Positions 1-64,000 of a stretch of DNA of 64,000 nt are shown here, one piece after another. Position 1 is the first letter of the stretch. Each line of letters begins with the position of its first letter. Source of the DNA: Pseudonocardia ammonioxydans (GTDB taxonomy: Bacteria; Actinomycetota; Actinomycetes; Mycobacteriales; Pseudonocardiaceae); contig NZ_FOUY01000003.1 in the NCBI RefSeq assembly GCF_900115005.1, forward strand, positions 62,001-126,000, read 5' to 3'. Position numbers and translations under genes: made by a program. Under the pieces are notes generated by a model. The model searched no databases. It was not told the origin of the DNA and was given only the letters and a program-made list of their open reading frames with translations.

Positions 1-417
1 CACCGGCTCGGGGTTCAGCGTCCCGAAGCCCATGAGGTGGTGGTTCTGGTACTCGTTGCCCAGGCTGGACAGGATGTCGGTGCCCCGCTGACGGGCCGCG
101 GCCGGTTCGGTGTCGTCGAGGCTGTTCTGGGTGTGGGTGACACCGAGCTCCATCGGGCCCGGCTGCTGCTCCCAGGTCCAGCCCTGCTCGAGGTCGACGG
201 CCCGGGCGGAGGCCTCCAGACCGGACGCCGGAGCCGGGTCCGTACCCGGGCCACCGGGGCCCGAGGTGCACGAGACCAGGGCGAGCAGGCCGGCCAGCAG
301 GAGGGCCGACGCCGACACCCGGCGCGGGGTCGATCCGGACGACGGTGACGGCAGCAGCCGCCGCGGGGACGTCGTCGGAGTGGGACGGCGTGACGCTCGC
401 ACGGGTGGGGACCTCAC
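1..417 (-). CDS. Secreted lipoprotein, N-terminal part (runs off the left edge)
   Basis: Only the first 139 codons are present. The GTG at 417 gives a long Arg-rich n-region, a hydrophobic run (ALLLAGLLALVS) and a lipobox ending at Cys50, so the mature protein should be lipid-anchored outside the membrane. After a short Gly/Pro linker comes a segment with ELGVTHTQNS and HHLMGFGTLNPEP. This resembles, from memory, the first strand region of secreted actinobacterial TIM-barrel glycosidases (GH39-like), but the catalytic part is outside the window, so the enzyme call is weak. A closer GTG (codon 34) would leave no positive n-region, so the longer start is preferred. The 212 bases between its start and cydC hold no recognisable gene. 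Confidence 0.55.
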   Translation of the reverse strand, partial: MRSPPVRASRRPTPTTSPRRLLPSPSSGSTPRRVSASALLLAGLLALVSCTSGPGGPGTDPAPASGLEASARAVDLEQGWTWEQQPGPMELGVTHTQNSLDDTEPAAARQRGTDILSSLGNEYQNHHLMGFGTLNPEPV

Positions 418-629
418 GTTCTGGGCCGGGTCGTCCCGGGCCGGGTGGTTCTGAGCCGGGTGGTTCCGGCGGCTCTCGTACCGACCCGGCTCGTTCGGAC
501 AACGTCGCTGACTCGTTCCGCGGCCACCGACGAGACCGTGTCGCGACGTGACCGGCGCCCAGGGTGGCAGCGGGCTGCTGTGATCCTCCTGAGAGGCCGA
601 CGGTGCGCGGACGTCACCGGTACCGCCAC

Positions 630-2351
630 TCAGGTGTTCGGAGCAGGGTAGGGCCGCGGTTCACCGCGGCCGTCACCAGGTCCGTACCGGCGGTGCAACC
701 GCCCGTCACGCAGCGTGTGAACGGTGCGGACGCGCTCGAGGACGGCCGGATCGTGGGTGATCAACACCACCGAGCGGCCGGCCGCGGCGGCCAGCAGGTC
801 GTCGAGGACGGCGTCGCGGGTGTCCGGGTCGAGGTGGGCGGTGGGCTCGTCGAGCACGAGCACCGCCGGGTCGACGAGCAGCGCGCGGGCCAGCGCGAGC
901 CGGCGGCGCATCCCGCCGGAGAGCCGGGCGCCGTGCGCGCCGACCTCGTCGTCGAGGCCCAGGCCGGACAGCCCCACCCGGTCCAGCACCGCGGCCAGCT
1001 CCGCATCGGTCGCCGGCCGGCCGTTCTCCGCCGGCACCGCGAGGCGCAGGTTCTCCCGCACCGTCGAGTCGAACACGTGCGGGTCGGCGGGCACCCCCGA
1101 GACGACCCGGCGCACCTCGTCCGGCGGGCGGGTGGTCAGCTCGTGGCCGCCGAGGGTGACCGACCCGGCCAGCGGGTCCAGGAACCGGAACAGCACCGAG
1201 GCCAGGGTCGACTTGCCCGACCCGCTCGCGCCGACGAGGGCGACGTGCTCGCCCGCGGCGACGTCGAGGTCGAGCCCGGCGAGCACCGGGGGACCGTGGG
1301 TGCCGTCCGGCTCGGGGTGGGCGACGTGCAGCCCGCGGATCCGCAGCTCGCCCCGGCCGGGGAGCGGCGCGGGGCCCGGTCCGCGGTGGCGCACCGCCGG
1401 CTCCGCGGACAGCACCGGCAGCAGCCGGGCCAGCCCGGCGCGCACGGCGGCGAGTTTCGTGGCGGCCGCCGGGAGCGGGGCGACGATCTCGAATGCGGCC
1501 AGTGCGGTCAGCACGAGCACGGCCATCGGGACGGCGCCGAGCGTGCCGGCGTCGACCGCGGCGACACCGAGCAGCAGCGTCCCGGCGAGGGTCAGCCCGG
1601 CGACCAGCGCCCCGGCGCCCGCGCCCAGGCCGAGCACGGCCGCGTCGCGCCGGGCGGTGCGGGTCAGGTCGGTGTCGGCCCGTTCGACCGCGCGCACCGC
1701 CCGGTCGGTCGCGCCGTACGCGATCAGGTCGGGGGCACCGTCGAGCAGGTCGACCAGCCCGGTGGAGAGCCGGGCCCGGGCCCGCCCGGCGCGCTCGGCC
1801 GGCCCGCGCGAGAGCGCCGCGGCGACGGCGGGGACGGCGACCCCGGCCAGCAGGAGCCCGGCCGCGAGCAGCACCCCGCCGGGCACGAGCAGCGCGGTCG
1901 CCAGCAGCACGGCGCCGGAGCCCACCACGGCGGCGGCGCCCACCGGCAGGACCGCGCGCACCACCAGGTCCTGCACCGAGTCGGTGTCGCTGACCAGCCG
2001 TGTCACCAGGTCACCGGACCGGAACCGGTGCACCGGCTCGGTGGCCGCGAGCCGGGCGTAGACCCGGTTGCGCATGTCGGCCAGCGCCCGCAGCGCGGCG
2101 TCGTGGCCGACCAGCCGCTCGGCGTAGCGCGCGACGCCGCGGCCGACCCCGAGCGCCCGGGTCAGGACGACCGCGACCGACAGCGCCGTCACCGACGGGT
2201 GCTGGGCCGCGGTGGCGATCAGCCAGGCGGCCAGCGACAGCAGCCCCGCCCCGCAGGCGGTGGCGAGCGCGCCGAGCAGCACGCCGCCGAGCACCCCGCG
2301 CAGCCGTGGGCGCAGGACGGCGCCCGCCAGGTTCCACGTACCGGTGGTCAC
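630..2351 (-). CDS. cydC: CydC, ABC exporter half required for cytochrome bd assembly
   Basis: 573 aa. The N-terminal half is a six-helix ABC exporter membrane domain; the C-terminal half is a nucleotide-binding domain with Walker A GASGSGKST near residue 373, signature LSGGMRRRLALARALL near 478 and Walker B VLVLDEPTAHLD near 498. CydDC exports reductant (glutathione/cysteine in E. coli) across the cytoplasmic membrane and is needed for assembly of cytochrome bd. The GTG start at 2351 overlaps the cydD stop as GTGA, indicating translational coupling. It is the last gene of cydA-cydB-cydD-cydC. Family and order are secure; the substrate in actinobacteria is not established by sequence. Confidence 0.93.
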   Translation of the reverse strand: MTTGTWNLAGAVLRPRLRGVLGGVLLGALATACGAGLLSLAAWLIATAAQHPSVTALSVAVVLTRALGVGRGVARYAERLVGHDAALRALADMRNRVYARLAATEPVHRFRSGDLVTRLVSDTDSVQDLVVRAVLPVGAAAVVGSGAVLLATALLVPGGVLLAAGLLLAGVAVPAVAAALSRGPAERAGRARARLSTGLVDLLDGAPDLIAYGATDRAVRAVERADTDLTRTARRDAAVLGLGAGAGALVAGLTLAGTLLLGVAAVDAGTLGAVPMAVLVLTALAAFEIVAPLPAAATKLAAVRAGLARLLPVLSAEPAVRHRGPGPAPLPGRGELRIRGLHVAHPEPDGTHGPPVLAGLDLDVAAGEHVALVGASGSGKSTLASVLFRFLDPLAGSVTLGGHELTTRPPDEVRRVVSGVPADPHVFDSTVRENLRLAVPAENGRPATDAELAAVLDRVGLSGLGLDDEVGAHGARLSGGMRRRLALARALLVDPAVLVLDEPTAHLDPDTRDAVLDDLLAAAAGRSVVLITHDPAVLERVRTVHTLRDGRLHRRYGPGDGRGEPRPYPAPNT

Positions 2352-4294
2352 CGGTGCACCTCCCGCGCCATGGTGGCGGGGCCGCCGGTGGCGGCGCCCG
2401 GACCGACCGGCCCGGGACCGGCGTCCGCGGTCACGGAGACCTCGGCGGCTCCGGCCCTGCCGGCGCGGTCCGGGGACCCGGTGCCGGGGATGCCGGCGAG
2501 CCGGCCGTGGTCGATGTGGACGGTGCGGTCGGTGTGCCCGGCCCAGCCCGCGTCGTGCGCGACGACCAGGGCGGTCCGCCCGCGCAGCAGCTCCGCGGCC
2601 GCGGCCCGCACGGCGGCGGCGGAGTCCGGGTCGAGGTGCGCGGTCGGTTCGTCCAGCAGCACCAGCGGTGCGTCGCGCAGGAAGGCCCGGGCCAGCGCCA
2701 CCCGCTGGCGCTCGCCGGAGGACAGCCGGGCCCCGCCCTCGCCGAGCGGGGTGTCCCAGCCCTGCGGGAGGCGCTCGACGACGGTGTCCAGCCCGGCCCG
2801 GCGGGCCGCGGCGTGCAGGGCGGCATCGGAGGCCTCCGGCTCCCCGAGGCGGACGTTGTCGGCGAGCGACCCGGCGAACAGGTGCGGCCGCTGGGGCACC
2901 CACGCGATCCCGCGCCGCCAGGCGTCCGGGTCGAGCTCGGCGAGCCCGGGGGGCGCGGCGGTCCCGGTACCGGAATCGCCGGTCGGCACCCGCACCGTCC
3001 CTCCGGTGGGGGCCACGAAGCCCAGCAGCACACCCAGCAGCGTCGACTTCCCGGAGCCGGACGGCCCGCGCAGCAGCACCGACTCCCCGGGCCGCACGTG
3101 CAGCGACAGCCCGGTGAGGGCCTCGTCCGGCGCACCCGGGTAGCGGACCCGCAGGTCGTCGACGAGCAGCGCCCGCCCGGCCGGGGCGGGGGCCGGGGGT
3201 GGGGCCGTCCCTCCCGTCGCGCCGGCCCCGCCGGTCCGGTCCGCCCGGTCCAGCTCGTCGAACACCTGCCGGGCGGCGGCGACACCCTCCATGCTGGCGT
3301 GGAAGCGCGCGCCGACCTCGCGCAGCGGCAGGTAGGCCTCGGGGGCCAGGATCAGCACGAACAGCGCGGTCGCGTAGTCCAGGTTCCCGTAGAGCAGCCG
3401 CAGCCCGACCTCGACGGCGACCAGGGCCACCGCGAGCGTCGCGAGCACCTCGAGGACGAACGCGGACAGGAACGCCACCCGCAGCGTCCCCATCGTGGCC
3501 CGCCGGTGCTCGTCGGTCGTCTCACGGACCTTGCCGGCGACGACCCGGGCCCGCCGGAACAGCGCGAGCGTCGGCAGCCCCTGCACCACGTCGAGGAAGT
3601 GCCCGCCGAGCCGCGACAGCAGCCGCCACTGCCGCTCGGTGCGGGCCCGGGTGTGCATCCCGACCAGCACCATGAACACCGGGATCAGCGGCAGCGTCAC
3701 CCCGATGACGATCGCGGAGATCCAGTCGGCGTCGGCGACGACGACCAGCACCGCGCCCGGGACCAGCACGGCCAGCACCAGCTGCGGCAGGTAGCGGGCG
3801 AAGTAGTCGTCGAGCGCGTCGAGCCCGCGGGTGGCCAGGGTGACGATCTCCCCCGTCGAGCGGGCCGGGTCGGGTGCCGCGGTGGCGAGCGCGCGGACCA
3901 GGCGCATCCGCAGCTGGGACTTGGCGCGTGCCGCGCTGCGCAGCGCCGCGGCCTCGGCGCCGTAGGACAGCAGCGCCCGGGCCAGCGCGACCACGGCCAC
4001 CGCCGCGACCAGCCCGCCGAGGGTGTCCAGGCCGGCGCCGGTGCCCAGGAAGGACCCGTCGGTGCCCCAGGACGGGGTGGCGCCGGCGACCACGCGCGAC
4101 ACCAGCCACGCCTGGGCCAGGATCAGCCCGGTCGCCGCGACCCCGCAGCCCGCGGCGACCAGCAGGTGCACCCGCACCGCGCTCGCGGTCCGCAGCAGCC
4201 GCGGGTCCACCGGTGGGCCGCCGCCCGCCCGGGACGCGGGCCCGGTCCCCCCAGTGCCGGTCGTCGCAGGGCCGGTCGTCGCCGGGCCGGTCAT
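2348..4294 (-). CDS. cydD: CydD, ABC exporter half required for cytochrome bd assembly
   Basis: 648 aa. After a Pro/Thr/Gly-rich start (MTGPATTGPATTG) come six predicted membrane segments, then an ABC domain: Walker A GPSGSGKST near residue 413, signature LSSGERQRVALARAF near 523, Walker B LVLLDEPTAHLDPD near 546. It pairs with CydC as a heterodimeric exporter. The ATG at 4294 overlaps the cydB stop as ATGA, and its own stop overlaps the cydC GTG. Many actinobacteria encode CydD and CydC as separate genes as here, whereas others fuse them. Residue positions are estimated from nucleotide coordinates. Confidence 0.93.
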   Translation of the reverse strand: MTGPATTGPATTGTGGTGPASRAGGGPPVDPRLLRTASAVRVHLLVAAGCGVAATGLILAQAWLVSRVVAGATPSWGTDGSFLGTGAGLDTLGGLVAAVAVVALARALLSYGAEAAALRSAARAKSQLRMRLVRALATAAPDPARSTGEIVTLATRGLDALDDYFARYLPQLVLAVLVPGAVLVVVADADWISAIVIGVTLPLIPVFMVLVGMHTRARTERQWRLLSRLGGHFLDVVQGLPTLALFRRARVVAGKVRETTDEHRRATMGTLRVAFLSAFVLEVLATLAVALVAVEVGLRLLYGNLDYATALFVLILAPEAYLPLREVGARFHASMEGVAAARQVFDELDRADRTGGAGATGGTAPPPAPAPAGRALLVDDLRVRYPGAPDEALTGLSLHVRPGESVLLRGPSGSGKSTLLGVLLGFVAPTGGTVRVPTGDSGTGTAAPPGLAELDPDAWRRGIAWVPQRPHLFAGSLADNVRLGEPEASDAALHAAARRAGLDTVVERLPQGWDTPLGEGGARLSSGERQRVALARAFLRDAPLVLLDEPTAHLDPDSAAAVRAAAAELLRGRTALVVAHDAGWAGHTDRTVHIDHGRLAGIPGTGSPDRAGRAGAAEVSVTADAGPGPVGPGAATGGPATMAREVHR

Positions 4295-5325
4295 CGGGGC
4301 GCCGGTACCTGGGGCTCGACCCGCTCGCCGCCGAGCCGCTTGCGGAACACCCAGTAGCTCCAGCTCTGGTAGGCCAGCACCAGGGGCAGGAACACCACGG
4401 CGACCCAGCTCATCACGGTGAGCGTGTACGGCGCCGACGCCGCGCCGGCGACGGTGAGTGTGTGCGCCGGGTCGGTCGTCGAGGGCAGCACCTCCGGGTG
4501 GAGCTGGCCGAACAGGACGACCGACAACCCGCCGACGGCCAGGGCCGTCGCGGTGAACGCCCAGCCCTCGCGGCCGAGGAGCAGGGCGAACCCGGCGATT
4601 GCCAGCGCCAGCCCGGACGCCCAGGCCACCGGGGTGGTCCAGGACGGATCGCGCAGGGCCAGCGTGGCGGTCAGGAAGGCCGTGGTCAGCAGCAGCACCG
4701 GCACGACCGCCCGCACGGCGAACCGCCGGGCACGGCGGCGGACCGGGCCGTCGGTCTTCAGCGCGAGGAACACGGCGCCGTGCAGCAGGAACAGTGCCGT
4801 GGTGACCGCGCCGCCGAGCAGGGCGTAGCCGTTGAGCAGCTCGCCCACCGAGGCGGTGACGACGGTGTTCGCGCCGTTGCCGGGCGCGGAGGCCACGGTG
4901 GGCAGGCCGCGGACCAGGTTGGCCAGCACCATGCCCCACACGAAGGCGGGCACCAGCGACCCGACGCCGATGCAGACGTCCCACCGCAGCCGCCAGGCGT
5001 CGTCGTCGCGCTTGTGCCGGTACTCCAGCCCGACCCCGCGCAGGATCAGCGCCAGCAGCACGAGCAGCACCGGCAGGTAGAACCCGGAGAAGGTGGCCGC
5101 GTACCAGGCGGGGAACGCCGCGAACATCGCGCCGACCGCGGTGATCAGCCAGACCTCGTTGCCGTCCCACACCGGGCCGATCGCGCCGAGGGCGACCTCG
5201 CGGTCGTCCTCGGTGCGGCTCAGGGGGCGCACCAGCATCCCGACGCCGAAGTCGAACCCCTCCAGGACCAGGTAACCGGTCCAGAGGACGGCGACGGCCA
5301 GGAACCACACCGTGGGCAGGTCCAT
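4291..5325 (-). CDS. cydB: Cytochrome bd ubiquinol/menaquinol oxidase subunit II
   Basis: 344 aa polytopic membrane protein, the normal length for CydB. The N-terminus carries the subunit II signature GYLVLEGFDFGVGMLV and the WDGNEVWLITA segment typical of the family, followed by roughly eight to nine hydrophobic helices. With CydA it forms the high-affinity quinol:O2 oxidoreductase that reduces oxygen to water without proton pumping. It starts 27 bases after the cydA stop and ends overlapping the cydD start. The ATG at 5325 is preceded on the coding strand by AGGAGGAGAT, a strong ribosome binding site. Confidence 0.95.
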   Translation of the reverse strand: MDLPTVWFLAVAVLWTGYLVLEGFDFGVGMLVRPLSRTEDDREVALGAIGPVWDGNEVWLITAVGAMFAAFPAWYAATFSGFYLPVLLVLLALILRGVGLEYRHKRDDDAWRLRWDVCIGVGSLVPAFVWGMVLANLVRGLPTVASAPGNGANTVVTASVGELLNGYALLGGAVTTALFLLHGAVFLALKTDGPVRRRARRFAVRAVVPVLLLTTAFLTATLALRDPSWTTPVAWASGLALAIAGFALLLGREGWAFTATALAVGGLSVVLFGQLHPEVLPSTTDPAHTLTVAGAASAPYTLTVMSWVAVVFLPLVLAYQSWSYWVFRKRLGGERVEPQVPAPR

Positions 5326-5352
5326 GATCTCCTCCTGGGAGCTCGGTGCCGA

Positions 5353-6819
5353 CTAGTAGGTGAACGCCGGTTCGCGGTGCTCGGCCGGCTCGGGCGGCGC
5401 CCCGCCGGAGTCCGGGCCGTCATCGGCACCGGGGTCGTCGGTGGCCGGCACCGCCGGGCCGGGACCGGCCTTGACGTAGCGGAACAGCAGGCCGACCTCC
5501 ACGACCGCGAGCACGCCGTAGATGAGGGTGAACGCGGCGAGGGAGAACGCGACCTGGCCGAGGCTGACGCCGGGGGAGACGCTGGCCGCGGTCAGCAGCT
5601 CGCCGTGCACCGTCCAGGGCTGGCGGCCCATCTCGGTGAGGATCCAGCCGAAGATGTTGCCGGCCAGGGCGGCGGGCAGCGCCGCGACGACGACCCGGTA
5701 CATCCACCGGCTGCGCGGCAGCCGTCCCCGGCGGGTCAGCCACAGCCCGGCGACCGAGACCGCGACCCCGGCGAGCCCCAGGCCCATCATCAGCCGGAAC
5801 GACCAGTACAGGACGGCGATGTTGGGCCGGTAGTCCCCGGGGCCGTAGTAGGCCTCGTACTGGGCCTGGACGTTCTCGATGCCCTGCACGGTGCCCCACG
5901 GGTCGCCGGTGGCGAGGAAGCTCAGCACCCCGGGGATCTGCAGGTTGATGTGGTTGCGGCTGCCCTCGATGTCACCGACGGCGAACAGCGAGAACCCGGC
6001 GGACTCCTCGGTCTGCCAGAGGGCCTCGGCGGCGGCGATCTTCATCGGCTCGTGCTGGGTGGCCAGCTTGGCCTGCTGGTCACCGGAGACCGCGACGAGC
6101 GCGCCGGCGATCGCGGTGACCAGGAACCCGGCGCGCAGGCTCTTGCGGAACAGCTCGTGCACTGTGTGGTCCGGTTCCTGCGCCGCACGCCGTTCCTGCA
6201 GCAGCTTCCACGCGCTCACCGCCGCGACGAACAGGCCGGCGATGACGAACGCGGCCGCGACCACGTGCAGGTAGGTCGACCAGGCCTGCGGGTTGCCCAG
6301 CACGGCGCCGATGTCGGTGAGCCGGGCGCGCCCGGTGGCCTCGTCGACCTCGAAGCCGACCGGGTTCCGCATCCAGGCGTTCGCGGCGAGGATGAAGAAC
6401 GCCGACAGGTTCGAGCCGATCGCGGCGGCCCAGATGCAGGCCAGGTGCACCCCCTTGCGCAGCCGGTCCCACCCGAAGATCCACAGACCGATGAAGGTCG
6501 ACTCCAGGAAGAACGCGATGAGCGCCTCCATCGCCAGCGGGGCGCCGAAGACGTCGCCGACGAAGGTCGAGTAGGTGCTCCAGTTCATCCCGAACTGGAA
6601 CTCCTGGACGATGCCGGTGACGACGCCCATCGCGAAGTTGATCAGGAAGAGCTTGCCGAAGAACGTCGTGGCCCGCAGGTACTCGGCGCGGCCGGTGCGG
6701 TGCCACGCGGTCTGCAGTGCGGCGACGATGACCGAGAGCCCGATCGTGAGCGGCACGAACAGGAAGTGGTAGATCGTCGTGACCCCGAACTGCCAGCGCG
6801 CCAGGTCCAACGCGTCCAT
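5353..6819 (-). CDS. cydA: Cytochrome bd oxidase subunit I
   Basis: 488 aa, first gene of the cyd operon. The start MDALDLARWQFGVTTIYHFLF is typical; His18 corresponds to the heme b595 ligand (E. coli His19). The segments NWSTYSTFVGDVFGAPLAMEA and FFLESTFIGLWIFGWDRL match the family core, and a quinol-binding loop follows around residues 240-300 without the long insertion of E. coli (short Q-loop type). It acts in the cytoplasmic membrane as the quinol-oxidising, heme-bearing subunit. Expression is probably controlled from the inverted-repeat region at 6842-6876. Confidence 0.96.
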   Translation of the reverse strand: MDALDLARWQFGVTTIYHFLFVPLTIGLSVIVAALQTAWHRTGRAEYLRATTFFGKLFLINFAMGVVTGIVQEFQFGMNWSTYSTFVGDVFGAPLAMEALIAFFLESTFIGLWIFGWDRLRKGVHLACIWAAAIGSNLSAFFILAANAWMRNPVGFEVDEATGRARLTDIGAVLGNPQAWSTYLHVVAAAFVIAGLFVAAVSAWKLLQERRAAQEPDHTVHELFRKSLRAGFLVTAIAGALVAVSGDQQAKLATQHEPMKIAAAEALWQTEESAGFSLFAVGDIEGSRNHINLQIPGVLSFLATGDPWGTVQGIENVQAQYEAYYGPGDYRPNIAVLYWSFRLMMGLGLAGVAVSVAGLWLTRRGRLPRSRWMYRVVVAALPAALAGNIFGWILTEMGRQPWTVHGELLTAASVSPGVSLGQVAFSLAAFTLIYGVLAVVEVGLLFRYVKAGPGPAVPATDDPGADDGPDSGGAPPEPAEHREPAFTY

Positions 6820-6841
6820 CTGCGCCCCGCCTTCCGCGAAG

Positions 6842-6876
6842 TTCTACGTTCAGTAGTAGTTCTACCGTACGTAGAA
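6842..6876 (-). promoter_or_regulatory. Putative operator upstream of cydA
   Basis: This 35-bp AT-richer island in very GC-rich DNA has TTCTAC at 6842-6847 and 6860-6865 and the inverted copy GTAGAA at 6871-6876. The last two sites form TTCTAC-CGTAC-GTAGAA, a 17-bp imperfect palindrome, and AGTAGTAG lies between the two direct copies. It lies 23-57 bases upstream of the cydA ATG and has the look of a dimeric repressor operator. Which regulator binds cannot be told from the window; no regulator gene is adjacent. Confidence 0.55.
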
Positions 6877-6964
6877 GGTGAGCGCGCGACCAGCCGCCGT
6901 GGGGTGCGTTACGTGTGTCGCGTCCGGACGGTGCGGCGCCTGGCTCGCCGCCCGCCGGCCCCGC

Positions 6965-8407
6965 TCAGGAGCCGGCGAAGGCCCCGTGGGCCCGGAGTAC
7001 CTCGAGCACCTCGGGCAGGTCGGCGAAGGCCCGCTCGACGTCGCCCGGTGCCGCGACCCGGTGCGCGTGCGTGGCCACGTAGTCGCGCATCGCGGCGTCG
7101 AAGCGTTCCTCGCCCACTCGCCGGCGGCCCTCGAGCAGGGCGGCGGCGCCCTGGTCGTAGACGCCGGTGACGTAGTCGGAGAAGCCGCCGCCGCGCCGGT
7201 CCCAGAATGCCATCGGGGCACCGATCGGGCCGTCCTCGCCGCGGGAGAAGTCGGCGATCCGGTACTGGCCGACCTGGCCGGCGACCAGCGCCTGGGCCCA
7301 GGTCGCGAACGCCTCGTCCAGCCACGGGTCGCGGCCCTGGTCGTTGCCGACCAGCGAGTAGAACCACATGTGCGCGAGCTCGTGGGCGGCCAGCGACCCC
7401 CGGGTGCCGTCGGCGACGTCGCCGAACTGCAGGTGGGTGGGGAACTCGACGCCGTCGCTCTGGGTGGGCACGACAGTGAGCCACAGCTCCGGGTACGGGT
7501 AGGGCCCGAGCAGCCGCTCCAGGCGCGGCAGGTGCTCGGCGACGGCGTCGGCCCAGTCCTGGGCGGAGCCGCGCAGTGCACCGCCGTGCCCGACCCCGGC
7601 CCGGCCCGCGGCCGGTACCGCGATGTGCACCCGGGTCGCCCCGACGGTCGTCTCGGTGATCCGGTAGGCGCCGACGGCGACCGCGACGTCGCGCAGTGCC
7701 TCGGCGGTGAACGTGTGCGTGGTGCGGCCCGGTCCGGCGGGCGCGGTGCCGGTCGGGGTGCCCACGCCGGCGACCTGCTGGTCCGCGCCCGCGGTGACGG
7801 CCAGCGAGGCGATCCGGGCGTCCTCGGACACGACCGTCTCGCCGGACATCCGCACCGCCGGGTCCCGGGCCCAGCCGCGGCCCTGGACCCACGCGAGCAC
7901 CGGCAGCGGGGTGCCGAGCCACGCGGTCCCGGCCGCGGGGGAGTGGCCGATCCGCTCGGTGGAGTCGGCGCCGAGGGTGAGGTCGAACCCGAGCTCGGCG
8001 GTCACCGTCGTGCCGGCGTCCACACAGGACGGCAGCGGGAGCTCGACCAGCGTGCCCGGCGCCCCGGCGGGAGCTCCGGCCTGCTCGGTGCGCGGGGTGA
8101 CCGCCGTCCCGTCCACCGCCGCCCGGGTGACCCGCGACGAGGTGCCGTCCTCGACCGTCGCCGGGCGGTTGGCCCAGAGCCGGAACACCAGCTCACAGAT
8201 CCGGGCGTCGGGGGTGAACCGCACGGTCTGCGTCCCGGTCGCCGACGACAGGTCCGGCGCCATGTCCAGGGTGGCGTCGACGACCGGGCGGTCCTCCCGC
8301 GGCGGAGCGCGGTCCGGCTCCGGGACGCCGGCGGCGCAACCGCCCAGCACGGCGAGGACGATCGCGGCCGCGGCGAACCCGCGGTAGCGCCGGGCCTGGT
8401 CGATCAT
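6965..8407 (-). CDS. M1-family zinc metallopeptidase lipoprotein
   Basis: 480 aa. A signal peptide ends in a lipobox LGGC (Cys24), so the enzyme should be anchored on the outer face of the membrane. The aminopeptidase N-like fold carries the gluzincin site H342-E-L-A-H346 followed 18 residues after the second His by Glu365 (WLDEAF). The exopeptidase GAMEN loop appears as the divergent DGVEFPTHLQF. It is shorter than PepN because the C-terminal helical domain is missing, as in other small lipoprotein M1 peptidases. It is the last gene of the synthetase operon, 10 bases after the acyltransferase-like gene, so it may process, degrade or protect against that operon's product (inference). Confidence 0.85.
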   Translation of the reverse strand: MIDQARRYRGFAAAAIVLAVLGGCAAGVPEPDRAPPREDRPVVDATLDMAPDLSSATGTQTVRFTPDARICELVFRLWANRPATVEDGTSSRVTRAAVDGTAVTPRTEQAGAPAGAPGTLVELPLPSCVDAGTTVTAELGFDLTLGADSTERIGHSPAAGTAWLGTPLPVLAWVQGRGWARDPAVRMSGETVVSEDARIASLAVTAGADQQVAGVGTPTGTAPAGPGRTTHTFTAEALRDVAVAVGAYRITETTVGATRVHIAVPAAGRAGVGHGGALRGSAQDWADAVAEHLPRLERLLGPYPYPELWLTVVPTQSDGVEFPTHLQFGDVADGTRGSLAAHELAHMWFYSLVGNDQGRDPWLDEAFATWAQALVAGQVGQYRIADFSRGEDGPIGAPMAFWDRRGGGFSDYVTGVYDQGAAALLEGRRRVGEERFDAAMRDYVATHAHRVAAPGDVERAFADLPEVLEVLRAHGAFAGS

Positions 8408-8417
8408 GGCCGCGAGG

Positions 8418-10205
8418 CTAGGTCCGATCCGCCCCTCCGGCGACCGGGGCGGGGCCCGCGGTCGCTGAGCTCACCCGATCGCGGCCGACGGCCCGGGCAC
8501 GCACCCGGTCGCGCACGGTGCGCGACGGCGCGGACACCAGCGTCTCCAGCGGGCCGCGCCCGACGGCCCGCCGCCACGCGAGACCGGCCGCCGCGGCGAC
8601 CGCGATCTGGACGAGGTAGCCCTGCACCGGCTCGAACGTGTCGAGCGGGGAGTTCATGAACAGCACCGAGGCCACGTAGAACGTCAGCGTCATCGACCCG
8701 GCCGCGGCGAGCGGGCGCAGCAGGTGCCCGAGCACGGTGGACACGCCGCGGGTGGTGACCGCGGTGAGCAGCAGCACCGCGCCGAGCACCGCCAGCGCCG
8801 ACCCGGTGGTCTGCACGAGGTCGAGCGGGGTGCCCGAGTGCGGTGCGACCGTCGCCAGCCACCACCACGTCGTCGTCGGGGTGACGCCGTCGGGGTAGTA
8901 GGCGACGGCGTCGGCGATCGTCGGTGCGAAGGTCGCCAGCTCCGGCGGGCCGGCCGCCGCGATCGCGGCGTAGCCGCCGCCGGGCCCCAGCAGCAGCATC
9001 GAGATCCCGGTCGCGGCCAGCGCGGCTGCGAGACCGCCGCCGAGCAGCGTGGCCGCGGTACGGACCGAGGTCAGCCGCAGGCGTCCGACGACGATCCCGA
9101 CCGCCATGTAGGCCAGCCAGATCACCGCCGGGTAGGCGCCGGTGACGGCCAGCCCGGACAGCAGCCCGAGCGGGTCGGTGACCAGGTCGACCACCGACGG
9201 GTGGCCCGGGTCGGTCGCCGGCAGGTACGGGCGCACCAGGTGCGACAGCACCGGCACCCCGAGGCACAGCAGCACCGCCAGCGGGGCGAGCACCCGGGTG
9301 CGCAGCGCGACGAGCGGGATCGCCAGCACGAACGCGACCGCGTAGTAGGGCAGGATCAGCGTGGCGATCGAGGGATCGGTCCAGCTCAGTGCCAGCGCGA
9401 GCAGCAGCAGGACCGCCGCCCGGGTGGCGAGCATCGCGGCGGTCGAGCGCAGCTCCGGTCCCCGCCGCACCGGGGCACGCCCGGTCATGAACGCCAGCGA
9501 GACGCCGGCGAGGAGCGCGAACAGCGCCGCCGAGCGCCCACCGAAGATCAGGTAGTTCAGGGTCGGGGCGCCGTCGTCGGTGGACTCGACCAGCGCGTGC
9601 ACGGCGATGATCCCGAACAGGGCGATGCCGCGGGCCGCGTCGAGGCCGAGCAGCCGGCCGGGCCTGCCGGTGCTGCCGGGCAGCCCCGAGCTACCGGATC
9701 CCGAGCCACCGGATCCCGAGCCGCCGGACGCCGAGCCGCCGGACGCCAGGGCGCCGGAACCGGTGTTGCCGGAGCTCGAGCCGTCCGGCCCGGTCCCGGG
9801 CGTCCCGACGCCGTCCGTCGCCGGTACGGGGCCGGTCGCCGGTCGCGGGCCGGGTCGCGGTGCCGGTGTCGGTGCGACCGATGTCGTCGAGCCGGCGGGC
9901 GGTGCCGCGACCGGGAGCAGCTGCACGGTCGGGCCGTCGACCGGCGCGATCGCCGGGGCGGTCGGGGCCGGAGCGGTCGGGGCCGGAGCGGTCGGGGCCG
10001 GAGCGGTCGGGCCCGGAGCGGTCGGTGCCGGGGTGCTGGGTGTCCGGGCAGCGGGCGCCGGGGCAGTGTGTGCCGGGGCAGTGCGGGTCGGGGCAGTGCG
10101 GGCCGGGGCGCTGTCGCGGTCCGGCCCGGACGGCTGCTCGGGGGAGCGCTGCACGGGGATCGCGGGCAGGGTGCCCGGGTCGGGCGGGGGATGCGGGCGG
10201 TTCAC
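8418..10205 (-). CDS. Multi-pass acyltransferase-like membrane protein (HGSNAT/DUF418-like)
   Basis: 595 aa. Residues 1 to about 190 are a Pro/Thr/Ala- then Gly/Ser-rich cytoplasmic extension containing pentapeptide-type repeats (PTAPA). The rest is a membrane domain of about ten helices opening with LLGLDAARGIALFGIIAVHAL and FGGRSAALFALLAGVSLAFMTGR, as in heparan-alpha-glucosaminide N-acetyltransferase-like proteins, and ending with MTLTFYVASVLF as in DUF418. Such proteins are thought to move acyl groups across the membrane, but substrates are rarely known. The GTG at 10205 overlaps the previous stop as GTGA. Placement behind a Pls/PosA synthetase suggests modification or export of its product. 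Confidence 0.7.
   Translation of the reverse strand: MNRPHPPPDPGTLPAIPVQRSPEQPSGPDRDSAPARTAPTRTAPAHTAPAPAARTPSTPAPTAPGPTAPAPTAPAPTAPAPTAPAIAPVDGPTVQLLPVAAPPAGSTTSVAPTPAPRPGPRPATGPVPATDGVGTPGTGPDGSSSGNTGSGALASGGSASGGSGSGGSGSGSSGLPGSTGRPGRLLGLDAARGIALFGIIAVHALVESTDDGAPTLNYLIFGGRSAALFALLAGVSLAFMTGRAPVRRGPELRSTAAMLATRAAVLLLLALALSWTDPSIATLILPYYAVAFVLAIPLVALRTRVLAPLAVLLCLGVPVLSHLVRPYLPATDPGHPSVVDLVTDPLGLLSGLAVTGAYPAVIWLAYMAVGIVVGRLRLTSVRTAATLLGGGLAAALAATGISMLLLGPGGGYAAIAAAGPPELATFAPTIADAVAYYPDGVTPTTTWWWLATVAPHSGTPLDLVQTTGSALAVLGAVLLLTAVTTRGVSTVLGHLLRPLAAAGSMTLTFYVASVLFMNSPLDTFEPVQGYLVQIAVAAAAGLAWRRAVGRGPLETLVSAPSRTVRDRVRARAVGRDRVSSATAGPAPVAGGADRT
9950..10030 (-). repeat. 15-bp tandem repeat coding for PTAPA units
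   Basis: About five near-identical copies of a 15-base unit (GGAGCGGTCGGGGCC on the plus strand) lie inside the N-terminal extension of the acyltransferase-like gene. They encode alternating Pro/Thr/Ala units of a flexible linker. Tandem coding repeats like this are prone to length change by slippage. No function beyond linker length is visible. Confidence 0.8.
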
Positions 10206-10927
10206 GCCATCACCTCGTCGATCAGCTGGAGGCCGAGGTCGCGGGCATCGGTACGGGGCAGGCCGGCGTCGTCGAACCAGTCGGGGCCGGCCTCGGGATG
10301 CGGGCCGACGACGCCGACCCGCCCGGCGCCGAACGGCAGCACCGCCGCGGCGACCTCGTCGTTCGGGTAGCGGGCCAGGACCGAGACGTCCGTCCCCGCG
10401 TCGAGCAGGAAACGTGGGCCGTCCTGGAAGAACAGGGTGCGGTCGCGACCGGACCAGTCCAGGCGGACCAGGTCGTCGCCGTCGTGGGTGACGGTGGCGC
10501 CGCGGCTGTCGATCCACCGGTCGGTGTCGCCGGGCAGCAGCCCGAAGCCGGGGGTGGCACCGGCGAGGTAGCCGCCCAGGCAGAAGCCCAGGTAGCGGCC
10601 GCCGCCCGCGACGAGCTCGCGCAGCGGCCCGCGGACCCGGCGCACCCGCGGCCAGGCCGCCTCCAGGGTGCCGCCGCCGGGCTGGGCGTACAGCGTGGCC
10701 GCGGACAGCACGGCCGGGCTCAGCGCCAGCTCCTCGCGCGGGCCGACGAACCGGACGTCGAACCCGTGGCGGGCCGAGGCCAGCAGCGCCGCGACCGACT
10801 CGGGGCAGCCGGGCACGCTCGCCGGTCCGCGGTAGACCAGCGCGAGCGGGCCGTCGCCCCGCTGCGGCGCTGTATCGCCCCGCTCCGGGGTCATGAGGAA
10901 CCGGCTCAGCAGACCGCGCAGGCTCAC
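10202..10927 (-). CDS. BPL_N-type glutamine-amidotransferase-like protein
   Basis: 241 aa. It resembles the N-terminal domain of yeast biotin-protein ligase (BPL_N), a class I glutamine-amidotransferase fold. The nucleophile elbow YLGFCLGGYLAG places the likely catalytic Cys at residue 116, and GVVGPHPEAGPDW supplies the His/Glu pair. No ligase domain is attached. The GTG at 10927 overlaps the synthetase stop as GTGA and has GGAGGAG just upstream, so the two are translationally coupled. An amidotransferase or amidase role on the product of the neighbouring synthetase is possible but unproven; an alternative ATG lies at 10894. Confidence 0.72.
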   Translation of the reverse strand: MSLRGLLSRFLMTPERGDTAPQRGDGPLALVYRGPASVPGCPESVAALLASARHGFDVRFVGPREELALSPAVLSAATLYAQPGGGTLEAAWPRVRRVRGPLRELVAGGGRYLGFCLGGYLAGATPGFGLLPGDTDRWIDSRGATVTHDGDDLVRLDWSGRDRTLFFQDGPRFLLDAGTDVSVLARYPNDEVAAAVLPFGAGRVGVVGPHPEAGPDWFDDAGLPRTDARDLGLQLIDEVMA

Positions 10928-13900
10928 CGCTCCTCCACCCGGTGCCGGGACCGGCCCGCCATGCGGTCGCCACCGTGGCGCGGCGGGCCGCTGCGCTGCC
11001 GGGCCGGGGTCATCCGGTGCCGGCCGGAGGTGGAGCTGCCGACCAGCCGCGGGGCCGACCGGGTGTCGTCCACCGAGCGGATCCGCACCGTGCGGCCTGC
11101 GTGCGCCGGCTCGTCGGCACGGCCCGTCCGCTGCTCCGGGAGCACCCGGGGCAGGACGACCGTCCCCTCCGGGTCCACCGCGGCCGTGCGGTCGTCGGGC
11201 TCGGGGGCGGCGTCGGTCACGGGCTGGGCGGTGATGCCGCGCCACCGGCCGCCGGCGGGCAGGTGCTCGCCCTTCATCACCAGCGACAGCGGCTCCAGGC
11301 GCACCCCCGGCCCGACGACGGCGTCGTACAGCACGATCGCCCGGTCGCCGACCGTGGCGCCCTCGGCCACCCGGACCGCCGCCATCTTCATGACCCGGTC
11401 CTCGAACAGGTGCGTCTGCAGCGACACGTCCCGCCCGACGACGGCGTCGTCCCTGATCTCGACCAGGTCGAACTCGGTGAGGTAGGTGGTGGACACGCAC
11501 GTCCGCCGCCCGATCCGGGCCCCCATCAGCCGCAGCAGCGGCGGCAGCAGCGGGGTCCCGGCCAGCATCGTCAGCAGCGCCGGCACGGCGGCGGCCTCGT
11601 AGAGCCCGGTCACGAACTCCGAGCGCCGCACGAACCGGCTCCACAGCGGCTCGACCCGCGGCCGGTAGGTGCCCACCACCAGCCACTTCAGGGCCGCGAC
11701 GGCCAGCACCAGCAGCAGCGCCGTACCCAGCGCGAGCGCGGGGGCGGCGAGCACCACGGCCCAGGACGGCGCGCCGCGGGCCACGTCGGAGACCCCCTGC
11801 AGGAACAGGTGGATCGACACCGCGATCACCGAGGCGGGCAGCGTGGCGCGCAGGAACTCGATGCCCAGCCGCTCCGCGACCCGGGCCCGCGACGGCCGGA
11901 ACGTCAGGTGCTCGGGCTGCTCGCCCGAGTCCTGCCGGACCGGCAGGTGCATCGCCGGGGAGCCGAGCCAGGTGGTGTCCGCGGGCACCCCGGACCGGGG
12001 CGGCACCGTCGCGACACCGACCAGCGACTCGTCGCCGAGGGTGGACCCGGCGGGTACGACCGCGGCGTTGCCGACGAACGCCCGCCGCCCGACCAGCGTC
12101 GGGCGCCGCACCATCCAGCCCCGGTGGAACGTCGCGCTGCCGACGCTCGCCATGTCGGCGACGAAGCTGCCCGGCGAGATCGTCAGCATCTCGGGGTCGA
12201 TGTGCGAGGCGGTCGAGACCTCGGCGCCGCGACCGACGCGGGCGCCGAGCAGCCGGAGCCAGCCGACCGTGTACAGCGTCGCGTACAGCGAGTTGGTGTA
12301 GGCCAGGCTCATCTCGAGCAGCTTGTCCCCGAACCACTTCCGCAGCCCGATCCCGGAGCGGGCCGGGTACACGCCGGGCCCGGTACGCGGCATGACGGCC
12401 CACCGCCCGGCCGCGACCAGCACGCACACGGTGAGCACGAACACCGGTCCGACGACGATCGCGGCGGCCAGCGCGGGCCCGCCGCCGAACAGCAGCAGCG
12501 CGGTCCACACCAGCAGCACCGCCGGGACCAGCGAGGCCAGCGCGGTCAGTTCCAGGGCGAGGACGCCGCCGACCGCGGCGCCCAGGTGGGCCCGCGTCCA
12601 GGACGGTGCCGGGCCGTGCTCGGCCAGCTCGGCGACCGCGGCGTCGGCCGCGTCGGGCACGCAGGGCGACCCCGCCCAGTGCTCACCGCGGGGGACCAGC
12701 TGGTCCGCCGCGACCGCGGACTGCTCGCCGAGCACGGCGTCCGCGCCGATCATCGCGCCCGGCTCGACCACCGTGCCGGCACCGACGTGGGCGTGCGCGC
12801 CGACCGCGATCGGCGCCACCGTGACCCACCCGTCGGCGCAGGTCCAGGGCCGCAGCGCCACGCCGTAGCCGAGGGTGGCCTCGTCGTCGACCTGCAGCAT
12901 CCGCGGCAGGGACAGCACCGAGGTACCGACGTGGGTGTCCCGGCCGACCCGTGCACCGAGCAGCCGCAGGTAGGCGGGGGCGAGCGGGCCGCCGGAGAGC
13001 ACGGGCAGCGGGGACACCGCCAGCAGCAGGTCGGCCGACCACAACCGCAGGTGCGTGGTGCCCCACATGGGGTACTGGCCCGCGCGCATCCCCGCGGTGA
13101 GCGCGCGGACGGCCAGCGGCGCGAGCAGCCAGCGCACCAGCAGGAAGACCGCGGTCGAACCGACGGCCAGCTGGGCCAGCGCGGCCGGCCCGACCTGCCC
13201 GTCGTGCCAGGCGTACACCCCGGCGGCGGGCAACGTCATCGTCAGCATCAGGACGAACAGGGCCGCGGCCTGGGCCGCGCCGGCCGCGGTGTAGCGACGT
13301 CGCGAGTGCCGCAGCGGCTCCGGGCGCGGGGGCGGCGGGACCGCCCCGGTACCCGCGCCCGCGGCGTCGCCCGCCGGGTCGAGCGCGCCGGCCAGGCCGC
13401 GGACCGTGGGGTGCTCGTAGAGGTCGCGCACCGCCGGGGTCCGGCCGACCCCGCGCTCGCGCAGCAGCGTCACCACCCGGGCGGCGAGCAGCGAGTGCCC
13501 GCCGAGCTCGTCGAAGAAGTCGGCCTCGACCGAGACCTGGCCCGGGTCCAGCCCGAGCGCCTCGGCGAGGACCTCGCGGACCCGGGTCTCCAGCTCGGTG
13601 GCGGGCTCCACCAGCGGCCCGGTGGCCACGACCATCCGCGGGCCGGACGGCGCCGGCAGCGCCGGGCGGTCCACCTTCCCGCTGGGCATCATCGGCAGCC
13701 GGTCGAGGACCTCGACGTAGCCGGGGACCATGTACTCGGGCAGCCGGGCGCGCAGCAGGTCGTGCACCGCGTCCCGGTCGACTGTGTCCCGGTCCACCCC
13801 GGCCTCGGCTCCGGGGCCGGCGGCGGCGACCAGGTAGATCGCGAGCTCCTCCCCGGCGCCGTCGGCGGGGGCGGACAGGGCGGCGACCGCGCTCTCCACG

Positions 13901-15237
13901 TCCGGGCGCTCGAGCGCGACGCTCTCGATCTCGCCCAGGTCCACCCGGTGGCCGCGGATCTTCACCTCGTCGTCGGCTCGTCCCAGGTAGACGATCTCGC
14001 CGGCCTCGTCGATCCGGCCGAGGTCACCGGTGCGGTAGAGCCGGCCGTCGCCGTCCGGCGGGGCGGCGGGGTGGCGGACGAACCGGTCCGCGGTCCTCTC
14101 CGGCAGGTTGACGTAGCCCACGGCCACGCCCGGCCCGCCGATGCAGATCTCGCCGACCTCGCCGTGCGCGACCTCGCGCAGGGCGTCGTCCAGGATCACC
14201 ACCGAGTAGCTGGGGACCGGGCGGCCGATCGTCACCGGGCGGCCGGGCTCCAGCTCGCCCCAGGTCGCGGTGACCGTGGCCTCGGTCGGCCCGTAGGTGT
14301 TGAGCATCCGCCGGCCCGGCCGCGCCCAGCGCTCCACCAGCCCGGCCGGGCAGGCCTCCCCGCCGACCAGCAGGGTGCGCAACGCGGGCAGCTCCCGCGG
14401 GATCGTCGCCAGCAGGGTCGGTACGCAGCACAGCACGGTGACGCCGGTGTCGGCCAGGAACTCGCCCAGCTCGGCCCCGATGCGCCGCGAGTCGGTCGGC
14501 CCGACGACGAGCGTGGCGCCGGCGGCGAAGGTCGGCCAGATCTCCTCGATCGAGAAGTCGAAGGAGATCGTCATGCCCTGGTAGACGCGGTCGTACGGGC
14601 GCACGTCGTAGACCCGGGTGATCTGGTGGACGAAGTTGCAGATGCTCGGGTGCGCGACGGCGACGCCCTTCGGCCGCCCGCTCGAGCCCGAGGTGTAGAT
14701 GATGTACGCGAGCGGCGCGGTGCCCTCGTCCTGCGGGGCGGCGCCGTCCGGGACCGGCTCGAGCGGGTGCCGCGGCAGCGCCGCGACCTCCTCGGTGCAC
14801 CGGTCCAGCTCGACCAGCCCGTCCTCCGGGAGGCCGACGGCCAGCTCGGAGGTCGTGACCAGCAGGTCCAGCCCGGCGTCGGTGCGGATGTAGTCCACCC
14901 GGTCCGGCGGGGCGGCCGGGTCGATCGGGACGAACGCGGCGCCGGTCTTGAGCACCGCCAGCAGCGCGGCGTAGGTCCGCCAGCTGCGGTGCAGCAGGAT
15001 GCCGACCCGGCGCCCGGGCCCGGCACCGCGCGCCTGCAGGTGGCGGGCCAGCTGCACGGAGCGCGCGTCCAGCTCGGCGTAGGTCAGCTCCAGCGCGCCG
15101 TCCTGCAGCGCGACCGCTTCCGGGGCCCGGGCCACGGTGGCCTCGAAGAAGCGGTGCAACCGGTCCGGGAACCGGGCCGGCCGCGGGGCCGGGACCGGCG
15201 CCGGCGGACCGGACGCGCGGGGCGGGGACGTCGTCAC
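10924..15237 (-). CDS. Pls/PosA-family single-module peptide synthetase with membrane domain
   Basis: 1437 aa. An adenylation domain spans about 25-515, with YIIYTSGSSGRPKG, FDFSIEEIW, NTYGPTE, YRTGD and PSGKVDRPALP. A carrier domain follows with DELGGHSLL (phosphopantetheine Ser582). From about 640 onward come several pairs of membrane helices alternating with three soluble left-handed-helix, acyltransferase-like segments. This is the architecture of epsilon-poly-L-lysine synthetase (Pls) and relatives, which build amino-acid homopolymers without condensation domains. Specificity-pocket positions read by eye are D, F, E, C, L, G, T, V, T plus Lys; an acidic residue at the third position would suit a basic substrate (inference). 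GTG start at 15237 with GAGGAGA upstream; first gene of a four-gene operon. Confidence 0.88.
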   Translation of the reverse strand: MTTSPPRASGPPAPVPAPRPARFPDRLHRFFEATVARAPEAVALQDGALELTYAELDARSVQLARHLQARGAGPGRRVGILLHRSWRTYAALLAVLKTGAAFVPIDPAAPPDRVDYIRTDAGLDLLVTTSELAVGLPEDGLVELDRCTEEVAALPRHPLEPVPDGAAPQDEGTAPLAYIIYTSGSSGRPKGVAVAHPSICNFVHQITRVYDVRPYDRVYQGMTISFDFSIEEIWPTFAAGATLVVGPTDSRRIGAELGEFLADTGVTVLCCVPTLLATIPRELPALRTLLVGGEACPAGLVERWARPGRRMLNTYGPTEATVTATWGELEPGRPVTIGRPVPSYSVVILDDALREVAHGEVGEICIGGPGVAVGYVNLPERTADRFVRHPAAPPDGDGRLYRTGDLGRIDEAGEIVYLGRADDEVKIRGHRVDLGEIESVALERPDVESAVAALSAPADGAGEELAIYLVAAAGPGAEAGVDRDTVDRDAVHDLLRARLPEYMVPGYVEVLDRLPMMPSGKVDRPALPAPSGPRMVVATGPLVEPATELETRVREVLAEALGLDPGQVSVEADFFDELGGHSLLAARVVTLLRERGVGRTPAVRDLYEHPTVRGLAGALDPAGDAAGAGTGAVPPPPRPEPLRHSRRRYTAAGAAQAAALFVLMLTMTLPAAGVYAWHDGQVGPAALAQLAVGSTAVFLLVRWLLAPLAVRALTAGMRAGQYPMWGTTHLRLWSADLLLAVSPLPVLSGGPLAPAYLRLLGARVGRDTHVGTSVLSLPRMLQVDDEATLGYGVALRPWTCADGWVTVAPIAVGAHAHVGAGTVVEPGAMIGADAVLGEQSAVAADQLVPRGEHWAGSPCVPDAADAAVAELAEHGPAPSWTRAHLGAAVGGVLALELTALASLVPAVLLVWTALLLFGGGPALAAAIVVGPVFVLTVCVLVAAGRWAVMPRTGPGVYPARSGIGLRKWFGDKLLEMSLAYTNSLYATLYTVGWLRLLGARVGRGAEVSTASHIDPEMLTISPGSFVADMASVGSATFHRGWMVRRPTLVGRRAFVGNAAVVPAGSTLGDESLVGVATVPPRSGVPADTTWLGSPAMHLPVRQDSGEQPEHLTFRPSRARVAERLGIEFLRATLPASVIAVSIHLFLQGVSDVARGAPSWAVVLAAPALALGTALLLVLAVAALKWLVVGTYRPRVEPLWSRFVRRSEFVTGLYEAAAVPALLTMLAGTPLLPPLLRLMGARIGRRTCVSTTYLTEFDLVEIRDDAVVGRDVSLQTHLFEDRVMKMAAVRVAEGATVGDRAIVLYDAVVGPGVRLEPLSLVMKGEHLPAGGRWRGITAQPVTDAAPEPDDRTAAVDPEGTVVLPRVLPEQRTGRADEPAHAGRTVRIRSVDDTRSAPRLVGSSTSGRHRMTPARQRSGPPRHGGDRMAGRSRHRVEER

Positions 15238-15448
15238 GTGCTGTCACTCTCCTCGGGCGGCGGGGGGACCGGCCGGGTCTCGGGAAGGGGAGGAGCGGGG
15301 AGCCGCTCCGGCCGGCACGCCGTTGTGGTGCACCTGGATTGTCCCTGCGACCACTCCATCGCGTTACGCCGGTGGCCCCGTCAGGACCTGCGAAAAGTGA
15401 CTCTGCGTACATCGGCCGCCGGGTTGATGCCGCCTCCGGCGGTTCGCG

Positions 15449-16525
15449 CTACTGCGTCCGGGGGAGCGGGGTGCCCGGCGACCGGTCGGCGGGTCCGGAC
15501 GTCGGGTCCGGGTGAGGAAACCCACCCGCGTACTCGGCCGGCCGCACGGACGGCGCCGCCCGGTCGGCGGCCATCCCGGCGAGCAGCGACGCTCCCACGA
15601 CGGCGAGCACGGTGCCGGCGAGTGTCTGGAGGAGATCCACGAACCCCACGGCTCCGGCCGCAGCCGACACCGGGCCCGTGATCCCGGAGAGCAGGAGTGT
15701 CGTCGCGTAGAGGCCGCTGCCGACGATCGCGCCGGTGCCCACCCAGGCGAGGCAGAGCGGCACCCGGGTGCGACCCGCGCGCGGGCGCCGGTGCAGGAGC
15801 GACAGCGTTCCCACCGCCGCGGCGACGGCGAAGACCGCCGTACCGCCGTCCGCGAGCTGCTCGGCGATCCCCCGGCTCCCGAGCACCGACGCCGGCAGCC
15901 CCCAGGTCGAACCGCACGCCCAGGACACCCGCGCCACCACCACGACGCTCAGCAGCGTCGTGGCCGCCCAGGCGGACGCGAGCGCGACCGGCCGGGCGGG
16001 ACCCGCCGGTCCCGCGGCGATCCGGCTCGTGAACACCGGCGACCACCGGGCCCGCACATGGCCGACGAAGGCCGCCGAGAGCCCGATCGCCTGGGCGCCG
16101 AAGCTGAGGTACACCAGCGGGCCCACCCATGCCGCGAGGGAGCCGTCACCGACTGAGGTGGGATCACCCAGGACGGAGACGGCGACGACCGGGCCGGTGA
16201 CCACGAACGGCGCCAGCAGGCCCGTCCCGATCCACGTCGGTGCCAGGACCAGCCACGGCGGCACCGACAGACCCCAGGAACGGGTGAAGGTCAGGATGAC
16301 CAGCACGGCGACGACCTCCATCGCCGCCGTGACGAGGTTCCCTCCCTGCAGCACCGCGGCGTCGACCGGCGAGGCGCTCACGATCCCGACGGTCGAGCCC
16401 GCGATCCACGCGATCTTGAGCAGGAGGTACGGCAGGATCGCGGCGATCGCGAGGTGGCCGATCACCCGGGTGCGGTCGGGCCGGGGGGCCGGAGCCGCCG
16501 TGGAACGTCGTCGATGCTGCGTCAT
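15449..16525 (-). CDS. Polytopic membrane protein of unknown function
   Basis: 358 aa with about eight to nine hydrophobic helices, beginning around HLAIAAILPYLLLKIAWIAG, and a hydrophilic Pro/Asp-rich C-terminal tail of about 35 residues. No catalytic motif or transporter signature was recognised, so no function is assigned. The ATG at 16525 is used. It stands alone between the synthetase operon (211 bases downstream, no gene seen in the gap) and the flavin reductase gene, all on the same strand. Confidence 0.7.
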   Translation of the reverse strand: MTQHRRRSTAAPAPRPDRTRVIGHLAIAAILPYLLLKIAWIAGSTVGIVSASPVDAAVLQGGNLVTAAMEVVAVLVILTFTRSWGLSVPPWLVLAPTWIGTGLLAPFVVTGPVVAVSVLGDPTSVGDGSLAAWVGPLVYLSFGAQAIGLSAAFVGHVRARWSPVFTSRIAAGPAGPARPVALASAWAATTLLSVVVVARVSWACGSTWGLPASVLGSRGIAEQLADGGTAVFAVAAAVGTLSLLHRRPRAGRTRVPLCLAWVGTGAIVGSGLYATTLLLSGITGPVSAAAGAVGFVDLLQTLAGTVLAVVGASLLAGMAADRAAPSVRPAEYAGGFPHPDPTSGPADRSPGTPLPRTQ

Positions 16526-16639
16526 GCGTCCATGCTGTTGCGGGCCGTCCCGCCGCGGGTCCCCTCGCAGGGTGGCCCGCCTCCCTCGCGTGGGGGAGCG
16601 ACGACCCGCACGCCCTGATCGAGGACCGGGCGGTGCCGG

Positions 16640-17353
16640 TCACGCCCCGGTGGGGCCGAACTGCTCGATCCGGATGGCGCCGTCGGGGACGCCGGCCCGG
16701 GCGAGCAGCGTCGCCGCGGCGTCGGCGAAGGCGGGCGAGCCGCACACGTAGGCGGTCTCGTCCCCGCGGACCAGCGGGGCCACGTCGTCGACGGTGAGCC
16801 GCCCGGCCGGTCGGGGCGAACCCGGCGGGGCGAGCCGGGTGAACACCGCGTGGACCCCGGGCCCGCGCAGCTCGGCACCGAAGTACAGGTCGCGCGGGGT
16901 GCGCACCGACACGAGCAGGCGGACCAGGTCGGGGCGCCCGGTCGCGCGGGCGTGGCGCAGCATCGCGGCCAGCGGCACCTGGCCCGACCCGCCGCCCACC
17001 AGCAGCGCCGGGCCGGTGCCGTCCCAGGCGAACCAGCCGCCGACCGGGCCGCGCACCTCGAGGACGTCGCCGGGGACCACGACGTCGTGCAGGAACTCCG
17101 AGACCTCGCCGTCGTGGAGCCGCTCCACGGTCAGCTCGATCTCCGCGCTCCCGTCCGGGGCGGAGGCCACCGAGTACGACCGCTGGGCGGTGTAGCCGTC
17201 CTCGGCGGTCAGGCGCAGCACATAGTGCTGGCCGGGCAGGTGCCCGGAGACCTGCTCGAGGCGCAGCCGCACGGTCCGGACCCGCGGGGCCTCGTCACGG
17301 ACCGCCAGCACGGTCGCGGTCTGCCAGCGCAGGGTCCGGCGAGAGGTGGGCAC
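16640..17353 (-). CDS. Flavin (FAD/NAD(P)H) oxidoreductase of the ferredoxin reductase family
   Basis: 237 aa. The N-terminal FAD-binding barrel contains QRSYSVAS, and the C-terminal nucleotide domain contains LLVGGGSGQVPLAAML and YVCGSPAFADAAATLL. There is no [2Fe-2S] domain, so it should pass electrons directly from NAD(P)H via FAD. It starts with GTG at 17353, only two bases after the stop of the molybdo-oxidoreductase gene. The pair probably forms one redox system in which this protein is the reductase partner (inference from co-transcription). Confidence 0.85.
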   Translation of the reverse strand: MPTSRRTLRWQTATVLAVRDEAPRVRTVRLRLEQVSGHLPGQHYVLRLTAEDGYTAQRSYSVASAPDGSAEIELTVERLHDGEVSEFLHDVVVPGDVLEVRGPVGGWFAWDGTGPALLVGGGSGQVPLAAMLRHARATGRPDLVRLLVSVRTPRDLYFGAELRGPGVHAVFTRLAPPGSPRPAGRLTVDDVAPLVRGDETAYVCGSPAFADAAATLLARAGVPDGAIRIEQFGPTGA

Positions 17354-17355
17354 GC

Positions 17356-17985
17356 TCAGTCCCCCTGGAAGCGCTGCTCGGCCCACGGGTCCCCGCGGTC
17401 GTGGTAGCCGTTGCGCTCCCAGAAGCCCGGGTCGTCGTCGGCGAGCAGCCGCAGGCCCGCGACCCACTTCACCGACTTCCAGAAGTAGAGGTGCGGGACC
17501 AGCAGCCGGGCGGGGCCGCCGTGCTCGCGGGTCAGCGGTTCCGGTCGGCCGGACCGCCCGGCACCGGACCCGGCGGCGAAGGCCAGCCAGGCCCGCCCGC
17601 CGGTCAGGTCGGCCAGCGGCAGGCTGGTCGTGTAGCCGGAGTGCGAGTGGGCGACCACGTACCGCGCCTGCGCCAGCGGCCCCGCCGCGGCCAGCAGCGT
17701 GTCGATCGGCACGCCCTCCCAGGACATCCCGAACTTCGTCCAGGTCGTCACGCAGTGGATGTCGCCGTCCCAGCGCTCGCGCGGCAGCGCCCGGGCCTCG
17801 TCCCAGGTCCACTCCACCGACCGCTCGACGAGGCCCTCGATGCGGAACGTCCACCGCGCGGTGTCCAGGTTCGGGGCACGCTCGGCGGTCAGCACCGGCC
17901 ACTGGTCGCCGACGTCGTACTGGCCGGGCGGCAGCCGCGGGTCGCGCCGGCGCCTGCCCACGAAGCCTCGCGTGACGGGGGACAT
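17356..17985 (-). CDS. Sulfite oxidase-like molybdopterin-dependent oxidoreductase (cytoplasmic YedY type)
   Basis: 209 aa covering the molybdopterin-binding core of the sulfite oxidase/MsrP superfamily. The Mo-ligating Cys is in DIHCVTTWTKFGMSWEGVPIDTLL, and ARYVVAHSHSGYTTSLPL and HLYFWKSVKWVAGLRLL are other family landmarks. The N-terminus (MSPVTRGFVGRRRRDP) has no Tat signal or hydrophobic stretch, unlike secreted MsrP, so it should be cytoplasmic. It is followed by a dedicated flavin reductase instead of a heme-bearing membrane partner. The natural substrate (sulfoxide, sulfite or other) cannot be read from sequence. Confidence 0.87.
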   Translation of the reverse strand: MSPVTRGFVGRRRRDPRLPPGQYDVGDQWPVLTAERAPNLDTARWTFRIEGLVERSVEWTWDEARALPRERWDGDIHCVTTWTKFGMSWEGVPIDTLLAAAGPLAQARYVVAHSHSGYTTSLPLADLTGGRAWLAFAAGSGAGRSGRPEPLTREHGGPARLLVPHLYFWKSVKWVAGLRLLADDDPGFWERNGYHDRGDPWAEQRFQGD

Positions 17986-18177
17986 GACCGTCCACGATGC
18001 CGCACCGGGCCCGCGCGCCCGGCGTCGAGTGCGTCACACGGTGTGCGCGTCTCGCCACAGGCCCCGCGCCGGAACGGCACCGGCTCACTAGACTCCGCGG
18101 GACTTCGGCGACGTCACGACGGCGGCGCCCGGCGGGCAACGAGGCCGCCCCGCGGGCCGGTGAGGAGAACAGAGCGC

Positions 18178-20124
18178 ATGACGGAGAGCGACCGCGGCGC
18201 GGTCGACCCAGGGCCCGTGGAGCCCGACGAGCTGGTTCTCGCGGGCGGGTTCGACCCGGTCACCCGCGAGCAGTGGCTGGCCGCGGCGGACGCGGTGGTC
18301 CGCAAGTCGGGCCACATCGCCGAGGACGCCGAGCTCGGTGCGGGCGTCGAGACCCTGACCCGCACGAGCGCGGACGGGATCCGGGTGGCGCCGCTGTACG
18401 CCGCCGAGGACGTCGAGGGGCTGCCGGAGACCGGGGTCCCGGGCGCCTGGCCGTTCACCCGCGGCGCACTCACCGACGGGCACGTGCCCGACGGCTGGGA
18501 CATCCGCCAGCGGCACGCCGGCACCGATCCGGCGACGGTCCGCGAGGAGCTGCTGGCCGACCTGGAGTGCGGCGTCAACTCGATCTGGCTGCGGGTCGGT
18601 GTGGGCGGGGTCCCGGTCGGCGACCTCGGCACCGCGCTGCAGGGCGTGCACCTCGACCTGGCGGGTGTGGCGCTCGACGCCGGCGCCGACGCCGTCGGGG
18701 CCGCAACCGCCTACCTGGACCTGGCCGCCCGCAACGGGATCGACGACGCCGAGCTGCTCGGCTCGCTCGGCGTCGACCCGATCGGGCTGCGTGCCCGCAC
18801 CGGCGCCGGCCCGGAGGGGGCCGGCCCCGACGCCGGGACCACCGCCGGCGTCCCCGAGGACGTCACCGCGCTGGCCCGGCGGGTCGCCGCGGACTTCCCG
18901 AAGGTCTCCGCGATCACCGTGGACGCCACCGTCGTCCGGGAGGCCGGCGGGTCCGACGCGCAGGAGCTCGGCTGGTCGCTGGCCGCCGGAGTCGCCTACC
19001 TGCGGGCGCTGACCGCGGCCGGCCTCGACGTCGCCGGCGCGGCCCGGTTGCTCGAGTTCCGCTACGCCGCGACCCCCGAGCAGTTCCCGACGACCGCCAC
19101 GCTGCGCGCCGCGCGCCGGCTCTGGTCGCGGGTGCTCGAGGCCTGCGACCCGGACGGGGCCACCGCGGTGCCACAGCGCCAGCACGCCGTCGTGTCCGAG
19201 GCCCTGTTCTCCCAGCGCGACCCGTGGGTGAACATGCTGCGCGCCACCGTCGCCGGGTTCGCCGCGGGCGTCGGCGGCGCGGACGCGGTCACCGTGCCCC
19301 CGTTCGACGCCGCGCTGGGCCGCTCCGAGCCGTTCTCGCGGCGGATCGCGCGTAACACCCAGACCCTGCTCATCGAGGAGTCGCACCTGGCACGGGTGAT
19401 CGACCCGGGCGGCGGGTCCTGGTACGTCGAGCACCTCACCGAGGACCTCGCGCGCGTCGCGTGGGAGTTCTTCCAGGAGATCGAGGGCGCGGGCGGCGCG
19501 GTCGCCGCGCTCGACTCGGGCCTGGTCGCGCAGCGGGTCGGCGAGGTCCGCGCGAAGCGGGAGGCCGACGTCGCCCGCCGGAAGGCGCCGCTGACCGGTG
19601 TCTCGGAGTTCCCGGACCTGGCCGAGACGCTGCTCGAGCGCGAGCCGCTGCCGGAACCGGTGCACCGCGGCGGGCTGCCGCTGTACCGCCCGGCCGAGGC
19701 CTACGAGGTCTACCGGGACCGTTCCGACGCCGCGCTGGCGGCGGACGGGGCGCGCCCGGCGGTGTTCCTCGCGACGCTCGGGCCGCTGGCGAGCTACACC
19801 GCGCGGGCGGGGTTCGCCCGCAACCTGCTGGCCGCCGGCGGGATCGACGCCGTCGACGCCGGCCCGACGGAGTCCGCGCAGGACGTGGTGGACGCGTTCG
19901 GCGGTTCCGGCACGCCGGTGGCCGTGCTGTGCTCCTCGGACGCGCTCTACGACGAGCGGGCCGCCGAGACCGCCGCCGCGCTGCGCGCGGCCGGTGCGTC
20001 CCGCATCCTGCTGGCCGGCAAGCCGAAGGAGCCGGTCCCGGGCGTGGACGGCACCCTGTACGCGGGGTGCGACGCCCTCGCCGTGATCGACGACGTCTAC
20101 ACCGTCCTGGAGGGGTCGAAGTGA
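18178..20124 (+). CDS. mutA: Methylmalonyl-CoA mutase small (beta) subunit
   Basis: 648 aa. It shares the mutase TIM-barrel framework ([51 protein letters not shown]) but its C-terminal cobalamin-like domain lacks the DxHxxG motif, as expected for the non-catalytic subunit. With MutB it interconverts succinyl-CoA and (R)-methylmalonyl-CoA, linking propionate and odd-chain/branched catabolism to the TCA cycle or supplying polyketide extender units. The ATG at 18178 follows GAGGAGAAC. The stop overlaps the mutB GTG as GTGA, giving tight coupling of the two subunits. Confidence 0.94.
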
Positions 20125-22349
20125 CCATTCCCGACTTCACCTCGTTGCCCCTGAACGCCCCGGCCGGCGCCGCGGCGGCCGGGCCGGCGGCGTCCGCGTG
20201 GTCCGGTTCCGCGCCGACCTGGGAGGCCCCGGAGGGGATCGGCGTCAAGCCGCTCTACACCCCGGCCGACCTCGCCGACGTCGACTTCCTGCGGACCTAC
20301 CCGGGGATCACGCCGTACCTGCGCGGGCCGTACCCGACGATGTACACCAACCAGCCGTGGACGGTCCGGCAGTACGCCGGGTTCTCCACCGCGGCCGAGT
20401 CGAACGCGTTCTACCGGCGCAACCTCGCCGCGGGCCAGAAGGGCCTGTCGATCGCGTTCGACCTGGCCACCCACCGCGGCTACGACTCCGACCACCCGCG
20501 CGTCGCCGGCGACGTCGGCATGGCCGGGGTCGCGATCGACTCGATCCTCGACATGCGCCAGCTGTTCGACGGCATCCCGCTGGACAAGATGTCGGTGTCG
20601 ATGACGATGAACGGCGCCGTGCTCCCGGTGCTCGCGCTCTACATCGTCGCGGCCGAGGAACAGGGCGTGGCGCCCGAGAAGCTGACCGGAACCATTCAGA
20701 ACGACATTCTGAAGGAGTTCATGGTCCGCAACACCTACATCTACCCGCCGCAGCCGTCGATGCAGATCATCTCCGACATCTTCGGCTTCACCAGCGCGAA
20801 GATGCCGAAGTTCAACTCGATCTCGATCTCCGGGTACCACATCCAGGAGGCCGGGGCGACCAACGACCTCGAGCTCGCCTACACCCTCGCCGACGGCGTG
20901 GAGTACCTGCGGGCCGGGGTCGACGCCGGGCTGGACATCGACAAGTTCGCGCCACGGCTGAGCTTCTTCTGGGCGATCGGCATGAACTTCTTCATGGAGG
21001 TCGCCAAGATGCGGGCCGCGCGCCTGCTCTGGTCGAAGCTCGTGAACCGGTTCGACCCGAAGAACGCCAAGTCGCTGTCGCTGCGGACGCACTCGCAGAC
21101 CTCCGGCTGGTCGCTGACCGCGCAGGACGTCTACAACAACGTCGTCCGCACCTGTGTCGAGGCGATGGCCGCGACCCAGGGCCACACCCAGTCGCTGCAC
21201 ACCAACGCGCTCGACGAGGCGCTCGCGCTGCCCACCGACTTCTCCGCGCGGATCGCGCGCAACACCCAGCTGCTGCTGCAGCAGGAGTCCGGGACGACCG
21301 GCGTGGTCGACCCGTGGGGCGGCTCGTACTACGTCGAGAAGCTGACCTACGACATCGCGAAGCGGGCGTGGGCGCACATCGACGAGGTCGAGAAGGCCGG
21401 CGGGATGGCGCAGGCGATCGACGCGGGCATCCCGAAGATGCGCGTCGAGGAGGCCGCGGCCCGCACCCAGGCCCGGATCGACTCCGGCCGCCAGCCGGTG
21501 ATCGGCGTCAACAAGTACGTCGTCGAGGCCGACGAGCAGATCGACGTGCTCAAGGTCGACAACGCGAACGTGCGCCGCGAGCAGCTGGACAAGCTGGCGC
21601 GGCTGCGGGCCGAGCGCGACGACCGCGCCGTCGACACGTCGTTGCGCGCGCTCACCGGCGCCGCGGAGAAGATCGCCGAGGGCTCGCGGCGCGGCGACGA
21701 CGAGAACCTGCTCGGCCTGGCCGTCGACGCGGCCCGGAACATGGCCACGGTCGGGGAGATCTCCGACGCGCTGGAGAAGGTGTTCGGGCGCCACGCCGGT
21801 CAGATCCGCATCATCTCCGGTGTGTACTCCGAGGAGGCCGGGCAGAACCCGGCGATCGACCGCGCCCGCGAACTCGTCTCCGAGTTCGCCGAGCACGAGG
21901 GCCGCCAGCCGCGGATCCTGGTCGCGAAGATGGGCCAGGACGGGCACGACCGCGGTCAGAAGGTGATCGCGACGGCGTTCGCCGACATCGGCTTCGACGT
22001 CGACGTGGGCCCGCTGTTCCAGACCCCGGCCGAGGTCGCGAAGCAGGCCGCCGAGTCCGACGTGCACGTGATCGGGGCCAGCTCGCTGGCCGCCGGGCAC
22101 CTCACGCTGGTCCCGGAGCTGCGCCGCGAGCTCGCCGCGGTGGGCCGGGAGGACATCATGGTCGTCGTCGGCGGGGTCATCCCGCCGGCCGACGTGCCGG
22201 AGCTGCTGGAGATGGGCGCCGCGTCGGTGTTCCCGCCCGGCACGGTGATCGCCGAGGCCGCGGTGGACCTGCTCGGGAAGCTGTCGGCGAACCTCGGGCA
22301 CGACGAGTCCGGACAGGCGGCCGGGACCGGCAGCGTCTTCGCGGACTGA
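20121..22349 (+). CDS. mutB: Methylmalonyl-CoA mutase large (alpha) subunit
   Basis: 742 aa, full family length. The N-terminal catalytic barrel holds [41 protein letters not shown] and [12 protein letters not shown]. The C-terminal B12 domain has DGHDRGQ (axial His609), the SSLAAGHL segment and VVVGGVIPP, the full DxHxxG...SxL...GG cobalamin motif. It is the adenosylcobalamin-binding catalytic subunit. It starts at a GTG overlapping the mutA stop and is followed by a strong hairpin and then meaB, the usual mutase chaperone context. Confidence 0.97.
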
Positions 22350-22367
22350 GCCCGCCGCCCGCTCGCA

Positions 22368-22396
22368 GGCCGGCACCCCTGCGCGGGGTGCCGGCC
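22368..22396 (+). terminator. Hairpin between mutB and meaB
   Basis: A perfect 12-bp stem (GGCCGGCACCCC with its complement) closes a five-base loop TGCGC. It starts 19 bases after the mutB stop. There is no T-tract, as is common in high-GC actinobacteria. It may attenuate rather than abolish read-through into meaB. Confidence 0.7.
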
Positions 22397-22492
22397 CCGC
22401 TGCGTCGTGTGTGTCTGCGTCCTGTGTGTCGCGGCCCCGCCCCCGTGGCCGCCCGTGTTCGGATCCCGACCCCCGAGAACCGGAGGACCTCC

Positions 22493-23479
22493 ATGGCCCC
22501 GCGCGTCCCCGACCCCGCGGAGCTCGCCCGCGGTGTCCTGGCCGGCGACCGCACCCTGCTGGCCCGGGCGATCACCCTCGTCGAGTCCAGCCGGCCCGAC
22601 CACCAGCGGGCCGCCCAGGAGCTGCTGCTGGAGCTCACCCCGAAGGCCGGGAACGCCGTGCGGGTCGGCATCTCCGGGGTGCCCGGCGTGGGCAAGTCGA
22701 CCTTCATCGAGGCGCTCGGTACCCGGCTCACCGGCCGGGGGCACCGGGTCGCGGTGCTGGCCGTCGATCCCTCGTCCACCCGGACCCGCGGGTCGATCCT
22801 GGGGGACAAGACCCGGATGCCGCAGCTCTCGGTCGACCCGAACGCGTTCGTCCGGCCCTCGCCGTCGGCGGGCACGCTCGGCGGGGTCGCCCGCCGCACC
22901 CGGGAGACGATGGTCGTGATGGAGGCCGCGGGCCACGACGTCGTGCTCGTCGAGACCGTCGGGGTCGGGCAGTCCGAGACGACTGTGGCGGGGATGGTCG
23001 ACACGTTCCTGTTCCTGACCATCGCCCGCACCGGCGATGCGCTGCAGGGGATCAAGAAGGGCATCCTGGAGCTGGCCGACGTCGTCGCGGTCAACAAGGC
23101 CGACGGCCCCTACGAGCGCGACGCGAAGGCCGCCGCCCGCGAGCTCGCCGGCGCGCTGCACATGATGACCCCGACCTCGCAGAACTGGCGCACCCCCGTG
23201 CTGTCCTGCTCCGCGCAGACCGGCAAGGGTCTGGACGCGGTGTGGGACAAGGTGTGCGAGCACCGCGACACGCTGGACAGAGCCGGGGAGCTGGCGACCC
23301 GGCGGGCCGACCAGCAGGTCGACTGGATGTGGCAGATGGTGCGGGACCGGCTGATGGACCGGGTGCTGCACGACCCCGGCCTGAAGGCCAAGCTCCCGGA
23401 GCTCACCAACGACGTCCGCACCGGCGGCCTGACCCCCACCCTGGCCGCCCAGTCCATCCTCGAGAATCTTGGCTTGTGA
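22493..23479 (+). CDS. meaB: MeaB, GTPase chaperone of methylmalonyl-CoA mutase
   Basis: 328 aa G3E-family GTPase: P-loop GVPGVGKSTF, then VDPSSTRTRGSILGDKTRM, the switch segment VETVGVGQSE and the base-recognition motif VNKADG. MeaB (ArgK/MMAA) gates adenosylcobalamin loading onto MutB and protects it from inactivation. The ATG at 22493 follows CGGAGGACC. It lies 143 bases after mutB on the same strand, separated by a hairpin. The old name ArgK kinase is not supported by current knowledge of the family. Confidence 0.95.
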   Translation: MAPRVPDPAELARGVLAGDRTLLARAITLVESSRPDHQRAAQELLLELTPKAGNAVRVGISGVPGVGKSTFIEALGTRLTGRGHRVAVLAVDPSSTRTRGSILGDKTRMPQLSVDPNAFVRPSPSAGTLGGVARRTRETMVVMEAAGHDVVLVETVGVGQSETTVAGMVDTFLFLTIARTGDALQGIKKGILELADVVAVNKADGPYERDAKAAARELAGALHMMTPTSQNWRTPVLSCSAQTGKGLDAVWDKVCEHRDTLDRAGELATRRADQQVDWMWQMVRDRLMDRVLHDPGLKAKLPELTNDVRTGGLTPTLAAQSILENLGL

Positions 23480-23515
23480 GTGGTTGTCGCGGCCCTGACC
23501 GCGACAACCACTCAC
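23476..23515 (+). terminator. Long perfect hairpin overlapping the meaB stop codon
   Basis: A perfect 17-bp stem (left arm GTGAGTGGTTGTCGCGG, right arm its complement) closes the loop CCCTGA. The left arm contains the meaB stop codon at 23477-23479. It separates meaB from the regulator gene, whose start is 30 bases downstream, so it probably ends the mut-meaB transcript. Confidence 0.85.
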
Positions 23516-23533
23516 GGGCGCGGCAGCGCCTAC

Positions 23534-23548
23534 TAGCCTGGCGGCGTG
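23534..23548 (+). promoter_or_regulatory. -10 element and leaderless start of the GntR regulator gene
   Basis: TAGCCT (23534-23539) lies exactly six bases before the GTG start, with no ribosome binding site. This TAnnnT-N6-GTG spacing is the usual layout of actinobacterial leaderless transcripts and fixes the start codon choice. Confidence 0.6.
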
Positions 23549-24259
23549 AGTACCGATGCGCCGGAGTCGACGACGGCGCCCGTCGGTTCGGCGGCGACCA
23601 CTTCAGTGGCCCCCCGCCGGGCGAGCGTGGCCAGTCGAATCGTCGGCGAGATCCGGCACATGATGCGTACCGGCGAACTCGCTCCAGGCCAGCAAGTTCG
23701 CCAGGAGTCGCTCGCCGCCCGGCTCGGTGTGAGCCGTATCCCGGTGCGCGAGGCGTTGAAGGTGCTGCAGACCGAGGGTGTCCTGCATCATGAGCCGAAC
23801 GTCGGGTACTCGGTCACCCGGCTGAGCGTCGACGAGCTGCGCCAGACCTACCTGATGCGCCGGGCGCTGGAGACCGAGGTCCTCCTGGCACTGCCACGGC
23901 TGAATCAGGCCGCGCTGCGCGAGCTGGCCGCGCTCAACGCCCGGGTCGGGGAGGAGGTCGACGGTGGGGACGTCGCGAGAATCGCGGCGGCCAACCATGA
24001 CTTCCACTTCACGATGTTCCGGCACTCCGGCCTCGGCCTCGTGGTCGGGGAGATCGAGCGGATCTGGCGGATGACCGACGCTTATCGCACCGTGCACCTC
24101 TACGACTCGGCGGCCCGGCGGCGGCTCGTGCGCGAGCACAAGGCGATGATCACAGCGTTGCGCCGAGGGGACAACGCCGCCGTGGTCGACCTGATGAACG
24201 CACACCGCGACCTCACCGTCGCCGATCTCGGCGCAACCCTGGCATCGAGAGGCCGTTAG
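23546..24259 (+). CDS. GntR-family transcriptional regulator with FCD ligand domain
   Basis: 237 aa. The winged helix-turn-helix spans about 25-95 (IVGEIRHMMRTGELAPGQQ, LAARLGVSRIPVREALKVLQTEG). The C-terminal FCD all-helical ligand domain carries ANHDFHFTMF, REHKAMITALRRGD and NAHRDL, including His residues that commonly bind a metal and a small carboxylate ligand. FCD regulators usually repress catabolic operons until the substrate appears. It is followed after 106 bases by an MFS symporter and the selenoprotein operon on the same strand, the likely target. GTG start, leaderless. Confidence 0.9.
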   Translation: MSTDAPESTTAPVGSAATTSVAPRRASVASRIVGEIRHMMRTGELAPGQQVRQESLAARLGVSRIPVREALKVLQTEGVLHHEPNVGYSVTRLSVDELRQTYLMRRALETEVLLALPRLNQAALRELAALNARVGEEVDGGDVARIAAANHDFHFTMFRHSGLGLVVGEIERIWRMTDAYRTVHLYDSAARRRLVREHKAMITALRRGDNAAVVDLMNAHRDLTVADLGATLASRGR

Positions 24260-24286
24260 TCAAGAAATTATCCAATCTTCCTGGAC

Positions 24287-24311
24287 GGTCCGATCCGGAC
24301 CCGCCTAGTCT
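24287..24311 (+). promoter_or_regulatory. Candidate operator and -10 of the transporter/selenoprotein operon
   Basis: An inverted repeat GGTCCG-ATC-CGGACC occupies 24287-24301. TAGTCT at 24306-24311 looks like a -10 hexamer, which would place the repeat in the -35/-10 spacer, an ideal repressor position. Just upstream a short AT-rich stretch has TCCA and TGGA half-sites seven bases apart (24271-24285). The GntR/FCD protein encoded immediately upstream is the natural candidate to bind here. This is inferred, not shown. Confidence 0.45.
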
Positions 24312-24365
24312 CGATCCCCGGGCCGGCTCGGTGCACTGCTGCACCGACCCGGGATGGGAGGTCGC

Positions 24366-25643
24366 ATGAGCACCGGACAGGCCGGCTCGGGCTCGGCCGT
24401 GACGCTCGAGTACACCCCGGGGGAGCGTCGGCGGATCCTCGGTGCCGCATGTCTGGGCTGGGGCATGGAGTACTTCGACTTCATGCTTCCGTCGCTGCTC
24501 GCCGGACCGATCATGGCCGAGTACGGCATCACACCCGCGACGTTCAGCCTGGCGATCGTGGTGCAGCTGATCGGCTCCGCGGTCGGTGGGGTGTTGTTCG
24601 GCTGGCTCGGGGATCGTTTCGGGCGTCGGCGAACGCTGATCTGGTCCATCCTGATCTACTCGATCGCGACCGGACTCGTGTTCTTCGCCCCGAACTTCAC
24701 CGTGTTCGTCGTGCTCCGGTTCTTGACCGGGGTCGGCACCGGCGGCGAGTGGGCCGTGGGATTCGCCTGGTTGAACGAGGCGTGGTCGCCGAAGCGGCGC
24801 GGTCTCGGGGGCGGGCTCGTGCAGTCGTCGCTGTGGCCGGCCTATGCACTGGCGATCCTCGCCGCCCAGCTGGTCCCGGACTGGCGAACGGCGTTCCTGC
24901 TCGGGGTGCTGCCGGCCCTTGCCTGTGTGTGGGTCCGGATCGCCACGCCGGAGTCGAAGCAGTGGACCGAGCTGCAGCGTCGCAAGGCTGCCGGTGAGCT
25001 GACGCCGGAGGTGGCCGCGCAGGTCCGGCGCTCCGGCTGGGCCCAGCTGCTCTCCCGGGACAGCCTGCCGATCGTCGCGGTCGGTGTGGTCGCGGCGTTC
25101 GGTGCCCAGTGGGTGCCCTACACGGCGACCACCTGGATGCCGTCACTCCTGCGCGAGGACCTCGGCTACGAGTCCGGATCCGCGAGCCTGGTGCTCTATC
25201 TCGCCTCGGCCGTGTCGTTCGTCGCCTTCATCCTGGCCGGCTATCTGTCCGACAGGCTCGGCCGCCGGAGTGTCTTCCTCACCTTCTCCGGACTGCAGGC
25301 GGTGACCTTCGCAGTGATGCTGGGGATCGCGGTCACCGGGTCCGGGATGGGCAACCTCGCCTGGCTCTACCTGGTCTCGAGCTTCTTCCTCGGCTACTTC
25401 GGCATCTTCGGTGTGTGGTTCGGCGAGCTGTTCCCCACCCGGTTGCGGTCGTTGGGGTCGGCCGCGGCCTACAACATCGGCCGGGGCCTCTCCGGTCTGG
25501 GCACGCTGATCGGCGGCATCATCGCCACCACCGAGGGCTACGGAATCGCGGTCGGAATCGCGGTCTTCGGAGCCGTGCTGGTCTTCGGTGCGGCGTACTT
25601 CCTGCGCGACCGCGCAGGGCGAGTCATCACGGCGGAGGACTGA
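24366..25643 (+). CDS. MFS transporter, probable metabolite:H+ symporter
   Basis: 425 aa with twelve predicted helices. Helix 1 contains WGMEYFDFMLPSLL with the acidic residue typical of the aromatic-acid/metabolite:H+ symporter groups. The loop 2-3 signature GWLGDRFGRRR and its second-half repeat GYLSDRLGRRS are present, and so is FLTGVGTGGEWAVG in helix 4. It acts in the cytoplasmic membrane, most likely as an importer of a small organic acid-like compound. GGGAGGTCGC precedes the ATG. The next gene, a selenoprotein, begins five bases after its stop, so the transported compound is probably the substrate of that system. Confidence 0.88.
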   Translation: MSTGQAGSGSAVTLEYTPGERRRILGAACLGWGMEYFDFMLPSLLAGPIMAEYGITPATFSLAIVVQLIGSAVGGVLFGWLGDRFGRRRTLIWSILIYSIATGLVFFAPNFTVFVVLRFLTGVGTGGEWAVGFAWLNEAWSPKRRGLGGGLVQSSLWPAYALAILAAQLVPDWRTAFLLGVLPALACVWVRIATPESKQWTELQRRKAAGELTPEVAAQVRRSGWAQLLSRDSLPIVAVGVVAAFGAQWVPYTATTWMPSLLREDLGYESGSASLVLYLASAVSFVAFILAGYLSDRLGRRSVFLTFSGLQAVTFAVMLGIAVTGSGMGNLAWLYLVSSFFLGYFGIFGVWFGELFPTRLRSLGSAAAYNIGRGLSGLGTLIGGIIATTEGYGIAVGIAVFGAVLVFGAAYFLRDRAGRVITAED

Positions 25644-25648
25644 TCGAC

Positions 25649-27373
25649 ATGTCTGACTACGAACCGCGCTACGACGTCGTGTGGCCGCTCGGGCGCCGGG
25701 TGGTCGGGGAGGTCGTGGAACAGGAACGGCCCGCTGAGCTCGGTGGTCGTACCGTGGCCTACCTGTGGGACGAGCTGTTCCGCGGGCCCGAGATGTTCGA
25801 GGTGATCTCCGAGGTCGCTCGCGACCGGTTCGACGACGTCGAGTTCGTCGGCTGGGAGGAGTTCGGCAACTTCCACGCCTCGGCAGCTGAGGAGAAGCGC
25901 GTCCTGGAAGCGCTGCCCGAGCTGCTCCGCTCCCATCGCGTCGACCTCGTGGTCGCCGCCGTGGGTGCTTGAGGCTCGTGCATGCCTGCCGTGATGCGGG
26001 CAGCGGCCGCCGCCGAGCGGGCCGGGGTTCCGGCCGTGGCCATCGGCGGGGGAGGCTTCGAGCCGATGGGCCGAGCCATCGCCAAGTCCCTCGGCATCAG
26101 CCACGTGCCGATCGTCAGCTACCCCGGTGTGATACTCGCCGATGACTCGGCGACCTTCCGGACCAAGATGCGCTACGAGGTCGCCCCGGCGGTGGTCGAT
26201 GCTCTGGTGGCCGAGTCGCCCGGGACCGGCGAGGTCGCGACCGCGCCGGAGGAGCCGGAGCGGGAGCACTCCACCCGCGCGGTCGTGTTCTCCGGTGAGC
26301 TGGACGCCGTCCAGGACCACTTCGAGGAGCAGGGCTGGACGGACGGCCTACCGATCGTGCCGCCCACACTCGAGCGGGTCGATGCCTTCCTCGCCCGGAC
26401 CCGGCGCGACCCGAACGAGGTGCTCGGAAGCCTCGCCCCGGAGCAGCGAGAGGCCACCGTGTGGAACGTGGCCGTGAACGGCGTGCTGGCCGGGTGCACC
26501 CCGGAGCACATGCCGGTGTTGCTGGGGATCGTGGAGTGCCTGGTCGATCCGGTCTTCCGCGTTGCCGACGCCGGGTCGACCCCCGGCTGGGAGCCGCTCG
26601 TGGTGCTCTCCGGTCCTGTCGTCGAACGGCTGGGTTTCAACTCCGGGACCGGAGTGATGCGGGTCGGACGTCGCGCGAACACGGCCGTCGGGCGATTCGT
26701 CCGGCTCTACCTCCGGAACCTGGCGGGGCTGCGGACCCCACCGGACCACACCGACCAGGGAGCCATCGCGACGTCGTTCAACGTGGTGCTCGCGGAGAAC
26801 GACGACGCCGTGCGCGACGCCGGATGGTCGTCGTTCCGCGAGGATCGCGGCTTCGCCGCCGCGGACAGCGTCGTGACGGTGCAGAGCTGCGTGACGATCA
26901 GCGCGCCGATCTACTCCGCCGGTGAGGACGCGGCCGGTCACCTGCATGCGTTGACGGTCGGGATGCGGGACGCGATGGGCCCCTGGTCCTACACGGGGAT
27001 GGAGTTCGGGGCGTGGCATCCGCTGCTCGTCGTCGGTCCGAGCATCGCCCGGGCGCTGGCGGGCTACGGGATCGACAAGACGGCGATCCGCGCGCACCTC
27101 GCCGAACACGCCCGGATCACGGTCGCGGAGCTCGAACGGTGCGCCTGGGCGGTCGGCTCGACCGGCTTCCGGGTGGACGAGCTGGTGCGCCGTGGTGAGC
27201 TCGATCAGCGGTACGCCGGGACCGACCCGCAGCGGACCGTGCCCATGTGCACGCGGGCCGACGACATCGGGATCGTGCTGGCCGGGAATCCGAGTCGCAA
27301 CCAGTCACGCGGCTACGTGCAGAACCACGTACAGGGAGCACCCGTGAGCCGGCGGATCGAGGAGGAACCGTGA
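25649..27373 (+). CDS. UGSC-family selenoprotein fused to a C-terminal uncharacterised domain (UGA at 25970 read as Sec)
   Basis: 574 aa if the in-frame UGA at 25970-25972 is read as selenocysteine (residue 108). The surrounding reading VVAAVGA-U-GSC is the hallmark of the UGSC (seleno)protein family. The frame then continues uninterrupted for 466 codons with family-like sequence (AERAGVPAVAIGGGGFEP, VPIVSYPGVI). A SECIS-like hairpin follows the UGA. The first downstream ATG (25982) lies inside the UGSC motif and lacks a ribosome binding site, so a split into two genes is unlikely. Residues about 215-574 form a second domain with EEQGWTDGLPIVPPT and VLAGC(283)TPEHMP, repeated in the two genes at 28839 and 29863. 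Function unknown; a thiol/selenol redox reaction is likely. Confidence 0.88.
25970..26018 (+). promoter_or_regulatory. Selenocysteine UGA codon with bacterial SECIS-like hairpin (first UGSC gene)
   Basis: UGA occupies 25970-25972. An apical stem CTGCC (25986-25990) pairs with GGCAG (25999-26003) around the loop GTGATGCG; the loop begins with G, 18 bases after the UGA. A lower stem GCTCG (25974-25978) can pair with CGAGC (26014-26018). Bacterial SECIS elements need a short upper stem, a G in the first two loop positions and roughly 16-37 bases between UGA and loop; all are met. Confidence 0.75.
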
Positions 27374-28266
27374 CCGACGACGTGTGGGATCTGGCTGTGG
27401 TGGGGGCTGGGATGGCCGGGCTGACCGCGGCGACGGTCGCGGCCGAACACGGCGCCCGGACCGTCGCCCTGGACCGTTTGGCACCCGGTGGTCAACTGAT
27501 CAACCTCGGTGACGTGAGTGACTATCCCGGGCTGCCGGTGAAGACGAGCGGCCCGGACCTGGCCGGGACATTGCTCGAGAACGCGATGTCGGCGGGGGTG
27601 GAGATCTCCTATACCGAGGTCACCGAACTGACTACCGGGTCGCCCCACACGGTCCGGACCCTCGACGGGTCGGTTGCCGCCACCACGGTCGTCGTGGCCA
27701 CCGGACTCGCCCCCGGCAGGCTCGACGTGCCTGGTGCGGACGAGTGGGCGGGTCGCGGACTGTCCGAGTGCGCGAGCTGTGACGGTCCGCTGTTCACGGG
27801 GCAGCGCGTGGTCGTCGTCGGTGACGACGACTGGGCGGCCCAGGAGGCGGTCGAACTGGCCGGGGTGGCCGCACATGTCACGGTCCTGCTCCCGGGCCCA
27901 TCGCCGCTGTGGTCCGCCCGCCGCGCGGCGATTCTCGCGGCGAGCGGTGTCGCGGTGCGCGAGGGCGCGGTGGTCGTCGGGATCGATGGTGACAGAACCG
28001 TGACGGGGATACGGCTCGCCGACGGGGTGGAGATCCCGGCCACCGGAGTCTTCGCCCAGGTCGGGCGGGAACCGCGCTCCGGGCTGGTCGAAGGGGTCCT
28101 GAAGCGAGCCGCCGACGGGCGGATCACCGGCACGCCGGATGCCGACGCTCCCGGACTCCACGTGGCCGGGCCGGTGCGTGCCGGGGTCTCCGACCATCTG
28201 ATCGCTGCCGCGGCGGACGGACTCGCTGCAGGCCTGGCGGCGGTCGCCGACCTGCAGATGAGATGA
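27370..28266 (+). CDS. Thioredoxin reductase-like flavoprotein with atypical nucleotide motif
   Basis: 298 aa. It has the FAD motif VVGAGMAGLTAATVAAEHG, GGQLINLGDVSDYPG and the redox-active pair C134-A-S-C137 in SECASCDG, as in bacterial thioredoxin reductases (usual motif CATC). The second Rossmann motif, normally GGGDSA, reads VGDDDWAAQEA, and the NADPH-specific HRR segment is absent (LLPGPSPLWSARR). It may therefore use another nucleotide, ferredoxin or a protein donor. The GTG overlaps the stop of the first UGSC gene as GTGA and the second UGSC gene follows 45 bases later, so it probably reduces these selenoproteins (inference). Confidence 0.85.
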   Translation: MTDDVWDLAVVGAGMAGLTAATVAAEHGARTVALDRLAPGGQLINLGDVSDYPGLPVKTSGPDLAGTLLENAMSAGVEISYTEVTELTTGSPHTVRTLDGSVAATTVVVATGLAPGRLDVPGADEWAGRGLSECASCDGPLFTGQRVVVVGDDDWAAQEAVELAGVAAHVTVLLPGPSPLWSARRAAILAASGVAVREGAVVVGIDGDRTVTGIRLADGVEIPATGVFAQVGREPRSGLVEGVLKRAADGRITGTPDADAPGLHVAGPVRAGVSDHLIAAAADGLAAGLAAVADLQMR

Positions 28267-28311
28267 CCGGACGGCTGCGTCGGCCCGGCACCGCACATGA
28301 GAGGAGCGCAC

Positions 28312-28842
28312 GTGCGCATCATCGATCCCACCTACGGCACACCGAGTGAGGAGGCGAGTACCGCTGTCGCGGGCGACCGGCCCCCGGCCGGGACACTGTG
28401 CCTGTTCTCGAACTCCAAGCCCGGTGCGAGCGATCTGCTGCGGGGCGTCGGAGACCAGCTCGGTGCCGAACGTGGCATCCTCGACGTCGGCTTCGCCGCG
28501 AAACCCAATGCGGCAGCCGGGGCCGACGAGGACCAGCTCGACCACCTCGCGGCCCGGTACCGGATGGCGGTCGTCGCGATCGGTGATTGAGGATCCTGCT
28601 CGTCGTGGAGTCTCCACGACTCGGTCGAACTTGAACGTCGCGGCGTCACGGCGTTCCTGATCGTGACCCGTACCTTCCTGCCTCTGGTCACCGCGCAGGC
28701 GAAGGCCAGACGGGTCGATCCCCGGGTGGTCGTCGTCGAGCATCCCGTCGGCGGCCTGGACCCGTCCGGGCTCGAGGGACGGATCGCGAGTGCCTACGCC
28801 GGAATCGCGCATGCACTGGACGAGCTGGAGGAGGCGATGTGA
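28312..28842 (+). CDS. UGSC-family selenoprotein, stand-alone (UGA at 28588 read as Sec)
   Basis: 176 aa if the UGA at 28588-28590 is selenocysteine (residue 93). The context MAVVAIGD-U-GSC matches the UGSC motif and parallels the first gene. After the UGA the frame continues (GVTAFLIVTRTFLPLV, PRVVVVEHPVGGLD) to a stop that overlaps the next GTG. The N-terminus VRIIDPTYGTP and FSNSKPGASDLLRGVG are typical of the short family members. The GTG at 28312 is chosen because GAGAGGAG lies just upstream; an ATG at 28297 has none. An annotation that stops at the UGA would lose the active site. Function is uncharacterised; redox chemistry by the Sec/Cys pair is likely. Confidence 0.87.
28588..28626 (+). 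promoter_or_regulatory. Selenocysteine UGA codon with bacterial SECIS-like hairpin (second UGSC gene)
   Basis: UGA occupies 28588-28590. A perfect 8-bp apical stem, GTCGTGGA (28602-28609) with TCCACGAC (28613-28620), closes the loop GTC. The loop starts with G 19 bases after the UGA, inside the known spacing window. A weak lower stem may form between 28592-28595 and 28623-28626. This is one of the strongest hairpins inside a coding region here. Confidence 0.8.
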
Positions 28843-29870
28843 GCGACCCCGGCGTGCTCGAGATACCCGACCTCGGTCCTGCCGAATGGTTCTCCTGGGT
28901 GGAGGAACGCGGCTGGGGCGACGGCCTTCCCACGGTTCCTCCGACCGAGGACCTCGTGGACGCCATGCTCGCCGCGTTGCCGTCCGACCTACCGGAGTTC
29001 GGACCGCTGCCGCCGAGCCGGCTGGTTCCGGCTCCACGGGCGGTCGCCGCGAACGCCGTGATGGCAGGCTGCCGTCCTCTCGACCTGCCGACGGTGCTCG
29101 CCGCACTGGCCGGTGTGCAGCAGGATGCCTACAACCTGCACGGCACTCTCGCCACGACCCATCCCTGTGCGCCACTGATCGTGGTGAGCGGCCCGGTGCG
29201 GGAGCGGCTCGGTCTCAACGGCGCCGGGAACTGCTTCGGATCGGGTACGCGGGCGAACGCGGTGATCGGCCGCGCGTTGTCGCTGATCCTGCTCAACCTG
29301 GCTGGGGCCCGGCCACCTGCGATGGACCGGTCGACCCAGGGCTCGCCGGCGAAGTACACCTACTGCTTCGCGGAGAACACCGGGGACAGCCCCTGGGAGC
29401 CCTTCGGCGTCCGGCGTGGCTTCGATGCGGACGAGAGCGTGGTGACCGTTCTGGCGGCCGAGCCCCCACACAACATCAACGATCACGGCAGCACCACGGG
29501 AGAAGGGATCCTCACCACGATCGCGGGCACGATGGCGCAACCCGGATCCAACAACGTCTATGTCCGTGGCCCGCACCTCCTGGTACTCGGCCCGGAGCAT
29601 GCAACGACGCTGCACCGCGACGGCTGGACGGTGGAGGCGATCCGTCGTGCTCTGTGGGAGCGGGCGCGGATCCCGGTCGACGCGGTGTCCGAGGGCAACC
29701 GCCGCCAGTTCACCGAATGGGGGATCGAGCCCGACGGCGACCACTACACCGTCAGCACGGGGCCGGAGCAGTTGCAGGTACTGGTCGCGGGTGGAGCCGG
29801 CAAGCACTCGGCCTGGATCCCGTCGTTCGGGGCGACCGAGGCGGTGTCCGTTCGGGTTCCCGGTGGGTGA
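28839..29870 (+). CDS. UGSC-locus protein homologous to the C-terminal domain of the first selenoprotein
   Basis: 343 aa, not recognised as a named family. It is clearly related to residues 215-574 of the first UGSC protein and to the next gene. Shared features are the N-terminal motif VEERGWGDGLPTVPPT, the invariant AGCRP (Cys78), CAPLIVVSGPVRERLGLN, GTRANAVIGRALSLILLNL and a C-terminal QVLVAGGAGKHSAW. There is no signal peptide or membrane segment, so it is cytoplasmic. Its GTG overlaps the stop of the second UGSC gene as GTGA. The conserved Cys could exchange with the Sec centre, but no function is known to me. Confidence 0.75.
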   Translation: MSDPGVLEIPDLGPAEWFSWVEERGWGDGLPTVPPTEDLVDAMLAALPSDLPEFGPLPPSRLVPAPRAVAANAVMAGCRPLDLPTVLAALAGVQQDAYNLHGTLATTHPCAPLIVVSGPVRERLGLNGAGNCFGSGTRANAVIGRALSLILLNLAGARPPAMDRSTQGSPAKYTYCFAENTGDSPWEPFGVRRGFDADESVVTVLAAEPPHNINDHGSTTGEGILTTIAGTMAQPGSNNVYVRGPHLLVLGPEHATTLHRDGWTVEAIRRALWERARIPVDAVSEGNRRQFTEWGIEPDGDHYTVSTGPEQLQVLVAGGAGKHSAWIPSFGATEAVSVRVPGG

Positions 29871-30864
29871 GTGGCCGCTCGTGGCCGAGGGGACAGCGGT
29901 GGAGGACGCCACGGCCGCGTTGCTGATCGGCGGCATCGGGGACGGGCTGCCGGTCGTGCCACCGACGGCGGCGCGACTGGAGGCGATGCTCGCGGGTGTC
30001 GCTGCCCCGGACGCCGCCCTCGGAGCGGTGCCGCCGTTGTTCTCCGAGCTGACTCCGGCGGGCGCCGCATACCATGCGGTACTCGCCGGATGCCGTCCCT
30101 CGGAACTGGGAGTGGTGCAAACCGCACTACAGGCCTGTCTGGCGCCGGAGTTCAACCTCCTCGGCGTCCAGACGACGACCGGCACGGCTGCCGTCGCGGT
30201 CGTCGTGCGCGGGCCGGTGGTCGCCGCCCTGGGGATGAACACCGGGACGAACCTGCTCGGCCCCGGGAATCGGGCCAACGCCGCGATCGGGCGTGCGGTC
30301 GCACTCGCGCTGGCCGGGATCGGTGGTGCCCGACCGGGCGAGACCGACATGGCCACCACCGGACAGCCGGGCCGGTACGGGTTGTGCCTTCCGGTTGCAC
30401 CGCGAGCGGCGGACGATCGACCGGAGGATGCCGATACGGTCACCGTGCTTGCTGTCGGTGGCACAGCCGAGGTGTTGCCCCGCGGTGAGGGCCGCACCGC
30501 CGCCGAGATCCTGGACCCTCCCGCTGCTCTGTTGGCCGGGTCGGCCTTGGCGGCGGGGGACCCGGGACGGATGAGCGCCTGCGAACAGGCTCTCGTCGTG
30601 CCCCCGGAGGTCGCGGAGCGAGTGCACGCACTCGGCATCGCTGATGTGGCCGCAGAACTCTATCGGCGCGGCAACGAGTTGCTCGCGAATCACGGGCTGT
30701 CGCAGGAGCGGGTCGCGGCGTCGGCCGAGGCGGTACATGTGCTCGTCACCGGTGGCGCCGGTATCAAGATGGTGCATCTGCCCGGCTGGATCGGCGGTAG
30801 CCGGGCGGTCACCCGCCCCATTCGATGCCCCGGCGGTGAGCCGGTGTCCGTGGCGGAAGGCTGA
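29863..30864 (+). CDS. Second UGSC-locus companion protein, paralogue of the preceding gene
   Basis: 333 aa. It is a third copy of the same domain: GDGLPVVPPT, AGCRP (Cys77), VVRGPVVAALGMNTGTN, NRANAAIGRAVALALAGIGG and HVLVTGGAGIKMVHLPGW. The chosen GTG at 29863 overlaps the end of the preceding gene by eight bases; a GTG at 29881 is an alternative start. It closes the operon. The three copies (one fused, two separate) suggest a hetero-oligomeric enzyme with the UGSC subunits, which is inference from domain reuse. No transmembrane or cofactor motif was identified. Confidence 0.72.
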   Translation: MGEWPLVAEGTAVEDATAALLIGGIGDGLPVVPPTAARLEAMLAGVAAPDAALGAVPPLFSELTPAGAAYHAVLAGCRPSELGVVQTALQACLAPEFNLLGVQTTTGTAAVAVVVRGPVVAALGMNTGTNLLGPGNRANAAIGRAVALALAGIGGARPGETDMATTGQPGRYGLCLPVAPRAADDRPEDADTVTVLAVGGTAEVLPRGEGRTAAEILDPPAALLAGSALAAGDPGRMSACEQALVVPPEVAERVHALGIADVAAELYRRGNELLANHGLSQERVAASAEAVHVLVTGGAGIKMVHLPGWIGGSRAVTRPIRCPGGEPVSVAEG

Positions 30865-30973
30865 CTCGGGCGTCACCGAGCCGCTCCACTTCGGACGACG
30901 ACGGTGCGGGCCACCCGGACGCGCAGCCCAGGGACCGCGGAGCGGGGCGATCCGACGGTTAGGTTCCTCGGTC

Positions 30974-32098
30974 GTGACCGATCGACTCGTTCCCGCCGTC
31001 CTCGCGATCGGCCTCGGGGCGGTGCTGGTGCTGGCCGTGCTCGTCCCCGTCGTCGCGCTGTCCTACCGGCGCCGCGGCGGGTTCGGAACGCGGGAGATGG
31101 TCGTGCTGGCCGCGGTCCCGGTCTACGGGCTGGCGATCCTGACCTACACGCTGCTGCCGCTGCCGCAGGTCGATGCGGCGTTCTGCGCCGGCCGGTCCGT
31201 CGCGGACGTGCTGCAGACCCGCCCGTTCCAGTTCGTCGACGACATCGCGCGGATCGCGTCCCGGCAGGAGGCGACCGGGATGCGGGCCGCGCTCGCCAAC
31301 GGCGCGGTGCAGCAGGTCGTGCTGAACGTCGTGCTGTTCGCCCCGCTCGGCTGGCTGCTGCGCGGCCCGTTCCGCCGCTCGCTGGCGGTGACCGTGGCGG
31401 CCGGGTTCGCGGTCTCGCTGCTGGTGGAGCTCACCCAGTACACCGGCAACTGGTTCCTGTTCCCGTGCGCCTACCGGGTCGCCGACGTCGACGACCTGAT
31501 CGCGAACACCGCGGGAGCGCTGCTCGGCGGGCTGGCCGCGATGCTGCTGCGCCCGCGCCGGCTCGACGCGGCCGGGGCCCCGGACCGGCCGGCGCCGGTG
31601 TCGGCCCGCAGGCGGCTGCTCGGCGCGGTGTGCGACGTGCTCGCGGTGTGGGGCTCGGGTGCGGTGCTGGGCGCGGTCGTGCTGGCCGGGTACTCCGTCG
31701 CGGCCGGCGGGCTCTCCGGGCCGCTCCCGGACTGGTTCGAGGGCGCGAACGAGCTCGTCGGGTTCTGGGCGCCGCTGGTGGTGTTCCTCGTCGTCCCGCT
31801 GGTCGGCACCGGTGGGACCATCGGCCAGCGGGCCGTGCGGCTGCGCCCGGCACAGCCGGACGGCGGCGTGCCGTCCCGGGGCACGCGGCTGGTGCGGGTG
31901 CTGCTGGGCACCGGTGGGCTGCTGCTGCTCGCGGGCCCGAGCGGCGCGTTCGGCCTGCTCGGTCTGGTGTGGGGCGTCGCGAGCCTGGTGGGCCTGTTCC
32001 GCACGAGCGGGCACACCGGATTGGCCGGGCGGATCACCGGGCTGGTCATGGTCGACGACCGCGCTCGGGCCGGGGAGCACGCGGTCACCCCGCGGTGA
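30974..32098 (+). CDS. VanZ-like / RDD-domain membrane protein
   Basis: 374 aa. The N-terminal half is VanZ-like (LTYTLLPLPQ, QVVLNVVLFAPLGWLLRG, LLVELTQY, ADVDDLIANTAGALLGG). The C-terminal half has RDD-like helices (VCDVLAVWGSGAVLG, VGTGGTIGQRAVRLR). VanZ family proteins are linked to low-level teicoplanin tolerance in enterococci, but most actinobacterial members are uncharacterised. TAGGTT eight bases before the GTG at 30974 suggests a leaderless or near-leaderless transcript. The 109-base gap before it shows nothing else. The stop codon lies in a 64-bp hairpin element. Confidence 0.82.
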   Translation: MTDRLVPAVLAIGLGAVLVLAVLVPVVALSYRRRGGFGTREMVVLAAVPVYGLAILTYTLLPLPQVDAAFCAGRSVADVLQTRPFQFVDDIARIASRQEATGMRAALANGAVQQVVLNVVLFAPLGWLLRGPFRRSLAVTVAAGFAVSLLVELTQYTGNWFLFPCAYRVADVDDLIANTAGALLGGLAAMLLRPRRLDAAGAPDRPAPVSARRRLLGAVCDVLAVWGSGAVLGAVVLAGYSVAAGGLSGPLPDWFEGANELVGFWAPLVVFLVVPLVGTGGTIGQRAVRLRPAQPDGGVPSRGTRLVRVLLGTGGLLLLAGPSGAFGLLGLVWGVASLVGLFRTSGHTGLAGRITGLVMVDDRARAGEHAVTPR

Positions 32099-32159
32099 TC
32101 GGGCCGTGGTGCAGGATCGGTGCCGGATCCGGCACCGACCCTGCACAACACGCCGATCA
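32096..32159 (+). repeat. 64-bp hairpin element, copy 1
   Basis: It begins exactly at the TGA stop of the VanZ/RDD gene and ends in GATCA. The core GATCGGTGCCGGATCCGGCACC is palindromic and flanked by partly complementary arms. The same core, same total length and same position on a stop codon recur at 52736-52799. It probably acts as a transcription terminator; repetition suggests a dispersed family. Confidence 0.8.
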
Positions 32160-32198
32160 CGCCCGGCCGGCCGGGTCGGGGGTGGCATCCTCGGCCGG

Positions 32199-32585
32199 AT
32201 GACCCCCGAGGACTCGATGCAGATCCACGCCCTGCTGGCCGACTACGGCCACGTCGTCGACGACCACGACTGGGACCGGGCGCACGAGGTGTTCGCCCCG
32301 GACTTCGTGTTCGACCGCTCCGCATCCGGCCGCCCGGACCTGCACGGCATCGACGACATCGTGGCGAACTTCAAGGGGCGCAACATGTACGCGCACCTCA
32401 CGGTGAACACGACGCGGACCGGGATCGACGCCGACACCGTACGCGGGCACAGCAAGTTCATCGGCTTCCCGAACGAGGGCCCGCCGGTGACCGGGGACTA
32501 CCACGACGAGATCGTCCGCACCCCGGCCGGCTGGCGGCTGCGCCACCGGCGGGCGGAGATCCGGGCACGCAAGTTCTTCGACTGA
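32199..32585 (+). CDS. SnoaL-like / NTF2-fold protein
   Basis: 128 aa, the typical size of the SnoaL-like NTF2 superfamily. The N-terminal helix IHALLADYGHVVDDHDWDRAHEVFAPDFVFD and the later strands YAHLTVNTTRTGIDADTVRGHSKF and DEIVRTPAGWRLRHRRAEIR are characteristic. Members include small hydratases, isomerases, cyclases and ligand-binding proteins, so substrate cannot be given. It lies between a hairpin and the convergent aldolase gene. ATG at 32199; a weak -10-like CATCCT lies seven bases before it. Confidence 0.85.
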   Translation: MTPEDSMQIHALLADYGHVVDDHDWDRAHEVFAPDFVFDRSASGRPDLHGIDDIVANFKGRNMYAHLTVNTTRTGIDADTVRGHSKFIGFPNEGPPVTGDYHDEIVRTPAGWRLRHRRAEIRARKFFD

Positions 32586-32591
32586 CAAGAA

Positions 32592-33341
32592 CTAGCCGCG
32601 GGCCGCCGCCAGCTGCTCGGTGAGCGCCGCCCGCAGGATGGCGTGCTCGGCGGCGAGCATGGTGAAGGTGACGCCCAGCTCGCGGAACCGGCGGGCGTGG
32701 GCGGGGGAGTCGCAGTAGATCCCCACCGGGACGCCCGCGGCTCCGCACCGGTCGGTGATCCCGCGCAGCAGCTCGGCGTACTCGTCGCTGCGGGGCCCGC
32801 CGGGACCCTGCGCGGCGAGCGGGAAGCCGTGGGTCAGCGCGAGGTCCGACGGGCCGACGAACACCGCGTCGACGCCCTCGACGGCCAGGATGTCCTCCAG
32901 GTTCGCCACCGCCGCGACCGTCTCCACCATCACCACGCACCGCCCGGCGGCCAGCGGGTCGCGGCCCAGCCACGACGGCCGGACCGGTCCGAAGCTGCGG
33001 TGCCCGTCCGGCGGGTACCGGCACGCGGCGACGGCCTCGGCGGCCTGCTCGGCGGTGTCCACCAGGGGGACGATCACGGCGTCGGCACCGCGGTCCAGCG
33101 CCCGCCCGATCAGCTCGGCGCCGTGCCCGGCCACCCGCACCAGGGTGCGCGTGCCGGACGCGGTCAGCGCCTGCAGCATGCCCAGGACGACGTCGTCGCC
33201 GATCAGCCCGTGCTGGGTGTCGACGCAGACGCTGTCGAACCCGACCGCGCCGACGACCTCGGCGACGGCGGGGGAGGGGAGCTGCAGCCAGCCGCCCACG
33301 GCGTCGCCGGTGAACATCGGGTCCGGGGTGCGCGCACTCAT
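32592..33341 (-). CDS. HpcH/HpaI-family class II aldolase
   Basis: 249 aa TIM-barrel aldolase. It contains VGFDSVCVDTQHGLI (metal/substrate His region), ALDRGADAVIVPLVDT, VVMVETVAAVANLEDILAVEGVDAVFVGPSDLALTHG (metal-binding Glu and Asp) and GIYCDSPAHARRF. These Mg/Mn-dependent enzymes cleave 2-keto-4-hydroxy acids to pyruvate plus an aldehyde; exact substrate is unknown. Its start is divergent from the truncated NAD-binding gene, 51 bases apart, and it converges on the SnoaL gene. Confidence 0.9.
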   Translation of the reverse strand: MSARTPDPMFTGDAVGGWLQLPSPAVAEVVGAVGFDSVCVDTQHGLIGDDVVLGMLQALTASGTRTLVRVAGHGAELIGRALDRGADAVIVPLVDTAEQAAEAVAACRYPPDGHRSFGPVRPSWLGRDPLAAGRCVVMVETVAAVANLEDILAVEGVDAVFVGPSDLALTHGFPLAAQGPGGPRSDEYAELLRGITDRCGAAGVPVGIYCDSPAHARRFRELGVTFTMLAAEHAILRAALTEQLAAARG

Positions 33342-33392
33342 GCGCGCACCGTGCCGTGTCCAGGTCCCGACACGCCAGGGCATGATGCGGGG

Positions 33393-33962
33393 ATGGACGC
33401 GTTGCCGCCCCGCCCGGTCGTCGGGATCCTGCACCCCGGCGTGATGGGCGCCGCGCTCGGTTCGGCGCTCAAGGCCCGCGCGGGCGCGGTGATCTGGGCG
33501 GACGCCGGACGCACGCACGCCACGGCGAAGCGCGCCGAGCTGGCCGACCTGATCGCCGTGCCGGATGTCGCCGCGCTGGCTGCACGCTCCGACGTCATCG
33601 TCGCGGTCTGTCCGCCGGCGGCGGCCCTGCAGGTCGCGGCGCAGGTCGCCGCCGGTCTCGAGGGACGGGCGGACCGGCCGCTCTACGTCGAGGCGAACAC
33701 GATCGACCCGGGCACCGTCCGGGAGATCGCGGCCGTGCTGGCCGGGCGGGCCACGGTGTGCGACGCCGCGGTGCACGGCCCGCCCGCCTGGGAGCGGGGC
33801 AGCACCGTGCTGTGGCTGGCCGGCCCGGGCGCGGACGCCGTGGCCGGGCTGTTCGGGGACAGCCCGTTCGACGCCCGCGTCCGGGGCACCGCCGTGGGCG
33901 ACATCGGCACCGCCGTGGGCGACATCGGCACCGCCGGCGGGACGCTCACCGGCCCGCGGTGA
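33393..33962 (+). CDS. NAD(P)-binding 6-phosphogluconate dehydrogenase-like protein, C-terminally truncated
   Basis: 189 aa. The Rossmann domain is intact (VGILHPGVMGAALGSALK, ARSDVIVAVCPPAAAL, YVEANTIDPGTVREIA, CDAAVHGPPAWERG). Family members of this type usually continue for another 80-100 residues with a helical C-terminal domain (VGAASALKM...-like). Here the protein runs instead into a duplicated GTAVGDI unit and stops three bases before the convergent dehydrogenase gene ends. It is probably a decaying gene or non-catalytic remnant. CATGAT six bases before the ATG suggests a leaderless start. Confidence 0.65.
   Translation: MDALPPRPVVGILHPGVMGAALGSALKARAGAVIWADAGRTHATAKRAELADLIAVPDVAALAARSDVIVAVCPPAAALQVAAQVAAGLEGRADRPLYVEANTIDPGTVREIAAVLAGRATVCDAAVHGPPAWERGSTVLWLAGPGADAVAGLFGDSPFDARVRGTAVGDIGTAVGDIGTAGGTLTGPR
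33885..33935 (+). repeat. 21-bp tandem duplication in the truncated NAD-binding gene
   Basis: Two perfect 21-base units encoding GTAVGDI occupy 33885-33905 and 33906-33926, followed by nine bases of a third. The repeat sits exactly where the family sequence breaks off, so the duplication may be linked to the truncation. Confidence 0.85.
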
Positions 33963-33965
33963 GGT

Positions 33966-35180
33966 TCAGGCCGCCACGGACCCGTGCGGGTCGATCACGA
34001 ACTTGCGGGCCACGCCGCCGTCGAACTCCTGGTACCCGCGTGGCGCGTCGTCCAGGGAGATCGTCGTGGCGTTGACCGCCTTCGCGATCTGCGCCCGGCC
34101 GGACAGGATCGCGTTCATCAGCTGCCGGTTGTACTTCTTCACCGGGCACTGGCCGGTGGTCAGGCTGTGCGACTTGGCCCAGCCGAGCCCGATCCGGACG
34201 CCGAGCGTGCCCTGCTTGGCGTTGTCGTCGACGGCCCCCGGGTCCCCGGTCACGTAGAGCCCGGGGATGCCCAGCGCCCCGCCGACCCGGGTGACCTCCA
34301 TGACCGAGTTCAGCACGGTGGCGGGAGCCTCCCCGGCGTCGCGGCCGTGCCCGCGGGCCTCGAACCCGACGGCGTCGACGGCCGCGTCCACCTCCGGCTC
34401 GCCGAGCAGCTGGTCGATCTGCTCGGGAAGCGTCCCGCCCGCGGACAGGTCGATCGTCTCGCAGCCGAAGCTGCGGGCCTGCTCCAGCCGGTCGGCGATC
34501 ATGTCCCCGACGATCACGGTGGCCGCCCCGAGCACCTGCGCGGCGTGCGCGGCGGCCAGCCCGACCGGGCCGGCCCCGGCGACGTAGACGGTCGAGCCGG
34601 TCGTGACCCCGGCGGTGAGGGCGCCGTGATAGCCGGTCGGGAAGATGTCGGACAGCATGGTGAGGTCGAGGATCTTCTCCAGGGCCTGGTCGCGGTCCGG
34701 GAAGCGGAGCAGGTTGAAGTCGGCGAAGGGCACCATCACGTACTCGGCCTGGCCGCCGACCCAGCCGCCCATGTCGACGTAGCCGTAGGCGGCGCCCGGC
34801 CGGGCCGGGTTGACGTGCAGGCAGACGCCGGTCTTGCCCTCGTTGCACATCCGGCAGCGCCCGCAGGCGATGTTGAACGGGACCGAGCAGATGTCGCCCG
34901 GTTCGACGAACAGCACGTCGTCGCCGACCTCGACGACCTCGCCGGTGATCTCGTGGCCGAGCGACTGCCCGACCGGCGCGGTGGTGCGGCCGCGGACCAT
35001 GTGCTGGTCCGAGCCGCAGATGTTGGTGGTGACGATCTTGAGGATGGCGGCGTGCGGCGCCTTTTTCTTGATCTTCAGTCCGTCGACGACCTCGGTCGGC
35101 AGCTCGAGCTTCGGGTACTCGATCCCCTCGACGGCGACCTGCCCCGGACCCTTGTAGACGACGACGCGGTTGTCGGGCAT
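33966..35180 (-). CDS. fdhA: Zinc-dependent, glutathione-independent formaldehyde dehydrogenase-type alcohol dehydrogenase
   Basis: 404 aa medium-chain dehydrogenase close to Pseudomonas putida formaldehyde dehydrogenase. The catalytic zinc motif is NICGSDQHMVRGR and GHEITGEVVEVG; the structural zinc cluster is CGRCRMCNEGKTGVC; the NAD-binding motif is VYVAGAGPVGLAAAHAAQVLGA. The segment IFPTGYHGALTAGV and the long C-terminal part match this subgroup. These enzymes oxidise formaldehyde or dismutate aldehydes with a tightly bound NAD. ATG at 35180 with GAGGGGAGCGAG upstream. It is divergent from the acyl-CoA dehydrogenase gene. Confidence 0.9.
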   Translation of the reverse strand: MPDNRVVVYKGPGQVAVEGIEYPKLELPTEVVDGLKIKKKAPHAAILKIVTTNICGSDQHMVRGRTTAPVGQSLGHEITGEVVEVGDDVLFVEPGDICSVPFNIACGRCRMCNEGKTGVCLHVNPARPGAAYGYVDMGGWVGGQAEYVMVPFADFNLLRFPDRDQALEKILDLTMLSDIFPTGYHGALTAGVTTGSTVYVAGAGPVGLAAAHAAQVLGAATVIVGDMIADRLEQARSFGCETIDLSAGGTLPEQIDQLLGEPEVDAAVDAVGFEARGHGRDAGEAPATVLNSVMEVTRVGGALGIPGLYVTGDPGAVDDNAKQGTLGVRIGLGWAKSHSLTTGQCPVKKYNRQLMNAILSGRAQIAKAVNATTISLDDAPRGYQEFDGGVARKFVIDPHGSVAA

Positions 35181-35317
35181 GACGACTCGCTCCCCTCGGT
35201 GCCGGTGCGCCACCGCGGCCGCGGACGGCGCGCGACGCCGCACCGGGTGCCGGGGCCGCGTCGCCGGGACCGACCGTGGCACAGGCGGCCCGGCTCCGAT
35301 ACCGCCATACTGCCCGG

Positions 35318-36523
35318 GTGACCGACGATCTCCTGGCCCCGCCGATCCCGGTACTGACCGCCCCGCACGACACCCCCGAGCGCCGGGCGCTGCAGGAGCA
35401 GGCGCGGGAGTTCGCGATGCGCCGGGTGCTGCCGGTGGCCGACGAGCTGGACCCGCGCAAGGGCGAGATCCCGCGCTCGCTGCTCGACGAGATGGGCGAG
35501 CTGGGGTACTTCGGGATCACGGTCGGGACCGAGTACGGCGGGCTCGGGCTGGGCGCCTTCGAGTACTGCATGGTGGCCGAGGAGCTGGCCCGGGCCTGGA
35601 TGAGCGTCGGGTCGATCATCGCCCGGGCGCAGGGGGCGGGTACGAACGTCGCCGACGCCGACCGCCGTGCCGAGCTGCTGCGCCGCAGTGCCCGCGGTGC
35701 GTGGATCGGCGCGATCGCGCTGTCCGAGCCGGAGGCGGGCTCCGACCTGGCCGCGGTCGAGACCCGCGCGGTCCGCGACGGGGACGAGTTCGTGATCACC
35801 GGGCGCAAGCGCTGGACCGGCAACGCGAAGGCGGCCGACTTCATCCAGGTGCTGGTGCGCACCGACGACCCGGAGCCGGGGGAGAAGCGCTCGGCGGGCC
35901 TGGCCACCGTGGTCGTGGAGAAGCCGCGCGACAGCTTCCCGGCCGGGCTGACCGGATCCCCGATCGACAAGATCGGCTACCACGGGTTCGTCACCTGGGA
36001 CCTGGAGTTCGACGGCCTGCGCGTCCCGGTCTCCGAGCAGCTCGGCGCCGGCGGCGAGGGTTTCGCCGACGCCCAGCGCTGGCTGAACATCGCCCGCGTG
36101 CACACCGCGGCCCGCGCGGTCGGGCTGGCCCGCGCCGCCGTCGAGGACTGCATCGTCTACCTGCAGCAGCGCCGCCAGTTCGAGCACCCGATCGGCGACT
36201 TCCAGGCCGTCCGGTTCACCCTCGCGACGATGGCCGCCCGGGTGGAGCAGGCGCGGTCGTTCTACCAGCACGTCGCGCACCGGCTGGACCAGGGCGAGCC
36301 GTGCGAGCGGGAGGCGGCGATGGCCAAGCTGGTCGCCACCGAGATGGCCGCCGAGGTGACCGCAGACGGCATCCAGCTGCACGGCGGCAACGGCTACACC
36401 ACCGAGCACCAGGTCGAGCGGCACTGGCGGGACGCCCGGCTGACCACGATCTTCGAGGGCACCAGCGAGATCCAGAAGAAGATCATCGCGGACCGGCTGC
36501 TGCCGCGCAGCCCCCTGGGGTAG
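35318..36523 (+). CDS. Acyl-CoA dehydrogenase
   Basis: 401 aa FAD-dependent dehydrogenase. Landmarks are IALSEPEAGSDLAAV (flavin/substrate loop), KRWTGNAKAADF, RRQFEHPIGDFQAVRF, LHGGNGYTTEHQVERHWRDAR and IFEGTSEIQKKIIADRLL with the likely catalytic Glu. It catalyses alpha,beta-desaturation of an acyl-CoA, passing electrons to ETF; chain length cannot be judged. The GTG at 35318 is preceded by CATACT at six bases, a leaderless arrangement, which is preferred over an upstream in-frame start. Confidence 0.93.
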   Translation: MTDDLLAPPIPVLTAPHDTPERRALQEQAREFAMRRVLPVADELDPRKGEIPRSLLDEMGELGYFGITVGTEYGGLGLGAFEYCMVAEELARAWMSVGSIIARAQGAGTNVADADRRAELLRRSARGAWIGAIALSEPEAGSDLAAVETRAVRDGDEFVITGRKRWTGNAKAADFIQVLVRTDDPEPGEKRSAGLATVVVEKPRDSFPAGLTGSPIDKIGYHGFVTWDLEFDGLRVPVSEQLGAGGEGFADAQRWLNIARVHTAARAVGLARAAVEDCIVYLQQRRQFEHPIGDFQAVRFTLATMAARVEQARSFYQHVAHRLDQGEPCEREAAMAKLVATEMAAEVTADGIQLHGGNGYTTEHQVERHWRDARLTTIFEGTSEIQKKIIADRLLPRSPLG

Positions 36524-36530
36524 TCCCGGG

Positions 36531-37109
36531 TCAGTCCGGGGCGTCGCCGTCGGCCGGCGCGCCGAGCCGGGCCGTGACGGCGCTCGCCGCACCGGCGGCG
36601 TCGCCGACGGTCACGACGAACCAGCGGCCGTCGGTGAGATCGAGCTCCAGGCACTCCCCGCCGCGGGTGGCGCGGAACCCGTCGCCGGCCGGGGTCCGGA
36701 CGACGCCGTAGCCGCCGAGCGCGAACCGGGCGGGGTCCAGCTCGCCGGCCCGGGCCGCGGTGACGTCGGCGAGCGCGACCCCGACGAGACGCCGCCCCAG
36801 CAGGGCCTGCTCCACCCGGACCTCGTCGTCGGCGACCACGACGCGTGAGCGGGACTGGGCCAGCAGCCAGCACGCGACCGCCGCCAGGACGACCGCGACG
36901 AGCACCGAGCCACCGCCGCCTGCCGCGTGCAGCGCCGCCACGACGACCGCGCCCACCGCGGCTGCCGTGCCGGCGCCCAGCAGCCGGCGGGAGACGACGG
37001 TGCGCGACCAGGTTGGTGGGGCGGTGGGTCCGCCGGCGTCGGCCACGGCGCGATCCTCCTCGGTGCGGTCCTCTCCGGCCGGTGCGGTCTTGTCCGGCCG
37101 GTTCCCCAT
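36531..37109 (-). CDS. Small membrane protein with PH-like C-terminal domain
   Basis: 192 aa. A charged N-terminal tail of about 45 residues is followed by two hydrophobic helices (GTAAAVGAVVVAALHAAGGG, SVLVAVVLAAVACWLLA). A beta-rich C-terminal domain (RVVVADDEVRVEQALLGRRLVGVALADVT, FALGGYGVVRTPAGDGF, LDLTDGRWFVVTVGD) resembles bacterial PH-like/DUF3093-like domains. Function is unknown. It converges on the acyl-CoA dehydrogenase gene, with seven bases between the stops, and is divergent from the esterase gene. Confidence 0.7.
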   Translation of the reverse strand: MGNRPDKTAPAGEDRTEEDRAVADAGGPTAPPTWSRTVVSRRLLGAGTAAAVGAVVVAALHAAGGGGSVLVAVVLAAVACWLLAQSRSRVVVADDEVRVEQALLGRRLVGVALADVTAARAGELDPARFALGGYGVVRTPAGDGFRATRGGECLELDLTDGRWFVVTVGDAAGAASAVTARLGAPADGDAPD

Positions 37110-37200
37110 CGACTGTACGCAGCCGAGCCGCCCGTCCAGCGCCCCGTCAGGAAACGTCCAGCACCGAACTCGGCGGCCCAGCTGCCCGCTCGCGGCGTTG

Positions 37201-37239
37201 CCGGACAGGCCGAGTACCTCCGGTACTGGGCCTGCCCGG
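37201..37239. repeat. 39-bp near-perfect palindrome in a divergent intergenic region
   Basis: Nested complementary arms are CCGG (37201-37204/37236-37239), CAGGCC (37206-37211/37229-37234) and AGTACC (37213-37218/37222-37227) around the loop TCC, with only two mismatched pairs. It lies between the starts of the PH-like and esterase genes, 75 bases before the latter. It could be a hairpin in an mRNA leader, an operator or a dispersed palindromic repeat. Confidence 0.75.
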
Positions 37240-37313
37240 CGCCTTGCGAGCGAACACCTGGATCCACCGATTCCGATGCCGACGTTCCCCGACGAGGCGC
37301 TACCGTGCGGATC

Positions 37314-38291
37314 ATGCCGCTGGACCCCGCATTCCGTACCGTTCTGGACACCCTCGCCGAGGCCGGGGCCCTGCCTCTGGTGCGCGACGGCGACCCGGTC
37401 GCGACGCGCGAGCACTACCGCGCGCTGGCTGTGGCCCGGCGCGGGCCCGACTTCGTCCCGGAGCAGGTCGCGGCGGTGGCCGACGACGTGCTCGACGGGC
37501 CCGGCGGCGGGATCCCGGTGCGCACCTACACCCCGGCCGACGACCGCGGAGCCCTGGTGCTCTACCTGCACGGCGGCGGCTGGGTGACCGGGGACCTGGA
37601 GACCCACGACCCGGTCTGCCGGCACGTGGCGAACGCGACCGGCGCCGTCCTCGTGGCGGTGGACTACCGGCGTTCCCCGGAGCATCCGCACCCGGCGCCG
37701 CTGGAGGACGCCTGGGCCGCGCTGCTCGCGGTCGCCGGGCGTCACCCGGACCGCCCGCTGGGCGTGGCAGGGGACAGTGCCGGGGCGAACCTGGCCGCCG
37801 GGCTGGCGCTGCGCGCCCGGGACCGCGGCGGTCCCGTCCTGGCCGGTCAGCTCCTGTTCTACCCACCGCTCGACCCGGACCCGGCGACCCCGTCGTTCCA
37901 GGAGAACGCCGAGGGCTACTTCCTCACCGCCGCCGACATGCGCTGGTTCTGGGCGCAGTACCTGGCCGGGCCCGAGCCGGCCGGGCCGGAGATCGCGCCG
38001 CTGGGGACGGCGACGCCGGCCGATCCGTCGGGCGTGGCCCCGGCCGTGGTCGCGACCGCCGAGTTCGACCCGCTGCGCGACGAGGGCCGGGACTGGGCCG
38101 GCGCGCTCGCCGCCGCGGGCGTGCCGGTGTCCACCGTGGAGGGTCCGGGGCTGGTGCACGGCTTCGTCGCGTTCCTCGGGGCGGTCCCCGCGGCCGAGCG
38201 CGTGGTCGCCGAGGCCCTCGACCGGTTCGCCGCCCTGCTGGGCACCTCGGCCGCGTCACACGCCCGTGACACGGGGGACACCGTCCGGTAG
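37314..38291 (+). CDS. Alpha/beta hydrolase of the hormone-sensitive lipase (HSL) family
   Basis: 325 aa carboxylesterase. The oxyanion motif HGGGWVTGDLETHD, nucleophile motif GDSAGANLAAGLAL, the acid in ATAEFDPLRDEG and the catalytic His in GLVHGFVAFLG are all present in family order. It should hydrolyse short-chain acyl esters in the cytoplasm; no signal peptide is seen. TACCGT (37301-37306) lies seven bases before the ATG, consistent with leaderless transcription. Confidence 0.93.
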   Translation: MPLDPAFRTVLDTLAEAGALPLVRDGDPVATREHYRALAVARRGPDFVPEQVAAVADDVLDGPGGGIPVRTYTPADDRGALVLYLHGGGWVTGDLETHDPVCRHVANATGAVLVAVDYRRSPEHPHPAPLEDAWAALLAVAGRHPDRPLGVAGDSAGANLAAGLALRARDRGGPVLAGQLLFYPPLDPDPATPSFQENAEGYFLTAADMRWFWAQYLAGPEPAGPEIAPLGTATPADPSGVAPAVVATAEFDPLRDEGRDWAGALAAAGVPVSTVEGPGLVHGFVAFLGAVPAAERVVAEALDRFAALLGTSAASHARDTGDTVR

Positions 38292-38362
38292 CGACGCCGG
38301 TCCACCCTGTGTGCCTGTCCGGTGGCGCAGCGTGAGTGCACCGGGAACGGACGGAGGGGTGG

Positions 38363-39079
38363 ATGGCGCAGCTCGGACGGACGGGGGCCCGGTTCGGGCC
38401 GCCGCAGGACCGGCAGGAACCGGCGGCTCAGCAGGAACCGGCTGCCCGGCAGGAACCGGCGGCGGCGCCGGTCCCACCGGTGCAGCAGGGCCCCGAGGAG
38501 GGGCCCGACGAGGCCCCCGAGGATGCCCGCGACGAGGGCCCGGACGAGGATCTTGTCGGGGTGACCGGGGCCCGGTTCGGTGGTCATTCCACGCGACGCA
38601 CCCGCCGGTCCCGCCGGCAGCGGGCCGCCGAGCGGGCCACTGAGCGGGCCACCGAGCGGGCCACCGAGCGGCCCGCGGCGGCCGGGGGTCCCGGGGAGCC
38701 GCCGGCACCGCCCGGGGCCGCGGACACCGCCCCGCTCCCGGTGGTGGGCTCCGCGCCGGTCCGCCCCTACGTCCTGACCGGCGGCCGGACCCGGGTCCGG
38801 GCGGAGCTGCGGCTGGAGACCCTGGTCTCGGTGTGCCCCGCCCCCGGTGCGGTGCCGGTCGCCACCGCGGAGCACGCGGCCGTGCTGCGGATCTGCGCCC
38901 GGTCCCGGTCGGTGTCGGAGGTGGCCGCACTCAGCGGGGTGCCCCTCGGCGTGGCGCGGGTCCTGATCGACGACCTGGTGGGCGAGCGCCGGCTCCTGGT
39001 GCACGGCTGCACCTCCGCCGAGGACGGGCCCGGCCTGGAGCTGATGGAGCGTGTGCTGTCCGGGCTGCGCGGTCTCTGA
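38363..39079 (+). CDS. DUF742 protein with a long N-terminal extension
   Basis: 238 aa. The C-terminal 110 residues are a DUF742 domain (RPYVLTGGRTR, LETLVS, EHAAVLRICARSRSVSEVAALSGVPLGVARVLIDDLV, LLVHG, LELMERVLSGLRGL), a winged-helix-like module usually encoded with a nitrate-sensing kinase, a roadblock protein and a small Ras-like GTPase. None of those partners is adjacent. The first 125 residues are low complexity: GARFG occurs twice, QEPAA units and ERAT units are tandemly repeated. ATG at 38363 with ACGGAGGGG upstream. Confidence 0.85.
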   Translation: MAQLGRTGARFGPPQDRQEPAAQQEPAARQEPAAAPVPPVQQGPEEGPDEAPEDARDEGPDEDLVGVTGARFGGHSTRRTRRSRRQRAAERATERATERATERPAAAGGPGEPPAPPGAADTAPLPVVGSAPVRPYVLTGGRTRVRAELRLETLVSVCPAPGAVPVATAEHAAVLRICARSRSVSEVAALSGVPLGVARVLIDDLVGERRLLVHGCTSAEDGPGLELMERVLSGLRGL

Positions 39080-39138
39080 TTCCCGACGGGGTACCGGGCC
39101 GGGCTGCGGAGACTCCGGGACGGGGTGAGGATGGAGCG

Positions 39139-39924
39139 ATGACCGACCCGCGTCCTGTCCGCATCGGACTGCAGCTGCAGCCGCAGCACGCCGACTACGC
39201 CGAGATCCGGCGCACCGTCGCCGCCGCCGAGGAGGCCGGCGTCGACGTGGTGTTCAACTGGGACCACTTCTTCCCGCTCTACGGCGAACCCGACGGCAAA
39301 CACTTCGAGTGCTGGACCATGCTCGGTGCCTGGGCCGAGGCGACGTCCCGGGTGGAGATCGGTGCCCTGGTCACCTGCAACAGCTACCGCAACCCGGAGC
39401 TGCTCGCCGACATGGCCCGCACCGTCGACCACGTCTCCGGCGGCCGGCTGATCCTCGGGATCGGCGCCGGCTGGTTCGAGCGCGACTACGACGAGTACGG
39501 CTTCGAGTTCGGCACCAAGGGCGACCGGCTGCGCGACCTGTCCCGGGCCCTGCCGCGGATCCGGGACCGCTGGGCGAAGCTCAACCCACCGCCCACCCGC
39601 GACATCCCGCTGCTCGTCGGCGGTGGCGGGGAGCGCAAGACGCTGCGCTACACCGCCGAGCACGCCACCATCTGGCACGGGTTCGGCGACCCGGACACGG
39701 TGGCGCACAAGTGCTCCGTGCTCGACGGGCACTGCCGTGACATCGGCCGCGACCCGGCGGAGATCGAGCGCTCGGTCGCCGTCGAGCAGGCCCCGGACGA
39801 GCTCGGCCCCCGCCTGCACGAGCTCGGGGTGCGGCTGTTCACCGTCGGCCAGGACGGGCAGGACGGCTACGACCTCGGTCTGCTCAAGGAGTGGATCGCC
39901 TGGCGCGACGGGCTGCGCGCCTGA
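39139..39924 (+). CDS. Luciferase-like (LLM) F420-dependent oxidoreductase
   Basis: 261 aa bacterial-luciferase-like TIM barrel. The segments VRIGLQLQPQHADYAEIRRTV, DVVFNWDHFFPLYG, IGALVTCNSYRNPELLADMARTVDHVSGGRLILGIGAGWFERDYDEYG and IPLLVGGGGERKTLRYTAEHA are typical of actinobacterial F420-using members. Substrate is unknown. ATG at 39139 with GGGTGAGGATGGAGCG upstream. It follows the DUF742 gene by 59 bases on the same strand and converges on the GGDEF-EAL gene. Confidence 0.87.
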   Translation: MTDPRPVRIGLQLQPQHADYAEIRRTVAAAEEAGVDVVFNWDHFFPLYGEPDGKHFECWTMLGAWAEATSRVEIGALVTCNSYRNPELLADMARTVDHVSGGRLILGIGAGWFERDYDEYGFEFGTKGDRLRDLSRALPRIRDRWAKLNPPPTRDIPLLVGGGGERKTLRYTAEHATIWHGFGDPDTVAHKCSVLDGHCRDIGRDPAEIERSVAVEQAPDELGPRLHELGVRLFTVGQDGQDGYDLGLLKEWIAWRDGLRA

Positions 39925-39936
39925 GGAGATCCGGGG

Positions 39937-42126
39937 TCAGGGCGTCCGCAGGAACGGGTCGCGGATCAGCTCCGGGACCCGTTCCGGGACCACGGCCGGC
40001 GCGTAGTACCAGCCCTGGGCGTTCGCGCAGCCGTAGCCGCGCAGCCGGGCGGCCTGCTCGCGGGTCTCGACCGCCTCCGCGGTGACCTCCAGGTCCAGCG
40101 CGGAGGCCAGCGAGATCAGGGTGCGCAGGATGACGTCGTCGCGCTCGGCCGACCCGGCGACGAAGTGCCCGGCCAGCTTCAGCACGTGCACCGGCAGGTG
40201 GCGCAGGTAGGCCAAGTTCGAGTAGCCGGTGCCGAAGTCGTCGATCGCGATCCGCACGCCCATCCGGTCCAGCTCGCGCAGCGTGGCCAGCGGCCGCCCC
40301 GGTGAGCCCATCAGGTCGGACTCGGTCAGCTCGATCTGCAGCTGCCCGGCCGGCCAGTCGTGCCGTTCGAGGGTGGCGGCGACGTCGGCGACCAGGTCGG
40401 ACTCGCCGATCTGGCGGGCCGCGACGTTCACGCTCACCAGCAGCGGCTGCTCCGGGTGCGCGTCGGCCCAGACCCGGCCCTGGCGGCACGCCTCGTCGAG
40501 CACCCGGCGCCCCAGGGGGACGACCAGGCCGGTCTCCTCGGCGAGTGGGATGAACCGGTCCGGGCCGAGCAGCTCCCCGTCGGGCCGCTGCCAGCGCACC
40601 AGTGCCTCGACCCCGATCGTCCGCTCGTCGGCGAGCCGGACCAGCGGCTGGTAGACGACCACGAAGTCGTCGCGGCGCAGCGCCTCGGGCATCTGCGAGG
40701 ACAGCTCGAAGCGGCGGACGTCGGAGCGGTGCCGCTCGCGGTCGTAGAGGGCGTAGCGGCCCCGGCCGGACCGCTTGGCCGAGTACAGGGTCGTGTCGGC
40801 GGCCTGCATCAGCTCGTCCGGGCCCAGCTCGCCGTCGTGCCGCACCACACCGACGCTGGCCGAGATCACGATGTCGCGCCCGTCGATCCGCACCGGGCGG
40901 CGCACCGTGTCCAGCGCCCGGCCGGCGATCTCCTCCAGGCTCGCGCGGTCGCGGCAGCTCGGCACCAGGACGACGAACTCGTCGCCGCCCATCCGCGCGA
41001 CCAGGTGCCCGTCCGGCTCCAGCACCGCGCGCAGCCGGTCGGCCAGCGCCTGGAGCAGGCGGTCGCCCGCCTGGTGGCCGAGGGTGTCGTTGACGACCTT
41101 GAAACCGTCGAGGTCGAGGTAGCAGACCCCGGCGCGGGCGCCGTCGGTCCCGGCGTCGGTGAGTGCGGCCCCGAGGCGGGCGAAGAACAGGGACCGGTTC
41201 GGCAGCCCGGTGAGCGGATCGTGCGAGGCCTGGTGCTCCAGGCGCTGCTGCAGCTCGAGCTGGTCGGTGACGTCGGAGATGACCGCGACGAGCCGGTGCG
41301 CCGACCCGTCGGCCTCACGCAGCGGGGTCACCACCGCGTCGATCCAGATCTCGGCGTCGTCGGCCCGGCGCACCGAGCGCACGAGCCGGAGCCGGTCCAG
41401 CGTGCCCTCCAGCAGCCGGGTCCGTTCGGCCCAGACCTCGGGGGCCTCCTCGACCGGCACGAACTCGACGACGTTCATGGCCGCGAGCTGGGCCCGGCTG
41501 TAGCCGAGCATCGCCGCGGCGGCCTCGTTCGCCTCGATCGACGCCACGTCCGGGTCGAAGATGATGATGCCGACCGCGGCCGAGTCGAACATCGCCGCGA
41601 ACCGCGCCTCGGACGCCCAGCGGGCGCGCTCGGCGACGGCGCGGGCCTCGAGCGCGGCCCGGGTGATCTGCTCGTGCTCGGCGAGGGCCTGCCGGCGCGC
41701 GGACTCCAGGAAGCCCCGGGCGAACGCGCCCTGCACCGCGGCGAGCCTGCGGGTGCGGGCCGCGGTGTCCGCGGCCGGTGCCAGCAGCTCACCGAGCAGC
41801 GCGACGCTGACCTCCAGGCACACCGGGTCGGTGACCCGGGCGTCGAGCAGGCCCCGGCCCGCGTCGGCGGGGACGGCCGGGTCGAGCCGCTCGGCGAGCG
41901 CGGCCTCCCGCAGCCGGGCCGCCGGGTGTTCCAGCAGCGGCCGCAGGTCGGCCTCCGAGGGCACGCAGTGGCGGGCCAGCTCGGCGGCCCACGACCCGGC
42001 GAGCGCGGCGACGGCGGGAACCCCGGCGGCGAGCAGGGCCGGGCCCTGGTCGGCGCGTGTAGCGGCGACGTCGGCCTGCTGCATCCACCGCCCCCGTTCG
42101 TCTCCGGTGGAGGGAGTCCCTTTCAT
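39937..42126 (-). CDS. PAS-GGDEF-EAL cyclic-di-GMP signalling protein
   Basis: 729 aa, no membrane segment. An N-terminal helical region of about 160 residues is followed by PAS (about 175-290, RWASEARFAAMFDSAAVGIIIFD), GGDEF (about 300-455; SHDPLTGLPNRS, ARMGGDEFVVL) and EAL (about 475-729; GVEALVRW, LSVNVAARQ-like, ELTESDL, DDFGTGYSNLAYL, AEAVET). The GGDEF site is intact, so it should make c-di-GMP. Most EAL catalytic residues are present, but the usual KIDxSF reads KLAGHF and the C-terminal QGYYF-like motif reads QGWYYA. ATG at 42126 or an internal ATG at 42084. Confidence 0.93.
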   Translation of the reverse strand: MKGTPSTGDERGRWMQQADVAATRADQGPALLAAGVPAVAALAGSWAAELARHCVPSEADLRPLLEHPAARLREAALAERLDPAVPADAGRGLLDARVTDPVCLEVSVALLGELLAPAADTAARTRRLAAVQGAFARGFLESARRQALAEHEQITRAALEARAVAERARWASEARFAAMFDSAAVGIIIFDPDVASIEANEAAAAMLGYSRAQLAAMNVVEFVPVEEAPEVWAERTRLLEGTLDRLRLVRSVRRADDAEIWIDAVVTPLREADGSAHRLVAVISDVTDQLELQQRLEHQASHDPLTGLPNRSLFFARLGAALTDAGTDGARAGVCYLDLDGFKVVNDTLGHQAGDRLLQALADRLRAVLEPDGHLVARMGGDEFVVLVPSCRDRASLEEIAGRALDTVRRPVRIDGRDIVISASVGVVRHDGELGPDELMQAADTTLYSAKRSGRGRYALYDRERHRSDVRRFELSSQMPEALRRDDFVVVYQPLVRLADERTIGVEALVRWQRPDGELLGPDRFIPLAEETGLVVPLGRRVLDEACRQGRVWADAHPEQPLLVSVNVAARQIGESDLVADVAATLERHDWPAGQLQIELTESDLMGSPGRPLATLRELDRMGVRIAIDDFGTGYSNLAYLRHLPVHVLKLAGHFVAGSAERDDVILRTLISLASALDLEVTAEAVETREQAARLRGYGCANAQGWYYAPAVVPERVPELIRDPFLRTP

Positions 42127-42202
42127 GATCGAGACACGGTAACCGATCCCCGGGCTCCCATGGGGCCGACCGGGTTACAGCCGGGCCACGGATCGGGTCG
42201 TT

Positions 42203-44749
42203 TCAGGACCCGTCGGTCACCGCCGTCACCCACACGACTGCCTCCCCGGCCTCGTCGGAGGCAGCCAGGTCGATCTCGGCGGTGATCGCCCAGTCCCGGT
42301 CGCCTGCCGGGTCGTCGAGCACCTGGCGCACCAGCCAGCGGTCCGGCTCCTCGGTGAGGTCGAACAGCTCGGGGCCGCGGGCGTCCGGCCCGAAGCCGAT
42401 CCGGTCGTGGACCTCGTAGTACGGCTCCAGGGCCTCCCGCCAGCGCTGCGCGGTCCAGCCGGCGTCGGCGTCGAGCTCGCCCAGCTCGGCGTAGCGGCCG
42501 AGGGCGGCCAGCTCGACCCGGCGGAACAGCGCGTTGCGCACCAGCACCCGGAACGCGCGCACGTTGCCCGAGACCCCGGCCGGCGCCGCGACGCCGACCT
42601 CGGCCCCGGGCGGGAGCACCTCGCCGTCCTCGCTGTCGGCCCCGGCGGCGAGCTTCTCCCACTCGTCGAGCAGCGAGGAGTCGGTCTGGCGGACCAGCTC
42701 GCCGAGCCACTCGATGAGGTCGGAGAGCTCCTCGGTGCGGGCGTGCTCCGGGACGGTCTGGCGCAGGGCCCGGTAGGCATCGGCCAGGTAGCGCAGCACC
42801 AGGCCCTCCGAGCGGGCGAGCTGGTAGTGCGAGACGTACTCGGTGAAGGTCATCGCCCGCTCGCTCATGTCCCGCACCACCGACTTGGGCGACAGGGTGG
42901 CGTCGGCGACCCACGGGGCGCCGCGGCGGTAGGTCTCCAGCGCGGCGTGCAGCATCTCCTCGAGCGGCTTGGGGTGGGTGACCTCCTCGAGCCGCGCCAT
43001 GCGCTCCTCGTACTCCAGCCCCTCGGCCTTCATCGCCGCGACGGCCTCACCCCGGGCCTTGTTCTGCTGCGCCGCGAGCACCTGCCGCGGGTCGTCCAGG
43101 GTGGACTCGATGACCGACAGCACGTCGAGGGCGTAGTCGGGGGTCTCGGCGTCGAGCAGGTCGATCGCGGCGAGCGCGAACGGCGACAACGGCTGGTTGA
43201 GCGCGAAGTCCAGCTGCAGCTCGTCGACGATCCGCACGCGCGGCCGGGCCGCACCGGGTTCGGCGTACTCCTCGACCACCCCGGCCGTCCGCAGCGCGCG
43301 GTAGATCGCGATCGCGCGCAGCATGTGCTTGCGCTGCCGGTTGCGGGGCTCGTGGTTGTCGGTGAGCAGGTGCTCCATCGCCGCGTAGGTGTCGCCACCG
43401 CGGGCGATCACGTTGAGCAGCAACGCGTGGGTGACCTCGAAGTGGCTGGTCAGCGCCTCGGGCCGGGCCTGCTGCAGCTTCTCGTAGGACGTCTGCGACC
43501 AGCCGACGAACCCGTCCGGCGGCTGCTTGCGCTGGACCTTGCGCCGCTTCTTCGGATCGTCCCCGGCCTTGGCGAGCGCCTTCGCGTTCTCGATCTCGTG
43601 CTCGGGCGCCTGCGCGACGACGGTGCCGACCGTGTCGTAGCCGGCCCGTCCGGCGCGGCCGGCGATCTGGTGGAACTCGCGGGCCTTGAGCGGGCGCACG
43701 CGGCGGCCGTCGTACTTGCTCAGGGCGGTGAACAGCACCGTCCGGATCGGCACGTTGATCCCGACACCGAGGGTGTCCGTGCCGCAGATGACCTTGAGCA
43801 GCCCGGCCTGGGCGAGGGTCTCCACCAGGCGCCGGTAGCGGGGCAGCATCCCGGCGTGGTGCACACCTATCCCGTGGCGCACCAGCCGCGACAGGGTGCG
43901 GCCGAACCCGGAGGAGAAGCGGAACGCCCCGATCGTCTCGGCGATCGCCGCCTTGTCCTCCTTGGAGGTCACGTTGACGCTCATCAGCGCCTGCGCCCGC
44001 TCGACGGCCGCCTGCTGGGTGAAGTGGACGACGTAGACCGGCGCCTCGCGGGTCGCCAGCAGCTCGCCGATCGTCTCGTGCAGCGGCTCGAGCACGTAGC
44101 GGAAGTGCAGCGGCACCGGCCGTTCCACCGAGGTGATCTCGGCGGTCTCCCGGCCGGTGCGCCGCGTCAGGTCGTCGCGGAAGAAGGTGGTGTCGCCGAG
44201 CGTGGCGCTCATCAGCAGGAACTGCGCCTGCGGCAGCTCGATGATCGGCACCTGCCAGGCCCAGCCGCGCGACGGGTCGGCGTAGAAGTGGAACTCGTCC
44301 ATGACCACCGACCCGACGTCGGCGCCGGCCCCGGTGCGCAGGGCCAGGTTCGCGAGGATCTCGGCGGTGCAGCAGATGATCGGTGCCTTCTCGTTCACCG
44401 CGGCGTCGCCGGTGAGCATGCCGACCTTGTCCGCGCCGAAGACCTCGCACAGCGCGAAGAACTTCTCGCTGACCAGCGCCTTGATCGGAGCGGTGTAGAA
44501 GGTGCGCTCCCCGCGGGCCAGCGCGGCGGCGTGCGCCCCGATCGCGACCAGCGACTTCCCGGAGCCGGTCGGCGTGGACAGGATGACGTTGGCGCCGGTG
44601 ACCAGCTCCAGCAGCGCCTCCTCCTGCGCCGGATAGAGCGACAGGCCGCGCTCCTCGAACGCCCAGTCGGCGAAGGTGTCCACCAGCTCGGCGGGGTCGG
44701 CGTCGGGTGAGCGGGGGAGGCGGTCGGTCAGGGTCGGAAGCGCTGTCAT
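42203..44749 (-). CDS. DEAD/DEAH-box superfamily 2 helicase with DUF3516 C-terminus
   Basis: 848 aa. The helicase core has Walker A STPTGSGKSL, MDEFHFYADPSRGW (the DExH-type motif II reads DEFH), LLMSATLGDTTFF, and the second RecA domain VHHAGMLPRYRRLVETL, VICGTDTLGVGINVP and HQIAGRAGRAGYD. The long C-terminal half matches the DUF3516 extension of actinobacterial Ski2-like enzymes. It is probably an RNA helicase for decay or ribosome-related processing, though the substrate is not shown. It is divergent from the ligase/kinase fusion gene. Confidence 0.9.
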   Translation of the reverse strand: MTALPTLTDRLPRSPDADPAELVDTFADWAFEERGLSLYPAQEEALLELVTGANVILSTPTGSGKSLVAIGAHAAALARGERTFYTAPIKALVSEKFFALCEVFGADKVGMLTGDAAVNEKAPIICCTAEILANLALRTGAGADVGSVVMDEFHFYADPSRGWAWQVPIIELPQAQFLLMSATLGDTTFFRDDLTRRTGRETAEITSVERPVPLHFRYVLEPLHETIGELLATREAPVYVVHFTQQAAVERAQALMSVNVTSKEDKAAIAETIGAFRFSSGFGRTLSRLVRHGIGVHHAGMLPRYRRLVETLAQAGLLKVICGTDTLGVGINVPIRTVLFTALSKYDGRRVRPLKAREFHQIAGRAGRAGYDTVGTVVAQAPEHEIENAKALAKAGDDPKKRRKVQRKQPPDGFVGWSQTSYEKLQQARPEALTSHFEVTHALLLNVIARGGDTYAAMEHLLTDNHEPRNRQRKHMLRAIAIYRALRTAGVVEEYAEPGAARPRVRIVDELQLDFALNQPLSPFALAAIDLLDAETPDYALDVLSVIESTLDDPRQVLAAQQNKARGEAVAAMKAEGLEYEERMARLEEVTHPKPLEEMLHAALETYRRGAPWVADATLSPKSVVRDMSERAMTFTEYVSHYQLARSEGLVLRYLADAYRALRQTVPEHARTEELSDLIEWLGELVRQTDSSLLDEWEKLAAGADSEDGEVLPPGAEVGVAAPAGVSGNVRAFRVLVRNALFRRVELAALGRYAELGELDADAGWTAQRWREALEPYYEVHDRIGFGPDARGPELFDLTEEPDRWLVRQVLDDPAGDRDWAITAEIDLAASDEAGEAVVWVTAVTDGS

Positions 44750-44831
44750 GGTGCCTGCGATTGTGCCTGGCGGCCCGCGCGCGCCGCGCAGGGCCGGAAT
44801 CGGCCTGCCCGTGCGCGGCTACGGTGTGCTG

Positions 44832-47096
44832 GTGGTCGGCGCAGGAGCATCCGGGTCGGGGTCGCCCCTTCCCGATCTCGTGCCGCCGATGCTGCCCGCC
44901 TCGGGCGAGCTCTCCGACGCGACCGACCCGGGCCGCTGGGCGGTCGAGTTCGGCTGGGAGGGCCACCGCTGCGTGGCCTACGTCCGCCCGGCGAAGGTCC
45001 GGCTGCTGTCGTCGACCGCACGCAGCGTGACCGGCTCGTTCCCCGAGCTGGCCGTGCTGGCGCAGGGCTGCCCGCCCGGCGGGATGGTGCTCGACGGCAC
45101 CGTCGTCGCACTGGACGAGGCCGGACGCCCGTCCCGCGGGCCGCTGCTGCGGCGCACCGCGACACTCGCCCCGGACGACGCGCTGCGGGCCGAGGTCCCC
45201 GTCGGCTACGTGATCACCGACCTGCTCTGGTGCGACGGCCGGCGGATCATGGACCTGCCCTACCGGCGGCGCCGTTCCGAGCTGGAGGCGCTCGACCTGG
45301 CCGGGCCGAAGATCCTCGTGCCGCCGTCGTTCGGGCTGGACGAGGCCGATCTCGTCGCGCGGACCGCGGAGCGCTACGGCCTCGACGGGCTGCACCTCAA
45401 GCGCCTCGACGTGCCCTACCAGCCGGGGCGGCGCACCCGGCACTGGTTGCGGGTCCCGCTGCGGCGCCGCCGCCAGGTGCTGGTCGCGGGCTGGGTCCCG
45501 GCCGGCGGGTCGGGCTCGGGTGGCCCGGGCTCGGGTGGCGCGGGTTCGGCCGGGCCCGGTCCGGGTGGGTCGGGAACGCGGCCGGCGGCCGGTCGCGAGC
45601 GCGTCGCCGCGGTGCTGCTGGCGCTGCCCGGCCCGGACGGCCCGCGCTACGTCGGGCGGGTCGGGGTCGGTGCGGCCGACGCCGACGCCCGCACCCTGGT
45701 CCGGGCGCCCGTCGTGGACGCGCCGCCGCGCGACGTGCCGGAGGGCATCGCGGACGGCGCGCGCTGGCTGGCCCCCGGGCTGGTCGCGGCGGTGGAGCAC
45801 CGGGGGCGGACGGCGGCCGGACGGCTCGCGCTGCCCTCGTGGCGGGGTCTCGTGCCGCCCGACGAGCAGGACGCCGAGCTCGCCGCCCACATCGAGGTCG
45901 CCGCCCACGCCGAGGCCGCCGCCTCCGCCGGGGCTCACGCCGAGACCGGCGGAGCTCCTGGCACCGCCCCTGCCACGGCCTCTGCGCCGGCCACGGCCGA
46001 GGCCGCCGGCGGGGCCCGGAGCACGCCGGCCGGGCGGGGGAAGCGGACGTCGGCCGGCCGGGCCGCCCCGGCGTCGTCGACCGCCACGGCCGCACCGCCC
46101 GCCGGCCGGCGACCCGCCACAGACCCTCCTGCCGAGGATCGGCCCGCCACGGACGGGCGCACCGCGCACCGGCCTACCGCGGACCGATCTACCGAGGACC
46201 GGCCTACCGCGGAACGGTCTGCCATAGAACGGCCTACCGCGGAACGGCCCGCCACGGACCGGGCTACCGCGGAACGGTCTGCGGCGGAACGGCCTGCCGC
46301 GGGCCGGTCCGGCACGAAGTCGCCCTCGACGGACCGGGCGGCCGCGGCCCGGGCCGCCGCCGATCAGCACGTCGCGGACCGGTCCGCCACCGATCCCTCC
46401 GCCACGGACCGGCCCGGCGCGGAGGTGCCCGCCACGGGCCGGTCTGCCGCGGACCGGTCTTCCACGGATCGGTCTGCCGCGGACCGGCCCACGGCGGACC
46501 AGTCCACCGTGGACCAGCCCGCCACCGGTCCGTCCGCCCGGCCCGGTGCGGAGCAGTCCGCTGCCGGACCGGCGGAGGAACCGGTGCCACCGGACCGGCC
46601 GGGGCCCTGGCACGGGCCGCTGTCCCGGCGCCTCGAGCAGCACTTCGTCTACAACACCCTCAACACGATCGCCGCACTCGTGCGGACCGACCCGCCGCAG
46701 GCCCGCGAGCTGCTGCTCGGCTTCGCCGACCTGTCCCGGGCCGCCGACCGCGCGGAGGAACCGGCGATCCGGCTCGACGAGGAGCTCGCGGCGGTCCGGG
46801 CGTACCTGCAGATCGAACGCACCCGGTTCGGGACCCGGCTGCACGCCGAGGTCGACGACCCGCGCGAGGCCGGCGCCGACCCGGCCGCCGCGGTCGCGCC
46901 GCTGATGGTGCTGGCGGCGGTGCGGCGCGGGGTGCAGGAGGAGATCGAGCCCGTCCCCGAGGGCGGCGCGGTGCACGTGCGGCTCTCCGGCGGGAGCTGC
47001 CGGGTGGAGGTACGCCCGGCCCGTCCCGACCGGCCGGATGCCGCCGACGACCCGTTCGTCCTGCTCAGCCTGCCGCTGGACGTACCGGCCGGATAG
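44832..47096 (+). CDS. Fusion of an inactive ATP-dependent DNA-ligase module with a degenerate LytS-type kinase module
   Basis: 754 aa from the GTG at 44832; TACGGT at 44820-44825 sits six bases upstream (leaderless). An earlier ATG at 44748 is possible. Residues about 30-205 resemble LigD-type ligase nucleotidyltransferase ([52 protein letters not shown]), and about 212-345 its OB domain. The catalytic KxDG site reads GWEG (Lys replaced by Gly41). A low-complexity linker of about 150 residues built of DRxATDR-like units follows. The C-terminus is His_kinase/LytS-like ([31 protein letters not shown]), but the ATPase N-box reads LAAVRRG, lacking Asn. Ligation and classical kinase activity are both doubtful; a regulatory or scaffolding role is possible. 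Confidence 0.8.
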
Positions 47097-47169
47097 CGAC
47101 CCCGGCTCGCGCTCGCCGTCGTACTCCCCGGGAGGGCGCAGCTTCATCGATCCGGATACCGTGCGCGCC

Positions 47170-47901
47170 ATGCTGGGGCTGCCCGAGGGCACACGTGTGT
47201 GCCTGTTCGACCTCGACGGCGTGCTGACCGACACCGCGAGCGTGCACGCCGCGGCGTGGAAACAGATGTTCGACGAGTACCTGCGTTCGCGCGACGGCGC
47301 GGGCTTCACGCCGTTCGACGCCACCGCGGACTACGGGCCCTACGTCGACGGCCGGCCCCGCCTGGAGGGCACCCGCGGCTTCCTCGCCTCCCGCGGGATC
47401 ACCCTGCCGGAGGGCACCCCCGGCGACCCGGCCGACGCCGAGACCCTGTGGGGCCTGTCGACCCGCAAGAACGACCTGGTCCAGGTCAAGATCACCGAAG
47501 GGGTCGACGTCTACCCGGGCTCGCGCCGTTACCTCGAGGCGGTGACGGGGGCCGGGCTGCGCACCGCGGTCGTGTCTTCCTCGGCAAACGCCGAGCAGAT
47601 CCTGCGGGTGACCGGGCTCGAGCGGTTCGTGGACCACCGGGTCGACGGCGTCACCGCCCGCGAGCGGGGCCTGCCCGGCAAGCCCGCCCCCGACACCTTC
47701 CTCGCCGCCGCGGCCGACCTGGGGGTCGACAAGGCCGCCGCCGTGGTGTTCGAGGACGCGCTGGCCGGTGTGGAGGCCGGCCGCGCCGGAGGGTTCGGCG
47801 CCGTCATCGGCGTCGACCGCCTCGACCAGGCCGCCGCGCTGCGTGAGCACGGCGCCGACGTCGTCGTCACCGATCTCGCCGACCTGCTGGAGCGTTCGTG
47901 A
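47170..47901 (+). CDS. pgmB: HAD-superfamily beta-phosphoglucomutase
   Basis: 243 aa. The HAD nucleophile motif is [18 protein letters not shown] (first Asp phosphorylated, second Asp acid/base), followed by [29 protein letters not shown] and [12 protein letters not shown]. It converts beta-glucose-1-phosphate to glucose-6-phosphate. The ATG at 47170 has TACCGT seven bases upstream (leaderless). Its stop overlaps the start of the GH65 phosphorylase gene, the classic pairing in which the phosphorylase makes the beta-glucose-1-phosphate used here. Confidence 0.92.
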
Positions 47902-50303
47902 AGCCCGATCACCTGCCCACCTTCACCGTCGAGCCGTGGTGCGTGCGCGAGCCGCGTCTCGACCTGGGCGTGCTGGGCCAGTCCGAATCGGTGTTCGCCC
48001 TGTCCAACGGGCACATCGGCCTGCGCGGCAACCTCGACGAGGGGGAGCCGCACGTCCTGCCGGGCACCTACCTGAACTCGTTCTACGAGGTGCGCCCGCT
48101 GCCCTACGCCGAGGCCGGCTACGGCTACCCGGAGTCCGGGCAGACGGTCGTCAACGTCACCAACGGCAAGCTGATCCGGCTGCTGGTCGACGACGAGCCG
48201 TTCGACCTGCGCTACGGCACGCTGCGCCGCCACGAGCGGGTGCTGGACATGCAGGCGGGCACCCTGTCGCGCGAGGTGGAGTGGGAGTCCCCGGCCGGGC
48301 GCGCGGTGAAGGTCCGCTCGACGCGGCTGGTGTCGCTGACCCAGCGGGCGATCGCGGCGATCTGCTACGAGGTCGAGCTGGTCGGCACCGGCAACGGTAA
48401 CGGCGCCGGTAGTGGTGAGGGTGCCGACGCCAACGGTGACGGCGCGCTGCTGGTGCTGCAGTCCGAGCTGGTCGCCAACGAGCAGCTGCCCGGCCGCGGC
48501 GAGGACGACCCGCGACTGGACACCGCGCTGGACAACGTCCTGGAGCCGGAGCAGTGCCGCGCCGGTGACGCCGGCGCCACCCTCGTGCACCGCACCCGCA
48601 CCTCCGAGCTGCGCTGCGGTGCGGCGATGGAGCACGAGGTCACCGGGCCGGAGGGCGTGCAGGTCTCCACCGACGCCAACGAGGACCTGGCCCGCACCAC
48701 GATCATCGCCCGGGTCCGCCCCGGCCAGACCCTGCGCGTGGTCAAGTACCTGTCCTACGGCTGGTCGTCGCGGCGCAGCCTGCCCGCGGTCTACGACCAG
48801 GTCCGCGCCGCGATCGCCGCCGCCCGCTACACCGGCTGGGACGGGCTGGTCGCCGAGCAGCGCGCCTACCTCGACGACTTCTGGGCCACCGCCGACGTCG
48901 AGATCGACGGTGACGCCGAGCTGCAGCAGGCGATCCGGCTGGCGACCTTCCACATCCTGCAGGCCGGTGCGCGTGCCGAGCGCCGCTGCATCCCGGCCAA
49001 GGGGCTCACCGGCGACGGGTACGACGGCCACACCTTCTGGGACACCGAGACGTTCTGCCTGCAGGTGCTCTCGTTCGTCGCCCCGGACGCGGCCGCCGAC
49101 GCGCTGCGCTGGCGGCGCTCGATCCTGCCCCAGGCGTTCGAGCGGGCCGAGACGCTCGGGCTGAAGGGGGCGGCGTTCCCGTGGCGCACGATCCGCGGGC
49201 ACGAGTGCTCGGGCTACTGGCCGGCCGGCACCGCGGCGTTCCACATCAACGCCGACATCGCCGACGCCGTGCGCCGGCACGTGGCCGCCACCGGGGACAC
49301 CGCGTTCGAACTCGAGGTCGGACTCGAGCTGCTGGTCGCCACCGCGCGGCTGTGGCGCTCGCTGGGCCACCACGACTCGGCGGGCAACTTCCGCATCGAC
49401 GGGGTGACCGGGCCGGACGAGTACTCCGCGATCGCGGACAACAACGTCTACACCAACCTGATGGCCCAGCAGAACCTGCGCTACGCGGCCGAGGTCGCGG
49501 CCAAGCACCCGCGCTCGGCGGCCCGGCTCGGTGTCGACTCCGAGGAGATCGCGTCCTGGCGGGACGCGGCCACGGCCATGCTCATCCCGTTCGACGAGCG
49601 GCTGCGCGTGCACCCGCAGTCCGAGGGGTTCACCGACCACCAGCTGTGGAACTTCGAGGACACCCCCGCCGAGCGCTACCCGCTGCTGCTGAACTACCCC
49701 TACTTCGACCTGTACCGCAAGCAGGTGGTCAAGCAGGCCGACCTCGTCCTGGCGATGCAGATCTTCCCGGACGAGTTCACCGACGAGCAGAAGCGGCGCA
49801 ACTTCGCCTACTACGAGGCGATCACCGTGCGGGACTCGTCGCTGTCGGCGTGCACCCAGTCGGTGATGGCCGCCCGCACCGGGCACCTGGAGCTGGCCCA
49901 CCAGTACCTCGCCGAGGCCGCCCTGGTGGACCTGCACGACCTGGCGGGCAACACCGACCACGGCATGCACATCGCGTCGATGTCGGGCACCTGGACCGCG
50001 GTGGTGCTCGGCTTCGGCGGGATGCGCTGCGAGGCCGACGGGCTCTCGTTCGCGCCGGTGCTCCCGCCGTCGCTGTCGCGGATCTCGTTCGGGCTGAAGT
50101 GGCAGGGCCGCCGGCTGCGCGTGACGATCACGCCGGAGGAGGTCGAGTACCAGCTGCACGAGGGGGCTCCGATGCGGCTGCGCCACCACGGTGAGCCGAT
50201 CGCCCTCGACGGGGAGGCGCCGGTGACGGCACCGGTCCCGGCCCCGGAGTGGGTGGAGGCCGTCGAGCAGCCCTACGGCCGGGCGCCGCGCCAGCGCACC
50301 TGA
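47898..50303 (+). CDS. Glycoside hydrolase family 65 disaccharide phosphorylase (maltose/trehalose/kojibiose type)
   Basis: 801 aa. An N-terminal beta-sandwich ([19 protein letters not shown]), an alpha/alpha barrel with [21 protein letters not shown] and the catalytic acid Glu508 in TGPDEYS, and a C-terminal beta domain are visible. GH65 enzymes phosphorolyse alpha-glucosides with inversion, releasing beta-glucose-1-phosphate. The downstream KQADLVLAM and [11 protein letters not shown] segments fit phosphorylases. A Gly/Asn/Asp-rich insertion (around residue 170) is unusual. GTG start overlaps the mutase stop. Maltose, trehalose or kojibiose specificity cannot be decided by eye. Confidence 0.93.
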
Positions 50304-50401
50304 CCGGGTCCGGGCGCGGCGCTGGTACGTTGGTACGTCGCGCCACGTGAAGACACGTGTGCGCGATCGTGTTCGTCTCCTCGGTGGAGGATGCCCGCGC
50401 C

Positions 50402-52738
50402 GTGCCCGAACCCACCCCTGGCTCCGCGATCCCGGACGACCCGGAGCTCGCCCATGAACGGTCCTATGTGGACATGCTCTACACGCTGCTCGAGGACCGG
50501 CGGCGTGACACCGCGAAGCGGCTCGCCGACACGCTGCGCGAGGAGACGGTCGGCACGCCGCAGGCGCTGAGCCAGCGCGACGCCGCGGCGGCGCTGCTCG
50601 CGGACCGGCTGGCGGCGCTGCGTGCCGCCGAGCACGGCCTCGCATTCGGCCGGCTGGACACCGACTCCGGGGAGACCCGCTACATCGGCCGGATCGGGCT
50701 GCTCGACGAGCAGAACGAGTACGAGCCGCTGCTGATGGACTGGCGGGCCCCCGCGGCGCGCCCGTTCTACACGGCGACGGCGGCGAACCCGGAACAGATG
50801 CGCCGCCGCCGGCACCTGCGCACCCGGTTGCGCCAGGTCGTCGCGATCGACGACGAGCCGCTCAACCTCGCCGAGATGGACGACGAGGAGAAGGCTCGCG
50901 CCGGATCGGGACTGACCAGCGAGGCCGCGCTGCTCGCCGCGGTGTCCGAGGCACGCACCGGCCGGATGGGCGACATCGTCGCGACCATCCAGGGCGAGCA
51001 GGACCGCATCATCCGGTCCAAGCCGTCCGGGGTGCTGGTGGTGCAGGGCGGCCCGGGTACCGGCAAGACGGCGGTGGCGCTGCACCGTGCGGCCTACCTG
51101 CTCTACACCCACCGCGACCGGCTGGCCCGCCGCGGCGTGCTCGTCGTCGGGCCGAACCCGACGTTCCTGCGCTACATCGGCCAGGTCCTGCCCTCGCTGG
51201 GGGAGACCTCGGTCGTGCTCGGCACGGTCGCCCAGCTCTACCCGGGCCTCGACGCGCGCCGCCGGGAGGACCCGGCGACCGCCGAGCTCAAGGGCCGGGC
51301 GGAGATGGCCAAGGTTCTCGCTGCGGCGGTGCGCGACCGCCAGCAGGTGCCGCGCACGCCGGTCGAGCTCGTCGTGGAGCAGCAGCGGGTGGTGCTCGAC
51401 CGGGACACCGTCAGCCAGGCCCGCACCCGTGCCCGGCGTTCCCGCAAGCCGCACAACGAGGCCCGGCGGGTCTTCCGCAAGGAGCTGCTGCGGCTGCTCG
51501 CCGAGCAGGTCGCCCGCTCGGTCGGGGCCGAGCTGCTGGACCGGCGCGACGTCGAGGACATCCGCGACGAGCTGGCCGAGTCCGCCGAGATCCGCACCGA
51601 GCTCGAGGCGCTGTGGCCGACGCTCTCCCCGGAGCGGCTGCTCACCGACCTGTTCGCCGACCGCAAGCGGCTCAACTCGGTGGCCCGGCGGATCCCGGCC
51701 GCGGAGCGGGCGCTGCTCGAACGGCCCGCGCCGGGCGAGGACGAGCCCTACGAGCTGCACTGGTCGGTCGCGGACGTCGCGTTGCTCGACGAGGCGGCCG
51801 AGCTGCTCGGGGACGACGGGTCCGCGCAGGCGGCGGCCGAGGCGGCCGCGCTGCGCGAGGAGGTCGAGTACGCCCAGGGCGTGCTCGACGTGCTGGACCT
51901 GGAGGAGGACCTCGACCCGGAGCTCCTGCGCGCCACCGACATCATCGACGCCGACCGGCTCGCCGAGCGCATGCAGGTGCAGCGCTACGACTCCACCGCC
52001 GAGCGGGCTGCCGCCGACCGCGAGTGGACCTACGGGCACGTGATCGTCGACGAGGCGCAGGAGCTCTCGGCGATGGCCTGGCGGATGATCATGCGCCGCG
52101 CCCCCTCCCGGTCGATGACCCTGGTCGGGGACATCGCCCAGACCGGGGACCGCGGCGGCGCCGGCTCCTGGGACGAGGTGCTCTCGCCGTTCGTGGCCCG
52201 CCGCTGGCGGCTCGAGCAGCTGACCGTGAACTACCGGACCCCGGCGGAGATCGCCGACGTGGCCGACGACGTCCTGACCGAGATCGACGCCTCGCTGGAG
52301 CCGCCGTCGTCGGTGCGCTCGACCGGGGTGCCGCCGTGGGCCGAGGTCCTGCCGGGCGACGCGGCGGGGCGGAACCGGACGCTCGCCGCGCGGGTCGCGG
52401 CCGAGCGCGACGCCGTGGGGGAGGGCCGCACGGCGGTGCTCGTCCCGGCCGCGCGCCTGCCCGAGGCCCGGGCCGCGCTGGTGGACGCGGGTCTCGTCGG
52501 GGCCGACTCCGACCCGGACGACCTCGACGTCGCCGTGGTGGTGCTGCCGGTGGGCGCGTCGAAGGGCCTGGAGTTCGACGCGGTGCTGGTCCTCGAGCCC
52601 CAGGAGATCCTCGACGAGTCGCCGCGGGGGCGCAACGACCTGTACGTGGCGCTGACCCGGGCGACCCAGCGCCTCGGGGTCCTGTACTCGGGCGAGCTGC
52701 CCCCGGTGCTGAAGGGGCTCGGCCGCTCGTCCTCATGA
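50402..52738 (+). CDS. helD: HelD-like superfamily 1 helicase, RNA-polymerase recycling factor
   Basis: 778 aa from the GTG at 50402 (TGGAGG upstream); a GTG at 50357 is the alternative. An N-terminal helical arm (HERSYVDMLYTLLEDRRRDTAKRLADTL) and the IGRIGLLDEQNEYEPLLMDWRAPAARPFY segment are diagnostic of HelD. Then come Walker A QGGPGTGKTAVALHRAAYLLY, motif II VIVDEAQELSAMAWRM, LVGDIAQTGDRGG, LTVNYRTPAEIA, GASKGLEFDAVLV and NDLYVALTRATQRLGVLY. HelD removes stalled RNA polymerase from DNA, and some actinobacterial homologues give rifamycin tolerance. Its stop is the first codon of a 64-bp palindromic element. Confidence 0.9.
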   Translation: MPEPTPGSAIPDDPELAHERSYVDMLYTLLEDRRRDTAKRLADTLREETVGTPQALSQRDAAAALLADRLAALRAAEHGLAFGRLDTDSGETRYIGRIGLLDEQNEYEPLLMDWRAPAARPFYTATAANPEQMRRRRHLRTRLRQVVAIDDEPLNLAEMDDEEKARAGSGLTSEAALLAAVSEARTGRMGDIVATIQGEQDRIIRSKPSGVLVVQGGPGTGKTAVALHRAAYLLYTHRDRLARRGVLVVGPNPTFLRYIGQVLPSLGETSVVLGTVAQLYPGLDARRREDPATAELKGRAEMAKVLAAAVRDRQQVPRTPVELVVEQQRVVLDRDTVSQARTRARRSRKPHNEARRVFRKELLRLLAEQVARSVGAELLDRRDVEDIRDELAESAEIRTELEALWPTLSPERLLTDLFADRKRLNSVARRIPAAERALLERPAPGEDEPYELHWSVADVALLDEAAELLGDDGSAQAAAEAAALREEVEYAQGVLDVLDLEEDLDPELLRATDIIDADRLAERMQVQRYDSTAERAAADREWTYGHVIVDEAQELSAMAWRMIMRRAPSRSMTLVGDIAQTGDRGGAGSWDEVLSPFVARRWRLEQLTVNYRTPAEIADVADDVLTEIDASLEPPSSVRSTGVPPWAEVLPGDAAGRNRTLAARVAAERDAVGEGRTAVLVPAARLPEARAALVDAGLVGADSDPDDLDVAVVVLPVGASKGLEFDAVLVLEPQEILDESPRGRNDLYVALTRATQRLGVLYSGELPPVLKGLGRSSS

Positions 52739-52799
52739 TCGGGGAGTCGTGGTGGATCGGTGCCGGATCCGGCACCGATCCACCACCACTGCCCGATCA
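52736..52799. repeat. 64-bp hairpin element, copy 2 (between convergent genes)
   Basis: It runs from the helD TGA stop to the TGA stop of the convergent desaturase gene, so both stops form its ends. Positions 52749-52786 are a perfect 38-bp palindrome with core GGTGCCGGATCCGGCACC shared with the copy at 32096-32159. It most likely acts as a bidirectional terminator. Confidence 0.88.
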
Positions 52800-53816
52800 C
52801 CCGGTTCGTTCGGGGGTGCGCAGCGGGGCCCCGGCCGCGTGCAGCGAGCGCAGCGTCTGCGCGTAGGAGTCGACCAGACCGGTCCGCAGGTACGGCACAC
52901 CGATCTCGGCGCAGTAGGCGGCCACGATCGGCTGGGCGCGGCGCAGGTTGACCGAGGGCATCGCCGGGAACAGGTGGTGCTCGATCTGGTGGTTCAGCCC
53001 GCCGTAGGCGATGTCGACCAGGCGGCCGCCGGCGATGTTGCGCGAGGTCAGCACCTGGCGACGCAGGAAGTCCTCCGGCTCGTCGCCGCTGCGCATCGGC
53101 ATCCCCTTGTGGTTCGGGGCGAACGTGGCGCCCATGTAGAGACCCCACAGCATCTGGTGCACCAGCACGAACACCACGGCCTTGCCCAGCGGCAGCACGC
53201 CGAACACCAGCGCCACGTAGAGCAGCACGTGCGCGAACAGCAGGGTCGCCTCGGTGCCCCGGCCGCGGGTGGAGCGGTCCAGGCAGGCACGGAACCCGGC
53301 GTAGTGCAGGAAGAAGCCCTCCAGCAGCAGCGCGGGGACGAACAGCCACGCCTGGTAGCGGCCGAACCACCGGGGCAGGCCGCTGCTGGCGCGGGCCTGG
53401 TCCGGCGACCAGACCAGCAGGTCCGGCTCGACGTCGGGATCCCGCTCGGCGTGGTTCGGGTGCGCGTGGTGGCGGGTGTGCTTGTCCATCCACCAGCTGT
53501 AGGACATGCCGATGCCGAGATTGCCCAGGATCCGGCCGACGAGCATCGAGGTGCGGGCCCGGCGGAACACCTGGCGGTGCGCGACGTCGTGCGCGAGCAG
53601 GGCGACCTGGGCGAACACGACGGCCAGGAACGCGGCGACCGCGACCTGCCACCACGAGTCGCCGAGCGCGACCACGGCGCACCACGCACCGACGTAGGCG
53701 CCGCCGACCAGGGCGAACCGCAGCACGTAGTAGCCGGGACGGCGAGCGGTCAGTCCGGCGTCGGCGATGCGCCGGGACAGGGCCGCGAAGTCGTTGCGGG
53801 TGAGAGAGCTGGTCAT
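52797..53816 (-). CDS. Membrane fatty acyl-CoA/acyl-lipid desaturase
   Basis: 339 aa integral membrane di-iron desaturase. The three histidine boxes are HDVAHRQ (box 1), HTRHHAHPNH (box 2) and NHQIEHHLFP (box 3), with four hydrophobic helices arranged around them. It inserts a cis double bond in an acyl chain using O2 and electrons from a reductase; no reductase gene is adjacent, unlike the DesA3-oxidoreductase pair of mycobacteria. The stop overlaps the palindromic element shared with helD. Confidence 0.92.
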   Translation of the reverse strand: MTSSLTRNDFAALSRRIADAGLTARRPGYYVLRFALVGGAYVGAWCAVVALGDSWWQVAVAAFLAVVFAQVALLAHDVAHRQVFRRARTSMLVGRILGNLGIGMSYSWWMDKHTRHHAHPNHAERDPDVEPDLLVWSPDQARASSGLPRWFGRYQAWLFVPALLLEGFFLHYAGFRACLDRSTRGRGTEATLLFAHVLLYVALVFGVLPLGKAVVFVLVHQMLWGLYMGATFAPNHKGMPMRSGDEPEDFLRRQVLTSRNIAGGRLVDIAYGGLNHQIEHHLFPAMPSVNLRRAQPIVAAYCAEIGVPYLRTGLVDSYAQTLRSLHAAGAPLRTPERTG

Positions 53817-53913
53817 GCCGGTTGATGCTTGCGTGGTGCACCCCGGTCGGTAAGCCGACGGGCACCCGGCCGGAACCGGGGGCAGGCACCAGTGACGTCG
53901 GTTGTGGCCGTCG

Positions 53914-54495
53914 TCACGTACCGGGCGGGGCGGCCCGGTACAGGTCGCGCAGCAGCGCGATCTCGGCGCCGTGGTGGAGCACCTCGCGGTGGATGTGCAG
54001 GACGAGCGCCGCCAGCGGCGCGTCCGCGTACGGGCCCTCGGCGGGCCCGCAGGGCCTGCTCAGGCCGTCGGTACCCAGCGCGGCCACGCCCTCGGTCCAG
54101 CGGCGGTAGTGCTCGTCGAGCTGGGCCAGCGCCTCGTCGGCTCCCGCGGCGTAGGTGTGCGAGGCGTAGTCGACCGGCGGGCCGCCGAAGTGGGCGTGGT
54201 TGCGCATCCCGAACACCCCGACGATCACGTGCGCGAGCCGCCAGGCGATCGTCGTGACCGGGGGCGGGTCGGGCTCGGGGAAGGCGAAGTCCACGACCAG
54301 GTCGCCGGCGCCCGCGCTGTGCGAGGAGACCGCCTCGCCGCGCGGGCGCACGCTCCACGTACCGGGCGCGGGCTCCCAGAAGTACTCGTCGTCGGTCAGG
54401 CCCTCGAACCGGGGGCGCAGAAGGTGCTCCCACCCGAAGGTGAGCTGCTCGCGCAGCTCCCGGTTCCAGTCCATCGTGGTGCCGGTTCGTGTCAT
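53914..54495 (-). CDS. DinB-family protein
   Basis: 193 aa four-helix DinB/YfiT fold: MDWNRELREQLTFGWEHLL, EPAPGTWSVRPRG, TIAWRLAHVIVGVFGMRNHAHFGG and VLHIHREVLHHGAEIALLRDLY, with His residues placed as in metal-binding DinB proteins. Roles in the family include thiol-dependent transferases and DNA-damage-linked proteins; the actual function is unknown. TAGCGT (54503-54508 read on the minus strand) is seven bases before the ATG at 54495, giving a leaderless start. Confidence 0.86.
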   Translation of the reverse strand: MTRTGTTMDWNRELREQLTFGWEHLLRPRFEGLTDDEYFWEPAPGTWSVRPRGEAVSSHSAGAGDLVVDFAFPEPDPPPVTTIAWRLAHVIVGVFGMRNHAHFGGPPVDYASHTYAAGADEALAQLDEHYRRWTEGVAALGTDGLSRPCGPAEGPYADAPLAALVLHIHREVLHHGAEIALLRDLYRAAPPGT

Positions 54496-54558
54496 GCCGG
54501 GCACGCTACGAGCCGACGCGGACACCTACCGTCCGCGACGCCCGGCGCACCTCGGGCC

Positions 54559-56520
54559 TCACAGCTGGTCGTCGCCCCCGTGCACGACCTCGAGCACCTG
54601 GTCGCCGTAGCGGGCGAGCTTGCCCTCGCCGATCCCGGAGATCGTCCCGAGCGAGGCCCGGTCGGCGGGGGAGCGGGACGCGATCTCGCGCAGCGTCGCG
54701 TCGTGGAAAATCACATAGGCGGGCACGCCCTGCTCCTTCGCGGCGGCGGCGCGCCACGCCCGTAGCCGTTCGAACACCGGTGCGGCGTCCGCGGACAGCT
54801 CGGCGGCGGGGGGCTTGGAGCCGCCGGACCGCGACCGGGAGCCGCGGGTGGCGCGTTCCGGCTCGGTCCGCAGGGTCAGCGGCTGCTCACCGCGCATCAC
54901 GGCGGGGGACTCGTCGGTGAACACCAGCGTCGAGTGCGCCCCGCCGACGGTCAGCAGGCCACGCGCCACGAGCTGACGGATCACGCTGCGCCACTGGGGT
55001 TCCGTGAGGTCGGAGCCGACACCGAAGACGGACAGCTCGTCGTGCGAGAACTGGTCGATCTTCGAGGTGCGCCTGCCGAGCAGGATGTCGATGACGTGCA
55101 CCGCGCCGAAGCTCTGCCGGCGCTCGTTCTTGAGCCGCCAGACCGTGGAGAGCACCTTCTGCGCGGCGACCGTCCCGTCCCACGACGACACCGGTGTCAG
55201 GCAGGTGTCGCAGTTCCCGCAGCTCGCGGTGCCGAGATCCTGGCCGAAGTAGCGCAGCAGCTGGGCGCGGCGGCACTCGGTGGTCTCGCACAGCGCCAGC
55301 ATCGCGTCGAGGTGCGCCCGCAGCCGGCGCTTGTGCGCGGCGTCGCCGTCCGAGTCGTCGATCATCTTGCGTTGCTGGACCACGTCGGGCAGCCCGTAGG
55401 CCAGCCACGCCGTCGACGGCTCGCCGTCGCGGCCCGCGCGGCCGGTCTCCTGGTAGTAGCCCTCGACCGACTTCGGCAGGTCCAGGTGGGCCACGAACCG
55501 GACGTCGGGCTTGTCGATCCCCATTCCGAACGCGATCGTCGCGACCATCACCACGCCGTCCTCGCGCAGGAACCGCGCCTGGTTCTCCCGCCGGACCGCG
55601 GCGTCCAGACCCGCGTGGTAGGGCAGCGCGCGGATGCCCTGCGCGGTGAGGGCCTCCGCGGTCTGCTCGACCGACTTGCGGGACAGGCAGTAGACGATCC
55701 CCGCGTCACCGGGGTGCTCGGTGCGCAGCAGGTCGAGCAGCTGACGGCGCGGCTCGTTCTTCGGAACGATCCGGTAGGCGATGTTCGGCCGGTCGAAGCT
55801 CGCGACGAAGTGCCGCGCCTGCGCCAGCTCGAGGCGCTGGGCGATCTCGGTGCGGGTGGCGTCGGTCGCGGTCGCGGTGAGCGCGACCCGCGGCACGTCC
55901 GGCCAGCGCTTCGGCAGCTCGGAGAGCAGCAGGTAGTCCGGGCGGAAGTCGTGGCCCCACTGGGCGACGCAGTGCGCCTCGTCGATCGCGAACAGCGCGA
56001 TCCGGCCCCGCTCCAGCAGCCGGACGCAGGACTCGACGCGCAGCCGCTCGGGAGCCAGATAGAGCAGGTCGAGCTCACCGGCCAGGAACTCCTGCTCGGT
56101 CAGCCTGCGCTCGTCGGCGTCCTGTGTGGAGTTGAGGAACCCGGCGCGCACGCCCAGCGCGCGCAGCGCGTCCACCTGGTCCTGCATCAGCGCGATCAGC
56201 GGGGAGATCACCACGCCGGTGCCCGAGCGGGCCAGCGAGGGCACCTGGTAGCACAGCGACTTGCCCCCGCCGGTGGGCATGAGGACGAGCGCGTCGCCGC
56301 CGCCGGTGACGTGCTCGACGATCTCCTGCTGGTCGCCGCGGAACCCGTCGTAGCCGAACACCCGGCGCAGCACCTCGTGCGGGTCCGACGAGCGCACCGG
56401 TGGCGGACCGGACGCCGCTGCAGCGGGCAGGTCGTCCTCCGGCGGCGGCTCCCAGCCGTGGTCGTCCTCGGGCTCGGGCGGGAGCGGGATCTCGTCCGCG
56501 TCGGAGGAGGCGTCGAACAC
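54559..56520 (-). CDS. recQ: RecQ-family ATP-dependent DNA helicase
   Basis: 653 aa. An acidic N-terminal tail of about 45 residues precedes the helicase core: [12 protein letters not shown] (motif 0), [13 protein letters not shown] (Walker A), [44 protein letters not shown] and [11 protein letters not shown] zinc-binding set ([23 protein letters not shown]), a winged-helix RQC and a C-terminal HRDC domain ([39 protein letters not shown]) follow. It is a 3'-5' helicase in recombination and repair. The GTG at 56520 has TACGAT seven bases upstream (leaderless). Confidence 0.95.
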
Positions 56521-56543
56521 GGGGTCGATCGTACGAGCCGGGT

Positions 56544-57386
56544 TCAGCCGGCGTCGCCGGGTGCGGGTGCACCGGCCCGCCCCGGCTCGGCGGGGGCGTC
56601 CGGGAGGACGACGCGGTAACCCTGCTCGCGCAGCCACCCGAGCAGGACGCCCAGCGCCGCGACGGTCTCGGTGCGGGTGCCGCCACCGTCGTGCAGCAGG
56701 ATGACGCCGCCGTCGCGCAGGTCCCGCTGCACGGTCGCGACGATCGACGCGGCCGGGGCACCGGCCCAGTCCCGGGGGTCGACCGACCAGCCCAGGGGCG
56801 TCATGCCCGCCGCGGCCGCGCCCTCGGTGAGGGCGGGCGACCAGGCGCCCTCGGGAGCGCGGAACAGCGTCACGGGCGCGTCCGGGTCGCCCGCGGCGGC
56901 GCTGAGCTCGGTCCGGGAGATCCGCAGGGCCCGGCCGATCTCCTGTGGTGACGCCGTCCCGAGGGCGGCGTCGTGGGCCGAGGTGTGGTCGCAGAGCCGG
57001 TGGCCCTCCGCGACCGCCCGGCGCACCAGTCGCCAGTGCTCCATCGCGTTGCGGGTGACGACGCAGAACGTGGCGCGGGCGTCGTGGCGGGCCAGCAGGT
57101 CGAGCACCTGCGGGGTGATCACCGGGTCGGGGCCGTCGTCGAAGGTCAGGGCCACGGTCCGCCCGCCCGCGGCCGTCGTCGTCCGGACCGCCGGGTCGAC
57201 CGGCGCCGACTGGAGCGTCCCCTGCTCGGCCGCGGTGGCCGGTGCGCCACCGCCCGCGATCCGGGCGATGCCGGCGACGGCGAGCACGACCAGCGTGACG
57301 ACGACGGCGATGAGGACCGCCCAGCGCTGCAGGTAGGGCGGGCGCACGATCCGGCCCAGCGTCGCCCGGCGGCGGGTATCGGGCAT
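56544..57386 (-). CDS. Polysaccharide deacetylase family protein (CE4), membrane-anchored
   Basis: 280 aa. One N-terminal helix ([22 protein letters not shown]) anchors it, so the catalytic domain faces outside. NodB-domain motifs are TFDDGPDP (metal/catalytic Asp), DHTSAHD (metal His pair), [18 protein letters not shown] and [10 protein letters not shown]4 enzymes remove N- or O-acetyl groups from peptidoglycan or other glycans. The ATG at 57386 is chosen because it immediately precedes a charged n-region and the anchor; a longer upstream frame looks non-coding. It ends 23 bases from the recQ start on the same strand. Confidence 0.9.
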
Positions 57387-57586
57387 CGTCGTACCTCGAT
57401 CGGGTGAACCGGCAGTGCACGCACCGTACGAAAGCCCGGCCCGTGGTGACGACCGACACGCCGATGACCCGGCCGGGACGATGCCGGGCTCGGGCGTGCA
57501 CCGGGGAGCGGCCCGGTGTGGCAACGTCGGGGGCGACACGGCGCGTCGACCGATGGGCGCGCCCGGCACGCGGTAAGGACTGATCC

Positions 57587-58591
57587 GTGGATCTCAAGAT
57601 CGGATACAAGGCGTCGGCCGAGCAATTCGGCCCACGCGACCTCGTCGAGTACGCCGTGCTCGCCGAGCGGCTGGGGCTCGACAGCGTCTGGGCCTCGGAC
57701 CACTTCCTGCCCTGGCGGCACACCGGCGGGCACGCGCCGGCCGCCCTGCCCTGGATGGCGGCGGTCGGTGAGCGGACCGAGCGGGTGCAGATCGGCACCT
57801 CGGTGCTGACCCCGACCTTCCGCTACAACCCGGCCGTGCTGGCCCAGACGTTCGCGACGATGTCGATGCTGACCGGCGGGCGCACCACGCTCGGGGTCGG
57901 CACCGGCGAGGCGCTGAACGAGATCGCCGTCTCCGGCCGGGAGTGGCCGGAGTTCAAGGAGCGTTTCGCGCGGCTGCGCGAGGCCGTGCGCCTGATGCGG
58001 GCACTGTGGACCGAGGACACGGTCAGCGTGGAGGGCGACTACTACACCCTCGTCGACGCCACGATCTACGACCGGCCCGAGCAGCCGGTCCCGGTCTACA
58101 TCGCGGCCGGCGGCCCGATGGTCGCCCGCTACGCCGGACGCCAGGGCGACGGCTTCATCTGCACCTCCGGCAAGGGGATGGAGCTCTACACCGACAAGCT
58201 CCTGCCCGGCGTGGCCGAGGGTGCGGACAAGGAGGGCCGCGACGCGGGCGCGATCGACAAGATGATCGAGATCAAGATCAGCTACGACCGGGACCCGGAG
58301 GCGGCGCAGGAGAACTGCCGCTTCTGGGCGCCGCTGTCGCTCACGCCGGAGCAGAAGCACTCGGTGGGGTCCTCGCAGGAGATGGAGCGCCTCGCCGACG
58401 AGCTGCCGATCGAGCAGGTCACCCAGCGCTGGATCGTCGCCTCCGACCCGGACCAGGCCGTCGAGCAGATCCGGCCCTACCTCGACGCGGGGCTCAACCA
58501 CCTCGTCGTCCACGGGCCGGGCGGCGACCAGGAACGCTTCCTCACGCAGTTCACCGAGGACGTCCTGCCGAAGCTGCGGAAGCTGGGGTGA
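57587..58591 (+). CDS. fgd: F420-dependent glucose-6-phosphate dehydrogenase
   Basis: 334 aa luciferase-like TIM barrel with the Fgd active-site residues: His39 and Trp43 in WASDHFLPW and Glu108 in [10 protein letters not shown], matching His40, Trp44 and Glu109 of the mycobacterial enzyme. Further signatures are [30 protein letters not shown] and [14 protein letters not shown]. It oxidises glucose-6-phosphate to 6-phosphogluconolactone while reducing F420, supplying F420H2 for the LLM enzymes. GTG at 57587 with AAGGA upstream. The next gene, an enoyl-CoA hydratase, starts within six bases, an unusual partner. Confidence 0.92.
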
Positions 58592-58596
58592 GCGCG

Positions 58597-59412
58597 ATGT
58601 CCAGCGAGACGGCCGGCGGAACGTCGAACGAGAAGTCCGCAGTGGAGCGTGACGGCCGGGTGCTGCGGTGCCGGATCTCGACCGGCAGGCACGGCACCCT
58701 CGACGGCCCGGCGATGCAGGAGGTCGGCGCCGCCCTGGAGAAGCTGGCCGGGCAGGACCCAGCCGACCCCGACAGCGTCGGCGCGGTCCTGCTCCACGGT
58801 GACGGCGACAACTTCTGCACCGGCGGCGACGTGCGCGCCTTCGCCGGTGCCGAGGACCGCTACGCCTACGTGCACGCCCTGGCCGACACCTTCCACGCGC
58901 TGCAGCGCCCGCTGGCGACCGCACCGGTGCCGACGGTCGCCGCGGTCGCCGGCTGGGCCGCCGGCGCGGGCATGAGCGTCGTGCTGGCCTGCGACATCGC
59001 CGTCGGTGGCCGGTCGACCCGGATGCGTCCCGCCTACCCGGGGATCGGCTTCTCGCCGGACGGCGGCATGAGCTGGACACTGCCGCGGCTGGTCGGCATG
59101 GCCCGGGCCCGGCGCATCCTGCTCACCGACGAGGTGCTGGAGGCCGACACGCTCACCGAGCTCGGCCTGCTGGCCTCGGTGGTCGACGACGACGCGGTGG
59201 CCGAGGAGGCGGCGGCGACGGCACACCGGCTGGCGCAGGGCCCGACCGCGGCGCTCGGACAGATCCGGAACCTGCTCGCCGGGACCTGGGAGATGTCGTT
59301 CGCCGAGCAGCTCGACGCCGAGTCCGACTCGATCGCCACCTGCGCGGCCGGACCCGAGGGCGCCGAGGGGCTCGCCGCGTTCGGGGAGAAGCGGCGCCCG
59401 CGCTTCCACTGA
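58597..59412 (+). CDS. Enoyl-CoA hydratase/isomerase (crotonase) family protein
   Basis: 271 aa crotonase fold. The oxyanion-hole segments are HGDGDNFCTGGDVRAFAG and AAVAGWAAGAGMSVVLACDIAVGG, followed by YPGIGFSPDGGMSWTLPRLVG. The second catalytic Glu of classical hydratases is replaced in the FSPDGG region, a pattern seen in isomerase-type members, so hydratase activity is uncertain. The ATG at 58597 follows GGGGTGAG; a GTG at 58588 overlapping the fgd stop is an alternative. A strong terminator follows the stop. Confidence 0.88.
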   Translation: MSSETAGGTSNEKSAVERDGRVLRCRISTGRHGTLDGPAMQEVGAALEKLAGQDPADPDSVGAVLLHGDGDNFCTGGDVRAFAGAEDRYAYVHALADTFHALQRPLATAPVPTVAAVAGWAAGAGMSVVLACDIAVGGRSTRMRPAYPGIGFSPDGGMSWTLPRLVGMARARRILLTDEVLEADTLTELGLLASVVDDDAVAEEAAATAHRLAQGPTAALGQIRNLLAGTWEMSFAEQLDAESDSIATCAAGPEGAEGLAAFGEKRRPRFH

Positions 59413-59427
59413 TCGGCACACGTACAC

Positions 59428-59475
59428 GGACGCCCCGGTCCGCGAGCCCCCTCGGGGGCCGCGGCCGGGGCGTCC
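59428..59475 (+). terminator. Two-tier hairpin terminator after the enoyl-CoA hydratase gene
   Basis: An outer 11-bp stem (GGACGCCCCGG with its complement at 59465-59475) encloses an inner 6-bp stem GCCCCC-TC-GGGGGC (59446-59459). It starts 16 bases after the stop codon and separates this gene from the convergent BTAD regulator, so it may serve both strands. Confidence 0.85.
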
Positions 59476-59494
59476 GGCCGTGGGTACGGGGCGG

Positions 59495-60376
59495 CTACCG
59501 CCCGCTGGCCGGGCTGCCCGCGGCCAGGCGGCGCTTGCGCCGTTCCGGGCGGGACACGCCGGGGAGCCCGACGCCCCAGCGCTGCACCGGGCGGTGCAGG
59601 CCCGGGCCGAGCGGCCAGCCGGAGTCGAGCGGGGCGAGCAGCCGGTCGAGCTCGGAGTCAGGCGTGGCGCCGACGCTGTTGCGCAGCAGCTGCTGGAACT
59701 GCTCGTACTCGGCGAGCGCGTCACCGACGTGCCCGCCGGCCAGCAGCGCCTCGACCAGCGCGCGGCGGGACCGCTCGCGGCTCGGTGCGGACTGCACGGC
59801 CCGCCGGGCGACGGCGACGGCGTCGTCGTGGCGGTCCGCGGCGGTCAGCGTGCCGGACAGGCCCTCCAGCGCGGCGAGGCGCAGCTGGCGGAACCGCTCG
59901 CGCTCGACGGCGATCCACGGGGCGGTCCACGACGGCAGGATGTCCGCCTCGAGCGGCGCCGTCCCCGGGCTGCCGATCTCGCGCACCGTGCGCAGCGTGC
60001 TCGGCGCCGACAGCCCCCGGACCAGCAGCATCGCCTCGGCCAGGTCGACGGTCACGTCGTCGTCGAGGTGCAGCCGCCCCCGGTCGTCGGCGGTGAGCAG
60101 CCCCGGGACGTCGACCCCGGCGACGGCCTCGTCGAGCAGCCGGGCCGCCGGGGCCGGATCCACGCCCGGCCACAGGTCCGCGGCCAGCGCGGCCGTCGGC
60201 TGCGGGCGCGGGTGGACGGCGAGGTAGGCGACCAGCCGGCGGGAGTCGACCGGCAGCGGGACGGGCTGGCCCCCGACCCGCAGGCCGAAGGCCCCCAGCA
60301 CGCGTACCTGCGCTACGGAACCGTCGGTGTCGCCGTTCGGCGTGGACTCACTGGATCGACAGTGATCGTCGGACAT
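59495..60376 (-). CDS. BTAD/SARP-like transcriptional regulator
   Basis: 293 aa. An N-terminal winged-helix-like region (VRVLGAFGLRVGGQPVPLPVDSRRLVAYLAVHP) resembles the OmpR-type DNA-binding domain of SARP proteins. It is followed by a helical bacterial transcriptional activation domain (WIAVERERFRQLRLAALEGLSGTL, RHDDAVAVARRAVQSAPSRERSRRALVEALL, DALAEYEQFQQLLRNSVGATPDSELDRLL). There is no NB-ARC or sensor domain, so it is a short SARP-like activator. The target is unknown. The last 35 residues are basic. ATG at 60376. Confidence 0.83.
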   Translation of the reverse strand: MSDDHCRSSESTPNGDTDGSVAQVRVLGAFGLRVGGQPVPLPVDSRRLVAYLAVHPRPQPTAALAADLWPGVDPAPAARLLDEAVAGVDVPGLLTADDRGRLHLDDDVTVDLAEAMLLVRGLSAPSTLRTVREIGSPGTAPLEADILPSWTAPWIAVERERFRQLRLAALEGLSGTLTAADRHDDAVAVARRAVQSAPSRERSRRALVEALLAGGHVGDALAEYEQFQQLLRNSVGATPDSELDRLLAPLDSGWPLGPGLHRPVQRWGVGLPGVSRPERRKRRLAAGSPASGR

Positions 60377-60586
60377 GGCCGTTTCCCCGGATCGGTCGTG
60401 GCGTGCGGCCCGCAGGCGGTCGGACGCCGGGCCGGGGTGCGCCACCCGGGCGGGAGGCCGCGGGGCGCAAGGAGGGCACGACGAGACCGCACCAGCACGG
60501 ACGGCGGGCGGCGTCTCCGTGCGGTGTGCTCGCCTGCCCACGATAGCCGAGCCCGGTCCGGGACGTGAGAGCCGGGTGAGGGATTT

Positions 60587-60611
60587 CCCACCGCCCCCTC
60601 GCGGCGGTGGG
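60587..60611 (-). terminator. Hairpin downstream of the RsbA-like gene
   Basis: A perfect 9-bp stem, CCCACCGCC with GGCGGTGGG, closes a seven-base loop. It starts 24 bases after the stop codon of the gene ending at 60635 (read on the minus strand) and is followed by AAAT. The remaining bases up to the BTAD gene start (60377-60586) show no gene and must contain its promoter. Confidence 0.72.
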
Positions 60612-60634
60612 CGGGGCGGGACGGGACCCGGTGC

Positions 60635-61609
60635 TCAGGAGCGGGCCAGCAGCCGCACGTGGGTGCCCTCGCGCCCGCGCCACACGTGCAGGCTGTCGCA
60701 GAGCTGGCGGGCGATCCACGTCCCCCGCCCGCGCGGCTGCGACGGGTGCGGCGGGGCCAGCCCGATCAGCGGCAGTGCCGGTCCGCCGCCGGCAGTGCTG
60801 TCGCCGCCGGCGTCCTGCACCTCGCACACCAGCTCGCCCGGACTGGTCCAGATCGAGAGCCCGGCCTCCACCGAGCCGTGCTCGACGGCGTTGGTGGCGA
60901 CCTCGTTCACCGCCTGCACCATGTCCTCCCCGCGGACCGGGTCGAACGCGCAGGTCCGGGCGGCCCGCTCGACGGCGTCGCGGACCCGGGAGAGCTCGAA
61001 GGTGTTGTACCGCAGGCGGAGATCCGGGGGGCCGAGCAGGTGCGGCGGCGCGAACGGCCACCGGGCGAGCACCTCGGCGGGCGGCCGGTGCGCGGGGTTG
61101 GCCACCAGCTCCTCGCCGCGCAGCCGCACCGGGTGGTTGGCCAGCGCGGCGTCGCCGACGGCGCCGTGCAGCGGCAGCCGCGGGTAGGCGCAGAGCTGGG
61201 TGACCGGCAGGCCGTTCAGCGAGATGTTCAGTGCCGCCTCGAGCTCGGTCCAGAACCCGCCGTCGACGCCGTCGAGCTCCGGGTCGTGCTCGGCGATCAC
61301 GAGCACCGGCTTCCCGGGCGAGGCCAGTGCCCGCAGCTCGCGCGAGCGCCATGCGGCGACCGTCTGCCCGGACTCGCGGGCCGACCGGGTCAGCGTGGTC
61401 AGCCGTTCGATGCGCGCTCCGGTGCCGGCGAGCTCGTCGCGCAGCGCCTGCTCGACCGGCTCGGAGACGGCCACGACCAGCCGGGCGCCGGTGTCGCGGA
61501 CCGCGGCCGTGGCCGGCGGCACGACCTGCGAGACCAGCTCGGCGGGGTCGTCGGCGTGCACCAGGGCGTGCACGAAGCCCGGTGGGCGGGGGACGGCGTT
61601 GATCTGCAT
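60635..61609 (-). CDS. MEDS-domain anti-sigma-factor-like ATPase (RsbA family)
   Basis: 324 aa. Residues 1 to about 185 form a MEDS (DcmR-like sensory) domain (FVHALVHADDPAELVSQVVPPATAAVRDTGARLVVAVSE). The C-terminus is a GHKL ATPase of the anti-sigma type with the N-box MVQAVNEVATNAVEHGS and a later G-box PRGRGTWIARQL. Such proteins phosphorylate or sequester partners of stress sigma factors. It lies 13 bases downstream of a gene coding MEDS plus STAS, the expected antagonist partner, so the two likely form a partner-switching module. Confidence 0.86.
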   Translation of the reverse strand: MQINAVPRPPGFVHALVHADDPAELVSQVVPPATAAVRDTGARLVVAVSEPVEQALRDELAGTGARIERLTTLTRSARESGQTVAAWRSRELRALASPGKPVLVIAEHDPELDGVDGGFWTELEAALNISLNGLPVTQLCAYPRLPLHGAVGDAALANHPVRLRGEELVANPAHRPPAEVLARWPFAPPHLLGPPDLRLRYNTFELSRVRDAVERAARTCAFDPVRGEDMVQAVNEVATNAVEHGSVEAGLSIWTSPGELVCEVQDAGGDSTAGGGPALPLIGLAPPHPSQPRGRGTWIARQLCDSLHVWRGREGTHVRLLARS

Positions 61610-61622
61610 CGGGGCGCTCCGG

Positions 61623-62531
61623 TCACCGGGCGGGCGGGGGAGGATCGACCGGCGGGGGGTCGTCGTCGAACGCGAGCTGTGCGGAGAACGCCGCCCCGCA
61701 CCGGTCCAGGATCCGCTGCACCCGGGGTCGGACACGGTGCAGGACCAGCCGGTGCGAGGCCGGGAAACCCTCGGCGGCGTGCACGAACGCGACGGCCGAG
61801 GCGACGTCGACGAACCGCACCGAGGCCATGTCCAGCCCGATGTCGGCCGGTGCGTCGGCGGAGCGCAGCACGGCGTCGAGCTGCTGGTGCAGCAGGTTGG
61901 TGATCTTCGGCCGGTTGCTGTGGTCGATCTCCCCGGCCAGGCGCGCGTACCCGACCCCGAGCCGGACGATGCGCAGCAGCCCGTCGTCGTAGGCGCCGGT
62001 CAGCGCCAGGTGGTCGCGGTGCAGCGCGCGCATGATGTCGATCTGCTCGTCCGGGAAGTGCCCCGGGTCGTAGGTGCACAGCGCGGTGAGCGAGTCCTGG
62101 TTCTCGCGGACCAGCCGGGCCAGCAGGCCGTCGTACTCGGGCAGCGTGCCGGCGGCACCGGGCGCCATCGCGGAGTGCATCTGGCCGGTCAGCCGGGTGC
62201 CCGCCCAGCCCTGGGCGAGCGAGTGTGCCAGCTGGGCGCTGACGCCGGCGTGGACGTCGGGCAGCGCGGTCCGGAACGTCTGCCGGGTGACCTCCTCCGG
62301 CTGGATGTCGAGCTGTCCGCGGCGCAGCGGCCCGTCGATCTCGACGCCGTCCTCGGCCAGCCTGCGCAGCAACGCGTCGGCCGCCCCGTCGTCGTCGAAG
62401 TAGAGGACCCGCTCACCCCGGAGCAGCCCGTGCGCGACGAAGCCGGCCGCGATCTCGCCGAGGTGTTCGGCACTGTCCGGGATCGCGCAGACGTGATCGC
62501 CGGACGACAGATCGCCCGCCAGTTTGATCAC
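61623..62531 (-). CDS. MEDS-STAS protein, probable anti-sigma-factor antagonist
   Basis: 302 aa. An N-terminal MEDS domain (DLSSGDHVCAIPDSAEHLGEIAAGFVAHGLLRGERVLYFDDD) of about 190 residues is followed by a STAS domain (ITNLLHQQLDAVLRSADAPADIGLDMASVRFVDVASAVAFVHAAEG). The usual phosphorylatable Ser region reads DMASVRFVDVASAVAF. MEDS domains sense small ligands or cofactors in DcmR and stress regulators. It is the first gene of a two-gene operon with the MEDS-ATPase. The 294 bases upstream (62532-62825) hold no gene, and include the short palindrome CGGACGTCCG. Confidence 0.85.
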   Translation of the reverse strand: MIKLAGDLSSGDHVCAIPDSAEHLGEIAAGFVAHGLLRGERVLYFDDDGAADALLRRLAEDGVEIDGPLRRGQLDIQPEEVTRQTFRTALPDVHAGVSAQLAHSLAQGWAGTRLTGQMHSAMAPGAAGTLPEYDGLLARLVRENQDSLTALCTYDPGHFPDEQIDIMRALHRDHLALTGAYDDGLLRIVRLGVGYARLAGEIDHSNRPKITNLLHQQLDAVLRSADAPADIGLDMASVRFVDVASAVAFVHAAEGFPASHRLVLHRVRPRVQRILDRCGAAFSAQLAFDDDPPPVDPPPPAR

Positions 62532-62825
62532 GTATCACCTGCCGTGGCGCGCCCGCAGCAGTACGGGTACGCCCAGTCACGACTCCCGGGACGTATTCAC
62601 CGTACGGACGTCCGAACGCCACCCCGGAGACCTCGGAGCGTGCCGGGCGCCGAACAGACAGTGACACGCGACGAGCGGGCCGCGACCGGCCGGTGCGCGC
62701 GGGTGGACGCGACAGGGTGCTGGAAAGTACCGCCGTTCGGCGCACGGCAGTGACATCCGGGCGGGGGTGGCCGGCCGGGCCAGGACGGTGGGGCGCGTTC
62801 CGACCGTCCGGCCCAGCCGGTCGGG

Positions 62826-63389
62826 TCAGGACGGCGTCGTGACCGCGACCGAGGTGGTCGCGCTGCCCTTGATCGTCTGCAGGACGACGCAGTAGCGCTC
62901 GGTCAGCTTGATCAGCGTGGCGACCTTGTCCTCGGGGGCCTTCCCGGAGCCGCTGCGCGCGTCGATGTCGAAGGTCAGGCGGATCTCGCGGAAGCCGACC
63001 GGCGCGTCCTTGGCCACGCCCAGGGTGCCGCGGAAGTCGAGGTCGCCCTCGGCCCGCAGGCTGCCGTCGACCTCCATCTCGAGCGAGGTGGCGACCGCCC
63101 GCAGGGTCACGCCCGCGCAGGCGACCAGTGCCTCGAGCAGCATGTCGCCGGAGCAGAGCTGGGCGCCGTCGCCACCGGTGGCGGGGTGCAGGCCGGCCTC
63201 GGCCAGCGCCTGCCCGGTCGTCACCTTGCAGGAGACGCCGCTGCCCAGCTCGCCGTCCGCGGAGAGGGTGACCACCGCGGAGTCCGGGTCGTCCCGGTAC
63301 TGCTGCTTCAGCGGGGCCTGGATCTCCCGCAGTGCCGTGCTGTCGTTGCCGGTGGGTCCGGTGGTCTCTGTGTCCGTCACGGCCCCCAT
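62826..63389 (-). CDS. OsmC family protein
   Basis: 187 aa OsmC/Ohr fold with LKQQYRDDPDSAVVTL, SGDMLLEALVACAGVTLRAVAT (peroxidatic Cys in VACAG) and the second Cys in LTERYCVVLQTI. OsmC-type proteins are thiol-dependent peroxidases for organic hydroperoxides and act in the cytoplasm. The ATG at 63389 is chosen; GTG codons at 63395 and 63380 are also possible because the ribosome binding site region GGTGAGG is adjacent. It is divergent from the CDP-alcohol phosphatidyltransferase gene, with 56 bases between. Confidence 0.9.
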   Translation of the reverse strand: MGAVTDTETTGPTGNDSTALREIQAPLKQQYRDDPDSAVVTLSADGELGSGVSCKVTTGQALAEAGLHPATGGDGAQLCSGDMLLEALVACAGVTLRAVATSLEMEVDGSLRAEGDLDFRGTLGVAKDAPVGFREIRLTFDIDARSGSGKAPEDKVATLIKLTERYCVVLQTIKGSATTSVAVTTPS

Positions 63390-63433
63390 CCTCACCCACC
63401 GGGCGCGGTGCGCACAGTGGGGCGGGGGATGTC

Positions 63434-63448
63434 TAGGCTGGCCGTGTG
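63434..63448 (+). promoter_or_regulatory. -10 element and leaderless start of the CDP-alcohol phosphatidyltransferase gene
   Basis: TAGGCT (63434-63439) is six bases before the GTG at 63446, with no ribosome binding site. This fixes the start of the edge gene and matches the leaderless layout seen at several other genes in the window. Confidence 0.62.
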
Positions 63449-64000
63449 GGCGGGGAGGAGGAAGCCGGCCGGGCCGTACGGCGCAACGCCCGCGAGACGG
63501 TGCGCGAGGCGCGGGAGACGGCCCGGGACACCGTGCGGGACACGGTGCGCGAAGCGGTGCACGACGTCGCGGGCCCGCCCACCGGCGAGGACCGGCTCTG
63601 GACCGTCCCGAACGCGCTGAGCGTGCTGCGGCTGCTCGGCGTCCCGCTGTTCCTCTGGCTGATGCTGGGCCCGCAGGCCGACGGCTGGGCCGTGGCGGTG
63701 CTCGCGATCGGCGGGTTCACCGACTGGCTCGACGGCAAGCTCGCCCGGGTCCTCGACCAGTACAGCCGCCTCGGCGCGATGCTCGACCCGGCGGTGGACC
63801 GCCTCTACATCCTCGCCGCGCTGGTCGGTCTCGCGGTGCGCGACATCGTCCCGTGGTGGGCGGTGGCGGCACTGGTCGCGCGCGACGTCGTGCTGGCCGG
63901 CTGCGTGCTCGTGCTGCGGTGGCGCGGCTACGGCCCGTTCGAGGTCGTCTACCTCGGCAAGGCGGCCACGTTCGTCCTGCTCTACGCCTTCCCGCTGCTG
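63446..64000 (+). CDS. CDP-alcohol phosphatidyltransferase (runs off the right edge)
   Basis: 185 codons are present, without a stop. After a charged amphipathic N-terminal helix with repeated REAV/RDTV units (about residues 10-40) comes WTVPNALSVLRLLGVPLFLWLML. The family motif reads D-WLDGKLARVLDQYSRLG-AMLDPAVDR: the conserved Asp, DG, AR, G and two Asp residues are all in place. It transfers a phosphatidyl group from CDP-diacylglycerol to an alcohol in the membrane; relatives include PgsA and cardiolipin synthase-type enzymes. Which alcohol is used cannot be told from this part. Confidence 0.88.
   Translation, partial: MGGEEEAGRAVRRNARETVREARETARDTVRDTVREAVHDVAGPPTGEDRLWTVPNALSVLRLLGVPLFLWLMLGPQADGWAVAVLAIGGFTDWLDGKLARVLDQYSRLGAMLDPAVDRLYILAALVGLAVRDIVPWWAVAALVARDVVLAGCVLVLRWRGYGPFEVVYLGKAATFVLLYAFPLL

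Follow-up and report, generated by a model that had tools for sequence, protein, structure and literature searches.

A reading frame at positions 25649–27373 of the 64,000-nucleotide stretch of Pseudonocardia ammonioxydans DNA analysed here (contig NZ_FOUY01000003.1; hereafter the window) is split by a TGA codon in the context GCT-TGA-GGC-TCG-TGC (25967–25981), and this raises the questions of whether the codon is read as selenocysteine (Sec) and what such a protein might do together with the second domain to which it is joined. A sequence-only reading of the window had proposed a selenoprotein of the UGSC family with a fused C-terminal domain, which we refer to as X. The available text of a 2008 survey of the ocean selenoproteome ranks UGSC fifth among selenoprotein families by gene number (255 genes), mentions a 'UGSC/Unknown_1' fusion, and states that domains fused to UGSC carry, as a rule, a conserved cysteine (PMC2398784). 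A 2026 review, in the portion available, places UGSC among families with functions that are largely uncharacterized (PMC13188914).

The frame interrupted by TGA

The frame is open on either side of the TGA, and the Pfam UGSC family (PF24696, E 3.7e-24) spans residues 9–187 and runs across it, in agreement with the proposal that the two sides form one protein. We refer to this gene as UGSC1-X1. Comparison with the orthologue of Actinomycetospora straminea, in which the TGA is kept, gives 9, 11 and 39 substitutions at codon positions one, two and three upstream of the TGA and 93, 78 and 194 downstream of it, and the excess at third positions indicates that both sides are coding.

The operon contains a second gene of the same kind. 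A PF24696 search of the whole genome matches two genes, UGSC1 and a second that we call UGSC2; each belongs to this operon and has a single TGA, and both lie well above the gathering cut-off of 25 bits (UGSC1 86.2 bits, UGSC2 124.1 bits), which supports the assignment to this recognised family; UGSC1, the only one of the two run against NF041046, scores 45.9 bits, under the curated cut-off of 125 bits. The program-made list of open reading frames (≥100 aa) has no entry for UGSC2 in its own frame. The sequence-only reading is supported in its proposal of a selenoprotein at UGSC1-X1 and needs correction in the count, as there are two Sec genes instead of one and UGSC2 was overlooked. The other part of that description holds, in that the C-terminal domain recurs in two separate genes of the operon, X1 matching X2 at 36% over 269 residues and X3 at 39% over 143.

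Organization of the operon

The genes are arranged in the order MFS carrier, UGSC1-X1, thioredoxin-reductase-like flavoprotein, UGSC2, X2 and X3 (Table 1). From the MFS gene to X3 they are separated by gaps of at most about 50 bases or they overlap – the flavoprotein start, for example, overlaps the stop of UGSC1-X1 – and this spacing fits a single transcript. The genome has two UGSC–X units, one being the fused UGSC1-X1 and the other UGSC2 with X2 and X3. The GntR/FCD-type gene upstream probably controls the operon, and the MFS transporter is a probable importer, its top NCBIfam matches being acid/H+ symporters that score under their cut-off. Directly upstream of the GntR gene (20300–23480) are genes that we take to be methylmalonyl-CoA mutase-like and MeaB-like, and which are absent at that place in locus L097.

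Table 1. Coordinates, strand and supporting evidence for features of the UGSC operon in the window
Feature	Position	Strand	Evidence
GntR/FCD-type regulator	23546..24259	+	Pfam FCD 6.7e-19, GntR 1.3e-15; orthologue likewise placed in L097
MFS transporter	24354..25643	+	Pfam MFS_1 9.2e-45; orthologue in L097
UGSC1-X1 fusion selenoprotein, 574 residues, Sec108	25649..27373	+	orthologous fusion in L097
TGA read as Sec in UGSC1	25970..25972	+	single stop column with Cys otherwise; coding on both sides
SECIS-like hairpin behind UGSC1 TGA, 7-bp stem, 6-base loop	25983..26002	+	singly non-significant
X1 domain of fusion	26234..27370	+	alignment; homologous to X2 and X3
Thioredoxin-reductase-like flavoprotein, CASC motif	27370..28266	+	Pyr_redox_2 7e-26; TIGR01292 182 bits
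UGSC2, second selenoprotein	28312..28842	+	PF24696 8.4e-36; start codon by eye
TGA read as Sec in UGSC2	28588..28590	+	same codon is TGA in L097 and L102, TAG in L099
SECIS-like hairpin behind UGSC2 TGA, 8-bp stem, 3-base loop	28602..28620	+	singly non-significant
X2, stand-alone partner	28839..29870	+	start overlaps UGSC2 stop; model pLDDT 95
X3, second stand-alone X	29863..30864	+	start overlaps X2 stop; start codon by eye

Selenocysteine at the TGA codon

SelA, SelD and SelB are encoded in the genome with scores of 369, 385 and 256 bits, all above curated cut-offs, and there is a tRNA-Sec with anticodon UCA; all four genes lie on contig C76. The stop codon in UGSC agrees with the tRNA-Sec anticodon in all three genomes checked. 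G000 and G086 have TGA in UGSC and a tRNA-Sec(UCA), and G390 has TAG in both of its UGSC genes and a tRNA with a CUA anticodon that scores 64 bits against the tRNA-Sec model. SelB is above cut-off in seven of 23 UGSC-bearing genomes, namely each of the three genomes whose UGSC has a stop in the Sec position and four with cysteine there, and a SelB-like gene adjoins UGSC-X in L103, L108 and L129 of the best 80 of at least 574 loci described below, two of which NCBIfam confirms. On contig C94 of G086 (L091) the tRNA-Sec gene is ~10 kb from a UGSC gene.

In the class sample, 23 of 394 genomes carry UGSC. From these, 31 of the 34 listed matches were aligned (the other three are without a locus), and the five stops all fall in one column that holds cysteine in the other 26. 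Among the 85 UGSC genes in the best 80 of at least 574 further loci the corresponding codon is TGA in 75, TAG in four and cysteine in six. In a joint alignment of 116 UGSC sequences, all 84 stops share a single column and the remaining 32 sequences have cysteine in it, a pattern beyond chance. At one place, entered as both L049 and L062, a second UGSC paralogue of G345 keeps the first cysteine, has AWSY in place of GSC, and lacks a nearby X.

We also looked for structure in the RNA following the UGA. An Rfam scan of the window gave no match at the gathering threshold, and neither of the two window hairpins is significant singly (z −0.16 and +0.26). A signal is present across the family, with a mean z of −1.84 at the site for 73 TGA genes (dinucleotide shuffles) versus 0.07 for a control stretch 120 bases further on in the same genes. 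Under a null that preserves the protein and local codon use, 66 distinct TGA stretches give a mean z of −1.56 (p 4e-10), and the corresponding values for the two control stretches are −0.21 (p 0.06) and −0.13 (p 0.79). The two distinct TAG stretches have a mean z of +0.63, and the six Cys genes, with a mean z of −1.07, are not separable from the TGA genes (p 0.21).

The Sec machinery, the stop/Cys column, the anticodon match and the coding substitution pattern together indicate that the TGA at 25970–25972 almost certainly encodes selenocysteine. The idea that it is an ordinary stop, dividing two genes or marking a decayed one, has in its favor an ATG at 25982, nine bases past the TGA, that opens a 463-aa frame; however, methionine occurs at this position in only one of the 31 class-sample sequences, that of the window itself. 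The confinement of stops to one column with cysteine otherwise, the coding pattern either side and the presence of the machinery all count against it, as does a formate dehydrogenase alpha-like gene elsewhere in the genome (L191, C109:248183–250048, outside the window) with an in-frame TGA in the context NRT-TGA-HAPSVVGL, and we regard an ordinary stop as extremely improbable. This context is the usual Sec site of formate dehydrogenases, and the gene is probably a third selenoprotein of the genome.

X is a regular partner of UGSC

X lies beside UGSC in 29 of 31 class-sample loci examined with 1.5 kb flanks, and in 20 longer stretches from 15 of the 23 genomes it adjoins 19 of 21 UGSC genes. 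The two exceptions are L062, where UGSC is without the second cysteine, and L065, where X is ~6 kb off. Scanning named genomes with the X alignment confirmed at least 574 stretches, of which the best 80 were kept. Of these best 80, 71 hold a UGSC gene, 77 of their 85 UGSC genes are within 600 bases of an X on the same strand, and nine, six of them from Poribacteria, have an X and no detected UGSC. The Poribacteria loci are L155, L159, L163, L166, L169 and L173.

Seventeen cases besides the window have UGSC and X in one frame with the Sec codon as the sole stop, and the two halves are therefore not always separate genes with their own starts. An arrangement as neighbors is commoner than fusion, with 17 fused frames among the 85 UGSC genes in the best 80 of at least 574 loci. 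In a tree of 87 X sequences (84 of the 102 X genes in these best 80 loci plus the three from the window, excluding those shorter than 250 aa or containing internal stops) the fusion label takes eight changes, at least three of them forced by well-supported branches, which indicates that UGSC and X underwent joining or splitting on several occasions. The rows come from Actinomycetota, Pseudomonadota, Chloroflexota, Acidobacteriota, Poribacteria and others. X1 clusters with the fused X of Actinomycetospora and of three Betaproteobacteria, and X2 and X3 each form a further clade, the two matching in species pattern, which suggests that X2 and X3 travel together. We note that X genes from metagenome bins assigned to Chitinophaga pinensis and Bordetella parapertussis (L114, L156) closely resemble those of betaproteobacterial bins, and these labels look doubtful.

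The X1 region of the fusion has no Pfam or NCBIfam family match, and a Pfam scan of 81 X members yields hits to 15 families at E ≤ 1, none of them in more than two members. Comparison of X with PDB sequences gives no convincing E-value. The confidently predicted X2 model (pLDDT 95) has no match at E ≤ 0.001 among either PDB folds or viral models, the top PDB hit being the subunit of a class I fumarase (E 1.8e-3, TM 0.25), and from these failed searches of PDB and viral models it is possible that X is a new fold. Three other assignments were tried by profile comparison and rejected: GrdE (probability 0.8), the N-terminal part of GrdB (0.2) and a relative of UGSC itself (0.5). Nine residues are invariant in the 81 sequences (D23, G24, L25, P26, G72, C73, G113, G139 and R140 in X2 model numbering). 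On the evidence of gene neighborhoods and fusions X is a regular partner of UGSC. The UGSC/Unknown_1 fusion likewise joins UGSC to a conserved domain, and Unknown_1 may be X or another domain (PMC2398784).

A thioredoxin-reductase-like flavoprotein

The flavoprotein encoded between the two units resembles thioredoxin reductase in being a flavoprotein with a CxxC motif, but it falls short of the curated TIGR01292 cut-off of 343 bits, and by this model it is a relative of the housekeeping enzyme and not the enzyme itself. The order flavoprotein, UGSC, X2, X3 is seen in the window and in L097–L103 (X3 is partial in L097 and ~1.3 kb off in L098). Overall, such a gene is present in 13 of 100 loci (the 20 longer stretches and the best 80 of at least 574), always with the CxxC motif, although two of the 13, L052 and L099, are probably one place; in L065, L066 and L067 it is on the strand opposite UGSC. 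With the flavoprotein in just 13 of 100 loci, most relatives must use another donor.

In four of these loci, L098–L101, from two Blastococcus and two Geodermatophilus, there is no stop between the flavoprotein frame and the UGSC Sec codon (about 6530–7980), and the flavoprotein and UGSC thus form a single polypeptide. The Sec codon in these Geodermatophilaceae fusions is UAG. The window itself has a TGA stop (28264–28266) between the flavoprotein and UGSC2.

Distant homology of UGSC to the Sec domain of GrdB and PrdB

In the predicted structure of the UGSC1-X1 fusion (pLDDT 89.7, pTM 0.92) the UGSC part is a parallel alpha/beta unit whose five strands follow a beta-alpha order, and Sec108 lies directly before a helix at residues 111–124. 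We read this predicted topology as Rossmann-like and not thioredoxin. Of 1,119 PDB matches to the predicted UGSC structure none reaches E ≤ 0.001 and no thioredoxin is among the best 50, and UGSC2 compared with PDB sequences finds at best an unrelated ABC protein (E 0.065).

Profile alignment with hhalign matches UGSC to GrdB/PrdB-like sequences with a probability of 96.2 (E 2.6e-9), with Sec aligned on Sec. Thirty column shuffles score no higher than 1.4, and the reversed alignment 2.1. Restricting the target to GrdB rows lowers the probability to 91.9, and restricting it to PrdB-like rows lowers it to 84.9; a rerun with the two combined gives 94.8 (shuffles ≤1.0). Forty-four neighbor families served as controls, and 43 of them score 2.9 or less; the one exception (98.6) is explained by Geodermatophilaceae open reading frames in the flavoprotein cluster that run into the fused UGSC half, and the flavoprotein alone scores 0.3 in this comparison. 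The GrdB/PrdB loci (L071–L090 and L196–L213) were extended, and TGA occupies the aligned position in all 16 GrdB relatives used (four of the 20 fetched loci being left out) and in 14 of 18 PrdB-like loci; these 14 form the usable PrdB-like set, with three dropped for want of the motif and one as a false match. These data support a distant homology between the UGSC domain and the domain that carries Sec in component B of glycine and D-proline reductases, and the predicted fold and this homology together speak against reading UGSC as a thioredoxin fold.

PF07355, the family of GrdB, gives no match to UGSC1 or UGSC2 up to E 10, and there is no PF07355 match in the genome. Across Actinomycetota, PF07355 (GrdB/PrdB-family) genes occur in 76 of 396 genomes, many matches covering only the C-terminal PrdB-like part. 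UGSC and GrdB/PrdB have in common the Sec domain only, in a two-part arrangement of Sec subunit and partner. UGSC differs in being without the rest of GrdB, and X is neither GrdE nor the GrdB N-terminus by profile; the GrdE-type partner (PF09338) of the glycine reductase complex is not matched by X.

A possible Sec-dependent reductase of organic acids

Our preferred interpretation, to which we assign a probability of about 60%, is that the products of the operon form a Sec reductase that is driven by the flavoprotein and acts on an imported organic acid, with X as the substrate subunit. The MFS carrier would import a small organic acid, and electrons from NAD(P)H would reach the Sec-Cys pair in UGSC by way of the CASC dithiol in the flavoprotein, as gene linkage and the natural flavoprotein–UGSC fusions suggest. 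By analogy, the UGSC selenolate would attack the substrate and displace a leaving group, and the resulting Se–S bond would then be reduced by the flavoprotein. X, with its invariant cysteine, may bind and orient the substrate, a role suggested by its adjacency and fusion to UGSC. Weighing against this interpretation are the scarcity of the flavoprotein across loci, the X genes with no detected UGSC beside them, the sharing of no more than the Sec domain with GrdB/PrdB, the lower profile probabilities when GrdB or PrdB-like rows stand alone, and the hairpins of the two window genes, which are singly non-significant. Glycine reductase uses selenolate displacement at the carbon adjoining the carboxylate. 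We speculate that the same displacement could occur here, as proposed for fluoroacetate in Synergistota in the available text describing the fluoroacetate reductase operon farACEB, where reductive cleavage of a small acid is put forward (PMC10838667). As described there, farACEB likewise encodes a transporter and, together with a partner, a Sec protein resembling GrdB, but FarB and FarE are true GrdB and GrdE relatives in anaerobes, whereas X and a thioredoxin-reductase-like flavoprotein take their place in the UGSC operon.

The genes neighboring UGSC-X across loci look like those of organic-acid catabolism, with labels assigned mostly by reading cluster sequences and including tripartite-transporter binding proteins, CoA-transferases, acyl-CoA dehydrogenases, hydratases and ligases. 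Ten neighbor proteins were run against NCBIfam, and the one tripartite-transporter binding protein run in this way gave no match. No single substrate stands out among the neighbors.

Three other roles for the system can be weighed against this. UGSC could be a general thioredoxin-like selenoprotein for thiol-disulfide exchange or peroxide defense, with X an accessory redox domain, which would fit the UxxC motif and the thioredoxin-reductase-like neighbor; we consider this unlikely because the predicted UGSC structure is a parallel five-strand alpha/beta unit with no thioredoxin among the best 50 of 1,119 PDB matches, the domain is homologous to GrdB/PrdB, and the linkage (in part from reading sequence) is to X and catabolic genes and not to stress genes. 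About equally doubtful is that X is itself the enzyme, such as a hydro-lyase or hydrolase, with the part of UGSC limited to redox regulation or maturation of X. In favor of this, X is larger than UGSC and more strongly conserved, with its nine invariant residues, it is found without detected UGSC in nine of the best 80 of at least 574 loci, and its weak best PDB match is to a fumarase subunit. However, that match is non-significant, the fusions and adjacency argue for stoichiometric partners, and the Sec domain of UGSC resembles a catalytic one. Detoxification of metals or metalloids, with the Sec-Cys pair as ligand, seems much less probable still; metal binding is proposed for some other selenoproteins in the available part of the 2026 review (PMC13188914), but there is no metal-resistance family among the few neighbors scanned with Pfam and NCBIfam, and the neighbors in relatives look catabolic.

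If the system is a Sec-dependent reductase, UGSC-X with its flavoprotein could be a third kind beside the glycine and D-proline reductases. It would share with them only the Sec domain, have X as a new partner fold in place of GrdE/PrdA, receive electrons directly from a flavoprotein (in the same chain in some species), and act on organic acids in lineages that are largely aerobic. We put this forward tentatively, at slightly less than an even chance.

Some of these features are already known from the literature, namely the UGSC family, a UGSC fusion, and UAG-encoded Sec in UGSC-motif genes of Geodermatophilaceae (PMC5330540). Both window Sec genes belong to the known family by PF24696 and have the UGSC motif with Sec or Cys in the relatives; what differs from the existing PF24696/NF041046 descriptions is the score of UGSC1 under the NF041046 cut-off and the setting of UGSC with X, the flavoprotein and the GrdB/PrdB kinship. 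In the available text of the open literature searched, including PMC9312934 and PMC5029168 and with subscription journals and supplements outside its scope, we found no report linking UGSC to GrdB/PrdB, a thioredoxin-reductase-like flavoprotein or a defined partner family, and no description of the X partnership or of the flavoprotein fusion.

Once X is named as the regular partner of UGSC, the flavoprotein as a probable donor of electrons and GrdB/PrdB as relatives in mechanism, a family listed as 'function unknown' becomes testable, and the findings argue against assigning UGSC to the thioredoxin fold. The Sec chemistry of glycine and proline reductases is that of amino-acid-fermenting anaerobes, and the relationships described here suggest that chemistry of this type extends well past them.
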